Shown: piece by piece, positions 1 to 64,000 of the stretch
Layout: each line of letters opens with the position of its first letter
Numbering within the stretch: position 1 is the first letter of the stretch
Assembly (NCBI RefSeq): GCF_014205155.1
Contig: NZ_JACHMX010000001.1
Coordinates: 7,440,001-7,504,000, forward strand
Length of the DNA stretch: 64,000 nucleotides
Source: Amycolatopsis umgeniensis
Lineage (GTDB): Bacteria; Actinomycetota; Actinomycetes; Mycobacteriales; Pseudonocardiaceae
Direction of reading: 5' to 3'
Position numbers and translations under genes: made by a program
Notes under the pieces: model-generated
The model's input: the letters and a program-made list of their open reading frames with translations, nothing else
The model's database searches: none
Told to the model about the DNA's origin: nothing

Positions 1-345
1 GGCCGGGGATCACAGTGCGTGAACACCGGCGGCGAGAAGGTGTACCCGGAGGAAGTCGAGGGCGCGCTGAAGTCGCATCCGGACGTCTTCGACGCGCTCG
101 TCATCGGCATCCCCGACGACCGGCTCGGCCAGCGGGTGGCCGCGGTGATCCAGCCGAGGGCGGGCAAGGAACTGGACTTCGCCGCGCTCGAAGCGCATGT
201 GCGGACCGAGATCGCGGGGTACAAGGTGCCGCGCAGCCTCTGGCTCGCCGAGGAGATCGGCCGGTCGCCCAGCGGGAAACCGGACTATCCCTGGGCGGAG
301 CGCTACGCGACCGAGCACGAGCCCGTCACCATCCAACCGGCGTAA
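1..345 (+). CDS. Acyl-CoA synthetase (AMP-binding), C-terminal part
   Basis: The gene enters from the left edge and only about 114 C-terminal residues are present, ending in TAA at 343-345. The frame is open from base 1 and reads GRGSQCVNTGGEKVYPEEVE, the hinge and start of the mobile C-terminal domain of adenylate-forming enzymes of the FadD type. The catalytic lysine context near the end (GRSPSGKPDYPW) also fits, with K in the SGKPDY stretch. The family activates a carboxylic acid with ATP and loads it onto CoA. The acyl substrate cannot be told from this fragment. The next gene starts 9 nt downstream with its ribosome-binding site overlapping this stop codon, so the two are probably co-transcribed, and a role in lipid or side-chain degradation is inferred. 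Confidence 0.88.
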   Translation, partial: GRGSQCVNTGGEKVYPEEVEGALKSHPDVFDALVIGIPDDRLGQRVAAVIQPRAGKELDFAALEAHVRTEIAGYKVPRSLWLAEEIGRSPSGKPDYPWAERYATEHEPVTIQPA

Positions 346-354
346 AGGAGTTTC

Positions 355-1461
355 ATGCGGACGTCTCTGTGCGACCGGCTCGGGATCGACCTGCCGATCG
401 TCGGGTTCACCCCGTCCGAACACGTCGCCGCGGCGATCAGCCGGGCGGGCGGCATGGGTGTGCTGGGCTGCGTGCGGTTCAACGACGCCGCCGAACTCGA
501 CGCCGTCCTGTCGTGGATGGACGAGAACACCGGCGGCAAACCGTACGGCGTCGACATCGTGATGCCCGCCAAGATCCCGGCCGAAGGGACGTCGATCGAT
601 CTCGCGAAACACATCCCGCAGGGGCATCGCGACTTCGTGGAGAGGACGCTGCGCGACCTCGCGGTGCCGCCGCTGCCGGACGACACCGACGAACGCGCGG
701 GAGTGCTGGGCTGGCTGCATTCGGTCGCCCGGTCGCATGTCGAGGTCGCGCTGAAACACCCCATCCGGTTGATCGCCAACGCCCTGGGCTCACCGCCGGT
801 GGACGTCATCGAGCAGTGTCACGCGAAGGGTGTGCCGGTCGCGGCGTTGGCGGGCAAGGCCGAGCACGCCGTCCGGCACGTCGACAACGGCGTCGACATC
901 GTTGTGGCGCAAGGCTACGAGGCGGGCGGGCACACCGGCGAGATCGCGTCGATGGTCCTGCTGCCCGAGGTGGCCGACGCCGTCGGTGACCGCGTGCCGG
1001 TGCTCGCCGCGGGCGGGATCGGTTCGGGCAGGCAGGTCGCGGCGGCGCTCGCGCTGGGCGCGTCCGGGGTGTGGATGGGTTCCTTCTGGCTCGCCACCGA
1101 GGAGTACCTCCAGACGATGGGGGAGTCCGAGGCGATGCAGCGCGCGCTCGTCGCGGCGGGCTCGTCCGACACCGTCCGGACACGGATCTACACCGGCAAA
1201 CCGGCGCGGCTGCTCAAAACGCGGTGGACCGAGGCGTGGGCCTCGCCCGACGCGCCCGAACCGCTGCCGATGCCCTTGCAGAACCTGCTGGTCTCCCACG
1301 CGCACAACCGGATCCACCACGCGGCGGATCCGAGTGTGGTCTCGATGCCGGTCGGCCAGATCGTCGGGCGGATGGACCGGGTGCGCCCGGTCGCCGACGT
1401 GATCGCGGAGCTGGTCTCGGGTTACGAGGAAGCACTGTCGCGTTTGGACAAAACCCGCTGA
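355..1461 (+). CDS. Nitronate monooxygenase / 2-nitropropane dioxygenase-like flavin enzyme
   Basis: A 368-residue FMN-dependent TIM-barrel protein. Family landmarks are the N-terminal LCDRLGIDLPIVGF, the AQGYEAGGHTGEIASM stretch carrying the conserved histidine near residue 190, and the phosphate-binding VLAAGGIGSGRQVAAALALG followed by GASGVWMGS. Known members oxidise alkyl nitronates; many actinobacterial relatives sit in fatty-acid or steroid degradation loci and have unproven substrates. AAAGGAG at 344-350 overlaps the upstream stop and precedes the ATG by 4-5 nt, supporting this start and translational coupling to the acyl-CoA synthetase. The true substrate is unknown; a flavin-dependent acyl-CoA-related oxidoreductase is the main alternative. 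Confidence 0.85.
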   Translation: MRTSLCDRLGIDLPIVGFTPSEHVAAAISRAGGMGVLGCVRFNDAAELDAVLSWMDENTGGKPYGVDIVMPAKIPAEGTSIDLAKHIPQGHRDFVERTLRDLAVPPLPDDTDERAGVLGWLHSVARSHVEVALKHPIRLIANALGSPPVDVIEQCHAKGVPVAALAGKAEHAVRHVDNGVDIVVAQGYEAGGHTGEIASMVLLPEVADAVGDRVPVLAAGGIGSGRQVAAALALGASGVWMGSFWLATEEYLQTMGESEAMQRALVAAGSSDTVRTRIYTGKPARLLKTRWTEAWASPDAPEPLPMPLQNLLVSHAHNRIHHAADPSVVSMPVGQIVGRMDRVRPVADVIAELVSGYEEALSRLDKTR

Positions 1462-1496
1462 CGCGTGCTGGGCTCGGGTTCGCGGGTCCGGGACGG

Positions 1497-1547
1497 GTTG
1501 CGAAAGCCACTTTCGCAACCTTGAACGTTGCGAAAGTGGCTTTCGCA
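1497..1547. repeat. Inverted repeat, CCACTTTCG-type palindromic element
   Basis: Arms at 1499-1519 and 1527-1547 are perfectly complementary over 21 nt around a 7-nt loop, and each arm is itself nearly palindromic (TGCGAAAGccaCTTTCGCA). It is the first of three hairpins between the convergent genes ending at 1461 and 1745. It probably serves as a bidirectional factor-independent terminator. The same sequence word recurs at 1608 and 22521. Confidence 0.75.
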
Positions 1548-1607
1548 CCACATCGGCGCGGATCCGCGTGCAGGTCAGCCCGGCTGACGCCTCACTGCTG
1601 CTTCGGG

Positions 1608-1662
1608 TGTCGCGAAAGCCACTTTCGAGACATCAGACGTCCCGAAAGTGGCTTTCGCGACA
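1608..1662. repeat. Inverted repeat, dispersed copy 1
   Basis: Arms 1608-1631 and 1639-1662 (24 nt, one mismatch at 1628) flank the loop ATCAGAC. The element is almost identical, loop included, to 22521-22573, so this is a dispersed repeat and not a chance hairpin. It lies between convergent genes, consistent with a terminator role. Confidence 0.8.
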
Positions 1663-1681
1663 CCGCGAGCCCGCGCAAAGA

Positions 1682-1723
1682 GAAGGTCCCCTCCACCACG
1701 TCGTTGTGGTGAAGGGGACCTTC
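1682..1723. terminator. Hairpin terminator, bidirectional
   Basis: Arms 1682-1699 and 1706-1723 pair over 18 nt with one mismatch around the loop GTCGTT. It lies 21 nt beyond the stop of the serine protease gene on the minus strand and is the third hairpin in this convergent gap. Confidence 0.7.
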
Positions 1724-1744
1724 AGCGCATGCCGTGCGTCGAAG

Positions 1745-2898
<1,154 letters not shown>

Positions 2899-3675
2899 GT
2901 GAAAGCGCGTTCGCCCAGACTTCATCCGCCCGCCGAAGGCCCGGTTCGGGACGGAATTCCCGAACACGGCCGCATTCCTCGCTATTACGCGGTCAAAGTC
3001 GATCTGCTCGACGTGATCTCCGAATTAGGGCAAGGAGCGGCACTTCCCACCGAAAGGGAACTATCCGAACGATTCGAGGTTTCTCGCGCGACGGTCCGCC
3101 AGGCCGTCGGCGAACTGGTGCTTGAAGGCCGTCTCAGCAGGCGGCAGGGGAGCGGCACCTACGTCGCGGGCCCCAAGCTCGTCCAGCCGCTCGCTTTGGT
3201 GAGTTACACCGAAGGACTCAGGAGGCAGGGCATTCAGCCGGGCCGGAATCTGATCTCTCTGGAACGTCGGGAGGCGGGCCCGTCGCTGGCTTCGGAACTG
3301 GAAATCGACCCCGAAGACGACGTCATCCACATCGAACGGGTGCTGCTCGCCGACGACGAGCGGGTCGGGCTGGAATCGACCTATCTCACCGCCGCGCGAT
3401 TCCCGACCCTCATGGATGTGTTCGATCCCACACAGTCGCTCTACGCGTGTTTGCGGGAAAGGCTGGGCGTGGTCTTCGACGGCGCCGAGGAGCGGGTCGA
3501 GACCGTGCTCGCCACCCCTCGGGAGGCGCTGCTGATCGGGACGAACCCGGCGCTGCCGATGCTGCTGATGCACCGGACCTCCTGGGGGACCGACGGCGTC
3601 CCGTTCGAGCGCGTCCGGTCGCTGTTCCGCGGTGACCGGCTTTCGTTCGAGACCCGCTTGGGCCGCGTGGAGTGA
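2899..3675 (+). CDS. GntR-family transcriptional regulator, HutC/UTRA type
   Basis: A 258-residue regulator. The winged-helix domain spans about residues 28-95, with LPTERELSERFEVSRATVRQ as recognition region and RRQGSGTYVAG as wing. A UTRA effector domain follows (about 105-250), with GLESTYL and the late GVPFERVRSLFRGDR strand typical of the HutC subfamily, which binds small metabolites. Phosphonate-utilisation regulators such as PhnF belong to this subfamily. It sits immediately upstream of, and parallel to, the phosphonate-type operon (3858-9304), so it most likely represses that operon until the substrate is present. That link is inferred from position. The GTG start has no ribosome-binding site but a well-placed -10 box, suggesting leaderless translation. 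Confidence 0.9.
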   Translation: MKARSPRLHPPAEGPVRDGIPEHGRIPRYYAVKVDLLDVISELGQGAALPTERELSERFEVSRATVRQAVGELVLEGRLSRRQGSGTYVAGPKLVQPLALVSYTEGLRRQGIQPGRNLISLERREAGPSLASELEIDPEDDVIHIERVLLADDERVGLESTYLTAARFPTLMDVFDPTQSLYACLRERLGVVFDGAEERVETVLATPREALLIGTNPALPMLLMHRTSWGTDGVPFERVRSLFRGDRLSFETRLGRVE

Positions 3676-3690
3676 CCCCTCCGCGCATTT

Positions 3691-3740
3691 AGTCCTCTGG
3701 ATGCGGTGTTTGCACTTTCAACGACCGCAAGCAGAGGACT
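3691..3740. terminator. Nested hairpin after the GntR gene
   Basis: AGTCCTCTG (3691-3699) pairs with CAGAGGACT (3732-3740), and inside it TGCGGT (3702-3707) pairs with ACCGCA (3724-3729), leaving a 16-nt loop. It begins 15 nt after the GntR stop. It probably terminates GntR transcription ahead of the catabolic operon; an operator role is the alternative. Confidence 0.6.
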
Positions 3741-3770
3741 GCTGGCGGTTAAATGTAACGCAAAGATAAC

Positions 3771-3782
3771 AGGTCTGGTCCA
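3771..3782 (+). promoter_or_regulatory. Candidate GntR/HutC-type operator
   Basis: AGGTCTGGTCCA resembles the GT-N-TA-N-AC core bound by HutC-type GntR proteins, agreeing at 8 of 12 positions with the PhnF-type site as I recall it. It lies 75 nt before the FAD oxidoreductase start, where an operator for the operon would be expected. The match is imperfect and the call is tentative. Confidence 0.25.
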
Positions 3783-3857
3783 CATTTCGGAGGTACTTCA
3801 CCTGGAGTTAGAACCGCGGTCACGGAGCGTTGGTGCGCGCAGGCGAGCGTCTGCGGT

Positions 3858-4970
3858 GTGCGAATCCTCATCATCGGCGGCGGAGTGCTCGGCACTCAGC
3901 ACGCCTGGCAGGCCGTGGAACGCGGCCACGACGTCGTCCAGATCGAACGCGAACCCGAGGCCAGGGGCGCGTCGGTGCGCAACTTCGGCCTGGTCTGGGT
4001 CGGCGGCCGCGCCACCGGCCCCGAACTGGAGACGGCCGCCAGGGCCCGAGTGCTGTGGGAGCGCATCGGCGAACGTGTCCCGGGGATCGGCTTCCGGCCG
4101 AACGGCTCCCTCACCGTCGTCCGCACGGAGGCCGAGCTCGCCGTCGCCGAGGCCGCGGCCGCGAGCACGGAGGACCGCGGCTTCGAGCTGCTCGACGCCG
4201 CCAAGACCCGGGAGCTGAACCCGGCCCTGCGCGGTGACTTCCTCGGCGCGCTCTGGTGCGATCGCGACGCCGCCGTCGAACCCCGCGTCGCCCAGCCCGC
4301 TCTCCGCGCCGAACTGGCGAAATCCGGCCGCTACACCTGGGTGCCCGGCCGCGAGATCCGCGACCTGACCACCCGCGGCGTCGTCGACGACGCGGGTGAG
4401 ACCCACGAGGGCGACGTCGTCGTGCTGTGCACCGGCGCCTGGGCCGGTGGCCTGGTCAAGGAGCTCGCCGGGCAGACCCCGGTGCGCCGGGTGCGGTTGC
4501 AGATGGCCCAGACCGAACCGCTCGGTGAAACCCTCACCACCACGGTCGCCGACGCGGACAGCTTCCGGTACTACCCGGCGTACCTAGGCACCGCGCTCGA
4601 CGGGCTCAACACCCGCCAGCCGCAGGGTGAGATCGCCGCCGCCAACGCCATGCAGCTGCTCATGGTCCAGCGCCTCGACGGCTCGCTGACCATCGGCGAC
4701 ACCCACGAGTACGACGAGCCGTTCTCCTTCGACACCACCGAAGACCCGTACGACCATCTGGCCGAGGTCGCCGGGGCGCTGCTCGGGCGCCCGCTCCCGC
4801 GCATCGCCCGCCGCTGGGCCGGGGTCTACGCCCAGACCACCGACACCTCCCGGATCGTGCACCGCGCCCGCGTCGCGGACAACGCGTGGCTCGTCACCGG
4901 ACCCGGCGGCCGGGGCATGACCTGCTCGCCCGCCATCGCCGAAGACACCGCCGAGGAGCTGTCGTGGTGA
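3858..4970 (+). CDS. FAD-dependent oxidoreductase, phosphonate-locus type (TIGR03364-like)
   Basis: A 370-residue DAO-fold flavoprotein. The N-terminus RILIIGGGVLGTQHAW is the FAD-binding GxGxxG motif, followed by the acidic strand end HDVVQIERE. The C-terminus has TGPGGRGMTCSPAIAE, the second FAD contact of glycine/D-amino-acid oxidase relatives. The family I believe it belongs to is found next to phosphonatase-like hydrolases, and members are thought to oxidise aminoalkylphosphonates to the aldehyde. Here that HAD gene follows at once (GTGA overlap at 4967-4970), then a 2-aminoethylphosphonate-type transporter. I infer oxidative deamination of 2-aminoethylphosphonate or an N-methyl derivative. 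A sarcosine or glycine oxidase-like role is the alternative. The GTG start follows the long leader with the candidate operator. Confidence 0.85.
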   Translation: MRILIIGGGVLGTQHAWQAVERGHDVVQIEREPEARGASVRNFGLVWVGGRATGPELETAARARVLWERIGERVPGIGFRPNGSLTVVRTEAELAVAEAAAASTEDRGFELLDAAKTRELNPALRGDFLGALWCDRDAAVEPRVAQPALRAELAKSGRYTWVPGREIRDLTTRGVVDDAGETHEGDVVVLCTGAWAGGLVKELAGQTPVRRVRLQMAQTEPLGETLTTTVADADSFRYYPAYLGTALDGLNTRQPQGEIAAANAMQLLMVQRLDGSLTIGDTHEYDEPFSFDTTEDPYDHLAEVAGALLGRPLPRIARRWAGVYAQTTDTSRIVHRARVADNAWLVTGPGGRGMTCSPAIAEDTAEELSW

Positions 4971-5638
4971 ACACCGAACTCGTCGTCCTGGACATGGCAG
5001 GCACCACCGTCGCCGACGACGGCCTCGTGATCCGCGCCTTCACCGAGGCGATCGCCGCCGCCGGAGTGTCCGAAGAGGACAGTCGATACCCCGGCATGCT
5101 CGACTACGTCGTCGAAACCATGGGACAGTCCAAGATCGTCGTCTTCCGCGCGCTGCTCGACGGGGACGAGGAACGCGCCCGCCGTGCGAACACCGCCTTC
5201 CAGGACGCCTACGGGAAACTCGTCGCCGACGGCCACTGCGGGCCGATCCCCGGCGCCGAGGACACGATCCAGGAGCTGCGCGCCCAAGGCGTGAAGGTCG
5301 CGCTGACCACCGGTTTCGCGTCGGCCACGCAGAACGCCATCCTGGACGCGCTGGGCTGGCACGGCCTCGCCGACGCCGTACTGGCGCCGGGCGAGGGCGT
5401 TCGCGGCCGCCCGTTCCCCGACCTCGTCCTCGCCGCCGCGCTGCGGCTCGAAATCACCGACGTCCGCCGGATCGCCGTCGCGGGTGACACCCCGTCGGAC
5501 GTCCGGACCGGGCTTTCCTCCGGCGCCTCGCTCGTCGCCGGGGTGCTCACCGGATCGGCGAAGAAGCCGGAACTGGAAGCCGCCGGTGCCACGCACGTCC
5601 TCGAATCCGTCCGCGACCTCCCCGCCCTGCTGTCCTAA
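4967..5638 (+). CDS. Phosphonatase-like HAD hydrolase (PhnX-like)
   Basis: With GTG at 4967 overlapping the upstream TGA, the product has 223 residues. Its N-terminal motif is VVLDMAGTT, the DxAGT form of the HAD nucleophile motif that marks phosphonoacetaldehyde hydrolase relatives; Asp9 would be the nucleophile. The cap domain has MGQSKIVVFRALL, with Lys56 placed where PhnX carries its Schiff-base lysine by my eye alignment. GDTPSDVRTGLSSGA supplies the C-terminal metal-binding aspartates. PhnX cleaves phosphonoacetaldehyde to acetaldehyde and phosphate. In this operon it would act on the aldehyde released by the FAD enzyme. Some related proteins have lost the lysine, so the exact reaction needs proof. 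Confidence 0.85.
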   Translation: MNTELVVLDMAGTTVADDGLVIRAFTEAIAAAGVSEEDSRYPGMLDYVVETMGQSKIVVFRALLDGDEERARRANTAFQDAYGKLVADGHCGPIPGAEDTIQELRAQGVKVALTTGFASATQNAILDALGWHGLADAVLAPGEGVRGRPFPDLVLAAALRLEITDVRRIAVAGDTPSDVRTGLSSGASLVAGVLTGSAKKPELEAAGATHVLESVRDLPALLS

Positions 5639-5654
5639 AAGGAGCTTTGACGAC

Positions 5655-6674
5655 ATGAAGAAACTCGCGGCCGCCGCCCTCGCCGGGCTGCTCACGATCA
5701 CCCTGGCCGCCTGTGGTGGTACCGCCGGCGGCGCTTCCGGCGACCAGACCGTCACGCTGTACACAGTGGACGGTCTCGAAGACTGGTACGCCCAGCGCGT
5801 CGAGGAGTTCAAGGCCAAGACCGGCATCACCGTCCAGGCGGTGACCGCCGGATCCGGCGAGGTCGCCTCGCGGGTGGAGAAGGAGAAGGCCAACACCCAG
5901 GCCGACATCCTGGTCACCCTCCCGCCGTTCATCCAGCGGGCCGCGTCGCAGGGCCTGCTCGCCGCCACGGCACCCGCCGGGATCGACCAGGTCCCCGCCG
6001 GGCAGAAGGACGGCCAGGGCCGGTACTTCGCCATCATGAACAACTACCTCAGCTTCATCCGCAACCCGCAGGCCTCGCCCAAGACCTGGGACGACCTCCT
6101 GGCCCCCGCGCTCAAGGGCAAGCTCCAGTACTCGACCCCCGGCGAGGCGGGCGACGGCACCGCCGTCCTGCTGCAGCTCCAGCACGTCCTCGGTGAGCAG
6201 GGTGCGCTCGAGTACCTCGCGAAGCTCGAAGCCAACAACGTCGGCCCGTCGTCCTCCACCGGCAAACTGCAGCCGAAGGTGGCCAAGGCCGAGATCCTGG
6301 TGGCCAACGGCGACGTCCAGATGAACCTCGCCTCGATCGAGAAGAGCGGCGGTTTCGAGATCTTCTTCCCCGCCGACGCGCAGGGTAAGCGGTCCACGTT
6401 CGCGCTCCCGTACTACGCCGGTCTGGTCAACAACGCGCCGCACGCGGAGAACGCCAAGAAGTTCCTGGAGTTCCTGCTCTCGCCCGAGGTGCAGGGCAAG
6501 GCCGTCGACGCCTTCGGTGCCCCGTCGCGGACCGACGTCACGCCGTCCGGGCCGCGGGCGGACAAGGTGAAGGCCGCCCTCGACGGCGTCGAGATCTGGC
6601 AGCCGGACTGGAACACCGTCCTCGCGAAGCTCGACGCCGACCTCGCCGCGTACAAGAAGGCCGTCGGCCGATGA
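5655..6674 (+). CDS. ABC transporter substrate-binding lipoprotein, 2-aminoethylphosphonate type (PhnS-like)
   Basis: A 339-residue lipoprotein. The start at 5655 is supported by AAAAGGAG, and the signal peptide ends in the lipobox LAACGG. The body (VTLYTVDGLEDWYAQRVEEFKAKTGI, split here as VTLYTVDGLEDWY and later EVASRVEKEKANTQADILV) is that of the iron/polyamine/phosphonate-binding family of solute-binding proteins. TIGR models separate the 2-aminoethylphosphonate binders from ferric-iron binders, and the neighbouring FAD oxidoreductase and PhnX-like gene favour a phosphonate. It starts 16 nt after the hydrolase stop and overlaps the ATPase gene by 4 nt (ATGA). Ferric iron or another anion remains possible. 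Confidence 0.85.
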   Translation: MKKLAAAALAGLLTITLAACGGTAGGASGDQTVTLYTVDGLEDWYAQRVEEFKAKTGITVQAVTAGSGEVASRVEKEKANTQADILVTLPPFIQRAASQGLLAATAPAGIDQVPAGQKDGQGRYFAIMNNYLSFIRNPQASPKTWDDLLAPALKGKLQYSTPGEAGDGTAVLLQLQHVLGEQGALEYLAKLEANNVGPSSSTGKLQPKVAKAEILVANGDVQMNLASIEKSGGFEIFFPADAQGKRSTFALPYYAGLVNNAPHAENAKKFLEFLLSPEVQGKAVDAFGAPSRTDVTPSGPRADKVKAALDGVEIWQPDWNTVLAKLDADLAAYKKAVGR

Positions 6675-7732
6675 CCCCGGCGGTCGAGTTCCGCGGGGTG
6701 TCCGTCCGCTTCGGACAGACGACCGCCCTCTCGCCACTGGACCTCACCGTGGCGAGAGGGGAGACGCTGGCGATGCTCGGGCCGTCCGGCTCCGGCAAGT
6801 CGACGGCGTTGAAGGCGCTCGCGGGCTTCGTCGTGCCGAGCACCGGCCGGGTCCTGCTCGACGGCGAGGACGTCACCGAGCTGCCGCCGCACCGGCGCGG
6901 CCTCGGCGTGGTCGTCCAGAGCTACGCGCTGTTCCCGCACATGCGAGTGGAGGCCAACGTCGCTTTCGGCCTCAAGTCAAGGAAAACACCTCGGGCCGAG
7001 ACGGCGGACCGGGTGGCCGAGGCGCTGGAACTGGTCGGGATGGGCAAGTACGCCCGCCGCTACCCGCGCGAGCTTTCGGGCGGGCAGCAACAGCGCGTCG
7101 CGCTCGCGCGGGCACTGGCCATCCGGCCGCGCGTGCTGCTGCTCGACGAACCACTGTCCGCTTTGGACGCCGCCCTGCGCGAGGACATGGTCGCCGAACT
7201 GCTGCGGCTGCGGGCCGAACTGCCCGACACCACGCTGATCTACGTCACCCACGACCAGGGTGAGGCGCTGGCGCTGGCCGACCGGATCGCCGTCATGCGC
7301 GACTCGAAGCTGGTCGAACTCGGGCCGAGCCGCGAGCTCTACCAGCGCCCGTCGACCGAGTTCACCGCGAGCTTCCTCGGCGCGTCCAACCTCATCGCGG
7401 TGGAGCTGCTCCACGCCGACGGCACCCGGGTGCGGCTCGGCGACCGTGAGCTGTCGGCGGATCCGTCCGGCACGATCCGGGCGGGACAGCCCGTCGCGCT
7501 CGGCGTCCGGCCCCATCGGGTCGGGATCACCGCGGTGGACGCCCCCGGCGCGCTGCCCGCCGTCCTGCGCGGGGTCCAGTGGCGTGGCACGGGCTTCCGG
7601 CTCGACCTCGAACTCGCGCACAACGGGGACGAGGTCCGCGCCGAGGTTCCGGACGTCGAGGGGCTGCCCGGCGTGGGAGAGCGGGTCGGAGTGTCCATTC
7701 CGGACGGGTGCCCGCTGGTGGGTATCGGATGA
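6671..7732 (+). CDS. ABC transporter ATP-binding protein (PhnT-like)
   Basis: A 353-residue ATPase that powers uptake with the two permeases downstream. Visible motifs are Walker A GPSGSGKST (about residues 36-44), Q-loop VVQSYALFPHM, signature LSGGQQQRVALARAL, Walker B VLLLDEPLSALD and the H-loop YVTHDQGEAL. The last 120 residues form an OB-like regulatory domain (TOBE) found in the spermidine/iron/phosphonate subfamily. It overlaps both neighbours by 4 nt (6671-6674 and 7729-7732), so the operon is translationally coupled. Confidence 0.92.
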   Translation: MTPAVEFRGVSVRFGQTTALSPLDLTVARGETLAMLGPSGSGKSTALKALAGFVVPSTGRVLLDGEDVTELPPHRRGLGVVVQSYALFPHMRVEANVAFGLKSRKTPRAETADRVAEALELVGMGKYARRYPRELSGGQQQRVALARALAIRPRVLLLDEPLSALDAALREDMVAELLRLRAELPDTTLIYVTHDQGEALALADRIAVMRDSKLVELGPSRELYQRPSTEFTASFLGASNLIAVELLHADGTRVRLGDRELSADPSGTIRAGQPVALGVRPHRVGITAVDAPGALPAVLRGVQWRGTGFRLDLELAHNGDEVRAEVPDVEGLPGVGERVGVSIPDGCPLVGIG

Positions 7733-8529
7733 CCCGTCGCGGCTGGCTCCTGCTGCCACCGGTGCTCGTCCTGCTCGGCTTCTTCGGCTACCCGCTGGTG
7801 CTGGTCGTCCTCCAATCCCTGGAATCGAAGACCGGCGAGTTCGGTTTGTCGGTGTGGCTGGACGTCCTGGGTTCGGCGGAATTCCGGGACGCCGCCTGGA
7901 AGACCGTCGCGCTCGCGCTCGGTGCCACCGCGGGCTGCGTGGTGCTGGGAACGTTCCTCGCGCTGGTGATCGCGTTCGTGCCGTTCCCCGGCGCGCGGAC
8001 GCTTTCGCGGCTGGTGGACACCGTGCTCGCGTTCCCGTCGTTCCTCATCGCGCTCGCGTTCACCTTCATTTACGGCAGCGCGGGGATCCTGGGCGCGGGT
8101 GGGTTCCTGTACTCGCCGTTCGGGATCCTGCTGGCGGAGATCACCTTCTACACCCCGTTCGTGATGCGGCCGGCGCTCGCCGCTTTCGGGCAGGTCTCGA
8201 CGGCGCAGATGGAGGTCGCGGCCAGCCTCGGCGCGAAACCCGGACGGGTGCTGCGCCGGGTGATCCTGCCGGAAGCCCTGCCATCGCTGGCTTCCGGCGC
8301 GTGCCTGACCATGCTGCTGGCGATGAACGAATTCGGCATCGTGCTGTTCCTCGGCGCCAAGGACGTCACGACCCTGCCGATGCTGGTGTACGGCAAGGGG
8401 ATCGTGACGTTCGACTTCCCGCAGGCTTGTGTCATCGCCGTCGTCAACGTCGTGTTCTCCCTTGCCCTGTACGGAACCTACCGGCGACTGACGAAGGGAG
8501 GCCGCCATGCTGCTGTGGACCAGGCGTAG
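7729..8529 (+). CDS. ABC transporter permease 1 (PhnU-like)
   Basis: A 266-residue membrane protein starting at the ATG of an ATGA overlap. It has about six hydrophobic segments, beginning with LLPPVLVLLGFFGYPLVLVV. The cytoplasmic coupling loop reads EVAASLGAKPGRVLRRVILP, the EAA motif that docks to the ATPase. With the protein encoded next it forms the heterodimeric channel of a phosphonate-type importer. Its 3' end overlaps the second permease gene by 23 nt. Confidence 0.9.
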   Translation: MTRRGWLLLPPVLVLLGFFGYPLVLVVLQSLESKTGEFGLSVWLDVLGSAEFRDAAWKTVALALGATAGCVVLGTFLALVIAFVPFPGARTLSRLVDTVLAFPSFLIALAFTFIYGSAGILGAGGFLYSPFGILLAEITFYTPFVMRPALAAFGQVSTAQMEVAASLGAKPGRVLRRVILPEALPSLASGACLTMLLAMNEFGIVLFLGAKDVTTLPMLVYGKGIVTFDFPQACVIAVVNVVFSLALYGTYRRLTKGGRHAAVDQA

Positions 8530-9304
8530 CCGTGTCCTGCTGTGGGTGGTGTTCGCGGTGCTGTTCACCGCGATCGTGCTGGCGCCGCTGCTGATGATCG
8601 TGCTGGCGTCGGTCGCCGGGAACTGGACGGGACTGCTGCCGGGCGCGCTCACCGGCTCGCATTTCGCGCAGGCGCTGTCCGGGGAGACGTTCGCGAGTCT
8701 TTCGGTGAGCATCCAGACCGGTGTCATCGCGTCGGTGGTCTCGGTGGTGCTGGGGACGTGGGCCGCGCTGGCCGCGCGGTCCGCGCCGTCGAAACTCAGG
8801 AAGGCCGTCGACACCCTGTTCCACCTGCCGATCGCGGTGCCGTCGGTGGTGCTGGGGCTGGCGTTGCTGGTCGCGTTCAGCCGTCCGCCACTGGCCTTCA
8901 ACGGCACACGCTGGATCGTGCTGCTGGGGCACTTGATGATCCTGCTGCCGTTCTCCTACAGCACCGTCTCCGCCGCGATCGCGCGGATGGACCCGTTGCT
9001 GGCGCAGGCGGCGGCGAGCCTCGGCGCGGGGCCGGTCCGTGTGCTGCTGAGGGTGCGGCTGCCGGTACTGCTGCCGTCGATCTCGGCGTCGGCGAGTCTC
9101 GCGCTGGCGATGTCGATGGGCGAACTGGGCGCGACGATGATGCTGTACCCGCCGGACTGGCGCACGCTGCCCGCCGGCATTTTCGCGCTCACGGACCGGG
9201 GACAGGTGTTCCTGGCGTCGGCGAGCACGGTGCTGTTGCTGGCCGTCACGCTCGCCGGGGTGGTGATCCTCGGACTGGCCCGCGGGCGGGCGGCCCAGCG
9301 TTGA
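8507..9304 (+). CDS. ABC transporter permease 2 (PhnV-like)
   Basis: A 265-residue six-helix permease of the same family as its neighbour, with the coupling motif QAAASLGAGPVRVLLRVRLP. GAAGGGAGG precedes the ATG at 8507 by a normal distance, which fixes the start inside the previous gene. It closes the 3858-9304 operon; the next gene begins 51 nt later behind its own promoter. Confidence 0.9.
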   Translation: MLLWTRRSRVLLWVVFAVLFTAIVLAPLLMIVLASVAGNWTGLLPGALTGSHFAQALSGETFASLSVSIQTGVIASVVSVVLGTWAALAARSAPSKLRKAVDTLFHLPIAVPSVVLGLALLVAFSRPPLAFNGTRWIVLLGHLMILLPFSYSTVSAAIARMDPLLAQAAASLGAGPVRVLLRVRLPVLLPSISASASLALAMSMGELGATMMLYPPDWRTLPAGIFALTDRGQVFLASASTVLLLAVTLAGVVILGLARGRAAQR

Positions 9305-9319
9305 ATGACACAGCGCTGA

Positions 9320-9348
9320 TGCAACCGTTCACCGCGCTCGTTCCGTCC
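9320..9348 (+). promoter_or_regulatory. ECF-sigma-type promoter of the first lipoprotein gene
   Basis: TGCAACC at 9320-9326 and CGTCC at 9344-9348 are 17 nt apart, and CGTCC lies 7 nt before the ATG at 9356. This has the layout of an extracytoplasmic-function sigma promoter giving a leaderless transcript. The same words with the same spacings precede the paralogous gene at 9876. Confidence 0.6.
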
Positions 9349-9355
9349 AGCCGCC

Positions 9356-9832
9356 ATGAAGAACGCAGCGAAGATGCTGGGCGCGGGGCTCGTGCTCGCC
9401 GCGACGGCCGCCTGCGGCGCGGGCGGCCCGGGAGCACCGGAGAACACGAGCACCCCACCGGTCGTCACCACGCCCTCGGATCTGCCCACCTCCCTCCCGG
9501 CCAGCCCGCCGGTCGCGAAACCACCGGTCTCGCGACCGACCGTCGGCCCACCGCCCTCGGACAAGATGCTGCCGCCGTCGCAGGTCGACGCCAAGGTGCC
9601 CGCGCAGGTCAGCGCCGAGAACGGCGGCTTGAACGTGCACGTCGAACTGAGCGGCTGCGACGAGGCGACGGCGAACCTCGGCGAGCAGAACACGCAGCGG
9701 GTCGTGATCAAGGTGAAGATCGATCACGGCGAACCGGGGCGGATGTGCCCGCAGGTCATCCGCTACGCCGTCCTGCCGGTGAAACTCACCGAGCCGATCG
9801 GGCCGAGGGCCGTCGTCGTGGAAGCGGGTTGA
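9356..9832 (+). CDS. Small lipoprotein of unknown function, paralogue A
   Basis: A 158-residue protein with a lipoprotein signal peptide (MKNAAKMLGAGLVLAATAACGAG, lipobox ATAACG), a proline/threonine-rich linker to about residue 80, and a small C-terminal domain with two cysteines (GCDEATANLGEQ and MCPQVIRYA) likely disulfide-bonded. The C-terminal domain matches the next gene product: both have the pattern GGxxxxxxxxxxGCxxAxAxxxxQ and MCxxxIRxxVxxVxLxxPxGxRxVV. I do not recognise a named family. Exported and membrane-anchored location is well supported; function is unknown. Confidence 0.75.
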   Translation: MKNAAKMLGAGLVLAATAACGAGGPGAPENTSTPPVVTTPSDLPTSLPASPPVAKPPVSRPTVGPPPSDKMLPPSQVDAKVPAQVSAENGGLNVHVELSGCDEATANLGEQNTQRVVIKVKIDHGEPGRMCPQVIRYAVLPVKLTEPIGPRAVVVEAG

Positions 9833-9839
9833 GATCATG

Positions 9840-9868
9840 TGCAACCCCACGGCGGCCTCGTTCCGTCC
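9840..9868 (+). promoter_or_regulatory. ECF-sigma-type promoter of the second lipoprotein gene
   Basis: TGCAACC (9840-9846), a 17-nt spacer, CGTCC (9864-9868), then 7 nt to the ATG at 9876. The geometry is identical to 9320-9348, and CTCGTTCCGTCC is shared between the two sites. Confidence 0.6.
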
Positions 9869-9875
9869 TAGCCGC

Positions 9876-10394
9876 ATGAGGTACTTAACGAATGTCATCG
9901 GCCTTGGCCTGATCGTCGTTGCGGTATCCGCTTGCGGGGCGCAGAACCAGGCAGCGGAACCCGCGGCCGGACCCGGTAGCGGCACCCTGAGTACCGTGCC
10001 GCCGTCGCCGACCGCGCCGCCTTCCTCCTCGCCGACGCTCCCGCCGGTCAGCCAGCCCGGGCAGCCGGGCGCGCCGCGTCAGGAGGTTCCGGAGGGCAGC
10101 GCGAAGCTGCCGGACAAGCAGCTCGACGCGTCGGCGCTTCCCGCGGACTATCCGCGTGAGGTGTACACCAGCAACGGCGGGACGATCCTGAACATCCGCG
10201 GCCAGGAAGGCGGCTGCGGGCACGCGACGGCGGAGGCCGCGCAGCAGGACGGGAACCGGGTCACGGTCAACCTGACCGAACTGAAGGGCCAGACCGGCCA
10301 GATGTGCACGATGGACATCCGGCATCCGGTGATCTCGGTGGCGCTTTCGGCGCCGCTGGGGGAGCGGACCGTGGTGTTGAAGCAGATGCGGTGA
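9876..10394 (+). CDS. Small lipoprotein of unknown function, paralogue B
   Basis: A 172-residue lipoprotein starting at ATG 9876 (lipobox VSACGA), with a Pro/Ser/Thr-rich linker and a C-terminal domain with two cysteines (GGCGHATAEAAQQ and MCTMDIRHPVISVALSAP) homologous to that of the preceding gene. The pair arose by tandem duplication that included the promoter. The distance between the genes and the second promoter suggest separate but parallel control by one sigma factor. No family name is recognised; a cell-envelope role is inferred from export and ECF-type control. Confidence 0.75.
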   Translation: MRYLTNVIGLGLIVVAVSACGAQNQAAEPAAGPGSGTLSTVPPSPTAPPSSSPTLPPVSQPGQPGAPRQEVPEGSAKLPDKQLDASALPADYPREVYTSNGGTILNIRGQEGGCGHATAEAAQQDGNRVTVNLTELKGQTGQMCTMDIRHPVISVALSAPLGERTVVLKQMR

Positions 10395-10400
10395 CGGCGA

Positions 10401-10441
10401 AAGGCCCCTTTCCTCGCAGTGGACGCGAGGAAAGGGGCCTT
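10401..10441. terminator. Bidirectional hairpin terminator
   Basis: A perfect 17-nt inverted repeat (10401-10417 and 10425-10441; AAGGCCCCTTTCCTCGC) with a 7-nt loop lies between the convergent lipoprotein and fumarase genes. Both genes end within 10 nt of it. Confidence 0.85.
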
Positions 10442-10446
10442 CCCGC

Positions 10447-12108
10447 TCAGCGGAAGCTGATCTGCAGCACCGGTTCCGAAGTGGCCTCGAAGAAGTCGTT
10501 GCCCTTGTCGTCGATGACGATGAACGCGGGGAAGTCCTCGACCTCGATCTTCCAGACCGCTTCCATGCCCAGCTCGGCGTACTCGAGGACGTCGACCTTC
10601 TTGATGCAGTCCTGCGCGAGCCGCGCGGCCGGGCCGCCGATCGAACCGAGGTAGAACCCGCCGTGCTCGTTGCACGCCGAGGTCACCTTCTTCGACCGGT
10701 TGCCCTTCGCCAGCATCACCAGCGAGCCGCCCGCGGCCTGGAACTGCTCGACGTAGGAGTCCATCCGGCCCGCGGTGGTCGGCCCGAAGGAACCCGACGC
10801 GTAGCCCTCGGGAGTCTTCGCCGGGCCCGCGTAGTACACGGGGTGGTCGCGAAGGTACTGAGGCATTTCTTCGCCCGCGTCCAGCCGCTCGGCGATCTTC
10901 GCGTGCGCGATGTCGCGGGCGACGACGAGCGGGCCGGTCAGTGACAGGCGCGTCTTCACCGGCAACCGCGAGAGCTGCGCGCGGATCTCGTCCATCGGGC
11001 GGTTGAGGTCGACGGCCACCACCTCGTCGGACAGGTCGTCCTCGGTGACGTCCGGCAGGAACCGCGCCGGGTCGCGCTCGAGCTGCTCCAGGAAGACACC
11101 GTCGGCGGTGATCTTCGCCTTGGCCTGGCGGTCGGCCGAACACGAGACGGCGACGCCGACCGGGCAGGACGCGCCGTGGCGCGGCAGGCGGATCACGCGA
11201 ACGTCGTGGCAGAAGTACTTGCCGCCGAACTGCGCGCCGATGCCGAACTGGCGCGTCATCTCCAGCACCTGCTGTTCGAGGTCGACGTCACGGAAACCGT
11301 GGCCCAGCTCGGAACCCTCGGTGGGCAGGTCGTCGAGATAGCGGGCCGAGGCCAGCTTCGCGACCTTCAGGTTGAACTCCGCCGACGTACCGCCGACGAC
11401 GATCGCGAGGTGGTACGGCGGGCAGGCGGCGGTACCGAGGCTGCGCAGTTTCTCGTCGAGGAACTTCGCGAGCCTCTTCGGGTTCAGGACCGCTTTGGTT
11501 TCCTGATAGAGGAACGTCTTGTTCGCGCTGCCGCCGCCCTTGGCCATGAACAGGAATTCATAGCTGGGAACTTCGGATTGACCATCTTTGTGATAGAGCT
11601 CGATCTGCGCGGGCAAGTTGGTGCCCGTATTTCGCTCATCCCAGAAATTCACCGGCGCCATCTGCGAATAGCGCAGATTCAACTCCTGATAGGCGTCGAA
11701 AATGCCCCGCGACAGCGCGCGCTCGTCGTCGGCGCCGGTGAGCACGCCTTCGCCGCGTTTGCCGATCACGATCGCGGTGCCGGTGTCCTGGCACATCGGG
11801 AGGACGCCGCCGGCGGAGATCGCCGCGTTGCGCAGCAGGTCCATCGCGACGAACCGGTCGTTGCCGCTCGCCTCCGGGTCGTCGACGATCGCGCGCAGCT
11901 GCGCCAGGTGTGACGAGCGCAACAGGTGCTGGATGTCGGTGATCGCGGTCTTGGCGAGCTTGGTCAGTGCTTCGGGCTCGACCTTGAGGAATTTCCGGCC
12001 CGCCGCTTCGACGACCTCGACACCTTCGGCGCTGAGCAGCCTGTACTCGGTGTGGGTGTCCTTGGCGAGCGGAAGGACTTCAGTGTGCTGGAACGTGGTG
12101 GGCGCCAC
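10447..12108 (-). CDS. Class I fumarate hydratase (iron-sulfur)
   Basis: A 553-residue enzyme that interconverts fumarate and malate in the citric acid cycle. It is the oxygen-sensitive class I type with a [4Fe-4S] cluster, not the class II FumC form. Likely cluster cysteines are in [17 protein letters not shown] and SACNEHGG. The N-terminal domain holds [20 protein letters not shown], and the C-terminal beta domain carries [15 protein letters not shown]. The chosen start is GTG 12108, because AAAGGAG lies 9 nt upstream and longer versions would run into a non-conserved leader. The gene is monocistronic, bounded by a hairpin at its 3' end. Confidence 0.92.
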
Positions 12109-12416
12109 TGCGCGGGCTCCTTTGCCGGCATCGGGAACCCGCCCACGGTACAAGGCGGGTCCCGAGTGATCGGCGCCGCGTCCGGGAGCGCTAAAGCGGA
12201 CTGCAATTCTCACACTGCATTTTGTCGCCGCGCCCCACAAATTAGTTCGGGAGGCCGGGCCCACCCCGACGGACCCGACCTCCCGGGGAAAGCGATCCGG
12301 GCGCGAACACCCGACCGCGAAGACTTATTACCTGCTCGACGGTCTCGTGACGCAGGTCATAAGTCAACGCTGCCGAACGGGTGTCGCTTTTTCGGCGCCG
12401 AAAGGCGCAGTGAGGA
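12109..12416. other. Intergenic region between sigB and fumarase
   Basis: About 308 bases without a supportable gene. They should hold the fumarase promoter (leftwards). TTTCGGCGCCGAAA at 12390-12403 is a perfect 14-bp palindrome just past the sigB stop and may take part in termination. Confidence 0.4.
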
Positions 12417-13448
12417 CTACGAAGCGTAGGCGCGCAGGCGGTCGGCCCGCTCACCCTGACGAAGCTTCGACATGACCTCTCGCTCGATCTGGCGAACGCG
12501 CTCACGGGAGAGCCCGAAGTGCTTGCCGATCTGGTCGAGAGTGCGCGGCTGGCCGTCGTCGAGGCCGTAGCGCAGGCGGATCACCTGGGACTCCCTGTCG
12601 TCCAGCGTCGCGAGCACGCGGCGCAGATCGTCCTGGAGCAGACCGGAGATCACGGCGCTTTCGGCGTCGGTCGCCTCGGAGTCCTCGATGAAGTCACCGA
12701 GCGGGGCGTCCTCCTCGGTGCCGACCGGCATGTCGAGGCTCACCGGGTCACGCGAGTGGTCGAGCAGATCGGAGATCTTGTGCGCCGGAATGCCCGATTC
12801 GGCGGACAGTTCCTCGTGCGTGGCGTCGCGCCCGAGCTGCTGGTGCAGATCGCGCTTGATGCGGGCCAGCTTGTTCACCTGTTCCACCAGGTGGACCGGC
12901 AGCCGGATGGTGCGTCCCTGGTCGGCCATCCCCCTGGTGATGGCCTGGCGGATCCACCAGGTGGCGTAGGTCGAGAACTTGAATCCCTTGGAGTAGTCGA
13001 ACTTCTCCACCGCGCGGATCAGACCCAGGTTCCCCTCCTGGATCAGGTCGAGCAGCGGCATCCCCCGGCCGGTGTACCGCTTCGCGAGCGAGACCACGAG
13101 GCGGAGGTTGGCCTCCAGCAGGTGGTTCTTCGCGACGTGGCCGTCACGCACGAGGGCGGACATCTCCGAGCGCCGCTTCGGCGTGAGGCTCTCGGCCGTG
13201 TCGATCATGTGCTGGGCGAACACCCCGGCCTCGATGCGCTTGGCCAGCTCGACCTCGTCGGCGGCGGACAGCAGTGCCGTCTTGCCGATTCCGTTGAGGT
13301 ACACGCGAACGAGGTCCGCGGCCGGGCTCTGGGCGTCGAGGTCGGCGTCGGTGAGGGCCCCCGCGCTCACCGGCTCCTGGGTGGATTGCGCCGGGATACG
13401 GCGCTCGCGAATCCCGCGCGCTTCGCGTTCGAGAGTCTGGACTGACAT
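12417..13448 (-). CDS. sigB: RNA polymerase sigma factor SigB (group 2, principal-like)
   Basis: A 343-residue sigma-70 factor with all core regions: 1.2 ([16 protein letters not shown]), 2 ([20 protein letters not shown], then [17 protein letters not shown]), 3 ([10 protein letters not shown]) and 4 ([20 protein letters not shown]). It lacks the long acidic/lysine-rich N-terminal extension seen in the principal factor at 47335-48735. [20 protein letters not shown] and the ending [12 protein letters not shown] match mycobacterial SigB, the general-stress and stationary-phase factor. The ATG at 13448 has GGGGAGG upstream. An ECF-type promoter upstream (13570-13597) suggests that an oxidative or envelope stress sigma factor drives it, as in mycobacteria. 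Confidence 0.92.
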
Positions 13449-13569
13449 TCTGCCTCCCCGGTCACGGGCTGAACGTGCTGCGGTGTGTCCGCCGGATCCG
13501 CCTCGGCGTAGCAAGCCCTGTGGAAAACCCGCTACTCCTCGTCGGCCCAGCTTGGCTGGACACTTTGCT

Positions 13570-13597
13570 CAACGCCGGGAGGTCCGAAAACGTTCCC
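13570..13597 (-). promoter_or_regulatory. SigE/SigH-type promoter upstream of sigB
   Basis: On the minus strand GGGAAC (13597-13592) is followed after 17 nt by CGTTG (13574-13570). This fits the GGAAC/GTT promoters of the SigE, SigH and SigR group. It would give a 5' leader of about 115 nt. Confidence 0.5.
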
Positions 13598-13695
13598 GGC
13601 CGCTACAGAGGAGACGGGCGGCTGACCTGGGACGTTGCTCGACCAACCCTGAGCTTTTCCTGAGAATGCCCGTGCGGGGGAGAAACAAACGTGGT

Positions 13696-14121
13696 CTAGA
13701 CCTCTACGAGGAGCGTGAAGGGACCGTCGTTCACGCTCCGGACCGCCATCATGGCCCCGAACCGGCCGGTCTCGACGCGCGCGCCGCGTTCGCGCAGGGC
13801 GTCGACGACGGCCGTCACGAGAGGCTCGGCGGTTTCCGGCCGGGCGGCCGCCGTCCACGACGGACGGCGGCCTTTGCGGGTATCGCCGTAAAGGGTGAAC
13901 TGGCTTACGACAAGCAGGGGTGCGCCGGTGGTGGCACACGACTCTTCGTCGCGAAGTATGCGAGCTTCGTGAAGTTTGCGTGCCATCGTGGCGGCCTTCG
14001 TCACGTCGTCGTCGACGTGGATTCCCAGCAGTACCAGCAAACCCGGTTCGCCGATGGCGCCCGTCACCTCGTCGCCGACGGTCACGCTCGCTTCCGTGAC
14101 CCTCGCCACCACCGCCCGCAT
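13696..14121 (-). CDS. dtd: D-aminoacyl-tRNA deacylase
   Basis: A 141-residue protein, the normal size for the family. It hydrolyses D-amino acids mischarged onto tRNA and protects translation fidelity. The start [15 protein letters not shown], the central [18 protein letters not shown] and the C-terminal [12 protein letters not shown] (the Gly-cisPro motif region, here GPFT where many have GPVT) are all in place. Its ATG overlaps the TGA of the upstream methyltransferase gene (TGATG at 14119-14123), so the two are translationally coupled. Confidence 0.93.
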
Positions 14122-15617
14122 CAGACGGCGGGCAGCAGCATGCCGTGCCGGACCAGTTCGCGGACGACGGGCAGCGCGGCGGCGGCCAGTTCCTCCGGTT
14201 CGAGGCCCTGGGCGGCCGCCAGGAGTTCGATCAGGTCCTCCAGGGGCAGCGCGCCCCGGCAGCCGGCGAGCAAGCGTGTGGCCAGCTCGTCGACCTCGTG
14301 CGACCAGCCGGGACCGTCGGTGCGGTGCAGCCGCTGGACGGTCGTGGCCCAGCCCTCGTCGCCCGGCTCGGCGACGCTTTCCAGCAGGACGCTCTCCGGG
14401 ACACGGAACCGGGTGTCGAGGAGTGACTCCCCGTTGGCGCGCAGCCAGTCCACCCGGTCCAGCCAGTTCGCCGCCTCGGCGCCCAGCGGGTCGTCGTAGG
14501 CCTGCCGGAGGTCCTCGCACACGATGGTCGGGGTCTGGCCTGACGCCCGGCGCAGGGTGACGAAGCCGAAACCGATGCCTTGGACGTCGTTTTCGGCGAA
14601 CCAGTCGAGCCAGTCGCCGGATTTCGCGCGGCCTTCGGGGGAGCGGGGGTCGATGCCCGCGTCGCGCAGCCACGTGCCGACGTACAGGCCCGGATCCGCG
14701 ATGTCCCGCTGGACGAACCACGCGTCGGTCTCGGCGGGCAGCCAGCGGGTCACCCGGTCGCCCCAGTCCTCGCCCTCGACGTGCAGCCAGGACGCGAGGA
14801 GCTGGCCGCTGCCGCCCTCGTTGAGGAAGCCCGGCAGCTGCCGCACCACGAGCGCGCTGGCGTCGTCGCCCGCGAGTCCGGAGTCGCGGTAGGTGTAGTC
14901 CACCCGCGGCGGGCCGACCACGAACGGGGGATTGCAGACGATCCGGTCGAACCGGCGCCGCGCGACCGGCGCGAACCACTCGCCCCGGACGAGCTCGACG
15001 TCCAGTTCGTTGAGCCGGAAGGTGGCCGCGGCGAGCGCCAGCGCACGGGCCGAGACGTCGGTGGCGGTGACCTTCTTCGCGTGGCGGGTGGCGTGCAGCG
15101 CCTGGACGCCGTTACCGGTGCCGACGTCGAGCAGGCTGCCGACCTCGCGGCGGCTGGTCGCGCGGATCAGGTTGAGCGAGGCGTGCCCGACGCCGAGAAC
15201 GTGGTCTTCGGGAACGGCCTCGCCCAGGACATCGGCGTCGAGGTCCGAGACGACCCACCAGGAACTCTCGTCGTCGCCGTGCGGGCGGACGTCGAGACCG
15301 GCCCGGTAGCCGTCGGCGGCGGGGACGAGCAGCGTGGCGGCGACGGCGTCGTCGACCGACAGTGGCGCGAAAGCGGCCTCGACCTCCTTCTCCGGCTCGG
15401 TCGAGCCCAGGAGGAACAGGCGGATCAGCGTGCCGAGGTCTCCGGCGTCGCGAGTCGCTCGATAGGCGGGTTCGGGTTCGCCGCGGCCGAGGGCAGCGTG
15501 CGAGGAGCCGAGGGCGCCGATCACACCGTCGGTGTCGTAGCCTGCCCGGCGGAAAGCGTCCCGCAGCCTCGCGCAGACGTCGTCGGACAGGTCGGGGAGG
15601 GCTGCTCGTGTGCTCAC
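14121..15617 (-). CDS. Class I SAM-dependent methyltransferase, HemK/RlmG-like
   Basis: With GTG 15617 the product has 498 residues. A central Rossmann methyltransferase domain shows the SAM motif [14 protein letters not shown] and the catalytic [11 protein letters not shown], the NPPF/Y motif of enzymes that methylate planar amide or amine nitrogens (HemK on release factors, RlmG/RsmC on rRNA). The flanking N-terminal helical region and the C-terminal region are typical of an actinobacterial subgroup with unproven targets. Coupling to the tRNA deacylase gene agrees with a translation-related role. No Shine-Dalgarno is visible; the divergent M20 gene starts 25 nt away, so their promoters must overlap. 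Confidence 0.82.
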
Positions 15618-15641
15618 GTTAAGTAATACTGCCAGGATGAG

Positions 15642-16910
15642 GTGGTGAGCCTCGAAAGTGTCCTGGCACCGCTGCGCGCGGCGCTGCCCGGATTGGAAGA
15701 CCTGTACACCGACCTCCACCGGCATCCGGAGTTGTCGTTCGCCGAAACCCGGACGGCCGCCGAACTGGCCCGGCGGCTGGAGGCCGACGGTTACGAGGTG
15801 CACACCGGCATCGGGCGCACCGGCGTCCTCGGCGTGCTGCGCAACGGGCCCGGGCCGAAGGTGATGCTGCGCGCCGACATCGACGCGCTGCCGGTCGAGG
15901 AGAAGACCGGCCTGCCCTACGCGAGCACCGCCCGCGGGGTCGACGCCGAAGGCCGCGACGTTCCGGTGATGCACGCCTGTGGCCACGACATGCACGCCAC
16001 CTGGCTCTCCGGCGCCGCGTCGCTGCTGGCCGCCGGACGTGCGCACTGGTCCGGCACCCTGCTGGTCGTCTTCCAGCCGGGGGAGGAGGAAGGGGACGGT
16101 GCCGTCGGCATGGTCCGGGATGGCGTCTTCGAGCCCGGGGGCAAACCCGACGTCGTCCTCGGCCAGCACGTCGTCCCCGGCCCGGCGGGCTGGGTGCTGA
16201 CCAGGCCCGGCGTGATCATGGCGGCCACCGACGCGCTGCGCATCACGCTGCACGGCCGGGGCGGACACGGTTCGCGCCCCGAGACGACCGTGGATCCCGC
16301 GGTGCTCGCCGCGTCCGTGGTGCTGAAGCTGCAGACCATCGTCTCGCGGGAGATTTCGGCGACCGAGTCGGCGGTGGTGACCGTCGGTTCGCTGCACGTC
16401 GGGACCGCGCACAACATCATCGCCGACCACGCCGTGCTCGAGGTCAACATCCGGTCGTTCGACCAGGCCGTGCGGGAGAAGGTCGTCGCCGCCGTCGAGC
16501 GGATCGTCCAGGGCGAGGCCGCCACCGCGGGCGCGCCGAAAGCGCCGGAGATCGAGCGCATCGGCACGTTCCCGGTCACCGAGAACGACGCCGCGGCCAC
16601 CGAAGGCCTCACCGCCGCGTTCCGCGACCATTTCGGCGAGGGGCGCGTCATGCCCGCGCCGCTGGTCACCGGCAGCGAGGACTTCAGCGAGTTCGGCCGC
16701 GCCGCCGGGGTCCCGTCGGTGTTCTGGCTGGTCGGCGGGCTGGACGCGGATCAGGTGATCGCCGCGATGACGGCGGGCCGGTTCGAACAGGACATCCCGT
16801 CGAACCACTCGCCGCTGTTCGCGCCGATCCCGCATCCGACGCTTTCGGCCGGCGTCGAAACGCTCGTGGTCGCGGCCTTGCACCGGTTCACCCACCCAGG
16901 TGTCGGATGA
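15642..16910 (+). CDS. M20-family amidohydrolase (hippurate/IAA-amino acid hydrolase type)
   Basis: A 422-residue metal-dependent amidohydrolase. Landmarks are DLHRHPELSFAETRTA, metal ligands in MHACGHDMH and QPGEEEGDGA, the dimerisation-domain GRGGHGSRPE, and the C-terminal GSEDFSEFGR. Members cleave N-acyl amino acids or aromatic amides. The start is GTG 15642 or 15645; AGGATGAGG lies just upstream and slightly favours 15645. Its TGA overlaps a possible ATG of the next gene. The natural substrate cannot be deduced. Confidence 0.88.
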   Translation: MVSLESVLAPLRAALPGLEDLYTDLHRHPELSFAETRTAAELARRLEADGYEVHTGIGRTGVLGVLRNGPGPKVMLRADIDALPVEEKTGLPYASTARGVDAEGRDVPVMHACGHDMHATWLSGAASLLAAGRAHWSGTLLVVFQPGEEEGDGAVGMVRDGVFEPGGKPDVVLGQHVVPGPAGWVLTRPGVIMAATDALRITLHGRGGHGSRPETTVDPAVLAASVVLKLQTIVSREISATESAVVTVGSLHVGTAHNIIADHAVLEVNIRSFDQAVREKVVAAVERIVQGEAATAGAPKAPEIERIGTFPVTENDAAATEGLTAAFRDHFGEGRVMPAPLVTGSEDFSEFGRAAGVPSVFWLVGGLDADQVIAAMTAGRFEQDIPSNHSPLFAPIPHPTLSAGVETLVVAALHRFTHPGVG

Positions 16911-16948
16911 GCCCGGCGAGTGGGAGCATGGAAGCCGGAGGTGGTGCT

Positions 16949-17281
16949 GTGAACGCGCCCGCCCACGGTCCCGAACCGAGGGAACCCGCTCCGGTGCTGA
17001 TCACCGAAGCCGCCCCGTCCTACGAAGACCAGCTCGCCAAGCGGAAGCGGAAGTACATCATCATGATGTCGTTCCGCATCCCTTGCCTCATCCTCGCCGG
17101 GATCTTCTACGAGACCTGGTGGCTCGCGCTGGCACTGATCGCGATCTCGATCCCGCTGCCGTGGATCGCCGTCCTGGTGGCCAACGACCGGCCGCCGCGC
17201 AAGAGCGAAGAGGTCAACCGTTTCCAGGCGGAGCCGACCCGGATCGAAGGCAGCACGCATCGCGTCATCGACGGCGGCTGA
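16949..17281 (+). CDS. DUF3099 membrane protein
   Basis: A 110-residue protein when started at GTG 16949, which has GGAGG seven nt upstream; an ATG at 16907 overlapping the previous stop is the alternative. The sequence PVLITEAAPSYEDQLAKRKRKY followed by two hydrophobic segments (IPCLILAGIFYETWW and LALALIAISIPLPWIAVLVA) is characteristic of DUF3099, a small actinobacterial membrane family of unknown function. It follows the M20 gene and probably shares its transcript. Confidence 0.82.
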   Translation: MNAPAHGPEPREPAPVLITEAAPSYEDQLAKRKRKYIIMMSFRIPCLILAGIFYETWWLALALIAISIPLPWIAVLVANDRPPRKSEEVNRFQAEPTRIEGSTHRVIDGG

Positions 17282-17299
17282 CGCGCTTAGCGTCCGGCT

Positions 17300-17354
17300 G
17301 TCCGTGAAGGCCTCCTTGAGGGACTCAGAGTCCCTCAAGGAGGCCTTCACGGAC
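17300..17354. terminator. 55-bp near-perfect palindrome, bidirectional terminator
   Basis: Arms 17300-17326 and 17328-17354 are perfectly complementary over 27 nt with one central base. It lies between the convergent DUF3099 and pseudouridine-kinase genes, 19 nt and 7 nt from their stops. It could form a very strong hairpin in RNA or a cruciform in DNA. Confidence 0.85.
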
Positions 17355-17360
17355 TTCCAG

Positions 17361-18233
17361 CTACGGCTGAGGGCCGACCTTCGCGACCGCGCGGGCGCCC
17401 AGGCGGGTGCCCGCGCGAAGAACCTCCACAGTCGACTCGCCGCGCAGCCACGCCGCCAGCACACCGGCGTCGAAGGCGTCCCCGGCACCGGTGGAGTCGA
17501 CGCAGTCGGCGGGCTCCGAGGGCACCGAGGTGATGGTGCCGCCCGCGTCGACCCAGCTGGCGCCGTCGAGACCGGCGGTGACGACGACCTCGCCCACGTA
17601 GTCCAGCAGTTCCTTCGCCGCCGCCGGATCGCTCGACCCGGTCAGCGCGACCAGTTCGCTCGTGTTCGGCATCAGCAGGTCGACGCCGCGCACGTCGTCG
17701 AGGAAGCCGGCCGGATCGGTCATCAGCGTCGCCGCCTGCGGATCGACCGACGTCGTCAGCCCGGCCTTCTTCGCCGCCGCGAGAGAGGCGAGAGCCGCGG
17801 GCCGTGACGACGGGTACAAGAGGACGTAGCCCGAGAGGTGCAGGTGGCTCGCCCCGCTCAGCGCCTGCTCGGTGATGTCCTCGGGGGCGAACTTCGCGTT
17901 CGCGCCGCGGTCGGCGAGCATGCTCCGCTCGCCGTCGCCGTCGACGAGCACCACGACGCAGAACGTCGGGTCCTCGGGGTCCACCGCGAACTCGCAGCGC
18001 ACGCCCGCCGCTTCCAGCTCGCTCTTCACCATGCGGCCACCCGAATCGTCGCCGATCCGCGCGATCAGCGTGGTCTCCGCTTCCTCGGCACGCAGCCAGA
18101 GCGCGGTGTTCGCGCCCGCGCCGCCACTGGTGAAGTGGACCTTCGCGCGGATGTCGCCGCCGTGCGGGATGGGGCCCTCGTGCCGCGCGACCACGTCGAG
18201 TCCGACGTCGCCGACGACGACGATGCCGCTCAT
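17361..18233 (-). CDS. psuK: PfkB-family kinase, probable pseudouridine kinase
   Basis: A 290-residue ribokinase-like enzyme. Signature 1 is SGGAGANTALWLRAEE, and signature 2 with the catalytic base is DSTGAGDAFDAGVLAAWL; the anion hole GAGD is intact. Alone it could be any nucleoside or sugar kinase, but its ATG overlaps the TGA of pseudouridine-5'-phosphate glycosidase (ATGA, 18230-18233). That pairing indicates phosphorylation of pseudouridine to its 5'-phosphate for breakdown to uracil and ribose 5-phosphate. Confidence 0.85.
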   Translation of the reverse strand: MSGIVVVGDVGLDVVARHEGPIPHGGDIRAKVHFTSGGAGANTALWLRAEEAETTLIARIGDDSGGRMVKSELEAAGVRCEFAVDPEDPTFCVVVLVDGDGERSMLADRGANAKFAPEDITEQALSGASHLHLSGYVLLYPSSRPAALASLAAAKKAGLTTSVDPQAATLMTDPAGFLDDVRGVDLLMPNTSELVALTGSSDPAAAKELLDYVGEVVVTAGLDGASWVDAGGTITSVPSEPADCVDSTGAGDAFDAGVLAAWLRGESTVEVLRAGTRLGARAVAKVGPQP

Positions 18234-19147
18234 GCCGCGTTCCCGGCGAGCGCGACGGCGACCTCGGTGGCCAGTGCCGCGTTGGACAAAACCAGCGCCT
18301 CGTTGGCGTCGAGGCTCACGCCGCCGCTCGCGGTGTGGAAATGCTCCAGCAGCACCGGTGTGACCTCTTTCCCGTGGACCCCTTGCGATTTCAGGAGTTC
18401 CAGTCCCTCGGCGAGCAGCCGGTCGTGCAGTTCCCGGTCCATTTCGGACGCTTCCGGGATCGGATTCGCCAGCAGTACACCGGAATCGGCGTGCGCCCGG
18501 TGCGCGGCGATGACCGCGGCCGCCTGCGCGGCGTCGTCGACCCGCCACGGCACCTCGAAGCCGGACGAGCGGAGGTAGAACGCGGGGAACTCGCCGGTGC
18601 GGTAGCCCAGTACGGGCACCGAGTTGGTCTCCAGCAGCTCCAGCGTCGCCGCGATGTCCAGTACCGACTTCACCCCGGAGCAGACGACCGTGGTCGGCAC
18701 CTTCGCGAGTACGCCCAGATCCGCCGAGACGTCCCAGCTCTGCGCCGCGCCCTGGTGCACGCCGCCCAGCCCGCCGGTGGCGAACATGCCGATCCTGGCA
18801 GCGGCGGCCAGCGCGGCGGTGCTCGCGACCGTCGTCGCGCCGGACCGGCCGAGGCCGACGGCGGGGCCGATGTCGCGCAGGGAGAGTTTGTCCAGGTCCG
18901 CGCCGGGCGCGCAGACGCGCTCCAGCTGCTCGCCGGTGAGCCCGATCAGGGGGACGCCGTCGAGTACGGCGATCGTCGCGGGAACGGCGCCGCCGTCGCG
19001 CACGACCTTCTCCAGCCGCCGGGCGACGTCGAGATTGCGGCCGGGCGGGAGACCGTGGGAGAGGATGGTGCTCTCCAGTGCGACGACGGGGTCACCGTCG
19101 GCGAGGGCGGAGGCGACCTCTTCGTGAAGGGACAGTTGCGGAGTCAC
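18230..19147 (-). CDS. psuG: Pseudouridine-5'-phosphate glycosidase
   Basis: A 305-residue enzyme that cleaves the C-C glycosidic bond of pseudouridine 5'-phosphate. Family blocks are VALESTILSHGLPPGRNLD, VPATIAVLDGVPLIGLT, GATTVASTAALAAAARIG and FATGGLGGVHQGA, and VCSGVKSVLDIAATLE. The length is normal. The GTG start lies 9 nt after the stop of the HD-domain gene, and the kinase follows with a 4-nt overlap, so the two-step pseudouridine salvage pathway is complete here. No dedicated uptake gene is adjacent. Confidence 0.93.
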   Translation of the reverse strand: MTPQLSLHEEVASALADGDPVVALESTILSHGLPPGRNLDVARRLEKVVRDGGAVPATIAVLDGVPLIGLTGEQLERVCAPGADLDKLSLRDIGPAVGLGRSGATTVASTAALAAAARIGMFATGGLGGVHQGAAQSWDVSADLGVLAKVPTTVVCSGVKSVLDIAATLELLETNSVPVLGYRTGEFPAFYLRSSGFEVPWRVDDAAQAAAVIAAHRAHADSGVLLANPIPEASEMDRELHDRLLAEGLELLKSQGVHGKEVTPVLLEHFHTASGGVSLDANEALVLSNAALATEVAVALAGNAA

Positions 19148-19156
19148 GAACGAACA

Positions 19157-19801
19157 TCATCGGTGATGTGGGTCCGCGTCACGCCATCGGGTCAGCTCGC
19201 CCGCGAGGTTCTCCCGCGCCTTGCTCTCCCAGCGTGCCCGCGCGATCTCGCTGCGATACAGCCGCGGCCGGGCGAGCAGGCTCTCCAGCACGGTCGCGCG
19301 TCCGACGCGCCAGTCCTCGTCCGAATAGATCGAGTACTCCTCCCGGACACCGCTCGCGTACTCCTGGTAGCCCTCCGGTGAGGCGCCGAGAATCGCGAGG
19401 TCGGCGTCGAGCAGGGCGGTGGCGAGGAGGTCGTCGTCCGGGGCGGCGTGGTGGATCGTGCTGAGGACCAGATCCTCCGCACGGGTGATCTCGGCCTCGG
19501 GGACCCTGGCGTTGGTGAGCTCGTCACGGGTCCAGGCCGCGCTGGCCTGCTCGTCCTCGCCGGGGCGGGCGTCGTAGACGACGTCGTGCGTCCAGGCGGC
19601 GATGGCGACGAGGGCTCGCTCGCGGGAGCTCAGGCCGAAGGCGACGGCGAGGGCGCCGCTGTCCCGGGCGACGGCCTTGGCGTGCCGGAGATCGTGATAG
19701 CGGCGATGCGGTTCGGCGTAGCGGGTTTCGAGGTCGTTCCACGCGACGGCGGCGATCCGGTGATCGCCACCGAGCCTGGTGATCGCGGTCGGCCAGTCCA
19801 T
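19157..19801 (-). CDS. HD-domain hydrolase (predicted metal-dependent phosphohydrolase)
   Basis: A 214-residue protein of the HD superfamily. Metal ligands are visible in RRYHDLRHAKAV, AAWTHDVVYD (the HD pair), STIHHAAPDDD and LLDADLAILG. The family, widespread in bacteria and fungi, is annotated as predicted HD phosphohydrolase without a defined substrate. It starts 1 nt before the Spo0M stop and ends 9 nt before psuG, so all four minus-strand genes may be one operon. A nucleotide substrate would fit the psuG neighbourhood, but that is only inference. Confidence 0.8.
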   Translation of the reverse strand: MDWPTAITRLGGDHRIAAVAWNDLETRYAEPHRRYHDLRHAKAVARDSGALAVAFGLSSRERALVAIAAWTHDVVYDARPGEDEQASAAWTRDELTNARVPEAEITRAEDLVLSTIHHAAPDDDLLATALLDADLAILGASPEGYQEYASGVREEYSIYSDEDWRVGRATVLESLLARPRLYRSEIARARWESKARENLAGELTRWRDADPHHR

Positions 19802-19802
19802 C

Positions 19803-20609
19803 TCAGTCGAAGATTCCGCGCGCTTTGGCCACTTCGTGCAGCCAGCCCTCGAGCTGCGGCTCCCAGTTGACCCGTTCCAGCGCCGCGTGGTCGACCTTGA
19901 ACAGGCCGAGGAACTCCTGGCCGCGGCCGCCGAACCCGCCGCTCTTGGACACCCGGACCCGTTTCGTCACCTCCAGCACGACCTGCGTCTCCGCCGCCGA
20001 GGACAGGAAGGTCACCGCCACCGAGGTGAAGACGGGCGCGAACCGCGGCGAGGGGGTGAAGCGGATCTCCTGGAAGAACGGGAGCTGCTGGGTCGCGCCG
20101 TTGATCCGGCCGCGTTCCAGCACGGCCTCGCGGAAGACGAAGCCGATCCGGCTGAAGGCGTCCAAGATCCTTTTCTGCGCGGGCAGCGGCTCGATCGAGG
20201 CGCCGTCGACGTCGACCGGGTCGGTGACGGAGTTCGCGATGTCGAGGCTGGTCTGCAGGCCGACGGCCATCCCGTGCAGCGGTTTGCCGAAGACACTGGA
20301 GATCGGCGTCTCCCAGGGCAGGGCGACCTCGAACGGGATCCGGACCTGCTGGCCCGGTCCGATCCGCTCGCTGCCCGCCAGCTGCTGGGTGCCGAACTCG
20401 AGGTCCTCGACGCCGGGGGAGCGCTCGTCCGGCGTCTGGACGCGGGCGAGCAGCTTCACCGAGAGACCGTTGATCTCTTGATCGACTTCGCCGCCGAGCA
20501 GCAGGACCTCGCCGCGCAGGGGACGGCCGGGGGAGACCGAGCGGTCGAGCAGCCGGGCGTCGATCTTCGCCCCGCCCGAACCGAATGTCGCGAGCACCTT
20601 CTGGAACAT
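19803..20609 (-). CDS. Sporulation-control protein Spo0M family (arrestin-like)
   Basis: A 268-residue protein. The N-terminal MFQKVLATFGSGGAKIDARL and RPLRGEVLLLGGEVDQEING, with the later RIPFEVALPWETPIS, identify the Spo0M family, which has an arrestin-like beta-sandwich fold. In Bacillus, Spo0M affects sporulation and cytoskeletal or envelope organisation by an unclear mechanism; actinomycete copies are common and uncharacterised. It is the first gene of the leftward cluster and faces the DUF3039 gene divergently, with 58 nt between them. Confidence 0.87.
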   Translation of the reverse strand: MFQKVLATFGSGGAKIDARLLDRSVSPGRPLRGEVLLLGGEVDQEINGLSVKLLARVQTPDERSPGVEDLEFGTQQLAGSERIGPGQQVRIPFEVALPWETPISSVFGKPLHGMAVGLQTSLDIANSVTDPVDVDGASIEPLPAQKRILDAFSRIGFVFREAVLERGRINGATQQLPFFQEIRFTPSPRFAPVFTSVAVTFLSSAAETQVVLEVTKRVRVSKSGGFGGRGQEFLGLFKVDHAALERVNWEPQLEGWLHEVAKARGIFD

Positions 20610-20655
20610 GGGCGAGATCCTGCCAGGTCGCCGGTGTGCGCAGGAGGATTTGGGG

Positions 20656-20661
20656 CATTAT
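20656..20661 (+). promoter_or_regulatory. -10 box of the DUF3039 gene
   Basis: CATTAT ends 6 nt before the GTG at 20668, so the transcript should start at or near the start codon. A GGAGG at 20662-20666 is too close to the GTG to act as a normal ribosome-binding site. Confidence 0.4.
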
Positions 20662-20667
20662 GGAGGG

Positions 20668-20910
20668 GTGAGTACACAGACCCTTCCGAAGCCGGATACC
20701 CGTCCCGAGGGCACCGACGGCACCGATGACGACGCGCCGAAGATGTTCCACTACGTGCGCAAGAACAAGATCGCCGAAAGCGCGGTCATGGGCACGCACG
20801 TGGTGGCGCTGTGCGGCGAGGTCTTCCCGGTGACGAAGTCGGCGAAGCCCGGTTCGCCGGTCTGCCCCGACTGCAAGAAGATCTACGACGGTCTCAAGCC
20901 GGGCGACTGA
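20668..20910 (+). CDS. DUF3039 protein
   Basis: An 80-residue protein. KMFHYVRKNKIAESAVMG and HVVALCGEVFPVTKSAKP, then GSPVCPDCKKIYDGL, are the conserved DUF3039 core. The cysteines (LCGE and CPDC) suggest a small zinc-binding module. The family is present in nearly all actinobacteria as a short single-copy gene of unknown function. It is probably leaderless (see 20656-20661). Confidence 0.85.
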   Translation: MSTQTLPKPDTRPEGTDGTDDDAPKMFHYVRKNKIAESAVMGTHVVALCGEVFPVTKSAKPGSPVCPDCKKIYDGLKPGD

Positions 20911-20971
20911 CGGTTGACGGTCCGGTGTCCGAAACCGGACAAAATCTGAAAATCCTTCACATGGTGGCTGC

Positions 20972-21027
20972 CCGTCCCGGTTTTCGCTGGTAATTCAGTA
21001 CCCGCCAGCGAAAACCCGTCGGGACGG
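20972..21027. terminator. Bulged inverted repeat after the DUF3039 gene
   Basis: GTTTTCGCTGG (20980-20990) pairs perfectly with CCAGCGAAAAC (21005-21015); outside it CCGTCCCG-type sequence at 20972-20979 pairs with GGGACGG at 21021-21027 across a small bulge. It probably ends DUF3039 transcription. It also lies just before the start of the damaged secreted-protein gene, so a regulatory role is possible. Confidence 0.5.
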
Positions 21028-21077
21028 AGCCTTCATGCGCAGAACCGGGATTCGTGCTCGCTATCGCCCCCCCCGCG

Positions 21078-21550
21078 TTTATCGTCTGTTTTCGTTTTTT
21101 GTTTTATGTTAATTTTTTATTTTATTTGTTAATTTTTTTTTTTTGGTTCCGTTTTTATATTTTTGGGTTTTATTTGGTTCTATTTTTTTGTTTCGATTTT
21201 TTCTTAATTATGTTTTTACTCTCATTAAAAACTAAAAATATTTTAAAAAAAATAAATATAAATTGGATTATTCTTGTCGTTAATTCCTTTTATTTGTTTT
21301 TTGGGGTTTTTTTTTTCGTGTTTTTAGTTTCCTTTTTATTTTTATTTTTTTGGTTTATCGTTTTTTTTCGTTTTTATTAGTCTTTATGTTTTTAGTTTAC
21401 GGGCGGTTCGGGTTTTGTTCTTTTTTTTTTATTTTGGTTTCTTTTTTTTTTTTGTTTTTTTTTTTTTTTTTCTTTGCTACACTGGTTTTGTTTTGTTTTG
21501 CTCTCTTTTTTTTTGGTTTTTCCTCCTTTTTGTTTGTTTTTCGGTTTTTG
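21078..21550. other. Anomalous T-rich tract of about 470 bases, probable sequence artefact
   Basis: Composition switches abruptly from about 70% G+C to long runs of T broken by single G, C or A, with a short A-rich patch near 21230-21270. The switch follows a run of eight C at 21067-21074. Nothing else in the window looks like this. The tract falls exactly where the signal-peptide region of the next gene should be. It has no codon structure, repeats or ends of a mobile element. I interpret it as a poorly called or badly closed assembly gap. Confidence 0.75.
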
Positions 21551-22348
21551 CTCGCGGTCTTCACCCCCGCCGCGGCCCAGGCCGTGACGGGCTGGACCAC
21601 GGTCGGCTCGGACAACGCCCGCCCGCTCGACGAGGGCCAGGGCTTGGCCACCATCGAGCGGCCGTCCGGGACCATCTACCGCTACACCGGGATCACGACA
21701 GTCCCCGTCAACCTGTCTTCGCAGGGTTGGAACCACATCGGCGACCCGGGGTCGGCGCAAGGCTGGTACGTCGAGCCGTACCAGCGCGACGACAGGGGCG
21801 CGAAGCTCTTCCGCGTCGAGTCGCCCAACGGCACCTGGACGAACTACACGCACGCGCTGGAATCGTGGGAAGCGAACAACAACTCGTTCGCCGCCGTGAC
21901 CCCCGACGCGCGCTGGATGGTGGCGGGCGAGTGGGGCACGATGGACAGGCTCCTCGTGCACCCGATGCCCGGCGTCGCGCATACGAACCCGTCGGCGAAC
22001 CTGCCGTACTCGTCCGCGATCCGGCTCGACAAGCCGGTGCGGGACATCCAGGGCTGCGACTTCGTCACCGCGACGCGGCTGCTGTGCGCGTCCGACGATC
22101 CCGAGGGTTCGCTGTTCGGGACGACCAAACCGCTGCTGCAGGTCGATCTTTCCGGTGCGCTGTCCGGCTCGGACGTCGCCGGGCGGGTGACGTCGCTGGG
22201 GCAGCTGCCGTTGAAGAGCACCTGCAGCGGGAATTTCGAGACCGAGGGCATCGACGTCGCCGCCGACGGGACCCTGCGGGTCGTCGTGCTGTCGCCCTCG
22301 TGGTGCGTGGCGTTCGACAGCAAGACGTGGCGGTTCCGGAAGGCGTGA
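21350..22348 (+). CDS. Secreted protein of unknown function, 5' end unreliable
   Basis: Credible protein sequence runs from about base 21551 (FTPAAAQAVTGWTTVGSDNA, the end of a signal peptide and the mature start) to the stop at 22348, about 265 residues. It contains repeated W, G and short beta-strand-like stretches and four cysteines (GCDFVTATRLLCAS; STCSGNFE; SWCVAF), suggesting an extracellular beta-propeller-like fold; no family is recognised. The upstream 67 codons are the F/L-rich translation of the T-rich tract and should be ignored. A good start, ATG 21035 with GGACGGAG upstream, reads MRRTGIRARYR in the same frame and is likely the real N-terminus, separated from the rest by the damaged tract. 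Confidence 0.6.
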   Translation: MVYRFFSFLLVFMFLVYGRFGFCSFFFILVSFFFLFFFFFFFATLVLFCFALFFFGFSSFLFVFRFLLAVFTPAAAQAVTGWTTVGSDNARPLDEGQGLATIERPSGTIYRYTGITTVPVNLSSQGWNHIGDPGSAQGWYVEPYQRDDRGAKLFRVESPNGTWTNYTHALESWEANNNSFAAVTPDARWMVAGEWGTMDRLLVHPMPGVAHTNPSANLPYSSAIRLDKPVRDIQGCDFVTATRLLCASDDPEGSLFGTTKPLLQVDLSGALSGSDVAGRVTSLGQLPLKSTCSGNFETEGIDVAADGTLRVVVLSPSWCVAFDSKTWRFRKA

Positions 22349-22408
22349 GCCGCGCTGGTTCTCGTGAGTGCCTCCCGGTACCGGATCTTGGTCAGCGTCG
22401 AGAGCGCA

Positions 22409-22463
22409 TGTCTCAAAGGGCCCCTTCAGGACGTTGAGCGTCCTGAAGGGGCCCTTTGAGACA
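22409..22463. terminator. Perfect 25-bp hairpin between convergent genes
   Basis: Arms 22409-22433 and 22439-22463 are perfectly complementary with the loop TTGAG. The core GGGCCCCTTCAGGACG is of the same style as hairpins at 10401, 17300 and 39990. Confidence 0.85.
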
Positions 22464-22520
22464 TCCTGGACCTGTCGGCTCAGGTCTTGCGGTCCTCGGC
22501 GGCGACGGAGCCTCGGAAAC

Positions 22521-22573
22521 GTCGCGAAAGCCACTTTCGGGACATCAGACGTCCCGAAAGTGGCTTTCGCGAC
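22521..22573. repeat. Inverted repeat, dispersed copy 2
   Basis: Perfect 23-nt arms (22521-22543 and 22551-22573) enclose the loop ATCAGAC. Sequence and loop match the element at 1608-1662 apart from one base, 21 kb away and also between convergent genes. Confidence 0.82.
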
Positions 22574-22684
22574 ACCCGAAGTCGGCAGGCGGGTGAGCGA
22601 AGCGGCACGCCACGCCGCACTTGACTTACCCCTCAACAGAACTGTCCCTCACCACTCGCCCGCCCGGCTGAACGCGAAAAGGCG

Positions 22685-22723
22685 AAAGGCGCGCCGGGCG
22701 TCCCACCGGCCCGGCGTGCCTTT
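22685..22723 (-). terminator. Terminator hairpin of the RND permease gene
   Basis: Arms 22685-22699 and 22709-22723 (AAAGGC...GCCTTT) pair over 15 nt with one G-T position. It lies 21 nt beyond the permease stop codon. Confidence 0.65.
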
Positions 22724-22743
22724 CTCCCCCCCCGCCCCCAGGT

Positions 22744-25700
22744 CTACGAAGTCGGCTCGGGCGTCAGCGTCTCGGAAGCCGGAGCCTCCGAAGACCGCGA
22801 ACGCCGGGCCTCCTTCTTCGCGCGGCGCTTCTCTTTCCGCGTCTCGACAGTCGTGTACAGCGTCGGCACCAGGATCAGCGTCAGCAGGGTCGAGCTGACC
22901 AGTCCGCCGATCACCACGATCGCGAGCGGCTGCCCGATGAACCCGCCCTGGCCGGTGAGGCCGAGCGCCATCGGGACCAGCGCGAAGATGGTCGCCGCGG
23001 CGGTCATCAGGATCGGCCGCAGCCGTCGCCTGCCGCCTTCGACCACCGCTTCGGACACGCTCATCCCCGAAGCCCGGTACTGGTTGATCAGGTCGATCAG
23101 CACGATCGCGTTGGTCACCACGATGCCGACGAGCATCAGCATCCCGATCAGCGCGGGCAGGCCCAGCGCGGTCCCGGTGGCCAGCAGCAGCCCGATCGCG
23201 CCGGTCGCCGCGAACGGGATCGACACCAGCAGGATCAGCGGCTGGAGCAGGCTGCGGAACGTCGCGACCATGATCAGGTACACGATCGCGACCGCGGCCA
23301 GCAGCGCGAGGAACAGGTTCCCGAAGGCCTCCTGCTGATCCTCGCTGACGCCGCCGAGCTTGTACGCCGCGCCGCCGGTGAAGGTCAGACCGTCCAGTTT
23401 GGACTGGATGGCCTTCGTGGTGGCGGCCAGGTCCGCGCCGGTGTTCTTGGCGGTGACCGTGGTGCTCAGCTCGCCCGAGGTGCGGTGCACCGCGGCGGGG
23501 CCGTCCACAGTGGACACGTTCGCCACCGAGTCGAGCCGGACGACGCCGGTCGCGCTCGGGATCGGCAGCGCCTTGACCGCGTCCACCGACACCGGGGCCG
23601 TGCCCGCCCGCAGCACGATGTCCGTGCGCTGGCCGTCCACCGGCAGCTGGGTCACCGTGCGGCCGGCGATCGCCTGGTTCGCGATCTGGCCGATCGTCGT
23701 CGCCGAAAGCCCGCTCGCGGCGGCCTTGGCGGCGTCGACCTCGACCTGCACGCGCGGCGAGCCCTGCGCGAGGTCACTGGTCACCTCGGTCAGCTCCGGC
23801 ACCGAGGACAGGGCCTGGCGGACCTGCTCGGCGGCGGGCTTCAGCGAGGCTTCGTCGGGAGCGGTGACGGTGATCGAGACCCCGTCGGAGTTGAAGCCGC
23901 CGGCTTCGGCGCCGATCTTGACCTCGCCGAGTTCCGGCTTGTCCAGCTTGCCGCGCAAGCGATCCGAGAGCGCGTCGAGGTCGGTGTCCTTGGCGACGGT
24001 GACCTGGATGTTGGTCGCCGTGCCGCCACCGCCGCCGAAGAAGCTGCCTCCGCCGATGCTGACCTGGTACGTCTCGACGGCGGGTTCGGCGGCGAGCGCC
24101 TGTTCCACCGCGCCGGCGGCCTTCTCCTTGGCCTCGGGACTGGTACCGGGCGGCAGTTTCTGCGAAAGGCTCAGCGTCGTCGAGCCGGACTGGTCGAGGA
24201 AGTTCGTGTTCAGCTGCGACGCCAGCCCGACCGTGCCGCCGAAGATGATCAGCGCCAGCAGGACCACGGTGACCCGGCGACGGGTGGCGAACCGGATCAC
24301 CGGCACGTATCCGCGCTGCAGCAGCCCGCGACGTTCCTTGTCCTCCGCGGCTTGCCGCGTGAGCTCGGCTTCGTGCTCGTTCGCGGGGGTCTTGGGCGGC
24401 TTGAGGAACCAGTACGCCAGCACCGGCACGATCGTCAGCGAGACCAGCAGCGACGCCAGCAGCGCCACGGTGACGGTGATCGCGAACGGCGAGAACAGCT
24501 CGCCGACGAAACCGCCGACGAAGGCGATCGGCAGGAACACCGCGACCGTGGTGAGCGTGGACGAGGTCACCGCGCCCGCCACCTCGCGCACGCCGTCGAG
24601 GACCGCGCGCTGTTTTTCCTCGCCGTACGCCAGATGTCGTTTGATGTTCTCCAGTACCACGATCGAGTCGTCGACGACCCGGCCGATGGCGATGGTGAGC
24701 GCGCCGAGGGTGAGCAGGTTCAGCGACAGGTCACCGGTCCACAGCGCGAGCAGTGCCACGACCACCGAAAGCGGGATCGACACCGCCGTCACGAGCGTGG
24801 ACCGCAGCGACATCAGGAACAGCAGGATCACGATGACCGCGAACGCCAGTCCCAGCAGGCCTTCGGTGGTCAGCCCGCTGATCGCGTCCTTGACCGGGGT
24901 GCCCTGGTCGAACACGACGCTCATCTCGGCGCCGATCTTCTTCGACAGCTCGGGCAGCTTGTCCCGCACCGATTCCGAGATCGCGACCGCGTTCCCGTTC
25001 TCCACCATGGTGATCGAGAGCCCGAGGCTCGGCTTGCCGTTGGTGCGCGTGATCGACGTCGGCGGCGCGAAGCCCGCCTGGACGTCCGCGACGTCGCCGA
25101 GCTGCACCGGCTTGGCCGCCTGCGCGCCGGGACGCGACGAAGGTGTCGGCGTCAGGTAGAGGTTCTTGATCGTGTCCACTGTGGTCGGTCCGCCGCCGAC
25201 CTGGACGGTGAGCGTCTTGTCGCCTTCGGTCAGCGTCCCGGCCGGGACGGCGGCACCGGCCGTCTGCAGCGTGGTGGCGATCGACGACGGGTCGACGCCC
25301 GCCGCGGCCAGCTTCGCGTAGTCCAGCGCGATGGTGACCCGCGGCTGCCGCGCACCGGTCACGTCGACCTCGCGGACGCCGTCGATCTTGCGCAGTTCCG
25401 GCGCGACCTCCCCGGTCAGCGCGGGCGCGAGCGCCTGCGGGTCGCCGGTGGTCCCGGCGGCGAGCAGCACGACCGGCAGGTCGTCGGTGGAACCCGCCGA
25501 CACCGTCGGTTCGCTGTTCTGCGGCAGCCGTGCCTTGACCCCGTCGACGACGCGCTGGATCTGCCCGACGGCCGCGTCGATGTCCGTGCCGAATTCGAAC
25601 TGCGCGGTGATCCGCGACAGGCCCTCCGACGACGTCGAGTTCAGTTCTTCGAGCCCTTTCAGGCCCTGGAGCCCGCCCTCGAGCGGTTCGGTGACCTGGC

Positions 25701-25884
25701 GGTCGACCGCGTCCGGCGACGCGCCCGCGTACGGCGTGATGATCTGCGCCTGCGGGAACTGCAACGACGGGAACAGCTGCTGCTTCAGCTGCGGCAGGGC
25801 GAAGGCGCCGAAGCCGATCACCACCAGGGCGAGCAGCCCGATGAGACTTCGATTGCGCAGGCTCAGTCTGGCCAGCGTGGACAT
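22744..25884 (-). CDS. RND-superfamily efflux permease (AcrB/SwrC type)
   Basis: A 1046-residue inner-membrane transporter of the hydrophobe/amphiphile efflux class. It starts with a first helix (NRSLIGLLALVVIGFGAFAL) and the periplasmic PYAGASPDAVDRQVTEPLE. RND motif regions include GRVVDDSIVVLENIKRHL in the first half and GIVVTNAIVLIDLINQYR in the second, where the aspartates and following residues match the proton-relay region. Two large loops (about residues 40-320 and 560-840) fold outside the membrane. No adaptor or outer-membrane channel gene is adjacent, as usual in Gram-positive SwrC-like proteins. Its cargo is unknown; lipids or surfactin-like compounds are candidates. Confidence 0.9.
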   Translation of the reverse strand: MSTLARLSLRNRSLIGLLALVVIGFGAFALPQLKQQLFPSLQFPQAQIITPYAGASPDAVDRQVTEPLEGGLQGLKGLEELNSTSSEGLSRITAQFEFGTDIDAAVGQIQRVVDGVKARLPQNSEPTVSAGSTDDLPVVLLAAGTTGDPQALAPALTGEVAPELRKIDGVREVDVTGARQPRVTIALDYAKLAAAGVDPSSIATTLQTAGAAVPAGTLTEGDKTLTVQVGGGPTTVDTIKNLYLTPTPSSRPGAQAAKPVQLGDVADVQAGFAPPTSITRTNGKPSLGLSITMVENGNAVAISESVRDKLPELSKKIGAEMSVVFDQGTPVKDAISGLTTEGLLGLAFAVIVILLFLMSLRSTLVTAVSIPLSVVVALLALWTGDLSLNLLTLGALTIAIGRVVDDSIVVLENIKRHLAYGEEKQRAVLDGVREVAGAVTSSTLTTVAVFLPIAFVGGFVGELFSPFAITVTVALLASLLVSLTIVPVLAYWFLKPPKTPANEHEAELTRQAAEDKERRGLLQRGYVPVIRFATRRRVTVVLLALIIFGGTVGLASQLNTNFLDQSGSTTLSLSQKLPPGTSPEAKEKAAGAVEQALAAEPAVETYQVSIGGGSFFGGGGGTATNIQVTVAKDTDLDALSDRLRGKLDKPELGEVKIGAEAGGFNSDGVSITVTAPDEASLKPAAEQVRQALSSVPELTEVTSDLAQGSPRVQVEVDAAKAAASGLSATTIGQIANQAIAGRTVTQLPVDGQRTDIVLRAGTAPVSVDAVKALPIPSATGVVRLDSVANVSTVDGPAAVHRTSGELSTTVTAKNTGADLAATTKAIQSKLDGLTFTGGAAYKLGGVSEDQQEAFGNLFLALLAAVAIVYLIMVATFRSLLQPLILLVSIPFAATGAIGLLLATGTALGLPALIGMLMLVGIVVTNAIVLIDLINQYRASGMSVSEAVVEGGRRRLRPILMTAAATIFALVPMALGLTGQGGFIGQPLAIVVIGGLVSSTLLTLILVPTLYTTVETRKEKRRAKKEARRSRSSEAPASETLTPEPTS

Positions 25885-26018
25885 GACGGGATCCCCCAGA
25901 AAGGCAACTCGGGAACGTGCGGATTACCGCGAGCTTTTCATGGCGGAGGGCGGACTGGATTCACACCACGGGTGGAATCGGAGTACGACTTCGGGATGAG
26001 GTCATCCCCCGACCGGTG

Positions 26019-27143
26019 TCAACTTCGCCGTTCCGTCACCTGATCGGTTTCGCTCTGCGTTTCTTCGTTCACCGATTGTTCCGAAGCGTGTTCGGCGTCA
26101 CCGTCGGGAGAATCGCCGTTCTGGCGGGGACGCCGGAGCGGGACGGTCGTGCGTTCCCACAGTTTGCGACCCTCTTCGGCGCGGATCCGTTCGCTGGCGC
26201 GTTCCATCTCCAGCCGCCGCCATTTCCGGCGCTGGCGTTTCGTCGCCTTGGCGGGCCACAGTTCCTGGATCGCGCTGTTGAAGTACGCGCCGCCGACCAC
26301 CGCGAGCCCGATGAAGAACATCAACAACAGGAAGGCGATCGGCGCGGCGAGCGCGCCGTAGGTGTAGCCGGTCTTGGTGATCCAGTTCAGGTAGATCCGC
26401 AGGCCGATGCTGGAGAGCAGGAAAACACCCATGGCGAGCATCGCGCCCGGCAGGCCGCGGTGCCACGGCAGCCGTCGCGGCAGCGAGAGTTTGTAGAGCG
26501 TGGTGAGCGCCAGCACGATCATCACGGCCAGCACCGGGTAGTACAGGGTGCCGACCCAGAACGACACCGTGTCGCGCCAGTCGTTCGGGAAGAACTGGGG
26601 GAGCAGATCCGGTCCGATCGCCAGCAGTGGCAGCCCGACCACGAGGATCACCAGCCCGGCCAGGTACAGCAGCAGCGCGAAGATCCGCTGCCAGACGTCG
26701 TTGCGGACGCCGTACTGGTCGTGGGCCACGGTGATCGCGTCGACGAACGACGACATCGCCGACGAGCCCGCCCACAGGGAGATCAGGAAGCCGATGGAGA
26801 CGATCTCGCCCTTGCCGACGAACAGGATGCTGTTGACCGTCGGCTCGATGATGTCGTGGACGGCGTTGTCGCTGAAGATCGTTTTGCTGAAGGTGATGAT
26901 CCGGTCGTGGACCGCGGTCACGACCTCCTGGCCGAACCAGTCGCCGACGAAGCCGAGGCAACCGAGGAGACCGAGCAGCAGCGGCGGCAGCGACAGCGTC
27001 TGCCAGAACGCGGCTTCGGCGGCCTCGGAGAAGATGTTGCCTTCCCACGCCTTGTTGAGCGTGCGGCTGAGCAGGCGCAACGGGCCCCTGCGGACCTTCG
27101 CGACCTCGGCGGCCGGCTCGTCCCGGCCGTTCTCCTCGCTCAT
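26019..27143 (-). CDS. YihY/BrkB-family membrane protein
   Basis: A 374-residue protein when started at ATG 27143, with GGAGGAG five nt upstream. The middle carries about six hydrophobic segments in the YihY/virulence-factor-BrkB pattern (AFWQTLSLPPLLLGLLGCLG, then GSSAMSSFVDAITVAHDQYG, then KTGYTYGALAAPIAFLLLMF). The C-terminal 60 residues are charged and cytoplasmic. The family was once called ribonuclease BN by mistake; its function is unsettled, with a transport or envelope role most likely. It is co-directional with the RND gene, 135 nt upstream of it. Confidence 0.87.
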   Translation of the reverse strand: MSEENGRDEPAAEVAKVRRGPLRLLSRTLNKAWEGNIFSEAAEAAFWQTLSLPPLLLGLLGCLGFVGDWFGQEVVTAVHDRIITFSKTIFSDNAVHDIIEPTVNSILFVGKGEIVSIGFLISLWAGSSAMSSFVDAITVAHDQYGVRNDVWQRIFALLLYLAGLVILVVGLPLLAIGPDLLPQFFPNDWRDTVSFWVGTLYYPVLAVMIVLALTTLYKLSLPRRLPWHRGLPGAMLAMGVFLLSSIGLRIYLNWITKTGYTYGALAAPIAFLLLMFFIGLAVVGGAYFNSAIQELWPAKATKRQRRKWRRLEMERASERIRAEEGRKLWERTTVPLRRPRQNGDSPDGDAEHASEQSVNEETQSETDQVTERRS

Positions 27144-27407
27144 GCAGCTCCTCCGCCAGCGCCGAGCGCCCTTGACGGGGTCCAGCATGGTCCATGCCCG
27201 GGCATTCGGCTCGTCACCCCTGGGTTTTCGGGTGAGTAAACCGACAACGGGGGTGGCGCTTCAGGCGTTCCACGGGCCCGGCGGGTAGGCTCACTGGAGT
27301 GCCCTCACCTCAGGCGCCGGCGTCGCGGCCGGATACCAAAGTGGGGGTTTTCGCTTGTGACAGGGCGTGTGACCAGGGGTTTCGGGTGAGGGAGGAGGGG
27401 AACCGGC

Positions 27408-29162
27408 ATGTCTGAAACGGCTGAACGCAATCGAGGCGAGCTGGGCGCGCCTCCCGCGGCGAAGGACAGCACCGCCCGCCCGCTGCGTGCCTGGCAGCGC
27501 CGCGCGCTGACGAAGTACCTGACGAAGAAACCGAAGGACTTCCTGGCCGTCGCGACGCCGGGCGCGGGCAAGACGGTGTTCGGTCTCCGGATCGCCGCCG
27601 AGCTGCTGAGCGACCGGACGATCGAAGCGATCACCATCGTCGCGCCGACTGAGCACCTGAAGCACCAGTGGGCCGCCTCGGCGGCGGCCGCGGGGATCGC
27701 GATCGACTCGAACTTCCGCAACGGCGCCGGCGCCACCTCGCGTGACTACCAAGGTGTCGCGGTGACGTACGCGCAGGTCGCGGCTCATCCGACGCTGCAC
27801 CGCGTGCGCACCGAGAACCGCAAGACCCTGGTCATCCTGGACGAGATCCACCACGGCGGTGACGCGAAGTCCTGGGGCGACGCGATCCGTGAGGCGTTCA
27901 CGCCCGCCGTCCGCCGTCTCGCGCTGACCGGGACCCCGTTCCGCAGCGACGACTCGCAGATCCCGTTCGTCACCTACGAGCCCGACGGTTCGGGCTTCCA
28001 GCGCAGCAAGTCCGACCATTCCTACGGTTACGCCGACGCGCTCGCCGACGGCGTCGTCCGGCCGGTCGTCTTCCTCGCCTACTCCGGCGAAGCCTCCTGG
28101 CGCACGAGCGCGGGGGAGGAGTTCACCGCGCGGCTCGGCGAGCCGCTGACGGCCGAGCAGAACGCGCGGGCCTGGCGCACGGCGCTCGACCCGGCCGGTG
28201 AGTGGGTACCGGCGGTGCTGCAGGCCGCGGACACGCGGCTCGCGCAGCTCCGCGCCAACGGCATCCCGGACGCGGGCGGCCTGGTGATCGCCACCGACCA
28301 GGATTCCGCGCGCGCCTACGCCAAGATCCTCGAGCGCCTCTCCGGCCAGACACCGACGGTCGTCCTCTCCGACGACCCCAAGGCGTCCGGGCGGATCAAG
28401 GAGTTCTCCGATTCGACCGACCGCTGGCTGGTCGCGGTCCGGATGGTGTCGGAGGGCGTCGACGTCCCGCGGCTCGCTGTCGGCGTCTACGCCACGAGCG
28501 CGTCGACCCCGTTGTTCTTCGCGCAGGCCATCGGCCGGTACGTGCGTTCGCGCAAACCGGGCGAGACGGCTTCGGTGTTCCTGCCGAGTGTGCCGGTGCT
28601 GCTGGAACTGGCCAGTGAGCTGGAGGCCCAGCGCGACCACGTGCTCGGCAAGCCGCACCGGGAAAAGGACGGCTGGGAGGACGAACTCCTCGCCCAGGCC
28701 AACCGCACCGAGGACGAGCCGGGCGAGGAAGAGAAGGCGTTCACCTCGCTGGGCGCCTCCGCCGAGCTCGACCAGGTCATCTACGACGGCAACTCCTTCG
28801 GCACCGCGGTGTTCTCCGGTTCCGACGAGGAGCAGGAGTACCTCGGCCTGCCGGGGCTGCTCGAACCGGACCAGGTCCGCGCCCTGCTGCGGAAGCGGCA
28901 GGAAGAGCAGCTCTCGGACGAGAAGCGGCGCAAGCCCAAGGCCGAAGAGGCGGCGCCGGTCGCGCGGCCGCAGTCGGTCAGCGAGCGGCTCGGCGCCCTG
29001 CGCAAGGAGCTGAACGCCCTGGTGGGCGTGATCCACCACCGGACGAGGAAGCCGCACGGCGCGATCCACAACGAACTCCGCCGGATCTGCGGCGGGCCGC
29101 CGACGGCGATGGCGACCGTCGAGCAGCTCGAAGAGCGCATCGTCACCCTCCGCACCTGGTGA
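27408..29162 (+). CDS. DEAD/DEAH-box superfamily 2 helicase
   Basis: A 584-residue ATP-dependent helicase. Motif I is VATPGAGKTVFGLRIA (about residues 49-64), motif II LDEIHHGGDAKSW, motif III RRLALTGTPFRSD, and motif VI lies in FFAQAIGRYVRSRKPG. The DEIH form places it closer to the UvrB/Ssl2/RecG-like group than to RNA DEAD-box proteins. The C-terminal third is charged (KAEEAAPVARPQSVSERLG) and may be a coiled coil. A strong GGGAGGAGGGG precedes the ATG. Single-gene actinobacterial homologues are common; the nucleic-acid substrate is unknown, with DNA repair the best guess. Confidence 0.88.
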   Translation: MSETAERNRGELGAPPAAKDSTARPLRAWQRRALTKYLTKKPKDFLAVATPGAGKTVFGLRIAAELLSDRTIEAITIVAPTEHLKHQWAASAAAAGIAIDSNFRNGAGATSRDYQGVAVTYAQVAAHPTLHRVRTENRKTLVILDEIHHGGDAKSWGDAIREAFTPAVRRLALTGTPFRSDDSQIPFVTYEPDGSGFQRSKSDHSYGYADALADGVVRPVVFLAYSGEASWRTSAGEEFTARLGEPLTAEQNARAWRTALDPAGEWVPAVLQAADTRLAQLRANGIPDAGGLVIATDQDSARAYAKILERLSGQTPTVVLSDDPKASGRIKEFSDSTDRWLVAVRMVSEGVDVPRLAVGVYATSASTPLFFAQAIGRYVRSRKPGETASVFLPSVPVLLELASELEAQRDHVLGKPHREKDGWEDELLAQANRTEDEPGEEEKAFTSLGASAELDQVIYDGNSFGTAVFSGSDEEQEYLGLPGLLEPDQVRALLRKRQEEQLSDEKRRKPKAEEAAPVARPQSVSERLGALRKELNALVGVIHHRTRKPHGAIHNELRRICGGPPTAMATVEQLEERIVTLRTW

Positions 29163-29176
29163 CGCCCCGTACCAAA

Positions 29177-29200
29177 CGCGATGAAGGCCTCTTCATCGCG
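29177..29200 (+). terminator. Terminator hairpin of the helicase gene
   Basis: CGCGATGAAG (29177-29186) and CTTCATCGCG (29191-29200) form a perfect 10-bp stem with a 4-nt loop, 14 nt after the stop codon. Confidence 0.7.
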
Positions 29201-29253
29201 TCCGGCGCGAGAGCACAGGGTCGTGAGCGCCCTAGGTACCTACCGCGGCGGTC

Positions 29254-29378
29254 GGACGACACGCGTGATCGGATGGACGACACGCGTGATCAGGCGGACG
29301 ACTCACCGCGGGACCCGGTCGTACACCGTGTCGTCCGTCCAATCACATGAGTCGTCCGTCCAATCACGCGTGTCGTCC
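29254..29378. repeat. 21-bp-pitch repeat array A
   Basis: GGACGAC occurs at 29254, 29275 and 29296, exactly 21 nt apart, and its complement GTCGTCC at 29330, 29351 and 29372, again 21 nt apart. All pairs are symmetric about 29316. The unit core is GGACGACACGCGTGATC; the last four or so bases vary. The array lies between the helicase terminator and the xylose operon leader. It shares the core ACNCGCGTGATC with arrays at 39836 and 46519. Confidence 0.85.
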
Positions 29379-29597
29379 AGCCAGTCACGCGAAACCGCTG
29401 GTTGGGTCCAGGGGCATCGGCGATCGCGCCAGTAATTCCAGGGCGATCAGCTGCGTCGTTCACCCTGAGTGAGTGGTGGCGGTCACACTGTCAACGGACC
29501 TAGACTTCGTACGTCTTGCTACGGCCACGTTGCCAAACCGTGTCCATTTGATGAGGCTTAATCGATTCAGCCGTCTTCCGCGAAACCCGTTCGGCGG
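29379..29597. other. Upstream region of the sugar ABC operon
   Basis: These bases contain no gene. GCTTAATCGATTCAGC at 29556-29571 is a 14-of-16 palindrome that could be a second regulator site. The operon promoter should lie here or just downstream, but I cannot point to convincing -35/-10 boxes. Confidence 0.4.
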
Positions 29598-29622
29598 CAT
29601 ATGTTGTCGCCCACAACATATG
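29598..29622. promoter_or_regulatory. Probable operator of the xylose-type operon
   Basis: CATATGTTGT (29598-29607) and ACAACATATG (29613-29622) form a perfect 10-bp inverted repeat around CGCCC, 62 nt before the first gene of the operon. Its AT-rich arms stand out in this genome. The ROK regulator encoded at the end of the operon is the obvious candidate to bind it. Confidence 0.6.
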
Positions 29623-29684
29623 CGCGATGGTGCGACCGGTCCGCCAGGATCGCCGCCCGCGAGCAAGATCCGGAAGGAACGAGG

Positions 29685-30818
29685 ATGCGCAGCAGAACCC
29701 TTACCCTCCTCGCCGCGACGGTGGGCGCCGGCCTGGTGCTCTCCGCCTGTGGCGCCAACACCGCGGACTCGGGCAACAGCAATTCCTCGCAGTCCGCGCC
29801 CGCCCCGGGCGGTGCCGCCGCCGGCGGCAAGGTCGGCGTCATCCTGCCGGAGACGGCCACCTCCGCGCGCTGGGAGTCCTTCGACAAGCCGTTCCTGACC
29901 AAGGCGCTCAAGGACGCGGGCTTCGACGCCGACGTCCAGAACGCGCAGGGCGACGTCCAGAAGTTCACCACGCTGGCCGACGGCATGATCGCGCAGAACG
30001 TCAAGGTCCTGATCATCGCCGCCATCAACGGCGAGGTCGGTTCGGCGGTGGCCAAGAAGGCGCAGGCCGCGGGCATCCCGACGATCGACTACGACCGCCT
30101 GAACCTCGGCGGCAGCTCCGACTACTACGTCTCGTTCGACAACGAGAAGGTCGGCCAGCTCCAGGGCCAGGGCCTCGCCGACGCGCTGAAGGACAAGAAG
30201 GGCGCCGAGGTCGTCATGATCGAGGGTGCCCCGACGGACAACAACGCGACGCTCTTCGCCAACGGCCAGAAGTCGGTCCTGCAGCCGAAGTTCGCCAGCA
30301 ACGACCTCAAGCTCGTGCGCGAACAGGCCATCGACAACTGGGACAACCAGAAGGGCGGTCAGACCTTCGAGCAGATCCTGACCGACAACAAGGGCAAGGT
30401 CGACGGCGTCGTCGCCGCGAACGACGGTCTCGCGGGCGCGGTCATCACCGTGCTGAAGAAGAACGGCCTCAACGGCAAGGTCCCGGTCACCGGCCAGGAC
30501 GCCACCGCGGACGGCCTCATGGCGATCCTGCGCGGCGACCAGTACATGACCGTCTTCAAGCCCATCAAGGAAGAGGCCGAGGCCGCGGCGAAGCTCGCCG
30601 TCCTGCTGGCCAAGGGCGACAAGGCGGGCGCCGACGCGCTGGCCACCGGCAAGGCCAAGGACCCGAAGGGCAACCGCGAGGTCAAGTCCGTGCTCCTCGA
30701 GCCGAAGCTGACCACCAAGGAAGGCGTCAAGGAGGTCGTGACGCAGGGCTACGTCAAGGCGGCCGAGATCTGCGGCGGCGACCTGGCGGCGGCGTGCACG
30801 CAGCTCGGTATCTCCTGA
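29685..30818 (+). CDS. xylF: Sugar ABC transporter substrate-binding lipoprotein, XylF-like
   Basis: A 377-residue lipoprotein starting at ATG 29685 (GGAAGGAACGAGG upstream) with lipobox LSACGA. The mature protein is a type-1 periplasmic-binding fold: VGVILPETATSARWESFDKP at the start and VPVTGQDATADGLMAILRGD with MTVFKPIKEE near the end, the region that contacts D-xylose in XylF proteins. ATPase, permease and ROK regulator genes follow in the usual xylFGH order. D-xylose is the favoured substrate from family resemblance, but another pentose is possible. Confidence 0.85.
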   Translation: MRSRTLTLLAATVGAGLVLSACGANTADSGNSNSSQSAPAPGGAAAGGKVGVILPETATSARWESFDKPFLTKALKDAGFDADVQNAQGDVQKFTTLADGMIAQNVKVLIIAAINGEVGSAVAKKAQAAGIPTIDYDRLNLGGSSDYYVSFDNEKVGQLQGQGLADALKDKKGAEVVMIEGAPTDNNATLFANGQKSVLQPKFASNDLKLVREQAIDNWDNQKGGQTFEQILTDNKGKVDGVVAANDGLAGAVITVLKKNGLNGKVPVTGQDATADGLMAILRGDQYMTVFKPIKEEAEAAAKLAVLLAKGDKAGADALATGKAKDPKGNREVKSVLLEPKLTTKEGVKEVVTQGYVKAAEICGGDLAAACTQLGIS

Positions 30819-30906
30819 CCCGTTAAATCCAGACGACCGGGCCGGGGCGTACTCCCGACAGCGCGCCCCGGCCCGGTTCCCACCCGGGAGAATTCGAGAA
30901 ACCCCC

Positions 30907-31680
30907 ATGAGCGAACCCATCCTCGAACTGAAGCAGCTGAACAAGAGCTTCGGGCCGGTCCACGTCCTCCACGACGTGGACTTCAACGTGCGCGCCGGTG
31001 AGGTCACCGCGCTCGTCGGCGACAACGGTGCCGGCAAGTCCACTTTGGTCAAGTCGATCGCCGGCATCCACGGCTACGACTCGGGCACGGTGAAGTTCCA
31101 GGGCGAACAGGTGCACATCCACGGCCCGCGTGACGCCGCGGATCTGGGGATCGAGGTCGTCTACCAGGACCTCGCCCTCGCCGAGAACCTCGACATCGTG
31201 CAGAACATGTTCCTCGGCCGGGAACGCGGCAGCAAATGGCTGCTCGACGAGGCCAGCATGGAGAAGGCCGCCCGCGAGACCCTCGCCTCGCTTTCGGTCC
31301 GCACCGTGAAGTCCGTCCGCACACCGGTTTCGGCCCTCTCGGGTGGGCAGCGGCAGACCGTCGCGATCGCCAAGTCCGTGCTGTGGGACTCGAAGGTGGT
31401 CCTGCTCGACGAGCCGACCGCCGCGCTCGGTGTCGCGCAGACCCGTCAGGTGCTCGACCTCGTCCGCCGCCTCGCGGAACAGGGCCTCGGAGTGGTGCTG
31501 ATCAGCCACAACATGGCCGACGTCTTCGAGGTCGCCGACCGGATCGCGGTGCTCTACCTCGGCCGTCTCGTCGCCGAGGTGCACACCAAGGACGTCACCC
31601 ACGGCCAGGTCGTGGAACTGATCACCGCCGGCCGCTCCGGCGACCTCGGCCTTGCCCGCCCCGAAGCCGCCGTCCTGTGA
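30907..31680 (+). CDS. xylG: Sugar ABC transporter ATP-binding protein, XylG-like
   Basis: A 257-residue single-domain ATPase, half the length of the duplicated E. coli XylG, as is normal in actinomycete versions. Motifs are Walker A GDNGAGKST, signature ALSGGQRQTVAIAKSV, Walker B KVVLLDEPTAALGV and the switch region VVLISHNMADVF. GGVxxQ-type Q-loop sequence is EVVYQDLALAENLDIVQNMF. Its TGA may overlap the next gene's alternative GTG start (31677-31680). Confidence 0.9.
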   Translation: MSEPILELKQLNKSFGPVHVLHDVDFNVRAGEVTALVGDNGAGKSTLVKSIAGIHGYDSGTVKFQGEQVHIHGPRDAADLGIEVVYQDLALAENLDIVQNMFLGRERGSKWLLDEASMEKAARETLASLSVRTVKSVRTPVSALSGGQRQTVAIAKSVLWDSKVVLLDEPTAALGVAQTRQVLDLVRRLAEQGLGVVLISHNMADVFEVADRIAVLYLGRLVAEVHTKDVTHGQVVELITAGRSGDLGLARPEAAVL

Positions 31681-31697
31681 GTGAGAAAGAACCGGAA

Positions 31698-33158
31698 ATG
31701 ACTGAGACACCTGCAAAGCCCGCCTCGCCGGAGGGGGGCAAGTCGGCGGCCTCCGCGCTCAACCCGTCGGCGGCCATCACGGACTTCGGCATCGACACGA
31801 CATCGATGTCAACGGGTGAGGCGATCGGCGACTACTTCTCCCGGCTCAAGGCGGGACAGCTGGGTTCGCTGCCCGCGCTGCTCGGCCTGCTCGTACTGGT
31901 GATCGTGTTCGCCTCGCTGTCGGACACCTTCCTGACGATGAACAACATCGCGAACCTGATGGCGCAGGGCGCCGGCAAGGCGATCATCGCGATGGGCATC
32001 GTGTTCGTGCTGCTGCTCGGCGAGATCGACCTGTCCGCGGGCACCGCGTCCGGCGTGACCGCCGCCGTCCTCGCGATGCACTACGTGCGCAACGGAAACC
32101 TGTTGGGCGGTATGGGGAACGGCGTGTTCATCACGTTCCTCGTGGTGCTCGCGATCGCCGGTCTGCTCGGGGTGATCCTGCGGATCTGGGCGGGTGTCGG
32201 GTTCGCCGTGCTCGCCATCGCGCTGGTGCTGTCGGGAACGGCCGCCAACCCGTGGATCGAGATCGTGCTCGCGATCAGCGTCGGCGGCGCGATCGGTGTC
32301 CTCACCGGTTTCCTCGTCTCCAAGATCGGTATGCCGTCGTTCGTCGTGACGCTGGCGCTCTTCCTCGCCTGGCAAGGTGTCATCCTCCAGTTCATCGGTG
32401 AGGGCGGCACGCTCGGCATCAGCACCTCGGACGTGCTGTTCAAGGTCGCCAACGGCAATCTGTCCACTTTGGGCAGCTGGATCCTCTTCCTGGTCTTCGC
32501 GGGTGGTTTCGCCGCGGTGAGCCTCGGTCAGCACTTCTCGCGGCTCAAGCGCGGACTGGTCACCCAGCCGACACCGATGGTGCTGTTCAAGGTCGGCGCG
32601 ATCGGCGTGGTCGCCGCGATCGCGACGTACCTGCTGACGCTGAACCGCGCGCCCAACCCGAACATCGTGATCTCGGGTGTCCCGTACGTCGTGCCGATCG
32701 TGCTCACGCTGCTGGTGCTCGGCACCTACGTGCTCAACCGCACGCAGTACGGCCGCCACATCTACGCCGTCGGTGGCAACCGCGAGGCGGCCCGCCGCGC
32801 CGGTATCAACGTCGAGAAGATCCGCGCTTCGGTGTTCGTCATCTGCTCCGCGGTGGCGGCGGTCGGCGCGATCGTCTACTCGTCGAAGGTCGGTTCGGTC
32901 GACCCGCAGGCCGGTGGCCTCAACACGCTGCTGTTCGCGGTCGGTGCCGCCGTCATCGGTGGTACGTCGCTGTTCGGCGGCAAGGGCCGGGTCGTCGACG
33001 CGGTGATCGGTGGGCTCGTCCTCGCGGTCGTCGAGAACGCGCTGGGCCTGCTGAAGCAGTCGGCGGCGGTGGTCAACATCGTCACCGGTCTGGTGCTGCT
33101 GCTCGCGGCAACGGTGGACGCGCTGTCCCGGCGCCGCGCGGCTGCGTCGCCGCGCTGA
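31698..33158 (+). CDS. xylH: Sugar ABC transporter permease, XylH-like
   Basis: A 486-residue membrane protein with ten or so hydrophobic segments. It starts at ATG 31698; GTG 31677, overlapping the previous stop, is an in-frame alternative adding seven residues. A hydrophilic N-terminal region of about 55 residues precedes the first helix. GIVFVLLLGEIDLSAGTASG, KIGMPSFVVTLALFLAWQGV and AVGGNREAARRAGINVEKIR are typical of ribose/xylose permeases (BPD_transp_2). It is longer than the usual 390 residues, the extra length being the N-terminus and a central loop near residue 280. Confidence 0.9.
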   Translation: MTETPAKPASPEGGKSAASALNPSAAITDFGIDTTSMSTGEAIGDYFSRLKAGQLGSLPALLGLLVLVIVFASLSDTFLTMNNIANLMAQGAGKAIIAMGIVFVLLLGEIDLSAGTASGVTAAVLAMHYVRNGNLLGGMGNGVFITFLVVLAIAGLLGVILRIWAGVGFAVLAIALVLSGTAANPWIEIVLAISVGGAIGVLTGFLVSKIGMPSFVVTLALFLAWQGVILQFIGEGGTLGISTSDVLFKVANGNLSTLGSWILFLVFAGGFAAVSLGQHFSRLKRGLVTQPTPMVLFKVGAIGVVAAIATYLLTLNRAPNPNIVISGVPYVVPIVLTLLVLGTYVLNRTQYGRHIYAVGGNREAARRAGINVEKIRASVFVICSAVAAVGAIVYSSKVGSVDPQAGGLNTLLFAVGAAVIGGTSLFGGKGRVVDAVIGGLVLAVVENALGLLKQSAAVVNIVTGLVLLLAATVDALSRRRAAASPR

Positions 33159-33169
33159 GTCCGCATGGA

Positions 33170-34351
33170 ATGATGAAGTCCGTGACCAGCACACCCGTTG
33201 CACGACCAGACGAGGTGCGCAGGCACAACCGCACGACCCTGCTCCGGTTGCTGCACGTCAGCGGCCCGAGCACCAGGGCGACCCTGGCCACCGAGCTGGG
33301 GCTCAACCGCAGCACCATCAAGACCCTCGTCGACGGCCTCGCGGAAGCGGGCGTCGTCGAGGAGAGGGTCCCGAGGCCGGGACGAGGGGCGGGCCGCCCC
33401 TCGCTCCTGGTCCTGCCGCAGCCGCACGCGGCGGTGGTGCTCGCGGTCGACCTCCAGGTCGAACACGTGGCGATCGCGCTGGTCGGGTTCGGTGGCCAGA
33501 TCCTCGGGCGCAACAGCTGGAACCTCCGCGGCCGGATGCGGGAGGCCGACGAGGTGATCACGCACGTGATCGAGTCGACCACCATGCTGGCGGGCGACCT
33601 CGGCGTCCAGCCGATCGGCGTGGGGGTGTCCGTGCCCGGCGTCGTCCGCCGGGCGGACGGGCACGTCCACGAGGCGCCCAACCTGCGCTGGACCGACGTG
33701 GCGCTCGGGGAACGGCTGGGCGGTGTGCTGCGCGTTCCCGTCCTGGTCGGCAACGACGCCGAACTCGGCGCCATCGCCGAACACCTGCGCGGTGCCGCGC
33801 GGGGCTCCTCCGACGCCGTGTACGTCTCCGCCGACGTCGGTGTCGGGGGAGGGATCATCGCGGACGGCTCGTCGCTGCGCGGCGGCTCCGGGTACGTCGG
33901 CGAGATCGGGCACATGGCGATCCGCCCCGGCGGCCGTCCCTGCTACTGCGGGTCCAGCGGCTGCTGGGAGACCGAGGTCGGCGAGGCGGCCCTGTGCCGC
34001 GCGCTCGATCTGCCCGAGGACACCCCGCGCGGCGCGATCCTGTTCGAACTGCGCGAACTGGGCCGGGATCCGCACGCGGCCGAGGAGCGGCTCTCCGAGT
34101 TCGCGGAATGGCTGACGCTGGGCCTGGTGAACGTGGTCAACCTGCTCGGCCCGCAGCTGGTCGTGCTGGGCGACCTGCTCACCGTGCTGCCCGATTCGGT
34201 CGTGCGCTCGGTGGCGGCCGAGGTCCGGCGGCGGAGTCTCGTCAGCCGCGCCGTCGGCGGGACTCAGATCGTGAGTTCGGCACTCGGCGCGGACGTGAAG
34301 CTGCTGGGCGCGGCAGAGGCGGCCTTCGAGATGATCCTGGACACGGTCTAG
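33170..34351 (+). CDS. ROK-family transcriptional regulator, XylR/NagC type
   Basis: A 393-residue regulator. The N-terminal helix-turn-helix lies in GPSTRATLATELGLNRSTIK (about residues 30-55), and the ROK sugar-kinase-like domain follows. The zinc motif GGRPCYCGSSGCWETEVG is present, and the sugar-binding EIGHMAIRPGG matches the family. It lacks a convincing ATP-binding kinase loop, as regulators do. It begins 12 nt after xylH, so it is the last gene of the operon and probably represses it through the repeat at 29598-29622. The start could be ATG 33170, ATG 33173 or GTG 33182. Its end overlaps the convergent TetR gene by 4 nt. Confidence 0.9.
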   Translation: MMKSVTSTPVARPDEVRRHNRTTLLRLLHVSGPSTRATLATELGLNRSTIKTLVDGLAEAGVVEERVPRPGRGAGRPSLLVLPQPHAAVVLAVDLQVEHVAIALVGFGGQILGRNSWNLRGRMREADEVITHVIESTTMLAGDLGVQPIGVGVSVPGVVRRADGHVHEAPNLRWTDVALGERLGGVLRVPVLVGNDAELGAIAEHLRGAARGSSDAVYVSADVGVGGGIIADGSSLRGGSGYVGEIGHMAIRPGGRPCYCGSSGCWETEVGEAALCRALDLPEDTPRGAILFELRELGRDPHAAEERLSEFAEWLTLGLVNVVNLLGPQLVVLGDLLTVLPDSVVRSVAAEVRRRSLVSRAVGGTQIVSSALGADVKLLGAAEAAFEMILDTV

Positions 34352-34947
34352 GTCCGCAGGAGACCGGAGAGCAGGGCCACCAGAGCGGCGAGGGACTTCT
34401 CCTTCGCCGCTTCGGGGTCTTCGGCGTGCGCGATCATCAGCGCGGCCTCCGCGCAGGCGCTCAGCACCAATTGCGCCAGCTCCGGGATCGGCGCCGCGAC
34501 CAGCCGCCCCTCCGCGGCGACGGACTCCAGGATCTCCGTGATCAGGCCCAGTCCGTACCGGTTCTCCAGTTCGCGCCATTCCGGCCAGCCGAGGACGGAG
34601 ATGGCGTCGGTGAGCGAGATCCGCACCACCTCGGGCCGAAGGCACAGGTCGAGGAAGCGGCTCAGCGCGCCGAGCGCCGCCGCCCACGGGTCGTCAGCCG
34701 AGCGCAGGACGTCCTGGAGCTCCTCGGTGATCTCCGTTTCGATCTGCTCGATCACGGCGCGGAACAGCCCCTGCTTGTCCCCGAAGTGGTGGTACAGCGC
34801 GCCCCGGGTGACGCCTGCCTCGCGGACGATCTCGTCGGCGGGGACGGCGGCGTAGCCCGGGTCGGCGAACAACTTCCGCGCCGCGGTGATCAGCGCGGCC
34901 TGCGTCGTCTGCGATCGTTCGGTCTGGCTACGTCGTGGCGTGGGCAC
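34348..34947 (-). CDS. TetR-family transcriptional regulator
   Basis: A 199-residue repressor. The DNA-binding domain is near the N-terminus: AALITAARKLFADPGYAAVP then ADEIVREAGVTRGALYHHFG, a textbook TetR helix-turn-helix. The C-terminal domain is of a type common in actinomycetes (DAISVLGWPEWRELENRYGL). It overlaps the upstream hydrolase gene by 20 nt, so the two form an operon. The palindrome at 35800-35820 in front of the hydrolase is a likely autoregulatory operator. The inducer is unknown. Confidence 0.9.
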   Translation of the reverse strand: MPTPRRSQTERSQTTQAALITAARKLFADPGYAAVPADEIVREAGVTRGALYHHFGDKQGLFRAVIEQIETEITEELQDVLRSADDPWAAALGALSRFLDLCLRPEVVRISLTDAISVLGWPEWRELENRYGLGLITEILESVAAEGRLVAAPIPELAQLVLSACAEAALMIAHAEDPEAAKEKSLAALVALLSGLLRT

Positions 34948-35791
34948 GCAGGAATTCCACCACCATGCCGCTCAGCCGCTCCGGCTGGTCCTCCGGCACG
35001 AAGGTGTACGAGTCCTCGATCGTCTTCAGTTCGGCGTCGGGCAGGACATCCGCGAGCTTGCGGCCCAGCCACAGCGGGAAGTGCCGGTCCTCGGGCGCCC
35101 AGACCAGCAGCACCGGCTTCTCGAACGCGGGCAGCCGCTCGGCCGCTGTCAGCGTGTAGCGCTTGTCGATGCCCGCCATGAAGCGGCGCAGGTCGTCGCG
35201 GATCTCCGGGCTCCGCCTGCTGGGCAGCAGGTAGGCGTCGAGGATGTGGCCGGGCACCGGATGCTTGATCGCCCAGACGAAGTTCGTGGCCTTCAGCAGC
35301 GCCTTGGAGCGCATCACCTGCACGAGCGACCAGGTACCGCCGGGGATCCGCGCCAGCGGGCTCAGCGCCGCGAACATCGGCGGCAGGAATCGTTCGAAGG
35401 AGTCCGACGGCGTCAGCACGACGCGGCTCACCCGCTCCGGCGACGTGGTCATGAGCAGTTGCGTGAGCGCGCCGCCGGTGTCGTTCGCGACCACGGTGAC
35501 GTCGGTCAGGTCGAGCACTTCGAGGAACCGCGCGATGAGCGCGGCGACCCCCGGCGGGCTCAGGTCGGCGCCGGGGACCGGGATCTCGTGCGAGCCCAGC
35601 GGCCAGTCCGGGGTCAGGCAGCGGAAGCCCGCGTCGGCGACCGCGGGGGCCACCTTGCGCCAGAGCAGGCCGTTGGTCAGCAGTCCGTGCACGAAGACCA
35701 CGGGTGGGCCTTCGCCGCGGTCGCGGTAGCGGATACGGGCGCCGCCGAGGTCCACCTCGTGCGTCTCGCCCAGGAGAGCGCTGGTCGTCAT
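34928..35791 (-). CDS. Alpha/beta hydrolase
   Basis: A 287-residue alpha/beta-fold enzyme starting at ATG 35791; an upstream in-frame ATG at 35833 would extend through the operator and is rejected. The oxyanion sequence is PPVVFVHGLLTNGLLWRKVA. The nucleophile region reads VVANDTGGALTQLL, where aspartate replaces the usual serine, as in haloalkane dehalogenases and epoxide hydrolases. The late VLLVWAPEDRHFPLWLGRKL carries the acid, though the final histidine is not obvious in the C-terminal EDSYTFVPEDQPERL. The substrate is unknown; TetR control suggests a xenobiotic or signal molecule. Confidence 0.85.
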   Translation of the reverse strand: MTTSALLGETHEVDLGGARIRYRDRGEGPPVVFVHGLLTNGLLWRKVAPAVADAGFRCLTPDWPLGSHEIPVPGADLSPPGVAALIARFLEVLDLTDVTVVANDTGGALTQLLMTTSPERVSRVVLTPSDSFERFLPPMFAALSPLARIPGGTWSLVQVMRSKALLKATNFVWAIKHPVPGHILDAYLLPSRRSPEIRDDLRRFMAGIDKRYTLTAAERLPAFEKPVLLVWAPEDRHFPLWLGRKLADVLPDAELKTIEDSYTFVPEDQPERLSGMVVEFLRAHATT

Positions 35792-35799
35792 GATGACTA

Positions 35800-35820
35800 A
35801 CATACATGCTGTATGTATGT
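35800..35820. promoter_or_regulatory. Probable TetR operator
   Basis: ACATACAT (35800-35807) and ATGTATGT (35813-35820) form a perfect 8-bp inverted repeat around GCTGT, starting 9 nt upstream of the hydrolase ATG. Its position covers the expected promoter and start region of the hydrolase-TetR operon. Confidence 0.7.
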
Positions 35821-35839
35821 TTTTATAGGCCAAAAACAG

Positions 35840-35876
35840 GGCGGCCGGCTCTCTCCCTGGGGAGTAGCCGGCCGCC
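35840..35876 (-). terminator. Intrinsic terminator of the DUF7455 gene
   Basis: GGCGGCCGGCT (35840-35850) and AGCCGGCCGCC (35866-35876) pair perfectly over 11 bp. Read on the minus strand the stem is followed by CTGTTTTTGG, a rare U-tract in this genome. Confidence 0.8.
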
Positions 35877-35896
35877 GGTGGTCGTGGACTGGTGGA

Positions 35897-36076
35897 CTAC
35901 CGCTGAATGTCCGCGGACATTTCTTTGAGCTTCGTTTCGTGTGCGCGGGCGTGGTGACCACAGAAGAGCAACTCGCCACCGGTGCTGAGAATGGCTCGAA
36001 CCTGGGCTGCAGCTCCACACCGGTCGCATCGGTCGGCAGCGGTCAGTTCGGGGCGGGTGAGCGTCGGTGAAGTCAT
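35897..36076 (-). CDS. Small zinc-ribbon-like protein (DUF7455 type)
   Basis: A 59-residue protein, started at ATG 36076 with GGAGGGAG upstream. RCDRCGAAAQVRAILSTGGE and LLFCGHHARAHETKL give the pattern CxxC...CxxH, a likely zinc site. The family is very common in actinobacteria, often near hrdB-type loci, and has no known function. It is transcribed alone and ends in a good intrinsic terminator. Longer in-frame versions reaching 36247 would lack the conserved start. Confidence 0.85.
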   Translation of the reverse strand: MTSPTLTRPELTAADRCDRCGAAAQVRAILSTGGELLFCGHHARAHETKLKEMSADIQR

Positions 36077-36340
36077 TGGAGTCTCCCTCCGTCCCGGCAC
36101 CGGTGACCCGGTGCCATCGATCCAGCTACGACCACTTCGGCACTGATGCCGGAAACGTTCGTTCCCGGCCCCGCCGTGTTCGTGCTTCCACTCTTCCAGA
36201 CGTTTGGCGGCCCGCAAGTGTTCCCGTGCGGGTGTCTCATTTGTCACTGGTAATTACCTCGGATGTCGTAGCGTAATCACGCAAAGTAGGAGAAGACTCC
36301 CCGTCGAACGGTCTTTTCCCACGTCAGGCACCATGCGCGG

Positions 36341-37210
36341 GTGGGTATCGCAGTCGTCCGGAACCGCCTCTCAGACGTGCCGTCGCCGGTCTTGTTCGTT
36401 CTCAGCGGAATTTCGATGTACGCCGGTGCGGCCGTCGCCGTAGGTCTCTTTTCGGTCGCCTCCCCCGCGGGGGTGGCATGGCTTCGCTGTCTCGGGGCCG
36501 CTGTGGTCCTCCTGGCGTGGCGCAGGCCGCCCCGCTCGGCGTGGACGGGGCGCGCGTTCCTGCTCGCGGGCGCCTTCGGCATCGTCACCGCCGGGATGAA
36601 CGTGCTCTTCTACGAGGCGATCGCGCGGTTGCCCCTCGGCACCGCGGTGGCCCTCGAGTTCACCGGGCCCGTCGTGGTGGCGGCGTTCGGTTCGCGAACC
36701 CGCCGCGACGTCTTCGCGCTGCTGCTCGTGGTGGCCGGAGTGATCGCCATCGCGGACGTCCGGCTCGAAGGCAGCCTGCTCGGCGTGCTCTTCGCGCTGG
36801 GCGCGGCGGCCGCCTGGGCCGGGTACATCCTGCTCGGGAAGAGGGTCGCGGACGGCGGGAACGGGATCGACGGGCTGGCCGTCGGGTTCGCCGTCGGCAC
36901 GGTGGTGCTGTCGCCGCTGGCGTTCGGCGCCGGCGTGGTGTGGGGTTCGCCACGTCTCCTGCTGCTGGGTGCCGGGGTGGGCGTCCTCGCGACCGTCGTG
37001 CCGTACGCGCTCGACCAGGTGGTGCTGCGCAGGGCGGGACGGGCGCGGTTCGCGCTGATGCTCGCGTTGCTGCCGGTCACGGCGGGCGTGATCGGCTTCC
37101 TCTGGCTCGGGCAGGTCCCGGCCCTGCCCGAGGCCCTCGGCACGCTGGCCGTCGTCGCCGGGGTGGCGCTGCGCTCGCCGAGGAAAGACGATGGCCCGGC
37201 GCCGCTCTGA
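36341..37210 (+). CDS. EamA-family transporter (RhtA-like drug/metabolite exporter)
   Basis: A 289-residue membrane protein with ten predicted helices in two EamA repeats. PSPVLFVLSGISMYAGAAVA and PLGTAVALEFTGPVVVAAFG (end of repeat one) and AWAGYILLGKRVADGGNGID (start of repeat two) resemble the threonine/homoserine exporter RhtA. Likely exports amino acids or similar small metabolites. The start is GTG 36341; no clear ribosome-binding site is present. A GNAT gene follows 47 nt downstream on the same strand. Confidence 0.85.
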   Translation: MGIAVVRNRLSDVPSPVLFVLSGISMYAGAAVAVGLFSVASPAGVAWLRCLGAAVVLLAWRRPPRSAWTGRAFLLAGAFGIVTAGMNVLFYEAIARLPLGTAVALEFTGPVVVAAFGSRTRRDVFALLLVVAGVIAIADVRLEGSLLGVLFALGAAAAWAGYILLGKRVADGGNGIDGLAVGFAVGTVVLSPLAFGAGVVWGSPRLLLLGAGVGVLATVVPYALDQVVLRRAGRARFALMLALLPVTAGVIGFLWLGQVPALPEALGTLAVVAGVALRSPRKDDGPAPL

Positions 37211-37257
37211 ACAGGGATACTGACCAGCCTGTGGCGCTACCACCATCAGGAGGACCA

Positions 37258-37674
37258 GTGGCCGAGATCCGGCGGGCCAGGACCGTCGAAGAGGTCGTCG
37301 CCGCCGAGCACCTGTTCGACGGCCCCGCGCAACGGACGGCGTCCGAGAAGTTCCTCGCGGGTGAGGAGAACCACCTCCTGATCGCCTACGAGGACGGCGA
37401 ACCCGCGGGCATGATCACCGGCACCGAGGTGACGCATCCGGACAAGGGCACCGAGATGTTCCTCAACGAACTCGACGTCAGCCCGGACTACCAGCGGCGT
37501 GGGATCGGCCGTGACCTGGTCGACGCGCTGGCCGGGCTCGCGCGGGAACGCGGCTGCCGCGGGATGTGGGTCGGCGTCGAAACGGACAACGACGCCGCGC
37601 TGGCGACCTACGCTTCGGCCGGTGCGGCGAACGAAGGCCCGTTCATCATGCAGTCGTGGACGTTCGAAGACTGA
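37258..37674 (+). CDS. GNAT-family N-acetyltransferase
   Basis: A 138-residue acetyl-CoA-dependent acetyltransferase. The start GTG 37258 follows CAGGAGGACCA; a GTG at 37231 is in frame but upstream of that site. The acetyl-CoA motif A is ELDVSPDYQRRGIGRDLVDA, preceded by the strand MFLNELDV, and motif B is GVETDNDAALATYASAGA. The layout resembles AAC(3)-I-like and spermidine-type acetyltransferases, but the acceptor is unknown. Its TGA overlaps the next ATG (TGATG), so the two are coupled. Confidence 0.87.
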   Translation: MAEIRRARTVEEVVAAEHLFDGPAQRTASEKFLAGEENHLLIAYEDGEPAGMITGTEVTHPDKGTEMFLNELDVSPDYQRRGIGRDLVDALAGLARERGCRGMWVGVETDNDAALATYASAGAANEGPFIMQSWTFED

Positions 37675-38327
37675 TGTCCTCCGGAATCGACGGCGACCGG
37701 ACCGGTCTGTCCGGTCGCCGCTGGCTGCCCGGCGGCGAGCACCTCGTCGCCGTCGCCCGCGCCGAACTCCCGCAGAAGGACGGGCTCGCCGGTCCGTTCG
37801 CGACGCTGGCCGCCCTGCGCGCGGCGGGGTTCGACGTCGCGGGGCAGGACGAGGTCGCCGCCTTGGCGGGTACCACCCCGGAGGGCCTGGCGCGCGCGAT
37901 CGGGACGTTGTCGGGCGGACGGCTCGTCGCGGTGCCCGCCACCGGGAATCGGGCGCCACAGCCGTTGTTCATGCTCCTGGCCGCGCTCTGGCAGCTGCCG
38001 AGGGTCGCGGTGATCGCGGAGGTCGACCCGGCCGAATTCGGCGCGCACGACACCCCGGTGCGAGCGCTGCTCGACTATCTCGACACGGGCGTCCCGCCGC
38101 TGTGGTCGTCCCGCTGGCGCCCGGCCGAGGCGCATTACGTGCTGGCGGCCGGGATGCGGATCGGCGCCGAGGGAACCTTGGTGTCCATTATGGACGGCCA
38201 TTACGGGTTGCACGACCAGCCGGTGGAATGGCTGGCCGCCGCGCTGCACCGGATGCTGGTCGTGGTGGACGACGGCGACACCGAGGCCGCCGTCACCGCG
38301 ATCACGACGGCCGGTCTGTGGAGCTGA
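37674..38327 (+). CDS. Conserved hypothetical protein
   Basis: A 217-residue soluble protein without signal peptide or membrane helix. It contains an N-terminal GRRWLPGGEHLVAVARAELP and a mixed alpha/beta body with YLDTGVPPLWSSRWRPAEAH and the acidic end MLVVVDDGDTEAAV. I recognise no catalytic motif. It is coupled to the GNAT gene by a 1-nt overlap and overlaps the convergent APC permease gene by 26 nt at its 3' end. It may belong to a small actinomycete DUF, but I cannot name it with confidence. Confidence 0.7.
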   Translation: MSSGIDGDRTGLSGRRWLPGGEHLVAVARAELPQKDGLAGPFATLAALRAAGFDVAGQDEVAALAGTTPEGLARAIGTLSGGRLVAVPATGNRAPQPLFMLLAALWQLPRVAVIAEVDPAEFGAHDTPVRALLDYLDTGVPPLWSSRWRPAEAHYVLAAGMRIGAEGTLVSIMDGHYGLHDQPVEWLAAALHRMLVVVDDGDTEAAVTAITTAGLWS

Positions 38328-39759
38328 CGTCGCCCTCGGCGAAGCGGGAATGCTTGCGCCCGTAGAGGACGTAGATCAGCAGGCCGAGCACCAGCCACGC
38401 GGCGAACCGCAGCCAGGTCATCACGTCCAGGTTGAGCATCAGGTAGAAGCACGCCAGCGCCGCCACGATCGGCAGGTAGGGCGAAAACGGCACGGTGAAC
38501 GGGCGTTCCAGATCCGGGCGGCGCTTCCGCAGCACCGGGACGGCCAGCGCGACGATGATCATCGCCGACAGCGCGCCGATACTGACCATGTCGGCGAGTT
38601 CGGAGATCGGCACGAACGCGGCCAGCACCGCGATCAGCACGGCACCGGCGATGGTCATCCGGTGCGGGGTGCCCCAGCGCGGATGCGCCGTGCCGAACTT
38701 CTTCGGCAGCAGGCCGTCGCGGCCCATCGCGAACCCGATCCGGCCGATCGTCACCAGTTCCACCATCATCACCGACGTCAGCCCGGTGACCGCGCCGAGC
38801 GAGATCAGCGCGCCCACCCAATGCTGCCCGACGCGGTCGAAGGCGTCGGCGAGCGGAGCGCCCGTGTCGATCTCGGTGAACGGCACCATCCCGGTCAACA
38901 CCAGCGAGACACCGATGTAGAGCAGGGCGCAGACGCCGAGCGCGCCGAGGATGCCGACCCGCAGATCGCGTTTGGGGTTCACGGTTTCCTCGCCGAGGTT
39001 GGCGAGCGCCTCGAAACCGGTGTACGCGAAGAAGACGACCGCGGCGGCCGTCACCATCCCGGCGATGCCGTAGACGGATTGCTCGAGACCGAGCGCGGCT
39101 TGCACGATCGGCTGGTGCAGCGTCCCCGCCGAGTCCGTCGGTGACTGGGCGGACGGGATGAACGGCGTGAGGTTCTCGCCGCGGATGTAGAACACGCCGA
39201 CCGCGAGGATCAGCACGCACACCGCGACCTTGACCAGTACGAGCAGATTCGTCACCCGCGCCGATTCCTTGATCCCGATGACGGCGATCACGGTCAGCAC
39301 GGCGATGATCGCGACCGCGCCGATGTTCACTTTCGCGTCCTCGCCGAACCAGTCGGGGGAGAGCCCCATCAGATTCGCGAGGTACCCGGACCAGCCGCGC
39401 GAAACGACGGCCGCCCCGAGGGCGAACTCGAGCAGCAGGTCCCAGCCGATGATCCAGGCGAAAGTCTCGCCGAGAGTGGCGAAAGCGTAGGTGTAGGCGC
39501 TTCCGGCCGTCGGCACGCTGGAGGCGAGCTCGGCGTAGCAGAGGGCGGCCATCCCGGCGACGACCGCGCCGAGCACGAACGACAGCGTGACCGACGGGCC
39601 CGCGTGGGTTTTCGCCTCGACCCCGGCGAGGGTGAAGATCCCGGTGCCGATGATGATGCCGACCCCGAAGCCGATCAGGTCGCGCCCTTTGAGGCGGCGT
39701 TTCAGCTCACCCGAGTCCTGTCGCTTCAGGACTTCGTCCACGTCCAGAGTTCGCCGCAT
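38302..39759 (-). CDS. APC-superfamily amino acid permease (cationic amino acid transporter type)
   Basis: A 485-residue transporter with 12 or more hydrophobic segments. The first helix has the APC substrate-binding break GFGVGIIIGTGIFTLAG, followed by GPSVTLSFVLGAVVAGMAAL and YAELASSVPTAGSAYTY. FFAYTGFEALANLGEETVNP is helix 6. The pattern fits the CAT-type/YfnA subgroup, so import of a neutral or cationic amino acid is probable. It is a lone gene. The 21-bp-pitch array B lies 77 nt upstream of its start. Confidence 0.88.
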   Translation of the reverse strand: MRRTLDVDEVLKRQDSGELKRRLKGRDLIGFGVGIIIGTGIFTLAGVEAKTHAGPSVTLSFVLGAVVAGMAALCYAELASSVPTAGSAYTYAFATLGETFAWIIGWDLLLEFALGAAVVSRGWSGYLANLMGLSPDWFGEDAKVNIGAVAIIAVLTVIAVIGIKESARVTNLLVLVKVAVCVLILAVGVFYIRGENLTPFIPSAQSPTDSAGTLHQPIVQAALGLEQSVYGIAGMVTAAAVVFFAYTGFEALANLGEETVNPKRDLRVGILGALGVCALLYIGVSLVLTGMVPFTEIDTGAPLADAFDRVGQHWVGALISLGAVTGLTSVMMVELVTIGRIGFAMGRDGLLPKKFGTAHPRWGTPHRMTIAGAVLIAVLAAFVPISELADMVSIGALSAMIIVALAVPVLRKRRPDLERPFTVPFSPYLPIVAALACFYLMLNLDVMTWLRFAAWLVLGLLIYVLYGRKHSRFAEGDVSSTDRPS

Positions 39760-39835
39760 GAAGGGTCACGCTAGAAGATCGCCGCCCACCTCGCAGATCG
39801 GTGGGAGCCGGGTTCGCGGTCAGGGCGAAGGCGTA

Positions 39836-39971
39836 ACTCGCGTGATCAGGGACCGCACTCGCGTGATTGGGGGCGGAACTCACGTGACTGGAGGCCGTAC
39901 TCGTGAGTTCCGCCCCCAATCACGCGAGATACGCGCTTGATCACGTGAGTTCCGTGCCTGATCACGCGAGT
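39836..39971. repeat. 21-bp-pitch repeat array B
   Basis: ACTC-initiated units begin at 39836, 39857, 39878 and 39899, each 21 nt apart. Inverted units end at 39908, 39929, 39950 and 39971, also 21 nt apart. Every pair is centred on 39903.5. The core is ACTCGCGTGATCAG with CACGTG or CGCGTG variants. It lies between the APC permease start and the response-regulator terminator. Confidence 0.88.
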
Positions 39972-39989
39972 GCGGTGTCGCGCCACCCC

Positions 39990-40069
39990 GCTGAAGGGGA
40001 CTTTCACCCGCATGTGACGCGGTGAAAGCGCCCTTCGCCTCGTCGCATGCGGTGATGGGCCCCTTCAGC
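39990..40069 (-). terminator. Nested hairpin after the response regulator gene
   Basis: GCTGAAGGGG (39990-39999) pairs with CCCCTTCAGC (40060-40069), and inside it CTTTCACC (40001-40008) pairs with GGTGAAAG (40021-40028). It starts 12 nt past the regulator stop on the minus strand. Confidence 0.65.
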
Positions 40070-40080
40070 CCTCCCGGACC

Positions 40081-40743
40081 TCAGCCCTCCAGGACGACGC
40101 CGTTCTCCTGCGCGAGGATCGCCGCCTGCACCCGCGACCGCAGCTCCAGTTTCGTCAGCACCCGCGAAACGTGCGTTTTCACCGTGGTCTCGCCGATGTG
40201 CAGCCGCGTGCCGATCTGCGCGTTGGACAGGCCGCCGCCCAGGCACGCCAGGACTTCGCGCTCGCGTTCGGTCAGGTCGTCGAGCCCGTCGGGGACGAGC
40301 GAAGGTTCGCGGGTCCCCGCGGCGAAAGCGGCGATCAGCTTCCGCGTGACCTGCGGGGCGAGCACCCCCTCGCCCGCCGCGACCAGCTTCACCGCCTCGA
40401 TCAGCCGCGACGCCTCCACCGATTTCAGCAGGAACCCGGCCGCGCCTGCCCGCAGCGCGGCGTGGACGTACTCGTCGAGGTCGAAGGTGGTCAGCACGAG
40501 GACTTCGCACAGCCCCTCCGCGGTCAGTTCCCGCGTGGCCGCGATGCCGTCGACGCCGGGCATCCGGACGTCCATCAGCACGACGTCCGGCTTCAGCGCC
40601 TTCGCCTGGCGGACGGCGGTGGCGCCGTCCGCGGCCTCGCCGATCACCTCGATGCCCTCGGCGTTGCCGAGGATCATCATCAACCCGGCACGGATCGCGC
40701 CGTGGTCGTCGGCGACCAGCACTTTGATGTTCCCGTCGCTCAA
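40081..40743 (-). CDS. Two-component response regulator, NarL/LuxR type
   Basis: A 220-residue regulator. The receiver domain starts KVLVADDHGAIRAGL (acidic pocket DD), with the phosphoacceptor Asp58 in VVLMDVRMPGVDG, the switch threonine in VLVLTTFD and the lysine in FLLKSVEASRL. The C-terminal LuxR helix-turn-helix is LTEREREVLACLGGGLSNAQ and IGETTVKTHVSRVLTKL. Its start overlaps the kinase stop by 4 nt, so it forms a pair with that kinase. Target genes are unknown. Confidence 0.93.
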   Translation of the reverse strand: MSDGNIKVLVADDHGAIRAGLMMILGNAEGIEVIGEAADGATAVRQAKALKPDVVLMDVRMPGVDGIAATRELTAEGLCEVLVLTTFDLDEYVHAALRAGAAGFLLKSVEASRLIEAVKLVAAGEGVLAPQVTRKLIAAFAAGTREPSLVPDGLDDLTEREREVLACLGGGLSNAQIGTRLHIGETTVKTHVSRVLTKLELRSRVQAAILAQENGVVLEG

Positions 40744-41957
40744 GACCCCTCCAGAGGCAGTTCGGCGCGGACCAGCCAGCCACCGCCGGACGGCCCGGCG
40801 GCGAGAGTGCCGCCCACCGCGGCGGCGCGTTCCCGCATGTTCAGCAGGCCGAGTCCGGTCCCGCCGTCGTCACCCGAGCCGGAGCCGGGACGGAGATCGT
40901 TGCGCACTTCGACGGTGAGTATGCCTCCGTCGGCACGGATGTCGAGCACGGCCCGGCCCCCCGCGGCGTGTTTGGCCGCGTTGGTGAGCGCCTCCTGCGC
41001 GATCCGGTACGCGGTCAGATCGACCGCGGCGGGCAGTGCGGGAGGATGGTCCACCGTGGACACGATCTCCACCTCCAGCCCGCTCGCCCGTGCCGATTCG
41101 ACCAGTTTGGACAGTTCGGCCAGCCGGGCGGGCGCGGTCGGCTCGATCTCGGGGTTTCCCGTGGACGGATCCGCCCGCAGCAGCCCGATCATCGCGCGCA
41201 TCTCGTCCAGCGCGCTCACACTGTTCTCCCGCACCGATTCCAGGACCTTCCTGGACAGTTGCGGGTCGGCCGTCGCCATCGACAACGCGGCCTCGGACTG
41301 GATCGCGATCGCCGAAAGATGTCCGGCGACGACGTCGTGCAGATCCCGCGCCATCTTCGAGCGTTCCCCCGCCACGGCGGCCTTCCGGTCCAGTTCGCCG
41401 ATCGTGGCCAGCTGCACCGCGTTCGCCCGTTCGCTGTCGGCGATGTCCCGCTGCTGGCGCACGTTGGCCGCCCACCACACCGGGGTGATCAGGAACGGCA
41501 GCAGGGCGAACGCGACGATCACCGCGCTCCGCCACTGCGCGGTGAAAAGGAGCGCCAGACAGATCACCCCGAGCGTCACCAGCGCGGCGACGCCGATCAT
41601 CAGTCTGCTGGTGCGCCGCGAACCGTAGAGCGTCGCCGCGTACAGGAAGTCCGTGAAGACGACGATGATCGGCAGCGAGGGACCGAGCAAGATGTCCACG
41701 CTGACCACGGCCAGCGCGCACAGCACCGCCAGCGGGACCTTGCGGCGCAGCATCTCCAGCCCGCACAGGACGGTCAGCTCGCTCACCCGGACCCACAGCG
41801 GCGTCGTGTCCGGGCCGTTCAGCAAGATCTGCATCCCGCTGAGGTAGACCAGGACACCCAGCACCCAGGTGCCGATGGCGATGGCGAGGTCCTGTTTCCA
41901 CTCGGCGAGGTGATTCAGGCGCGGGACTAGCGAGGGCACCCGTCCATCCCAGCACAC
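40740..41957 (-). CDS. Sensor histidine kinase, NarX/DesK class (HisKA_3)
   Basis: A 405-residue membrane kinase. Five or so helices occupy the first 170 residues without a large extracellular loop, suggesting a membrane-embedded sensor. The HisKA_3 domain has the phosphorylated histidine in SKMARDLHDVVAGHLSAIAI (about residue 210). The ATP-binding domain shows LTNAAKHAAGG (N box) and DDGGTGLGLLNMRERAAAVG (G boxes). The start is GTG 41957 or GTG 41939; the region has no strong ribosome-binding site. The stimulus is unknown. It is divergent from a membrane protein gene. Confidence 0.9.
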   Translation of the reverse strand: MCWDGRVPSLVPRLNHLAEWKQDLAIAIGTWVLGVLVYLSGMQILLNGPDTTPLWVRVSELTVLCGLEMLRRKVPLAVLCALAVVSVDILLGPSLPIIVVFTDFLYAATLYGSRRTSRLMIGVAALVTLGVICLALLFTAQWRSAVIVAFALLPFLITPVWWAANVRQQRDIADSERANAVQLATIGELDRKAAVAGERSKMARDLHDVVAGHLSAIAIQSEAALSMATADPQLSRKVLESVRENSVSALDEMRAMIGLLRADPSTGNPEIEPTAPARLAELSKLVESARASGLEVEIVSTVDHPPALPAAVDLTAYRIAQEALTNAAKHAAGGRAVLDIRADGGILTVEVRNDLRPGSGSGDDGGTGLGLLNMRERAAAVGGTLAAGPSGGGWLVRAELPLEGS

Positions 41958-42049
41958 CGGACCGCGCGACGGGGTCCTACTAACTGATGACGGTGGTCTC
42001 GGTCCGTTCGCCGACGCGGGGCCCGCCTGGCACGAGCGAGACTCGGTCC

Positions 42050-42637
42050 GTGAACAAGATCTGGGACTTCATCGCGGAAAACCCCATGGCGGCCGTGGTC
42101 GCCGGCGGGGAGATCGGCTTCTGGGTCGCCATCGTCGCCGGCCTGGTGGCCCGCTACCTGCTCAAGCTGAAGCGGACCAGCGTCGTGCTGCTGCTCCTGA
42201 CCCCGGTGATCGACCTGGTCGTCCTGGTCGCGACGGTCATCGACCTGCGCAACGGCGCCACGGCGAACTTCGTGCACGGCCTCGCCGCGGTGTACCTGGG
42301 CTTCAGCGTGGTGTTCGGGCACTCGATGATCAAGTGGGCCGACGTGCGCTTCGCCCACCGGTTCGCGGGCGGGCCGCCTCCGCCGCCCAAGCCGATGGGC
42401 CGGGCGAAGCTGCGCGCCGAATGGCGTGACTGGTTCAAATGCGCGATGGCGTGCGGTCTCGCCTCGGGCGTGCTGCTCCTGCTGATCTTCATGGTCGGTG
42501 ACACCGAGCAGGTGGCGCCGCTGTGGGACTGGCTGCCGAGGATGGGGGTCGTGACGGCCATCTGGTTCGCCACCGGACCGCTGTGGCAGGAGCTCTCCAA
42601 GAACGACGACAGGGTCAAGGAAGGAGCGGGACGATGA
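42050..42637 (+). CDS. Predicted integral membrane protein
   Basis: A 195-residue protein from GTG 42050 (MNKIWDFIAENPM); an ATG at 41987 would add 21 poorly membrane-like residues. It has about five hydrophobic segments, among them GEIGFWVAIVAGLVARYLL, LLLLTPVIDLVVLVATVIDL and MACGLASGVLLLLIFMVG, with a proline-rich cytoplasmic loop GGPPPPPKPMGRAKLRAEWR. I do not recognise a family. It overlaps the next small membrane protein gene by 4 nt, so the two probably act together. It is divergent from the sensor kinase gene and may be its target. Confidence 0.7.
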   Translation: MNKIWDFIAENPMAAVVAGGEIGFWVAIVAGLVARYLLKLKRTSVVLLLLTPVIDLVVLVATVIDLRNGATANFVHGLAAVYLGFSVVFGHSMIKWADVRFAHRFAGGPPPPPKPMGRAKLRAEWRDWFKCAMACGLASGVLLLLIFMVGDTEQVAPLWDWLPRMGVVTAIWFATGPLWQELSKNDDRVKEGAGR

Positions 42638-42843
42638 TCGAGCTGCTGGGAATCCTCCTGCTGGTGCAGGGCGGGGGCGGGCTGATCAACCGGCTGCTGG
42701 GCAGCAGCAACCCGAGCTGGTTCGTCCAGCTCCACCTGCTCCCGCCGGGGATGCACATCGTGGCGAGCGCGCTGATGGTGGCCGCGGGCGTGGGGGTGCT
42801 GTTCTCCGAACGCGCCCGCAAGCAGCGCCGCCGGTCAGAGTGA
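42634..42843 (+). CDS. Small membrane protein, unknown function
   Basis: A 69-residue protein with two hydrophobic segments (MIELLGILLLVQGGGGLINR and MHIVASALMVAAGVGVLF) and a basic C-terminus. The ATG overlaps the previous TGA (ATGA at 42634-42637), and GGAAGGAGCGGGACG lies upstream as a good ribosome-binding site. It overlaps the convergent 400-residue protein gene by 9 nt. No homologue is recognised. Confidence 0.65.
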   Translation: MIELLGILLLVQGGGGLINRLLGSSNPSWFVQLHLLPPGMHIVASALMVAAGVGVLFSERARKQRRRSE

Positions 42844-44037
42844 CACGAGCACCTGCAGGACCCCGAGGACGATGGTGACGACCGTCAGCACGACGGTCAC
42901 CACGGTGAGCCGCGTGACCCGCGCGCTCACCGTGTTCTCGTAGGCGTACCTGGTCTCCTCGTCCATCGCCTCGGCCTGGCGGTCGAGCTGGGCGATGATC
43001 CGCTCCACGCCCATGCTGGTGACCAGGCGGCGTTCGAGCGAATCGACCTCGGGCGGGAGCACCGAATGCAGCATCTCGAGGATGTCGTCGAGTGAGCCTC
43101 TGAGCAGGCGGGTCCGGCTCGCACCCTTCCTGATCGACGCCAGCCACTGGTCGGCCAGCGCCATCCGGATCAGGACCCGTTCGAGGATGAAGAGCATCCC
43201 GTGGTCGAGCCCGCCGATGTCGCTGTCGATGCCGAAGTACGGTTCCGCCGCGCCGAACGGCCCGCGCATCAGCTCGTCCTGGTGCTCGACGTAGTCGGAA
43301 TCCTTGCTGTTGAGGCAGACGATCCCGCCGGCCATCGTGTACGCGGCGACGAAGGACCGCGTGCCCCAAGACGGGCCGAGCGCGTCCCTGGCGACCTCAC
43401 GGGGCACGAACCGCCAGCCCTCGTCGCTGGTCGCCATCCCGTAGAACGGCCGGGGGTCGGCGGCGACCCGCTGGGCGGGCGGATGTCCGTCGTGGGACCG
43501 CAGTTCGACGCACCAGCCCTTGCGGCCGAGTCCTTCGGTCAGGCCGCAGCCCCTGGTCAGATCCTCGAAGATGTGAGTGACGGCCTTGAGCAGCGAGGGG
43601 AAGGACTTCTCGCCGTAGCCGCCGTGCAGCCCGTGCTCCCCGTTCGCCGTCTCGCGGCCCTGGAGGCTCTGCAGGACGGCGATGGCGAGATCGAATTCGG
43701 CGGCGGGCCGGTCCGCGGCCTGTCCGGTGATCGTGGTGGCGAGGACGAGCGTCATCGCGTGATAGGACGGATGCCAGGTGACGACGAGTTCACACGGCAG
43801 GCTGACCCCGCCGACGCGGATCGACAGCCGGGAACCGCCGGTGCGTTTCCGCAGCACGCGACGGAGCGGCGGAGTGGTGTAGCTGGTGAGGAAGTTCTCC
43901 GCGGCGGTCCAGTCCTCGCCGAGTTTCCCGTCGAGGTGGACCAGCAGCCCGCGATCGCGGCCGCCGTCCAGCACCTTCTCCGCCTCCTTCTCGGACAGCG
44001 GGACCGCCCAGGCGAAGGTGAGGAGGACCGCGGTCAT
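42835..44037 (-). CDS. Hypothetical protein with C-terminal membrane anchor
   Basis: A 400-residue protein starting at ATG 44037, which overlaps the methyltransferase stop (ATGA). The N-terminal 300 residues are a mixed alpha/beta domain (MTAVLLTFAWAVPLSEKEAE; WHPSYHAMTLVLATTITGQ). A region rich in charged helices follows (residues about 330-370, SMGVERIIAQLDRQAEAMDE), probably coiled coil, and ends in one membrane helix (LTVVTVVLTVVTIVLGVLQV). The tail-anchored design recalls CorA-like or effector-anchoring proteins, but no family is recognised. Its operon partner is a methyltransferase. Confidence 0.65.
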   Translation of the reverse strand: MTAVLLTFAWAVPLSEKEAEKVLDGGRDRGLLVHLDGKLGEDWTAAENFLTSYTTPPLRRVLRKRTGGSRLSIRVGGVSLPCELVVTWHPSYHAMTLVLATTITGQAADRPAAEFDLAIAVLQSLQGRETANGEHGLHGGYGEKSFPSLLKAVTHIFEDLTRGCGLTEGLGRKGWCVELRSHDGHPPAQRVAADPRPFYGMATSDEGWRFVPREVARDALGPSWGTRSFVAAYTMAGGIVCLNSKDSDYVEHQDELMRGPFGAAEPYFGIDSDIGGLDHGMLFILERVLIRMALADQWLASIRKGASRTRLLRGSLDDILEMLHSVLPPEVDSLERRLVTSMGVERIIAQLDRQAEAMDEETRYAYENTVSARVTRLTVVTVVLTVVTIVLGVLQVLVSL

Positions 44038-44828
44038 GCGCGGCGCAGCAGGGTGATCAGGTCCCGGCCGAGGTGACGGCGCAGCGGGCCGGAGGCGTTG
44101 ACCAGTTCGTCGCGGTCGATGTGCTCGTCGGCGGGACCGAGATCGTCGAGGACGTGATAGGTCCACTCCCACTCGGTGCGCCAGCCCGCCTCGGCGGCGT
44201 CGGCGGCGACCTCCGCCGGATCGAGGTAGCGCACCGGAAGCGCCGGGCCACCGCCGTCACGCAGCGCTTTGTCGAACTCTTCGCGCGACACGCGGCGGGA
44301 GCGGACCTCGGACCCGGCTTCGACGCTGTCGAGACTGAACGCGCCTTGCCCGATCGGCGACCGGCTGTGGGCCAGCACCAGGACACCGCCGGGCGCGGTG
44401 ATCGCGGCCAGCCGCCGCAGGATCGGCGCGACGTCCGACGTCGGCACGTGCTGGACGACGTGACTGCAGACCACGAGGTCGTAAGGGCCGCCGCCCAGTT
44501 CGGTGATCGGTGAGACGGTGAAGGAGAACTCGGTGTCCTCGACGACGGTCTCGCTCGCCTTCGCGAGCCTGTCCGGGTCTGGGTCGGCGGCGGTGATGTC
44601 CGCGGAGAACCCGGCCAGCCAGGGAAGGAGGCGGCCCTCACCGCAGCCGGCGTCGAGCGCCTTGACCTTTCCGCGCGGGCCGAGGATCGCGGCGAGCTGC
44701 TCGGCGACCTTCCCGAGAGCGCGGTCCTCGCTGGCTGTCCAGTAGCCGTCGTAGGGCTCGTACCGTCGGATGAACATCCCGGTGACGTGGTCGCCGGTGT
44801 CCGGGTAGCGGTAGCTCTCGGTCAGCAC
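44034..44828 (-). CDS. Class I SAM-dependent methyltransferase
   Basis: A 264-residue enzyme. SAM motif I is KALDAGCGEGRLLPWLAG, the acidic end of strand 2 is ITAADPDPDRL, motif post-I is YDLVVCSHVVQHVP and the late strand is LAAITAPGGVLVLAHSRSPI. The substrate is unknown; the fold class includes small-molecule and lipid methyltransferases. The start GTG 44828 has no ribosome-binding site but TATATT lies 6 nt upstream, suggesting leaderless translation. Its stop overlaps the start of the membrane-anchored hypothetical gene, so both are one operon. Confidence 0.8.
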   Translation of the reverse strand: MLTESYRYPDTGDHVTGMFIRRYEPYDGYWTASEDRALGKVAEQLAAILGPRGKVKALDAGCGEGRLLPWLAGFSADITAADPDPDRLAKASETVVEDTEFSFTVSPITELGGGPYDLVVCSHVVQHVPTSDVAPILRRLAAITAPGGVLVLAHSRSPIGQGAFSLDSVEAGSEVRSRRVSREEFDKALRDGGGPALPVRYLDPAEVAADAAEAGWRTEWEWTYHVLDDLGPADEHIDRDELVNASGPLRRHLGRDLITLLRRA

Positions 44829-44889
44829 GTCGCGAATATAGCCGGATTCGCGGGGTTCTCCGCCCCTCCGCGCGGGATTACCATGAGTC

Positions 44890-45267
44890 ATGGCCACCGG
44901 GCCGGTCGCGCTGTACACCGTTGTCGCCGTGGCGCCGTCGGTTCTTTTCTGGTGCGCGCTGAAAGTACCCACCGTGCTGCGCCGGTGGCGCCGCCGCCGC
45001 GAACCGGAGGCCCCGGCCGGACCGCCCATCGAGAAACTCGCCGCCGATCTCCGCCGCGTGCACCGGCTGCTGGCGGAACTCCCGTCCGGAGCCTCCGCCG
45101 TCCGCCGGTACGGCACCCGGCAGGCGTACGACGCGCTGCTCGTCCAGGCCTGCCGGGAGGTCGAGGTCGACCATCGGCTGGACGAGTTGCCGGAGGGTTT
45201 CGACCGCGGGATCGAACGGCTGCGGGTCGAGGAATCCCTGGCCGAGCGCGGACTTTCCGTGTCCTGA
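44890..45267 (+). CDS. Hypothetical protein with N-terminal membrane helix
   Basis: A 125-residue protein with one hydrophobic segment (VALYTVVAVAPSVLFWCALKV), a basic stretch RRWRRRREPE and an alpha-helical soluble C-terminus (IEKLAADLRRVHRLLAELPS). It is divergent from the methyltransferase gene, 61 nt away. TACCAT at 44879-44884 lies 5 nt before the ATG, which again suggests a leaderless transcript. No family recognised. Confidence 0.7.
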   Translation: MATGPVALYTVVAVAPSVLFWCALKVPTVLRRWRRRREPEAPAGPPIEKLAADLRRVHRLLAELPSGASAVRRYGTRQAYDALLVQACREVEVDHRLDELPEGFDRGIERLRVEESLAERGLSVS

Positions 45268-45313
45268 AGCGGTTTGTATCGAAAGTATGCGCGCGGCCGG
45301 GAGGCTCGCGGGC

Positions 45314-46513
45314 ATGAAGAGGCTGGGACTACTCGCTTCACTTCTGCTGGTGTTCGCGCTCATCCCCGGGGCCGCCTCCGCCGCGGCCGCCTTCCCGAGG
45401 ATGGACGCGGCCACGGTCGACGGCTACCGCTGGACGCCGGGTTCGGCCTTCGAAACCTACGGCGCGCGGATCGCCGCGCTGGAGAAAAAGCTCCCCGCAC
45501 GCGGTCTGCCGGAGATCCTTTCGTCGGCCAACCGGAAGGCGCGGCCGCTGTGCCACGGCACGTATCTCGCGGCGGCGTTGAAACCGGCGGGATTCTGCTG
45601 GGAGGACGCAGGAGACGACAAGACCAACGACTGGATCCCGCAGGGACTGACCGGTTCCGGCGACGCCGACGCGGCGACCGGGAAGGTCGGCGGCAAACGG
45701 GTCGTCGCGACGTCCTGGCACACCCCCGGCGACACCATGGTCCGGCTGTCCTTTGTGGATGCGACCGGACTGGGATACCGGCACGTCCTGCTCGTCGAGC
45801 CGACGTCGGACGACAACTTCGCCGTCGTGCAAGGACACGGGCACGGGATGACCTGGATCGGGAACCGGCTGTTCGTCGCGACCACCGGTGGCGTGGTGCG
45901 GGTCTTCGACACGACGCACTTCTGGAAGGTCGACGACAGCTCCGGTGTCGTCGGGAAGGGTCCGGACGGCAAGTACCACGCGGCGTTCTACGACTACGCG
46001 ATGCCGCAGATCGGCGCGTTCTGGTACCCCGGCGGCGGAACGTGCACCACCGCGACCGGGCCGCGGCCTTGTCTGTCCACGATGTCCTTTGACCACAGTG
46101 ACAGCTCGATCGTGACCTCGGAACACGTGCCCAAGGCGGCGGGCAGCCGGGTGCTGCGCTGGCCGTTCGACCGCGCGACCGGCCTGCCGAAGCTGTCGGC
46201 CGACGGCACCGTGCACGCGAAGGAAGGATTCGTGTCGCCGGTGTGGGGCATGCAGGGAACGGTGGCGCGCAACGGATACTTCGTGATGACCGGTACCTGC
46301 CCCGAGTACGCCGGGGTCGCGGGCGACCATCCGTCGTGCCTGCACGGCGGTGTCGGCGGCACCTCGACGTCGCGGCTGAGCGGGAAGGCGCCCGTGAACT
46401 CGCAGAACCTGTCGTACTGGCCGGCGACGGGGGAGCTGTGGCTGATGAACGAGCAGCTCCGGGAGCGCGTGACCGTGCACGTCCCGTGGACGACGCTGAC
46501 CGGCCGCGCCTGA
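45314..46513 (+). CDS. Secreted protein of unknown function
   Basis: A 399-residue exported protein. The ATG at 45314 follows GGGAGG, and the signal peptide is MKRLGLLASLLLVFALIPG with a cleavage site near GAASAAAA. The mature part contains repeated beta-strand stretches such as GNRLFVATTGGVVRVFDT and QGTVARNGYFVMTGTC that suggest a beta-propeller, and six cysteines in likely disulfide pairs (LCHGTY/FCWED, TCTTAT/PCLSTM, TCPEYA/SCLHGG). No catalytic motif is recognised. It is followed by repeat array C. Confidence 0.75.
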   Translation: MKRLGLLASLLLVFALIPGAASAAAAFPRMDAATVDGYRWTPGSAFETYGARIAALEKKLPARGLPEILSSANRKARPLCHGTYLAAALKPAGFCWEDAGDDKTNDWIPQGLTGSGDADAATGKVGGKRVVATSWHTPGDTMVRLSFVDATGLGYRHVLLVEPTSDDNFAVVQGHGHGMTWIGNRLFVATTGGVVRVFDTTHFWKVDDSSGVVGKGPDGKYHAAFYDYAMPQIGAFWYPGGGTCTTATGPRPCLSTMSFDHSDSSIVTSEHVPKAAGSRVLRWPFDRATGLPKLSADGTVHAKEGFVSPVWGMQGTVARNGYFVMTGTCPEYAGVAGDHPSCLHGGVGGTSTSRLSGKAPVNSQNLSYWPATGELWLMNEQLRERVTVHVPWTTLTGRA

Positions 46514-46518
46514 CCGGA

Positions 46519-46694
46519 ACTCACGTGCTTGAACCCGTAACTCACGTGCTTAGACCCGGAACTCGCGTGATCAGACCCGGAACTCGCGTGACTGGCTGCC
46601 GCACTCGACTTCGCCCTCCAAACACGTGAGTTCCGGGTTCAAGCACGCGAGTCACGGCTCTGATCACGCGAGTTCCGTGGCTGATCACGTAAAA
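46519..46694. repeat. 21-bp-pitch repeat array C
   Basis: Units starting with ACTC begin at 46519, 46540, 46561, 46582 and 46603, exactly 21 nt apart. Inverted units end at 46631, 46652, 46673 and 46694 (the last degenerate). All are symmetric about 46606.5. The core ACTCGCGTGATCAG or ACTCACGTGCTTGA is followed by ACCCGGA-type spacers. The array fills the gap between two convergent genes. Confidence 0.9.
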
Positions 46695-46721
46695 CACGGG
46701 TTCAGGCGGACGTAGCGGGGA

Positions 46722-47240
46722 TCACGGGGTGAAGTCCCAGCGTGTGGCGCCGTGAGGTTCGGCGCCCGCCACGCCGACGGCGCGGTGCAGCGTGAGGCGG
46801 TACAGATGCCAAGGCGGGGGCCCCGCGCTGGGCGCGCTGAACGGAGCCGTGAGCGCGTCGCCCTCCACCGTCGCGGGCCAGCCGCCTTTCCGGTAGACCG
46901 CCGCCACCCGCTCCAGGGTCGCGGGGTCGGTGACCCGGTGCGCCTCGCCTTCCAAAGTGAGGTCGATTCCCCGCAGGCGCACCGAAACGGCGCACGCCGG
47001 GTTCACCGCCAGGTTGCGGGACCGGCGGGTGTCCGGCCCGCCCTTGAAGTACAGCGCGTCGTCCACCCAGACCGCCCCGACACCCGCCGAGTGCGGCCGC
47101 CCGTCGGGGCGCACGGTCGTCACGAAGAAGGTCAGGTCGGCTGTCGGCGTGTCCTCGGTGAGGATGTCGCGGGGTCGGCTCCACGGCAGCTCCGCGGATC
47201 CGTAGCGGTCGAGGTTCTTGGTCGCGTGAGGGTTCGTCAT
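46722..47240 (-). CDS. Pyridoxamine 5'-phosphate oxidase-fold protein (FMN or F420 binding)
   Basis: A 172-residue split-barrel flavoprotein. The conserved strands are LTFFVTTVRPDGRPHSAGVG, AVWVDDALYFKGGPDTRRSR and NLAVNPACAVSVRLRGIDLT, the pattern of the PNPOx-like family that in actinobacteria includes F420- and FMN-dependent reductases. The C-terminal PPWHLYRLTLHRAVGV ends the barrel. The substrate is unknown. It stands alone with a start at ATG 47240; no good ribosome-binding site is seen. Confidence 0.82.
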   Translation of the reverse strand: MTNPHATKNLDRYGSAELPWSRPRDILTEDTPTADLTFFVTTVRPDGRPHSAGVGAVWVDDALYFKGGPDTRRSRNLAVNPACAVSVRLRGIDLTLEGEAHRVTDPATLERVAAVYRKGGWPATVEGDALTAPFSAPSAGPPPWHLYRLTLHRAVGVAGAEPHGATRWDFTP

Positions 47241-47285
47241 ACAAACGCGTCGAACGGGCGGGCCGCTTTTCGACACCGGACGCGA

Positions 47286-47320
47286 AAGACCCCGTCACCG
47301 GAATGCGGTGACGGGGTCTT
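47286..47320 (-). terminator. Terminator of the principal sigma factor gene
   Basis: AAGACCCCGTCACCG (47286-47300) and its complement (47306-47320) form a perfect 15-bp stem with loop GAATG, 15 nt beyond the sigA stop on the minus strand. Confidence 0.82.
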
Positions 47321-47334
47321 CCGTGAGTCTGGGA

Positions 47335-48735
47335 TCAGTCCAGGTAGTCGCGCAGCACCTGCGAACGCGACGGGTGACGCAGCTTCGACATCGTCTTCGA
47401 CTCGATCTGCCGGATGCGCTCACGGGTCACCCCGTACACCTGGCCGATCTCGTCGAGCGTGCGCGGCTGGCCGTCGGTGAGGCCGAACCGCAGCCGCACC
47501 ACACCCGCCTCACGTTCGGACAGCGTCTGCAGCACCGACTGGAGCTGGTCCTGCAGCAGCGTGAACGACACCGCGTCGACAGCGACGACGGCCTCGGAGT
47601 CTTCGATGAAGTCACCGAGCTGCGAGTCGCCCTCGTCGCCGATGGTCTGGTCGAGCGAGATCGGCTCGCGGGCGTACTGCTGGATCTCGAGGACCTTCTC
47701 CGGGGAGATGTCCATTTCCTTCGCGAGCTCTTCGGGGGTGGGCTCGCGACCGAGGTCCTGCAACAGCTCACGCTGTATACGGCCGAGTTTGTTGATGACC
47801 TCGACCATGTGCACCGGGATACGGATGGTGCGGGCCTGGTCGGCCATCGCGCGGGTGATCGCCTGACGGATCCACCAGGTGGCGTACGTGGAGAACTTGT
47901 AGCCCTTGGTGTAGTCGAACTTCTCGACCGCGCGGATCAGACCGAGGTTGCCTTCCTGGATCAGGTCCAGGAACGCCATGCCACGGCCGGTGTAGCGCTT
48001 CGCCAGCGAGACCACGAGCCGGAGGTTCGCCTCCAGGAGGTGGTTCTTCGCCCGTTCACCGTCGCGCACGATCCACTTGAGGTCGCGCCGCATCTGGGTG
48101 ACGAGCTTCTCGCCCTCCTCCTCGGCGTTGCGGACGCGTTCGGCGGCGTAGAGCCCGGCCTCGATGCGCTTGGCGAGCTCCACCTCCTCCTCGGCGTTCA
48201 GCAGGGCGACCTTGCCGATCTGCTTGAGGTACGCACGGACCGAGTCGGCCGAAGCGGTGAGCTCGGCGTCCTTACGGGCCTGGCGCAGCGCCTCGGACTC
48301 TTCCTCGTCCCAGACGAAGTCCGGGTTGTCGGAGGTCTTTCCGGCGTTCTTGTCGGTCGAGGTGCGGCGACCGCGGGCGGGCGTCTCTTCGACGTCCTCC
48401 TCGGACTCCGCGTCCTCTTCCGTCTCCTCGGTGACGGTCGCGTCGACGACGTCCACCTCGACCTCTTCGAGGTCGGACAGATCCGGGGTTTCGAGGTCGG
48501 CTTCGTCGAGCTCGCCGGGACCGTCTTCCGGTTCGCCGTCTTCGGTCTTGGCGCCCTTGGTGGTGGGTTTCTTGGCCGGAGCCTTCTTCGCCGGGGCCTT
48601 CTTCGCGCCTGCCGCCTTGGCGGCGGTCTTGCGCGCAGCGGGCTTCGCCTCGCCGGTGGCTGCCTCGTCGGCCGGCTCGCCGGTTGCGGTCGCTGTCTTC
48701 GTCCCGCTTCGGGTTGCGGTTCTTGCGGCTGCCAC
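47335..48735 (-). CDS. sigA: Principal RNA polymerase sigma factor (SigA/HrdB)
   Basis: A 466-residue primary sigma-70. The first 150 residues are an extension with [22 protein letters not shown] lysine/alanine repeats and a strongly acidic stretch ([19 protein letters not shown]). The conserved part starts near [20 protein letters not shown] (region 1.2), then [20 protein letters not shown] and [20 protein letters not shown] (region 2), and [20 protein letters not shown] (4.2). It directs housekeeping transcription. It heads the block syntenic with mycobacterial sigA-ppgK-suhB. The start is GTG 48735. Confidence 0.95.
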
Positions 48736-48868
48736 TTACGCCCTTTCGCAGCGGTCGATCATGACGAGCCGAGGCGTGATGGTCTCGGCTGCCTCAAACT
48801 TCGGGGAACACCCCTCGGCCTGCGGTTTCCCTCGTTCTCGTGGGTGCCGCCGCCGTGGGCCGTGTTCC

Positions 48869-48874
48869 ATTGTA
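48869..48874 (-). promoter_or_regulatory. Candidate -10 box of the sigA promoter
   Basis: On the minus strand TACAAT lies at 48874-48869 with GCGACG 17 nt upstream, half matching TTGACA. It would give a leader of about 130 nt before the GTG. The rest of the 246-nt gap up to ppgK shows no gene. Confidence 0.45.
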
Positions 48875-48981
48875 ACGACGATACGTGACAGCGTCGCGGC
48901 GCGGATCACCACCCGGCGGGCGCGACACGCCGTCCGACCCGCCGAAGTGACATCCGCGGCACGGATGTCAGCACGGGCGCG

Positions 48982-49746
<765 letters not shown>

Positions 49747-49810
49747 GGACGTGGTCCCTTCTCGCACGATTCAGAAGCCTGCCTCGGAGACTTTAACCGG
49801 ATGTGGTGAC

Positions 49811-50629
49811 ATGGCGGACGTGGGAGTTGACGAGACGTTGCTGAAGAGTGTCGCCGAGCGTGTCGCGGGCGAGGCCGCCGAACTGGTCCACGAGGCCTGG
49901 ACCGGGATGAACGCGGGCCGCGAGGTGCGGGTGGACACCAAATCCGCCGACACCGACGTGGTGACCGCGGTGGACCACGAGTCGGAACGGCTGGTGCGCG
50001 CGCGGCTCGCCGAACTGCGGCCCGACGACGCCGTGCTCGGCGAGGAGGGCGGCGGGATCGCCGGCGACGGGGTGACCTGGGTGGTCGACCCGATCGACGG
50101 GACGGTGAACTTCCTCTACGGGTTGCCGTGGTTCGCCGTCTCCGTGGCCGCGCAGGTCGGCGGGGTGTCGGTGGCGGGTGCCGTCGTGGAACCGGTCAGC
50201 GGGCGCCGCTGGACCGCCGCACGCGGGCAGGGCGCGTTCCTCGACGGGCGGCCGCTGTCGGTCAACGCCCCGGAGCGGCTCGATCTGACGCTCGTGGGCA
50301 CCGGCTTCGCCTACAAGGTCGAGCGGCGCACGAAGCAGGCCGGGTTCGTCGCCGGACTGGCCACCCGGGTCCGCGACATCCGGCGCAACGGAGCCGCTTC
50401 GCTCGACCTGTGCGCGGTCGCGGCGGGCTGGCTGGACGCCTATGTCGAACACGGCCTGGGGCAGTGGGACTGGGCGGCCGGGGCACTCATCGCCGCCGAG
50501 GCGGGCGCTCTGGTGTCCCTGCCCGGTGAAGACGCCGAGCTGGGGCCGGACGCGACTTTCGCGGTGGCGCCGTCGATCGCGGCTCCGTTGCGTCAGGCGC
50601 TGATCGACTCGGGCGTGGGCGAGATCTAA
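49811..50629 (+). CDS. suhB: Inositol monophosphatase family protein
   Basis: A 272-residue magnesium-dependent phosphatase. Metal motifs are [30 protein letters not shown] (the family signature) and [38 protein letters not shown] precedes the last metal ligand. It probably hydrolyses inositol 1-phosphate, feeding phosphatidylinositol or mycothiol synthesis, as proposed for mycobacterial SuhB. It is divergent from ppgK and convergent with the Cei-like gene. Confidence 0.88.
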
Positions 50630-50633
50630 GGGC

Positions 50634-51317
50634 TCAGCAGGGTGCTTCGCGGGCGGCTTTCAGCAGGCCCTGGTCGATGACCGGGGCTCCGCCGCCCGCG
50701 GACTGCTCGCCGCCGCCGCTGCCCTGCTGCGCCTTGGACCACTGCGTGAGCTGGTCGAGGACCTTGCGTGCCTCCGCCTTCGGGCGGACGTCGCCGAGCA
50801 GGGTTCCGGTGGTGAGCGTGACCGAAGCGTCCTTGCGGTTGTCCTTGACCAGTTCGGCGCACGGGACCACCAGGCTCAGCGTGCGGGCCGCCGCGGCGCC
50901 GTTCTCGCCGAAGCGGATCTGGCCGCGGCACTTGGCTTCCGCGTTCTTGTAGGCCGGATCGACGTCGGGCTCGACGATCTGGGAAAAGCCGAGCTCCCGG
51001 AGCGTGTTGGTGACGATGCCGCCCTGACCGCGGACCTGGGACCCGTTGAGCACCTGGACGGCGACCTTGTCCGGCGGGACCGGCGCCCGGTCGTCGAGTC
51101 CGTCGTGCGCGAGCGGGGTGTAGGTGACACCCTGCTGCGGGACGGGCGGCGGATCGCAGCGGACCCTGGCGTCGATGTCGGATTTGCTCGCGACGACATT
51201 CACCCAGACGATGACCGCGCCGAGCGCCATCACCCCGATCACGATGAGCGCGGGCAGCGGCTTGTGCTTGCGATACGGCCTCGCCCCGCGGTCCCCGATG
51301 CCGTTCCCCGACGCCAC
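50634..51317 (-). CDS. cei: Cei-like envelope integrity protein (LytR_C domain)
   Basis: A 227-residue protein. An N-terminal helix (PLPALIVIGVMALGAVIVWV) anchors it, and the extracytoplasmic part includes the LytR C-terminal-type domain VAVQVLNGSQVRGQGGIVTN to TLRELGFSQIVEPD. Two cysteine pairs are likely (VRCDPP, AKCRGQ, VPCAEL, final APC). It corresponds in position and type to M. tuberculosis Rv2700 (Cei), needed for cell envelope integrity. The GTG start at 51317 lacks a strong ribosome-binding site. Confidence 0.85.
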   Translation of the reverse strand: MASGNGIGDRGARPYRKHKPLPALIVIGVMALGAVIVWVNVVASKSDIDARVRCDPPPVPQQGVTYTPLAHDGLDDRAPVPPDKVAVQVLNGSQVRGQGGIVTNTLRELGFSQIVEPDVDPAYKNAEAKCRGQIRFGENGAAAARTLSLVVPCAELVKDNRKDASVTLTTGTLLGDVRPKAEARKVLDQLTQWSKAQQGSGGGEQSAGGGAPVIDQGLLKAAREAPC

Positions 51318-51771
51318 CTGCCAGTCCCTTCCCCAAAGCCCGGATCCCCGGACGGTGCTTTATCTCACCATCGTGTCCGCTCAGCCTATGCGTTGCGGCG
51401 AAGCTGAGCGGCGCGGGCCTCCGGATAGCACCACGCGACGGCCACTCCGGGCAAGCGGCCAGGCCCACGGGGTGAGGTTCCCGACGTGGGGGCAACCCAT
51501 TCGGACGACAGGCGTCCTCAATACCGGGTTCCCCCTGTTGGGTGACGTAATCGCAGCAATGTCTGACTCGTTGCAGAGCCGGTATCGGCGTGAGCTACCC
51601 TTCGCGGGCTCAGGCGGCAGTAAGAGGCGCAAAAGAGAGACCTCGCTCACTGCCCAGCCGGGCACAAACAGGGGCGCTGGGACGTTAACCAGCGGCACGA
51701 AGGACTCACGAGCCGCGCGCTCGCGGGTCCGGGCCATCTGACATCGAAAGCATCGCAGGGGTGAGGGACCA
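51318..51771 (+). promoter_or_regulatory. Long untranslated region before the DUF4193 gene
   Basis: A 454-nt gap with no credible gene. TTGCAG at about 51571 and TACCCT at about 51596, 19 nt apart, could form a rightward promoter with a leader of about 170 nt. The leader (51605-51771) is purine-rich at first (AAGAGGCGCAAAAGAGAGA) and then has several GC-rich dyads. A structured regulatory leader is possible but unproven; the leftward promoter of the Cei-like gene must also be here. Confidence 0.35.
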
Positions 51772-52080
51772 ATGGCGACCGACTACGACGCTCCGCGCCG
51801 CAGCGAAGCCGACGAGCTGGCCGAAGACTCGTTGGAAGAGCTGAAGGCAAGGCGCAACGAAAACCAGTCCGGCGTCGTGGACGTCGACGAAGACGCGACC
51901 GCCGAAAACTTCGAACTGCCGGGCGCGGACCTCTCCGGACTTTCCGGTGAGGACCTGACCGTGAAGGTCGTGCCCAAGCAGGCCGACGAGTTCACCTGCT
52001 CCGTCTGCTTCCTGGTGCATCACCGCAGCAGGCTGGCGGAGGAGAGTGGCGGACGGCTCATCTGCCGCGACTGCGCCTGA
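51772..52080 (+). CDS. DUF4193 protein
   Basis: A 102-residue protein, MATDYDAPRRSEADELAEDS at the start and FTCSVCFLVHHRSRLAEESG with LICRDCA at the end. The four cysteines (CSVC and CRDC) should bind zinc. It is the actinobacterial DUF4193 family, represented by Rv2699c in the same position in M. tuberculosis. Function unknown. GGGGTGAGGGACCA precedes the ATG. It is very acidic in its first half. Confidence 0.9.
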   Translation: MATDYDAPRRSEADELAEDSLEELKARRNENQSGVVDVDEDATAENFELPGADLSGLSGEDLTVKVVPKQADEFTCSVCFLVHHRSRLAEESGGRLICRDCA

Positions 52081-52133
52081 GCCTACGGGCACAGGGGACG
52101 GCGCGACAGGGGTTTCGGGATCTGAACAGGAAT

Positions 52134-52163
52134 AAGGGGGCCGGCCGCGAGGCCGGCCCCCTT
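52134..52163. terminator. Bidirectional terminator between DUF4193 and DUF3093 genes
   Basis: AAGGGGGCCGGCC (52134-52146) and GGCCGGCCCCCTT (52151-52163) form a perfect 13-bp stem with loop GCGA, between two convergent stops. Confidence 0.85.
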
Positions 52164-52171
52164 TCCGTCGC

Positions 52172-52666
52172 CTAAGCCTTCGAGGCGGGCTGCCGGAGCA
52201 GCGCGGCCACCTTCTCCGGGTTCCGGGTGCTGAACAGCCAGTACGGCGTCGGATCGTCGGGGTCGGTGAGCCAGACCCGCACGACCGGGCCGACCCAGCC
52301 CCGGTGCAGCACGAAGGCCGCCGGATCGGCGTCGCGGCCGAGCGCCTTCCGCTTCGCTTCCTTGTCGATGACGTCGACATCGCCGACGAATTTCAGCGGC
52401 AGATGCGCGTCGCGCAGCCACAGCTCCGGCTCGGCCCCTCCGGTCACCCGGACCCGAGACCGGCCGAGCGAGACCATCAGCGCGATCACCGCGGGGATCA
52501 GCACCACGTACGGCAGCCAGCCGCGGAGTCCGGGATAACCCATGTCGATCTCCGCCGCCAGCAGCCCGCCGCCCAGCAGCGGCAGCGGCCATCCCCACCA
52601 CGGGACGTAGAGCCGCTCTGAATGCTTGACGGCGCCGCCTTCGGCCGTGTTCACGCTTTCACCCAC
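52172..52666 (-). CDS. DUF3093 membrane protein
   Basis: A 164-residue protein. [20 protein letters not shown] starts a two-helix region (second helix [19 protein letters not shown]), followed by a soluble domain with [20 protein letters not shown] and [17 protein letters not shown]. This is the DUF3093 pattern; Rv2698 is the positional counterpart in M. tuberculosis. It is divergent from dut with only 24 nt between starts. TACCCT lies 6 nt before GTG 52666, so it is probably leaderless; GTG 52654 is a second possible start. Confidence 0.87.
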
Positions 52667-52672
52667 GCGTTC

Positions 52673-52682
52673 AGGGTAGTCT
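52673..52682. promoter_or_regulatory. Overlapping divergent -10 boxes for DUF3093 and dut
   Basis: On the plus strand TAGTCT (52677-52682) lies 8 nt before the dut GTG. On the minus strand TACCCT (52678-52673) lies 6 nt before the DUF3093 GTG. The two boxes share the TA step at 52677-52678. Neither gene has a Shine-Dalgarno sequence. Confidence 0.55.
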
Positions 52683-52690
52683 CGCCGCCC

Positions 52691-53173
52691 GTGTCCACCG
52701 TTCAGGTACTGCTTTCCCGGATCGATCCTTCGGTCCCCCTCCCCGCCTACGCGCGCCCCGGCGACGCGGGCGCCGACCTCGTCACCACCTCGGATCTCGT
52801 ACTCGCGCCCGGCGAACGCGGCGTCGTCGGAACGGGCGTCGCGATCGCCCTCCCGCCCGGGTACGCGGGCTTCGTCCACCCACGTTCGGGTCTGGCGGCC
52901 CGTGTCGGCCTCTCGGTCGTCAACACCCCGGGCACGATCGACTCCGGGTACCGCGGTGAGATCCGCGTCTGCCTGATCAACCATGATCTCTCCGAGAAGG
53001 TCGTGCTCACCCGCGGCGACCGGATCGCGCAGCTGGTCGTGCAACGGGTCGAACAGGCCGAGTTCGTCGAGGTCGCCGAACTCGAGTCGTCCGAGCGCGG
53101 CGAGGGAGGGTATGGCTCCACGGGCGGACACGCCACACTGGGAGCCGGAGCCAGGGAAGGAACGGAGAACTAG
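52691..53173 (+). CDS. dut: dUTP diphosphatase
   Basis: A 160-residue trimeric-type dUTPase that removes dUTP and supplies dUMP for thymidylate. All five motifs are present: [11 protein letters not shown] (1), [11 protein letters not shown] (2), [16 protein letters not shown] (3), [13 protein letters not shown] (4) and [13 protein letters not shown] (5). The GTG start at 52691 is probably leaderless (TAGTCT 8 nt upstream). It overlaps the DUF3710 start by 1 nt. Confidence 0.95.
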
Positions 53174-53823
53174 TGGGGATTTTCGGACGCAAGCGCGAGG
53201 CCAAGCCCAGCGGACGGCACGCCGCGCCCGAGGTCGAGGACCGCCCAGGGGACGACGGCGCCGAGGAGATCGAGCCGCAGCTGTCGGAGACCGCTGACGG
53301 CCCCTTCGACCTCGCCGACGCCCCCGAGGACGGCATCCCGAGGATCGACCTCGGCTCGGTCAAGGTCCCGGTGCCCGACGGTTCCCAGGTCCAGGTCGAG
53401 ATGGACCCCGAAAGCGGCGGTGTCCGCGCGGTGCACGTCGTCACCGAACAGGGCCAGATCACCGTCAGCGGCTACGCGGCGCCCCGATCCGGCGGCCTGT
53501 GGAAGGACGTCAGCACCGAGCTCACCGAGCAGCTGCGCGCCGACGGCGCCAAGGTCTCGGTCGGCATGGGGGAGTGGGGGCTGGAGCTCTCCGCGATCGT
53601 CGGCGACGTCGCGCTGCGGTTCGTCGGGGTCGACGGCCCGCGCTGGATGCTCCGCGGTGTCATCGCCGGACCGCAGTCGCAGGCGTCGCAGGCGCCCGCG
53701 GTGCTGCGCGAGATCGTGCGGCACACCATCGTCGACCGCGGTGACGCGCCGATGCCGGTCCGCACCCCGCTGACCATCACGCTGCCCGACGCCGTCGCGC
53801 AGCACATCGCCGAGCAGAGCTAG
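53173..53823 (+). CDS. DUF3710 protein
   Basis: A 216-residue soluble protein starting at GTG 53173 within the dut stop. The N-terminus MGIFGRKREAKPSGRHAAPE is basic and the next 30 residues acidic. The conserved body has PRIDLGSVKVPVPDGSQVQV, APRSGGLWKDVSTELTEQLR and VDGPRWMLRGVIAGPQ. It is the DUF3710 family, whose M. tuberculosis member Rv2696c also lies after dut. Function unknown. Confidence 0.88.
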   Translation: MGIFGRKREAKPSGRHAAPEVEDRPGDDGAEEIEPQLSETADGPFDLADAPEDGIPRIDLGSVKVPVPDGSQVQVEMDPESGGVRAVHVVTEQGQITVSGYAAPRSGGLWKDVSTELTEQLRADGAKVSVGMGEWGLELSAIVGDVALRFVGVDGPRWMLRGVIAGPQSQASQAPAVLREIVRHTIVDRGDAPMPVRTPLTITLPDAVAQHIAEQS

Positions 53824-53851
53824 TCTGTCGCGCGCTTACGAAAAGCGCGCC

Positions 53852-53904
53852 GAAGGGGCGCCGTTTCGTACGCAACTCGCGTTGTGTGCGGAGGGCGCCC
53901 CTTC
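53852..53904. terminator. Hairpin between convergent genes
   Basis: GAAGGGGCGCC (53852-53862) pairs with GGCGCCCCTTC (53894-53904). A smaller hairpin, CGCGCTT/AAGCGCG, precedes it at 53831-53849. Both lie between the DUF3710 stop and the convergent hydrolase stop. Confidence 0.65.
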
Positions 53905-54045
53905 ATCGCGTTTTCGTGGGCCTTCGGCCCGAAAGAGGGCGCGCGACGGTGAAGTCTCCGTCGGGCGCGGGGCGCCCTTGGGGAGACGCGTGTGGTCGGG
54001 GCACCGCGTGGGTCGGGCCGCGGAGCTGAAGGACGCTTACACCGC

Positions 54046-54759
54046 CTAGTGGGTTCGGGCTTTTAGCCAGGCCAGGGTGGTGGCTCGGCCTAGTGATTCC
54101 CGGTCGGTGCCGAGGGCGGTCAGGGTCGACTCGCCGACCTCGGCGCGCGGCAGGGCGTCCGCCCACGCGCGGGCGACCTCGGCCGGGTGGATCGGATCGT
54201 CCACGCACGTGCCGATCCCCGCGGGCACGTCGAGGCCCTTCAGGTCTTCGAGTGAAGGGGCGGGATGGCCCGCCGCTGTCCGCAGGCTCGCCGCCAGTCC
54301 GGAGCCGTGCCGTCGCCACGCGCGGCCGAGTTCGGCCGAAAGCCAAGCGGGGACGCCGTCCGAAGATTTCGCCAGCGCGCCGCCGACCCCGTTTTCGGCC
54401 ACCAGATCCGCTGACAGCCGCGCGGCGAGCGACGCGGGTGCTCGCCCGGCCGGGCCGTTCCAGGCCGGGAGAGCGGCAAGCAGGCCGGTGCAGCGGCCAG
54501 GATTGCGGGCCGCCCACTCCGCCGAGAGATGCGCGCCGAACGAGATGCCGCCGACGAGCAGCGGACCGTGCTCCGCGGACAGCCTGTCCAGTTCCTCGAG
54601 ATAGCCGTCCGCGAGACGGTCTCCCGGGGGCGGTGGCGGGGCCAGCAACCGGATGCCGAGAGCCCGCAGCGGACCGGAGAACACGCTGAGCACGAACACT
54701 TCGTCGGACCCGGTGCCGGGGAGTACTACTGCCGTCGTAGGCGGAATAGCGGAGGTCAC
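54046..54759 (-). CDS. Alpha/beta-hydrolase-fold protein
   Basis: A 237-residue protein started at GTG 54759 (MTSAIPPTTAVVLPGTGSDE). The nucleophile elbow is GPLLVGGISFGAHLSAEWAA, with serine in GISFG. The aspartate region is IGTCVDDPIHPAEVARAWAD, and a late histidine is not certain. Its position and orientation correspond to M. tuberculosis Rv2695. Substrate unknown. It is divergent from the OB-fold gene, with 103 nt between. Confidence 0.78.
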   Translation of the reverse strand: MTSAIPPTTAVVLPGTGSDEVFVLSVFSGPLRALGIRLLAPPPPPGDRLADGYLEELDRLSAEHGPLLVGGISFGAHLSAEWAARNPGRCTGLLAALPAWNGPAGRAPASLAARLSADLVAENGVGGALAKSSDGVPAWLSAELGRAWRRHGSGLAASLRTAAGHPAPSLEDLKGLDVPAGIGTCVDDPIHPAEVARAWADALPRAEVGESTLTALGTDRESLGRATTLAWLKARTH

Positions 54760-54862
54760 GTTGCGATCTTCTCCCAAACCGGTTGTCCTGGTCCGTACAC
54801 AGTTACGCTGGATTACGCACGGGCCGTTCGAGTCGGGGGCCCCGGAGCACAGGAGCACCGTT

Positions 54863-55243
54863 ATGTCCGCCAAAGACGGCGGCTACTTCAGCCGGTTGGT
54901 TCGCAAGCTGACCAGCGACGTCGAGGATCTCGACGCCGACGACCTGTCCGAAAAATCCGAGGCCGGCGGAGCGCAGCGCGCCTGCGACTGCCGGTCGGGC
55001 GAAGAGGTGACGGTGCTCGGGAGACTCCGCAGCGTGGAGCTCTGCCCGACCAACGAGGCCGCGACACTGCAGGCCGAGCTGTTCGACGGCACACAGGGTG
55101 TGACGCTAATCTGGCTCGGACGCCGCCGGATCCCCGGAATCGAACCCGGGCGAACCATCAAGGTGCGCGGCCGGATGGCCGAACGTGATGGTCAGAAGGT
55201 GCTTTACAACCCTTATTACGAACTTCAGAGCACTGTGAGTTGA
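54863..55243 (+). CDS. OB-fold nucleic acid-binding domain protein
   Basis: A 126-residue protein. The C-terminal 75 residues fold as an OB domain: GEEVTVLGRLRSVELCPTNE, ATLQAELFDGTQGVTLIWLG, IEPGRTIKVRGRMAERDGQK. The N-terminus is acidic (DVEDLDADDLSEKSEA). It starts at ATG 54863 after AGGAGCACC. M. tuberculosis Rv2694c is the positional counterpart. It may bind single-stranded nucleic acid; the partner is unknown. The next gene begins 9 nt after its stop. Confidence 0.87.
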   Translation: MSAKDGGYFSRLVRKLTSDVEDLDADDLSEKSEAGGAQRACDCRSGEEVTVLGRLRSVELCPTNEAATLQAELFDGTQGVTLIWLGRRRIPGIEPGRTIKVRGRMAERDGQKVLYNPYYELQSTVS

Positions 55244-55252
55244 TCCCGTATC

Positions 55253-55990
55253 GTGACTGAACCCGCCGGCGGCGAGCAGAAGAAGACCGCGGAACCGGAC
55301 GACAACAAGCCTCAGCCCACCCTGTTGGAACAGATGGGTGGGCTGTCGGGGCTGTTCTATTCCTCGTTGCCGGTCATCGTGTTCGTGATCGCGAACGCCA
55401 TCTTCGGTCTCACGGTGGGCATCTGGGCCGCGGTCGGCAGCGCGGTGGCGATCACCGTGCTGCGGATCGTCCGCAAGGAGCCGCTGCAGCCCGCCATCTC
55501 CGGGTTCTTCGGGGTGGCGATCGCGGCGTTCATCGCCTACCGGACGGGATCGGCCAAGGGCTTCTTCCTGTTCGGCATCTGGACGAGCCTGGTCTACTTC
55601 GGGGTCTTCGTGCTGTCGATCGTCGTCCGCTGGCCGCTCGCCGGCGTGGTGTGGAACGCGCTCAACGGCAGCGGCCACGCCTGGCGCAAGGACAAGAAGT
55701 CGCTGATCGCCTACTCGATCGCGACCGGTTCCATGGCACTGATCTTCGGCGCCCGGTTCGTCGTCCAGCGCTGGCTGTACGACGAGGACTACACCGGTTG
55801 GCTGGCCTTCGCGAAGATCGCGATGGGGTATCCGCTGTACGCGCTCGGCCTGCTCACCGTCGTCTGGGCGGTGCGGCGGTCGGACAAGCACCTCAAGGCC
55901 CTCGCGGAAGAAGCGCCCGCCGAGGAGACCGACGAAGAGGTCGAGGCTCGCCTGCGCGCAAAGTACGCGCAGGCGCCCGACTCGGCCTAG
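55253..55990 (+). CDS. DUF3159 membrane protein
   Basis: A 245-residue membrane protein. A charged N-terminus precedes LLEQMGGLSGLFYSSLPVIV and about six hydrophobic segments; VWNALNGSGHAWRKDKKSLI is a conserved cytoplasmic loop. The C-terminal tail is acidic (EEAPAEETDEEVEARLRAKY). It is the DUF3159 family, corresponding to Rv2693c beside trkA/ceoC in M. tuberculosis. Function is unknown, but constant association with Trk regulatory genes hints at ion homeostasis. It overlaps the convergent trkA gene by 4 nt. Confidence 0.85.
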   Translation: MTEPAGGEQKKTAEPDDNKPQPTLLEQMGGLSGLFYSSLPVIVFVIANAIFGLTVGIWAAVGSAVAITVLRIVRKEPLQPAISGFFGVAIAAFIAYRTGSAKGFFLFGIWTSLVYFGVFVLSIVVRWPLAGVVWNALNGSGHAWRKDKKSLIAYSIATGSMALIFGARFVVQRWLYDEDYTGWLAFAKIAMGYPLYALGLLTVVWAVRRSDKHLKALAEEAPAEETDEEVEARLRAKYAQAPDSA

Positions 55991-56643
55991 TAGCCCAGTG
56001 CGGTCCGGATCTCCGGCTCCACGTCCGACGTCGCCACGAACAGCAGCTCGTCACCCGGCTCCAACGGGTCCTCGGGCTGCGGCACGATCACCCGGTCACC
56101 GCGCAGGATCGTCACCAGCGCCGCGTCACGCGGCAGGTTGATCTCGCTGACGGCCTTGCCCGCCAGCGGGGTCTCCTCCGGGAGGGTGAGTTCGACCAGG
56201 TTCGCCTGGCTCTGCCGGAACGTCATGAGCCGCACCAGATCGCCGACGCTCACCGCCTCCTCGACCATCGCCGCGAGCATCCGCGGGGTCGACACGGCGA
56301 CATCGACGCCCCAGGCGTCGTTGAACAGCCATTCGTTGGCCGGGTTGTTCACGCGCGCCACCACCCGGCGCACCGCGAACTCGGTCTTCGCCAGCAGTGA
56401 CACGACGAGGTTCGCCTTGTCGTCACCGGTCGCGGCGATCACGACGTCGCACTGCTCGATCCCGGACTCCTCGAGGATCGAGACCTCGCACGCGTCGCCC
56501 AGCACCCAATCCGCCTGCTCGACGGTATGCGGCTCGAACTGGTCGGCCTCGCGTTCGATGAGCATCACCTGGTGGCGCCCGTCGATCAGTTCCGCGGCGA
56601 TCGACCGGCCGACCGCGCCCGCCCCGGCAATCGCGACCCGCAT
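55987..56643 (-). CDS. trkA: Potassium channel/transporter regulatory protein TrkA (CeoB-like)
   Basis: A 218-residue RCK protein. The TrkA_N Rossmann domain begins RVAIAGAGAVGRSIAAELID with the NAD-binding GAGAVG and the acidic strand end MLIERE. The TrkA_C domain is in ETPLAGKAVSEINLPRDAAL to PQPEDPLEPGDELLFVATSD. It senses NAD(H) or cyclic nucleotides and gates potassium uptake. Its ATG overlaps the TGA of the second trkA gene (TGATG), so the two subunits are made together. The membrane potassium channel is not in this window. Confidence 0.9.
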   Translation of the reverse strand: MRVAIAGAGAVGRSIAAELIDGRHQVMLIEREADQFEPHTVEQADWVLGDACEVSILEESGIEQCDVVIAATGDDKANLVVSLLAKTEFAVRRVVARVNNPANEWLFNDAWGVDVAVSTPRMLAAMVEEAVSVGDLVRLMTFRQSQANLVELTLPEETPLAGKAVSEINLPRDAALVTILRGDRVIVPQPEDPLEPGDELLFVATSDVEPEIRTALGY

Positions 56644-57308
56644 CAGTTCTCCTCTTCCGGTTCGCGAGCGGCGACGCTGGTCACGTCGCTGACAGTGCCC
56701 GATTTCGCGGCGACGTACACGACGTCGTCGGCCTGGATCACGGCCTTGGTGTCGGGCAGCACGGCGGTGCCGAACCGCATGATGAACGCGACCCGCGCGC
56801 CGGTGGTGTCCTGCAGATCGCGCACGCTGTGCCCGACCCACCCCTCGTGCAGCGGGAGTTGCAGCAGCGCGACGCTGCCGGACGGGTCTCGCCACTCCGA
56901 GGCGACGCCGTCGGGGAGCAGGGTGCGCAGGAACCGGTCGGTCGTCCACGGGACGGTCGCCACGGTCGGGATGCCGAGCCGTTCGTAGACCGCCGCGCGC
57001 TTGTGGTCGTAGATCCTGGCGACGACCTTGTCGATGCCGAAGTTCTCCCTGGCCACCCGCGCCGAGATGATGTTGGAGTTGTCGCCACTGGACACCGCCG
57101 CGAAAGCGCCCGCGTGTTCGATCCCGGCCTCGATCAGCACCTGCCGGTCGAATCCGACGCCGACCACCTGCTGGCCGTGGAAGTCACTGCCGAGCCGCCG
57201 GAACGCCTGCCTGCTCTTGTCGATGACGGCGACGTCGTGCCCCAGCCGCCCCAGCGCCGCGGCCAGGGATGCGCCGACCCGGCCGCATCCCATGATCACC
57301 ACGTGCAC
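56643..57308 (-). CDS. Potassium channel/transporter regulatory protein TrkA (CeoC-like)
   Basis: A 221-residue RCK protein, MHVVIMGCGRVGASLAAALG with the NAD motif GCGRVG, VAVIDKSRQAFRRLGSDFHG and the TrkA_C end VLPDTKAVIQADDVVYVAAK. It differs enough from its neighbour to be a separate paralogue. In M. tuberculosis the pair is ceoB-ceoC. It is the first gene of the leftward pair; the divergent APC permease begins 98 nt away, and that gap contains both promoters. Confidence 0.9.
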   Translation of the reverse strand: MHVVIMGCGRVGASLAAALGRLGHDVAVIDKSRQAFRRLGSDFHGQQVVGVGFDRQVLIEAGIEHAGAFAAVSSGDNSNIISARVARENFGIDKVVARIYDHKRAAVYERLGIPTVATVPWTTDRFLRTLLPDGVASEWRDPSGSVALLQLPLHEGWVGHSVRDLQDTTGARVAFIMRFGTAVLPDTKAVIQADDVVYVAAKSGTVSDVTSVAAREPEEEN

Positions 57309-57394
57309 GCCCTGCCTCCTTAGTTCGCGGACGTTTCACCCGTCCGCAGGTACCCAGACACACCAGCGCCGAACCTACCGTGAGGTGCGACCGT

Positions 57395-57400
57395 TAGTCT
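57395..57400 (+). promoter_or_regulatory. -10 box of the APC permease gene
   Basis: TAGTCT ends 6 nt before GTG 57407, and no ribosome-binding site is present. A leaderless transcript is likely. The same hexamer serves dut at 52677. Confidence 0.5.
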
Positions 57401-57406
57401 TCTGCG

Positions 57407-59440
57407 GTGTCGAAGTTCCCGACCGTATTGAAGCGGCTCGTCCTCGGACGTCCATTCCGGAGTGACCGCCTCTCGCATACGCTGCTGCCGAAGCGCATCG
57501 CGCTGCCGATTTTCGCGTCCGACGCGTTGTCGAGCGTCGCCTACGCGCCTGAGGAAATCTTTCTGACCCTCAGCGTCGCCGGCCTGTCCGCGTACGCGTT
57601 CGCGCCCTGGATCGGGGTCGCCGTCGCGCTCGTCATGCTGGTCGTGGTCGCGTCCTACCGGCAGAACGTGCACGCCTATCCCAGCGGCGGCGGTGACTAC
57701 GAAGTCGCCAACACCAACCTCGGCGGCAAATTCGGGCTCACCGTCGCCAGTGCGCTGCTGGTGGATTACGTGCTGACCGTGGCGGTTTCGACGTCGTCCG
57801 GCGTGGCGAACATCGGTTCGGCCATCCCGTGGGTGGCGCAGCACAAGGTGATCGTCGCGGTCGTCATCGTGGTCGTGCTGACCGCGTTGAATCTGCGCGG
57901 AGTACGCGAATCGGGCAAAACCTTCGCCATCCCGGTCTACGGGTTCATCCTCGGCATTCTCGGCATGGTGATCTGGGGGCTGATCGAGGCGGCCTCCGGC
58001 GCCGACATGCGGGCCGAGAGCGCCAATTTCGAGTTGCACGAAGAAGCCTCATTGACCGGTTTCGCGTTCTTCTTCCTGCTCCTGCGGACGTTCTCCTCCG
58101 GTGCCGCGGCGCTGACCGGGGTCGAGGCGATCAGCAACGGCGTCCCCGCGTTCCAGAAGCCGAAATCGAAGAACGCGGCCACCACGCTGCTGATGATGGG
58201 CGTGCTCGCGGTGACGATGCTGGTCGGCATCATCACGCTGGCGATCATCACCGAGGTCAAATTCGCCGAGCACGCGGAAACCCAGCTGACGGGCACCCCG
58301 GCGGGCTACGAGCAGAAGACGATCGTCGCGCAGATCGCGCACGCGGTGTTCGCCGACTTCACCCCGGGCTTCTACTACATCTCCTTCGTCACCGGCATCA
58401 TCCTGCTGCTGGCCGCGAACACCGCGTTCAACGGCTTCCCGGTGCTCGGCTCGATCCTCGCGCAGGACCGTTACCTCCCGCGTCAGCTGCACACGCGGGG
58501 CGACAGGCTGGCGTTCTCCAACGGCATCCTGTTCCTCTCCGCGTTCGCCCTGGTGCTGATCATCGCGTTCGACGCCGAGGTCACGAAGCTCATCCAGCTC
58601 TACATCGTGGGGGTGTTCGTCTCCTTCACGATCAGCCAGGCGGGCATGATCCGGCATTGGAATCGCTTGCTGTCCAGGGAAACCGATCCGATGGTGCGGC
58701 GCCGGATGCGGCGTTCGCAGACGGTCAACGCCGTCGGCCTCACGATGACCGGCACCGTGCTGGTCATCGTGCTGATCACGAAGTTCCTGCTGGGCGCCTG
58801 GATCGCGATCGCGGCGATGGTGGCGATCTACATCCTGATGACGGCGATCCGGAAGCATTACGACCGGGTCGCCGAGGAATTGCGCGAGATGGAGCGGAAG
58901 CCTGCCGTATTGCCTTCGCGCAACCACGCGATCGTGCTGATTTCGAAACTGCACCTGCCGACCTTGCGCGCGCTTTCCTACGCCAAGGCCGTGCGGCCCG
59001 ACGTCCTCGAAGCCGTCACCGTGAACGTCGACGACATGGAGACGCGCAAACTCGTCCAGGAATGGGACGACCACAATTTCAAGGTGCCGCTGAAGGTGAT
59101 CGAATCGCCGTACCGCGAGATCACGAAACCCGTACTGGACTACGTGAAGCGCGTCCGTGGCGACAATCCGCGCAACGTGGTGACCGTGTTCATCCCCGAA
59201 TACGTGGTCGGGCACTGGTGGGAGCAGGTCCTGCACAACCAGAGCGCGCTGCGGCTCAAGGGACGGCTCCTGTTCCAGCCCGGTGTCATGGTGACCAGCG
59301 TGCCGTGGCAGCTCGAATCGTCGGAAAAGGCGATCAAACGCGACCGAAAGGCGCGTCCGGCGGCAGGCGACGTGCGGCGTGGTTTCTCCCCGGTGGTCAA
59401 GCAGACCGAAAAGACGAAGGACAAGGAAAAATCAGAATGA
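57407..59440 (+). CDS. APC-superfamily permease with C-terminal cytoplasmic domain
   Basis: A 677-residue transporter. Twelve or so helices fill residues 30-480, starting with LPIFASDALSSVAYAPEEIF, the helix-1 motif of the KimA/YdaO-type potassium and amino acid permeases. About 180 hydrophilic residues follow (RNHAIVLISKLHLPTLRALS, VTVNVDDMETRKLVQEWDDH), resembling a universal-stress-like cytoplasmic domain. KimA-type proteins import potassium under cyclic-di-AMP control. Given two TrkA genes next door, potassium import is a reasonable inference; amino acids are the alternative. Rv2690c is the positional counterpart. Confidence 0.87.
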   Translation: MSKFPTVLKRLVLGRPFRSDRLSHTLLPKRIALPIFASDALSSVAYAPEEIFLTLSVAGLSAYAFAPWIGVAVALVMLVVVASYRQNVHAYPSGGGDYEVANTNLGGKFGLTVASALLVDYVLTVAVSTSSGVANIGSAIPWVAQHKVIVAVVIVVVLTALNLRGVRESGKTFAIPVYGFILGILGMVIWGLIEAASGADMRAESANFELHEEASLTGFAFFFLLLRTFSSGAAALTGVEAISNGVPAFQKPKSKNAATTLLMMGVLAVTMLVGIITLAIITEVKFAEHAETQLTGTPAGYEQKTIVAQIAHAVFADFTPGFYYISFVTGIILLLAANTAFNGFPVLGSILAQDRYLPRQLHTRGDRLAFSNGILFLSAFALVLIIAFDAEVTKLIQLYIVGVFVSFTISQAGMIRHWNRLLSRETDPMVRRRMRRSQTVNAVGLTMTGTVLVIVLITKFLLGAWIAIAAMVAIYILMTAIRKHYDRVAEELREMERKPAVLPSRNHAIVLISKLHLPTLRALSYAKAVRPDVLEAVTVNVDDMETRKLVQEWDDHNFKVPLKVIESPYREITKPVLDYVKRVRGDNPRNVVTVFIPEYVVGHWWEQVLHNQSALRLKGRLLFQPGVMVTSVPWQLESSEKAIKRDRKARPAAGDVRRGFSPVVKQTEKTKDKEKSE

Positions 59441-60642
59441 GTGTGGACGCGTCGACCGGAACGTGGCTCGGACGGACGATCGAGCTGGAGGTCGGCGCGG
59501 TGGCGCACGGCGGGCACTGCGTCGCGCGGGTGGAAGGCCGGGTCGTGTTCGTGCGGCACGCGCTGCCCGGCGAGCGCGTGATGGCCTCGGTCACCGAAGA
59601 CAAGGGCGGCGCTTTCTGCCGCGCCGACGCGATCGAGATCCTGGAGGCGTCACCGGAACGCGTGGAGCCGCCGTGCCCGCTCGCGGCGCCGGGGGAGTGC
59701 GGCGGCTGCGACTGGCAGCACGCCACGCCCGGTCACCAGCGTGAGCTCAAGGCCGCGGTGGTCATGGAGCAGCTGAAGAGGCTGGCCGGGATCGAGCGCG
59801 AGGTCGTCGTCGAGGCGCTCGAGGGCGGCCCGCTGGACTGGCGCAGCCGCGTCCGGCTCGTCGCGGGCAAGGACGGCCGCGCGGGCTTCCGGGCACACCA
59901 CAGCCACCGCGTGATCCCCATCGACGACTGCCCGATCACCGTCCCGGGCGCGCTCGACGACGTGGTGTCGCGGAACTGGCGGCCCGGCAGCGAAATCGAG
60001 GTCACCAAGGACGGCGAAGGCCACGTGCACCTTCGCGACCTGTCGACGATCCACGGGAAGACCAAGTCTCGGCAACTCGCGGGCGGCCTCGCCGTCCAGC
60101 ACGCCGCCGGCCGAGACTGGCGCCTGGACGCCCACGGCTTCTGGCAGGTCCACCCGGCCGCCGCGGACACACTCGCCGCCGTCGTCGCGGAATGGGCCGA
60201 AGCCCCGCGTGACGGCGTGGCATGGGACCTGTACGCGGGCGTCGGCCTCTTCGCGTCGGTGCTCGCTTCGCAGGTCGGCCCCCGCGGGCGCGTCCTTGCC
60301 ATCGAATCCGGCCGTCGCGCCGTGTCGGACGGTGAGGAGAACCTCGCCGACCTCCCGCAGGTCCGCTGGCGCTCCGGCCGCGTCGAACACCTCCTGGCCG
60401 AAGCCCCGAAACCCGTCGACGTCGTCGTCCTCGACCCGCCTCGCAAGGGTGCGGGCAAGGCCGTCGTCGAGTCCATTGTGGAGGGTTCGCCGGACCGGAT
60501 CGTCTATGTGGCCTGCGACCCGGCCGCTCTGGCGCGTGACATCGCGCTGTTCGCCGAGCACGGATACGGGCTGGTGGATCTGCGTGCTTTCGACGCGTTC
60601 CCGATGACGCACCACGTCGAATGCGTTGCGTTGTTGCAATAA
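59437..60642 (+). CDS. TrmA/RlmD-type RNA (uracil-5-) methyltransferase with TRAM domain
   Basis: A 401-residue enzyme. The first 60 residues are a TRAM RNA-binding domain (ELEVGAVAHGGHCVARVEGR and VVFVRHALPGERVMASV). PCPLAAPGECGGCDWQHATP has three cysteines of a probable [4Fe-4S] site. The methyltransferase core has VAWDLYAGVGLFASVLASQV (SAM), VDVVVLDPPRKGAGKAVVES, and the catalytic cysteine in RIVYVACDPAALARDIALF. It methylates uracil in tRNA or rRNA. It overlaps the permease stop by 4 nt. Rv2689c is the counterpart. Confidence 0.92.
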   Translation: MSVDASTGTWLGRTIELEVGAVAHGGHCVARVEGRVVFVRHALPGERVMASVTEDKGGAFCRADAIEILEASPERVEPPCPLAAPGECGGCDWQHATPGHQRELKAAVVMEQLKRLAGIEREVVVEALEGGPLDWRSRVRLVAGKDGRAGFRAHHSHRVIPIDDCPITVPGALDDVVSRNWRPGSEIEVTKDGEGHVHLRDLSTIHGKTKSRQLAGGLAVQHAAGRDWRLDAHGFWQVHPAAADTLAAVVAEWAEAPRDGVAWDLYAGVGLFASVLASQVGPRGRVLAIESGRRAVSDGEENLADLPQVRWRSGRVEHLLAEAPKPVDVVVLDPPRKGAGKAVVESIVEGSPDRIVYVACDPAALARDIALFAEHGYGLVDLRAFDAFPMTHHVECVALLQ

Positions 60643-60777
60643 TTCGCGATTTGTAGTCCGTCGGAATGGATTGGCCTCTTTTGGCTTGTCCACGTGCTGG
60701 GTGCTCGCTAACTTGAGTTTCGTGTTCACGAGGTAGCGCGGGTACCTCAGACATTTCCTGAGGGCGTGAGATTATTC

Positions 60778-60802
60778 AAACCTTGGCCTTGTTCCAAGGT
60801 TT
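60778..60802 (+). terminator. Hairpin in the AT-richer gap after the RNA methyltransferase
   Basis: AAACCTTGG (60778-60786) and CCAAGGTTT (60794-60802) form a perfect 9-bp stem with a 7-nt loop, followed by ATTTCG. The surrounding 60643-60848 is richer in A+T than the rest and shows no gene; CCTCAG/CTGAGG near 60743-60764 is a smaller dyad. Confidence 0.5.
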
Positions 60803-60848
60803 ATTTCGCGACCCTTCACGGGCTTTCGACGCGAACGGATTTCGAATC

Positions 60849-60941
60849 ATGGACTATCTGACTTCTGTATGTGGCGATTGTGACGGCAAAGGCTGTGCCG
60901 GCTGCGACGGGCACGGCACGATCACCATTGTGGAGGACTGA
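60849..60941 (+). CDS. 30-residue cysteine-rich miniprotein
   Basis: ATG 60849 to TGA 60941 encodes a 30-residue peptide, MDYLTSVCGDCDGKGCAGC followed by DGHGTITIVED. The cysteines form CxxC-DGKG-CxxC-DGHG, the pattern of the DnaJ zinc-finger repeats (CxxCxGxG). This makes a real, zinc-binding miniprotein plausible. The next gene begins 4 nt after the stop, with its ribosome-binding site (GGAGG at 60932-60936) inside this frame, so the two are probably one operon. The gene's own ribosome-binding site is weak. Function unknown. Confidence 0.55.
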   Translation: MDYLTSVCGDCDGKGCAGCDGHGTITIVED

Positions 60942-60945
60942 CCGA

Positions 60946-61302
60946 GTGGAGCCGACAATGCTCCCGCCCGGGGTCACCGCCCAAGAGATCAGCTACCGGA
61001 GCGGCCGGAAACAGGTCATCTACACGGCGCCGTACCCGTCCGAAGGGCCGATTCTCGTACAAGACCTGCTGGGACGGCAGGCGTGGATGTTCATGTACGC
61101 CCACTTCGTCTTCACCTGGGCCGAAGGCGCTGTCCAGGTGCAGGTCAGCCACGGCACGTTGAGCGGGCCGAAGATGCCGCTGTGGAAGGGGATCAGTATT
61201 CCCGCTTACTGGTCGGGACCCGCGTTGGCGGAGTTCGGCCGAGCGTGGGCACTGGAACAGATGTCCGGCGGGCGGGGCACTCCGGCCGCCGTTTCCATCT
61301 AG
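60946..61302 (+). CDS. Hypothetical protein
   Basis: A 118-residue soluble protein from GTG 60946 (GGAGG nine nt upstream; ATG 60958 is the alternative). It begins MEPTMLPPGVTAQEISYRSG and has an aromatic middle (GRQAWMFMYAHFVFTWAEGA) and the tail ALAEFGRAWALEQMSG. No membrane helix or catalytic motif is recognised. It follows the cysteine-rich miniprotein with a 4-nt gap and ends 20 nt before a strong hairpin. Confidence 0.65.
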   Translation: MEPTMLPPGVTAQEISYRSGRKQVIYTAPYPSEGPILVQDLLGRQAWMFMYAHFVFTWAEGAVQVQVSHGTLSGPKMPLWKGISIPAYWSGPALAEFGRAWALEQMSGGRGTPAAVSI

Positions 61303-61322
61303 CGCTTTCTGTCGGGGAGGCT

Positions 61323-61361
61323 GTGTGGAAATAGGGACGTTGGATGTCCCTATTTCCACAC
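61323..61361. terminator. Perfect 16-bp hairpin
   Basis: GTGTGGAAATAGGGAC (61323-61338) and its complement (61346-61361) enclose GTTGGAT. It follows the hypothetical gene by 20 nt and probably terminates it. The AT-containing stem differs from the GC-only hairpins elsewhere. Confidence 0.75.
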
Positions 61362-61633
61362 GGCTACCTGGTTCCGGCGGCGGGTCGGGGTGGTCGTGAG
61401 GCTTTGCGGCCACTGCCCCTCTCGACTCAGCGCTGTCCGTCAGTTTTCGAGCACAGGAGTACACCCGTTTCAGTGAGAAGTCCGCAGCAAAAAGAAGCGC
61501 GGCGCGAAGGCGCGACGCGCGACGAATCGGGAGGTCTCACAGGGTGTACAACGGCAGGCTCTCTGCTGGACGACGTGGTTCAGCAGCACGGTAATCGCAC
61601 CGAAGGGGCCGCTCCACTGGTTTTCGGGCAAAC
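61362..61633. other. Intergenic region without supportable gene
   Basis: About 270 bases between two convergent hairpins. Open frames here lack good starts and codon character. Nothing functional is recognised. Confidence 0.4.
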
Positions 61634-61667
61634 AGAAGGCCCCCTGACCGAAGCCAGGGGGCCTTCT
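61634..61667 (-). terminator. Terminator of the GMC oxidoreductase gene
   Basis: AGAAGGCCCCCTG (61634-61646) and its complement (61655-61667) form a perfect 13-bp stem with an 8-nt loop, 10 nt past the stop on the minus strand. Confidence 0.8.
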
Positions 61668-61676
61668 CGGGCAACT

Positions 61677-63230
61677 CTAAGCGCGCGCGTCCTCCTTCAG
61701 CAGGTCCGCGCACTTCTCGCCGATCGCCATCGTGGTGATGCACGGGTTCACCGCGACCAGGAACGGCATCGCCGAACCGTCGGCGACCCGCAGGCCTTCG
61801 ACGCCTCGCACCCGCAGCCGTGCGTCGAGCACGGCCAGCGGATCCCCGTCTCCGCCCATTTTCGCGGTGCACGCGGGGTGATAGACCGTGTTGTGCGTCT
61901 TGCGCAGGTAGTCCGCGATCTCGTCGTCGGTCTTGACGTCCTTGCCGGGCGCCAGTTCCGTACCCGCCCATTCGTCCAGCGCGGGCTGTTCGGCGATCTT
62001 GCGGGCCAGTTTGATGCCGTAGGTCATCACCCGCATGTCGTGCTCGTCGGTGAAGTAGCGCGGATCCACCTTCGGCTTGTCCCGGTAGTCACGGCTGCGC
62101 AGCCGCACGGTCCCGGTCGACCGTGACCGGGTGACGTTCGGGGTCAGGCAGAAGCCGTTCTCCGTGGTGGGATAGCCCTGCCGGAGGGTGTTCATGTCGA
62201 ACGGCACGGAACCGTAGTGGAACATCAGATCCGGCCGGTCGAGGCCTTCCTCCGTGCTGGTGAAGATGCCGATCTCCCACCATTGCGTGGACTCGGTGGT
62301 CATCGGCTGCAGCGCGTCCCACTGGATGACGCCTTCGGGGTGATCCTGCAGGTTCTCGCCGACACCGGGGGAGTCCACCAGCACGTCCACGCCGACCTCG
62401 CGCAGATGCCCGGCGGGGCCGATTCCCGACAGCATCAGGAGTTTCGGGGTGTCGATCGCTCCCGACGACAGGACCACTTCGCGCCGTGCGCGCAGCTTGA
62501 CACCGTGGATCAGGTCGTCGGCCAGGTATTCCGCGCCGGTGCAGCGTTTGCCGTCGAACAGCAGCCGCCGGACCCGGGCGCCGGTGATGATCTCCAGATT
62601 CGGTCGCTTGCCGATGATCGGGTGCAGGTACGACACGGACGCCGACGACCGGGTGCCGTCCTCGCGCGCGTTGATCTGGAACCAGTTCGCGCCGTGCGTG
62701 ACGGTCTTCCCCGAGTTGAACTCCGTCCTCGGGATGCCCGCCTGTTCGCACGCCTGCAGCAGCGCGACGCCGGTCGGGTCGTTCGGCGGCACCGAACGGA
62801 TGGTCACCGGGCCCGAGCGGCCGTGGTGGTCTCCGGGACCGTCGTTGGTCTCGAGCCGTTTGTACAGCGGGAAAATGTCCTGGGCGGCCCAGCCGGGCAG
62901 GCCGAGTGACGCCCATTCGTCGAGGTCTTCCGCCGGAGCCCAGAACGCGATGCACGAGTTGTGCGACGAGCAACCGCCGAGCACTCGCGCGCGGGCGTGG
63001 CGCAGGAAGGAGTTCCCGGAGTCCTGCGGCTCGACCAGGTAGTCCCAGTCGTAGCCGGATTCGAGCAGCGCCATCCACTTCGTCAGTTCCAGCACGGCCG
63101 AATCGTCCACATCGGACGGTCCGGCTTCCAGGAGCGCCACGGTGACGTCCGGGTCTTCCGAGAGTCTCGCCGCGACCACCGAACCCGCCGTCCCGCCGCC
63201 GACGACGATGTAGTCGAACTCTCCGGTCAC
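61677..63230 (-). CDS. GMC-family FAD oxidoreductase (choline dehydrogenase-like)
   Basis: A 517-residue flavoenzyme from GTG 63230, which overlaps the permease stop (GTGA). FAD is bound by FDYIVVGGGTAGSVVAARLS and VALLEAG; GMC signature 1 is ARVLGGCSSHNSCIAFWAPA and signature 2 is LSSGAIDTPKLLMLSGIGPA. The catalytic histidine lies in NTVYHPACTAKMG, and the second conserved residue of the pair is the Asn in FLVAVNPCITTMAIGEKCAD. It oxidises an alcohol, perhaps choline or an amino alcohol, imported by the coupled permease; the substrate is inferred only. Confidence 0.9.
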   Translation of the reverse strand: MTGEFDYIVVGGGTAGSVVAARLSEDPDVTVALLEAGPSDVDDSAVLELTKWMALLESGYDWDYLVEPQDSGNSFLRHARARVLGGCSSHNSCIAFWAPAEDLDEWASLGLPGWAAQDIFPLYKRLETNDGPGDHHGRSGPVTIRSVPPNDPTGVALLQACEQAGIPRTEFNSGKTVTHGANWFQINAREDGTRSSASVSYLHPIIGKRPNLEIITGARVRRLLFDGKRCTGAEYLADDLIHGVKLRARREVVLSSGAIDTPKLLMLSGIGPAGHLREVGVDVLVDSPGVGENLQDHPEGVIQWDALQPMTTESTQWWEIGIFTSTEEGLDRPDLMFHYGSVPFDMNTLRQGYPTTENGFCLTPNVTRSRSTGTVRLRSRDYRDKPKVDPRYFTDEHDMRVMTYGIKLARKIAEQPALDEWAGTELAPGKDVKTDDEIADYLRKTHNTVYHPACTAKMGGDGDPLAVLDARLRVRGVEGLRVADGSAMPFLVAVNPCITTMAIGEKCADLLKEDARA

Positions 63231-64000
63231 TGTGCTGCCTCCTCGGGATGTGCTTCCGCGGCGTGATCGGCCAGGACGCCGCTCTTGTGCCGCAGGACGA
63301 ACCAGTAATACGCGAAACCGACGACAGCCACCGCGCCGACGAACAGCACGGCCCCCCATTCGAGGTACCAGTGATACGGCTTCGTCGCGTTGTAGACCTC
63401 GCGCCGCGGCCACGCCAGGTTCACCACGATCGCGCCGCCCCACAGCACGCCGATGATGTTGACCGGCAGCCCCAGTTTGCCGAGGGAGAAGTACTTGGTG
63501 CCCTCCACCTTCGGCGGCGGCCACTGCCCGCGGAAACGCTTGACCAGCATCGGGACGGTGACCAGCAGGTACGCCAGGTAGATCATGATGATGCCGATGC
63601 TGGTGATCACCGTGAAGATCTGCGGCTGGCCGACGTTGACCACCAGGATCAGCACCGCGATGACGCCGGACACGATCGCGGGGACGACCGGCGTCTTCGT
63701 CTTCGGTGAGACCCGCGCCAGATGCTTTCCGGCGGGCAGGTTGTTGTCCCGGCCCATCGCGAACATCATCCGGATCGACGCCGACTGCACGGCCAGGTTG
63801 CACACCGTGATGGCGACGACGACCGCGAGCAGGAAGATCGTGCCGACGGTGCTGCCGAACACGTCGAGGACGATGAACTGCAGGCCACCGGTGGCGATCT
63901 GCGGATCGTTGATGTCGCCGACGGCCATCAGCGCGAGAAGGAGGATGAGCCCGCCGATGACGAACGACGCGATCAGCGCGCGCAGGATCGCCTTGGGCGC
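63227..64000 (-). CDS. APC-superfamily amino acid permease, C-terminal part
   Basis: The gene runs off the right edge; the C-terminal 257 residues are present. The frame is open to base 64000 (APKAILRALIASFVIGGLIL). Hydrophobic helices and the loops SIRMMFAMGRDNNLPAGKHL and VSPKTKTPVVPAIVSGVIAV match the APC/AAT group that includes the choline/GABA permease types (BAT1, HnmT-like). The tail is hydrophilic (SGVLADHAAEAHPEEAAQ). Coupling to a GMC dehydrogenase suggests uptake of an amine or amino alcohol that the enzyme then oxidises. Confidence 0.88.
   Translation of the reverse strand, partial: APKAILRALIASFVIGGLILLLALMAVGDINDPQIATGGLQFIVLDVFGSTVGTIFLLAVVVAITVCNLAVQSASIRMMFAMGRDNNLPAGKHLARVSPKTKTPVVPAIVSGVIAVLILVVNVGQPQIFTVITSIGIIMIYLAYLLVTVPMLVKRFRGQWPPPKVEGTKYFSLGKLGLPVNIIGVLWGGAIVVNLAWPRREVYNATKPYHWYLEWGAVLFVGAVAVVGFAYYWFVLRHKSGVLADHAAEAHPEEAAQ

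Follow-up and report, generated by a model that had tools for sequence, protein, structure and literature searches.

Phased arrays of 21-bp repeats behind the genes of Amycolatopsis umgeniensis and related species

Array C lies at 46519-46694 of the window, by which we mean the whole 64,000-nucleotide stretch of the Amycolatopsis umgeniensis genome analysed here. We read it as one copy of a dispersed, BIME-like gene-end repeat whose phased sites may bind a putative protein. This reading was built from sequence comparisons, and we hold it with somewhat less than even confidence. In its favour we counted the position of the arrays at gene 3' ends, their strict pitch, the kept core, their presence or absence at orthologous sites, the all-or-none occurrence of core pairs and the existence of arrays running in one direction. 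Against it we counted the other hairpins found in the same slots, the match between arms of the same array and the better folding of real arrays relative to arrays with random spacers.

Array C and its sister loci

Array C has eight recognisable 21-bp units, four direct and four inverted, about one shared dyad. The left arm (46519..46602, plus strand) consists of four direct units starting at 46519, 46540, 46561 and 46582, and the right arm (46611..46694, minus strand) of four inverted ones, whose 5' ends fall at 46631, 46652, 46673 and 46694; the outermost inverted unit (46694) is degraded (TTTTACGTGATCAG). The initial annotation had described nine units sharing the centre 46606.5. All four dyad pairs do have this common centre; the proposed fifth direct unit at 46603, however, keeps only ACTC, on the left side, and represents the dyad centre (46603..46610) rather than a full unit. 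The unit consensus of the family is about ACTCRCGTGATYRGRNNCGGA. Each unit is formed by ACTCRCGTGATYRG plus a variable spacer, and is near-palindromic only at the inner TCRCGTGA.

The stop codon of the upstream gene (45350..46513, plus strand, with an uncertain start at 45350 or 45287) is found 5 bp before the array; the form starting at 45287 gave no match in Pfam. On the other side, a convergent pyridoxamine-5'-phosphate-oxidase-like (PNPOx-like) gene (46722..47240, minus strand) has its 3' end 27 bp past the array, and is followed by the sigma factor gene sigA (47335..48735, minus strand), with sigma-70 regions 1.2, 2, 3 and 4. Regarding this PNPOx-like gene beside sigA (46722-47276 of the window), we observed by eye that A. 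coloradensis, A. roodepoortensis, A. decaplanina and A. pittospori lack it between the corresponding neighbours, and that it seems shortened in A. oliviviridis.

Two other loci in the window, at 29254 and 39836, had been proposed to share the design of array C, and both are real. Array A (29259..29373) carries a variant, type-2 unit (ACACGCGTGATYRG followed by RYGGACG), with two direct and two inverted copies at a 21-bp pitch. Array B is a 183-bp insertion (39810..39992) formed by outer ends and the units at 39836-39971. Besides, a stretch resembling GGCCAACC..GGTACCTAC was seen by eye to flank several arrays, mostly of type 2, at 29230-29258 of the window, before 18043 in L047, before 16417 in L068 and after 9910 in L083. 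Arrays with this common flank may be parts of a larger composite element.

Pitch, copy number and position in the genome

The window contains 13 copies of ACTCRCGTG where 2.3 would be expected, and none of 100 shuffles reached that number. It also contains a run of four cores on a 21-bp grid, with a maximum of two among 200 Markov-1 sequences. The whole genome (9.23 Mb, one contig) contains 78+79 pairs of the form ACTCRCGTG-N12-ACTCRCGTG, while the reversed control gave 0+0. With the looser core CRCGTGAYY, the copy count rose to 123+117 = 240 pairs at the 21-bp pitch (reversed control 0+0). A 23-bp-pitch control with CGYGTGAYY gave no match in this genome and one match each in three of 60 genomes. 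When the spacing between two CGTGATY was left free (11 to 40 bp) in genome G030, 76 of the 100 listed places showed exactly 21 bp and the remaining 24 had scattered spacings (hand count). The pitch noticed in array C is thus genome-wide, and it is also present in other genomes of the genus (37 of 80, counting our own); the refuting case named in the initial annotation, a lack of this spacing in other genomes, did not occur.

We then characterised the arrays in a sample of 60 stretches plus the window (1.25 Mb), mostly picked around known array places. A weight matrix detected 384 units of at least 9 bits, against 19 in the reversed control; six contiguous stretches (120 kb) chosen regardless of arrays held one unit of at least 12 bits. 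Among 355 neighbouring units, same-strand distances of up to 70 bp took only the values 21 (216 cases), 42 (97), 63 (21) and 62 (4). With a helical repeat of 10.5 bp, 21 bp are two turns of DNA; an unvarying core thus recurs after every two turns, as in phased protein-binding arrays. In convergent arms, the innermost pair spans 52 bp in 27 of 62 cases, 51 bp in 13 and 10 bp in nine; the remaining spans range from 20 to 73 bp. Most of the 62 spans are close to odd multiples of half the pitch. The units form 98 clusters, comprising 29 single units, two pairs and 67 arrays of three or more units, and eight of these 67 run in one direction at the score used. From the 67 arrays and the fraction of listed places that the sample covers, we estimated that the genome contains about a hundred. 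Equal arm length is not a rule (19 of 45 arrays, compared with 16.2 expected, p 0.21). Recent whole-array copying was also rejected as the main source of arrays: the 25 best pairs were 81-92% identical, barring one local tandem duplication.

The arrays are gene-3'-end elements. From the 67 arrays we placed 63, of which 32 were in convergent, 29 in tandem and two in divergent intergenic regions, when intergenic length would predict 14.4, 28.4 and 20.1, respectively (chi-square p 6e-9; the background is that of array neighbourhoods, since the stretches were picked around arrays). In 25 of the 29 tandem cases the upstream stop was the closer gene end. The location of copies relative to gene ends, which the initial annotation had proposed to examine, is therefore behind stop codons, mostly in convergent regions or nearer the upstream stop. 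Genes were called with a simple codon-usage script; among the four unplaced arrays, one is at a stretch end and three overlap a called gene by at least 20%, perhaps because these genes are false. A gene common to closely spaced arrays was sought and rejected, as none appeared in five intervals read by eye. In L070 (11266-12294), an array follows a gene with a ParB-like N-terminal part (by eye). The core TCACGTGA also occurs in parS sites, and the combination of a ParB-like neighbour with a parS-like core is probably a coincidence.

Distribution among genomes and turnover at orthologous sites

In the genus, CRCGTGAYY pairs were found in 37 of 80 genomes (own included), with 18 to 284 pairs each, and the other 43 had none. 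At the level of the order, 20 of 397 genomes matched (own included): ten Amycolatopsis with at least 18 pairs, and ten others with one to three. Among 50 named genomes, drawn from a set of 80 loci, 18 Amycolatopsis had 51 to 284 pairs, A. taiwanensis had six, A. thermalba one and 30 none. All six pairs of A. taiwanensis belong to one unidirectional array of near-identical units (L211), located between two tandem genes, the sole place with such pairs in that genome.

Close relatives fall on both sides of this divide. A. orientalis and A. regifaucium have no pairs, and their nearest sampled relative, sp. WAC 01376, has 174. On a linked-gene tree the first two are sisters, placed next to sp. WAC 01376 (supports 0.89 and 0.91), and nine of the 11 members of the group enclosing them are positive for arrays. 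In the mediterranei group, three of 12 genomes lack pairs (sp. 2-2, A. pretoriensis and A. eburnea), on branches with partly weak support. A sample of A. orientalis (161 kb) gave seven isolated unit-like matches of at least 9 bits, two of them reaching at least 12 bits, against none in the reversed control, so the absence in this species concerns arrays and pairs and not every trace of the unit. For sp. 2-2 we found 14 unit-like matches against eight in the control; the weight matrix was trained on our own genome, hence counts in the mediterranei group are lower bounds. By a rough estimate, decay alone would have left some pairs in A. orientalis, and the all-or-none pattern suggests that the upkeep of arrays relies on a trans-acting factor. 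A search for another core at the same pitch showed no peak at 21 in intergenic DNA of A. orientalis (14.0 kb) and sp. 2-2 (60.8 kb), and none was seen in a small sample of one 20-kb locus from each of five array-free species.

Arrays come and go at orthologous sites. A. azurea and A. thailandensis lack the 183 bp of array B, their orthologous sequence reading across the junction; the other nine relatives differ at this junction in other ways. The slot of array C was compared by eye in 11 species. It is occupied by a type-1 array in A. thailandensis and A. decaplanina, by one of type 2 in A. keratiniphila and by other inverted repeats in seven of the 11, while in A. orientalis there is another gene and the slot is unreadable. 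At the first L060 site our genome has an array where eight of 11 relatives have a bare junction of 26-27 bp, and A. orientalis, A. thailandensis and A. roodepoortensis have other sequence, mostly hairpins. The array of the second L060 site is shared by our genome and seven of 11 relatives; A. orientalis, A. regifaucium, A. oliviviridis and A. pittospori have no array there, and no unit was seen in A. orientalis. One slot of the mediterranei group, read by eye, has arrays in seven and other hairpins in four of the 11 readable species (one of the 12 is missing), and three of the four hairpin-bearing species are the array-free ones. In a second slot of this group, arrays were seen by eye in L103, L104, L106 and L111 and none in five species, with three more unreadable or missing. 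The number of units per array also varies among relatives.

At the orthologues of the array C and L060 slots (L091-L100, L146 and L217-L246), we observed that unrelated inverted-repeat families, of the TTYRGTCCTCT, CGTGAGTGG..CCACTCACG and GAAGG..CCTTC types, replace one another downstream of the same genes when sister species are compared, and that one is at times nested inside another. In our own sample, TTYRGTCCTCT was found ten times in convergent regions, eight in tandem, once in a divergent region and once in a gene (reversed control 0); for CGTGAGTGG the figures were 13 convergent, six tandem, one divergent, five in genes and one at an edge, with eight raw matches in the reversed control. 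A longer form of TTYRGTCCTCT is present in at least 19 of 80 genus genomes, own included, counts that are lower bounds because the pattern misses TTTCGTCCTCT variants. Genomes G015 and G079 have this longer form and lack array pairs. Besides, the second L060 site has, next to array halves or separating them, a stretch of about 700 bp in A. orientalis, A. regifaucium, A. azurea, A. thailandensis, A. roodepoortensis and A. coloradensis (L220-L226). By eye it is seemingly a two-gene module, encoding a helix-turn-helix protein and a small partner, as in toxin-antitoxin pairs.

One could argue that the arrays are a selfish, MITE-like repeat, inserted and amplified by an enzyme acting through the core, with copies surviving behind genes where they do least harm. 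Presence and absence at orthologous positions, by which MITEs are recognised, was indeed found: array B is a 183-bp insertion relative to A. azurea and A. thailandensis, and the first L060 site is a bare junction in most relatives. The similar outer ends of several arrays and the nesting of arrays with another hairpin family (both by eye) speak for the same idea, as does the all-or-none distribution across genomes. However, array B and the first L060 site, the two insertions that we examined by eye, showed no clear terminal inverted repeat or target-site duplication, and we saw no associated transposase. In particular, Y1 (IS200/IS605-type) transposases (PF01797) were found in none of the 80 genus genomes, own included, with a search whose control was positive in five of 14 known genomes. 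Array C as a query matched no plasmid or phage record, and a stricter pair pattern matched no viral contig; an origin in such elements is thus unsupported, as judged from one array and one strict pattern. Finally, the second L060 array has been kept with its core in our genome and seven of 11 relatives, more than would be expected of a dead insertion. We consider a selfish repeat of this kind unlikely. The idea of a REP-like mobile repeat, raised by the initial annotation, holds for behaviour (insertions and empty sites) and fails for membership: with no Y1 transposase found in the 80 genomes and a unit that is not a palindrome, the arrays were rejected as members of the REP/RAYT system.

Core, folding and relation to known repeats

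To compare core and spacer in an orthologous array, we used the second L060 site in our genome and seven other species, matching units by rank from the centre; these may not be true orthologues, since unit numbers differ between species. Over the core (positions 1, 3 and 5-9), 4-12% of comparisons show a difference, depending on which of four matching schemes was applied to the units, or 5-16% with the variable positions 0, 2 and 4 included; the corresponding values are 13-46% at positions 10-13 and 36-50% at spacer positions 14-20. The GTG of this array is invariant except at its T in the outermost unit of our genome, and seven sequences of a 36-bp flank differ from each other by 3.6%. Six of the eight species have a centre gap of 42 bp, one has 41 and our own has 22. 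Over 351 units of our genome, entropy was 0-0.03 bits at GTG and 0.86-1.67 bits in the spacer; part of the core-versus-spacer contrast, in the orthologous array too, is ascertainment, as the unit score is weighted on the core. When units are taken from different arrays of our genome, 6.62 of the 12 positions 9-20 are identical, so that about 45% differ. The orthologous spacers come close to this value and are thus near saturation, while the core stays. The earlier observation that cores are conserved and spacers differ also holds in this orthologous array across eight species.

A kept core on a held 21-bp grid with free spacers points, on sequence grounds, to a phased core recognised on DNA, and not to an RNA hairpin alone; the pitch itself could be inherited via tandem duplication. 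In the explanation that we favour, every member of the family strings its 21-bp units into a single arm or, in most cases, into two arms inverted to each other, and the conserved core, RCGTGAT preceded by ACTC, would be the binding site. A putative lineage-specific DNA-binding protein would occupy adjacent sites along a single face of the helix, and the array so covered would mark or close a transcription boundary for the genes on either side, by analogy with the protein-binding BIME sites of enterobacteria. The two-arm RNA hairpin may help to end or protect transcripts. Of the possibilities listed by the initial annotation, a binding array for a putative protein fits best, given the phased, constant core. 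A further proposal appears doubtful to us: that the hundred or so arrays are read by a lineage-specific protein setting transcription or domain boundaries, and that loss of this protein makes arrays vanish, as in A. orientalis and A. regifaucium, with other hairpins filling the slots.

Folding offers a different account, in which the arrays are a family of hairpin terminators whose arms pair in the RNA of either strand to end or protect transcripts, with core and pitch kept for register. The 3'-end position fits this account, and folding is strong: the array C region reaches -112.3 kcal/mol (z -8.4, with none of 200 shuffles as good), and for either strand of the 40 arrays folded, out of 45 eligible, z averaged about -8. 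Other inverted repeats occupy the array C slot in seven of 11 relatives and the mediterranei slot in four of 11, so a hairpin may be the shared property of what stands there. Excerpts of a study in Streptomyces clavuligerus report 353 of 535 highly structured transcript ends without a U-rich tract (PMC8269248). These ends are also GC-rich structures, some of them bidirectional; unlike for the arrays, a repeated core or pitch is not mentioned in the excerpted text (PMC8269248).

The spacers, in contrast, show no dyad-specific match. Of 12 positions, 7.51 are identical between dyad partners and 7.40 between the remaining cross-arm pairs; units of the same arm share 7.52 and units of different arrays 6.62. 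In the orthologous set the values were 5.77 of 11 for dyad partners and 6.15 for other cross-arm pairs. Arms of the same array do match better, with 8.63 pairable positions of 12 against 8.00 +/- 0.15 when right arms were reassigned, and real arrays fold better than those given random spacers from the pool (mean z -0.85, 31 of 40 below 0, p 4e-5). Permuting spacers within an array had no clear effect on folding (-1.6 +/- 1.2 kcal/mol, p 0.19). Both the arm match and the folding results can be explained by a general resemblance among the units of an array, and there may be a loose pairing constraint on the spacers. At the mediterranei slot, both arms of a species carry a similar spacer type, GGGGCATC or GGGTCGAC (by eye). 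Besides, eight of the 67 arrays run in one direction, and a hairpin does not require a fixed core over hundreds of units and many species. Both sigA and, at another locus, clpC have conserved hairpins of their own next to the slot (by eye). A scan of 46300-47400, covering array C only, found no GC-rich stem with a T run, which is weak evidence, given that this simple scan also missed the sigA hairpin. Rfam returned nothing above gathering score for 46300-46900 of the window (only two sub-threshold microRNA matches), and a known RNA family was thus rejected for array C. The suggestion of a terminator family stands as far as position and folding on both strands are concerned, and is weakened by the lack of a T-run stem at array C and of dyad-specific pairing. 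The RNA hairpin is probably not what keeps core and pitch, and we regard a pure hairpin family as rather improbable; together with the selfish repeat it takes about half of the probability. A local accident or an assembly artefact of tandem duplication in the window, which the tandem-repeat-like variation in unit number might evoke, is refuted by the same core and pitch in 240 pairs of our genome and in 37 of 80 genus genomes, and deserves practically no credence.

Amycolatopsis includes producers of rifamycins and glycopeptides. If the explanation by protein-bound arrays is true, many species of the genus harbour an undescribed gene-end element, and array sites could be used as bait for the putative protein. 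The all-or-none pattern among sister species would provide natural controls, and the repeat families that replace one another behind the same genes would make the role of dispersed extragenic repeats directly testable by swapping.

Dispersed extragenic repeats are a known kind of element; a phased, inverted 21-bp family without RAYT is, to our knowledge, undescribed, and among the titles and abstract starts listed, a literature search showed no description of phased 21-bp strings about one centre. REP/BIME elements prefer gene ends, and the arrays likewise show high copy number, extragenic location and a bias towards gene ends. BOX elements of Streptococcus pneumoniae are also intergenic, and their distinct ends enclose middle units that vary in number; their units differ in length and sequence from those of the arrays, and they are not known to have an inverted pair of phased strings. 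As described in excerpts of PMC2817692, REP/BIME units are short and extragenic, often exceed 100 copies per genome, form composite arrays and contain protein-binding sites. The likeness lies in the short extragenic units, the high copy number and the composite arrays. The differences are that the arrays are exact 21-bp direct strings that invert once, whereas REPs alternate in orientation, that the array unit is not a hairpin, and that its consensus contains no GTAG tag. CGTC-type REPs are dispersed, extragenic palindromes of 20-40 bp, apparently without a dedicated transposase (PMC3733652, in part); phased strings of units are found only in the arrays, as far as this part of the source goes, and the words Actinobacteria and Streptomyces are absent from its main text (PMC3733652). 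The TAACTGA repeats of Beggiatoaceae and others, as presented in excerpts of PMC4679880, form 169 intergenic sets of two to six copies in one genome, are patchy across species and have been proposed as sites for a binding factor. According to the same excerpts (PMC4679880), these heptamers are mostly just upstream of start codons, with a proposed post-transcriptional role, while the arrays are made of 21-bp units and are located behind stop codons.
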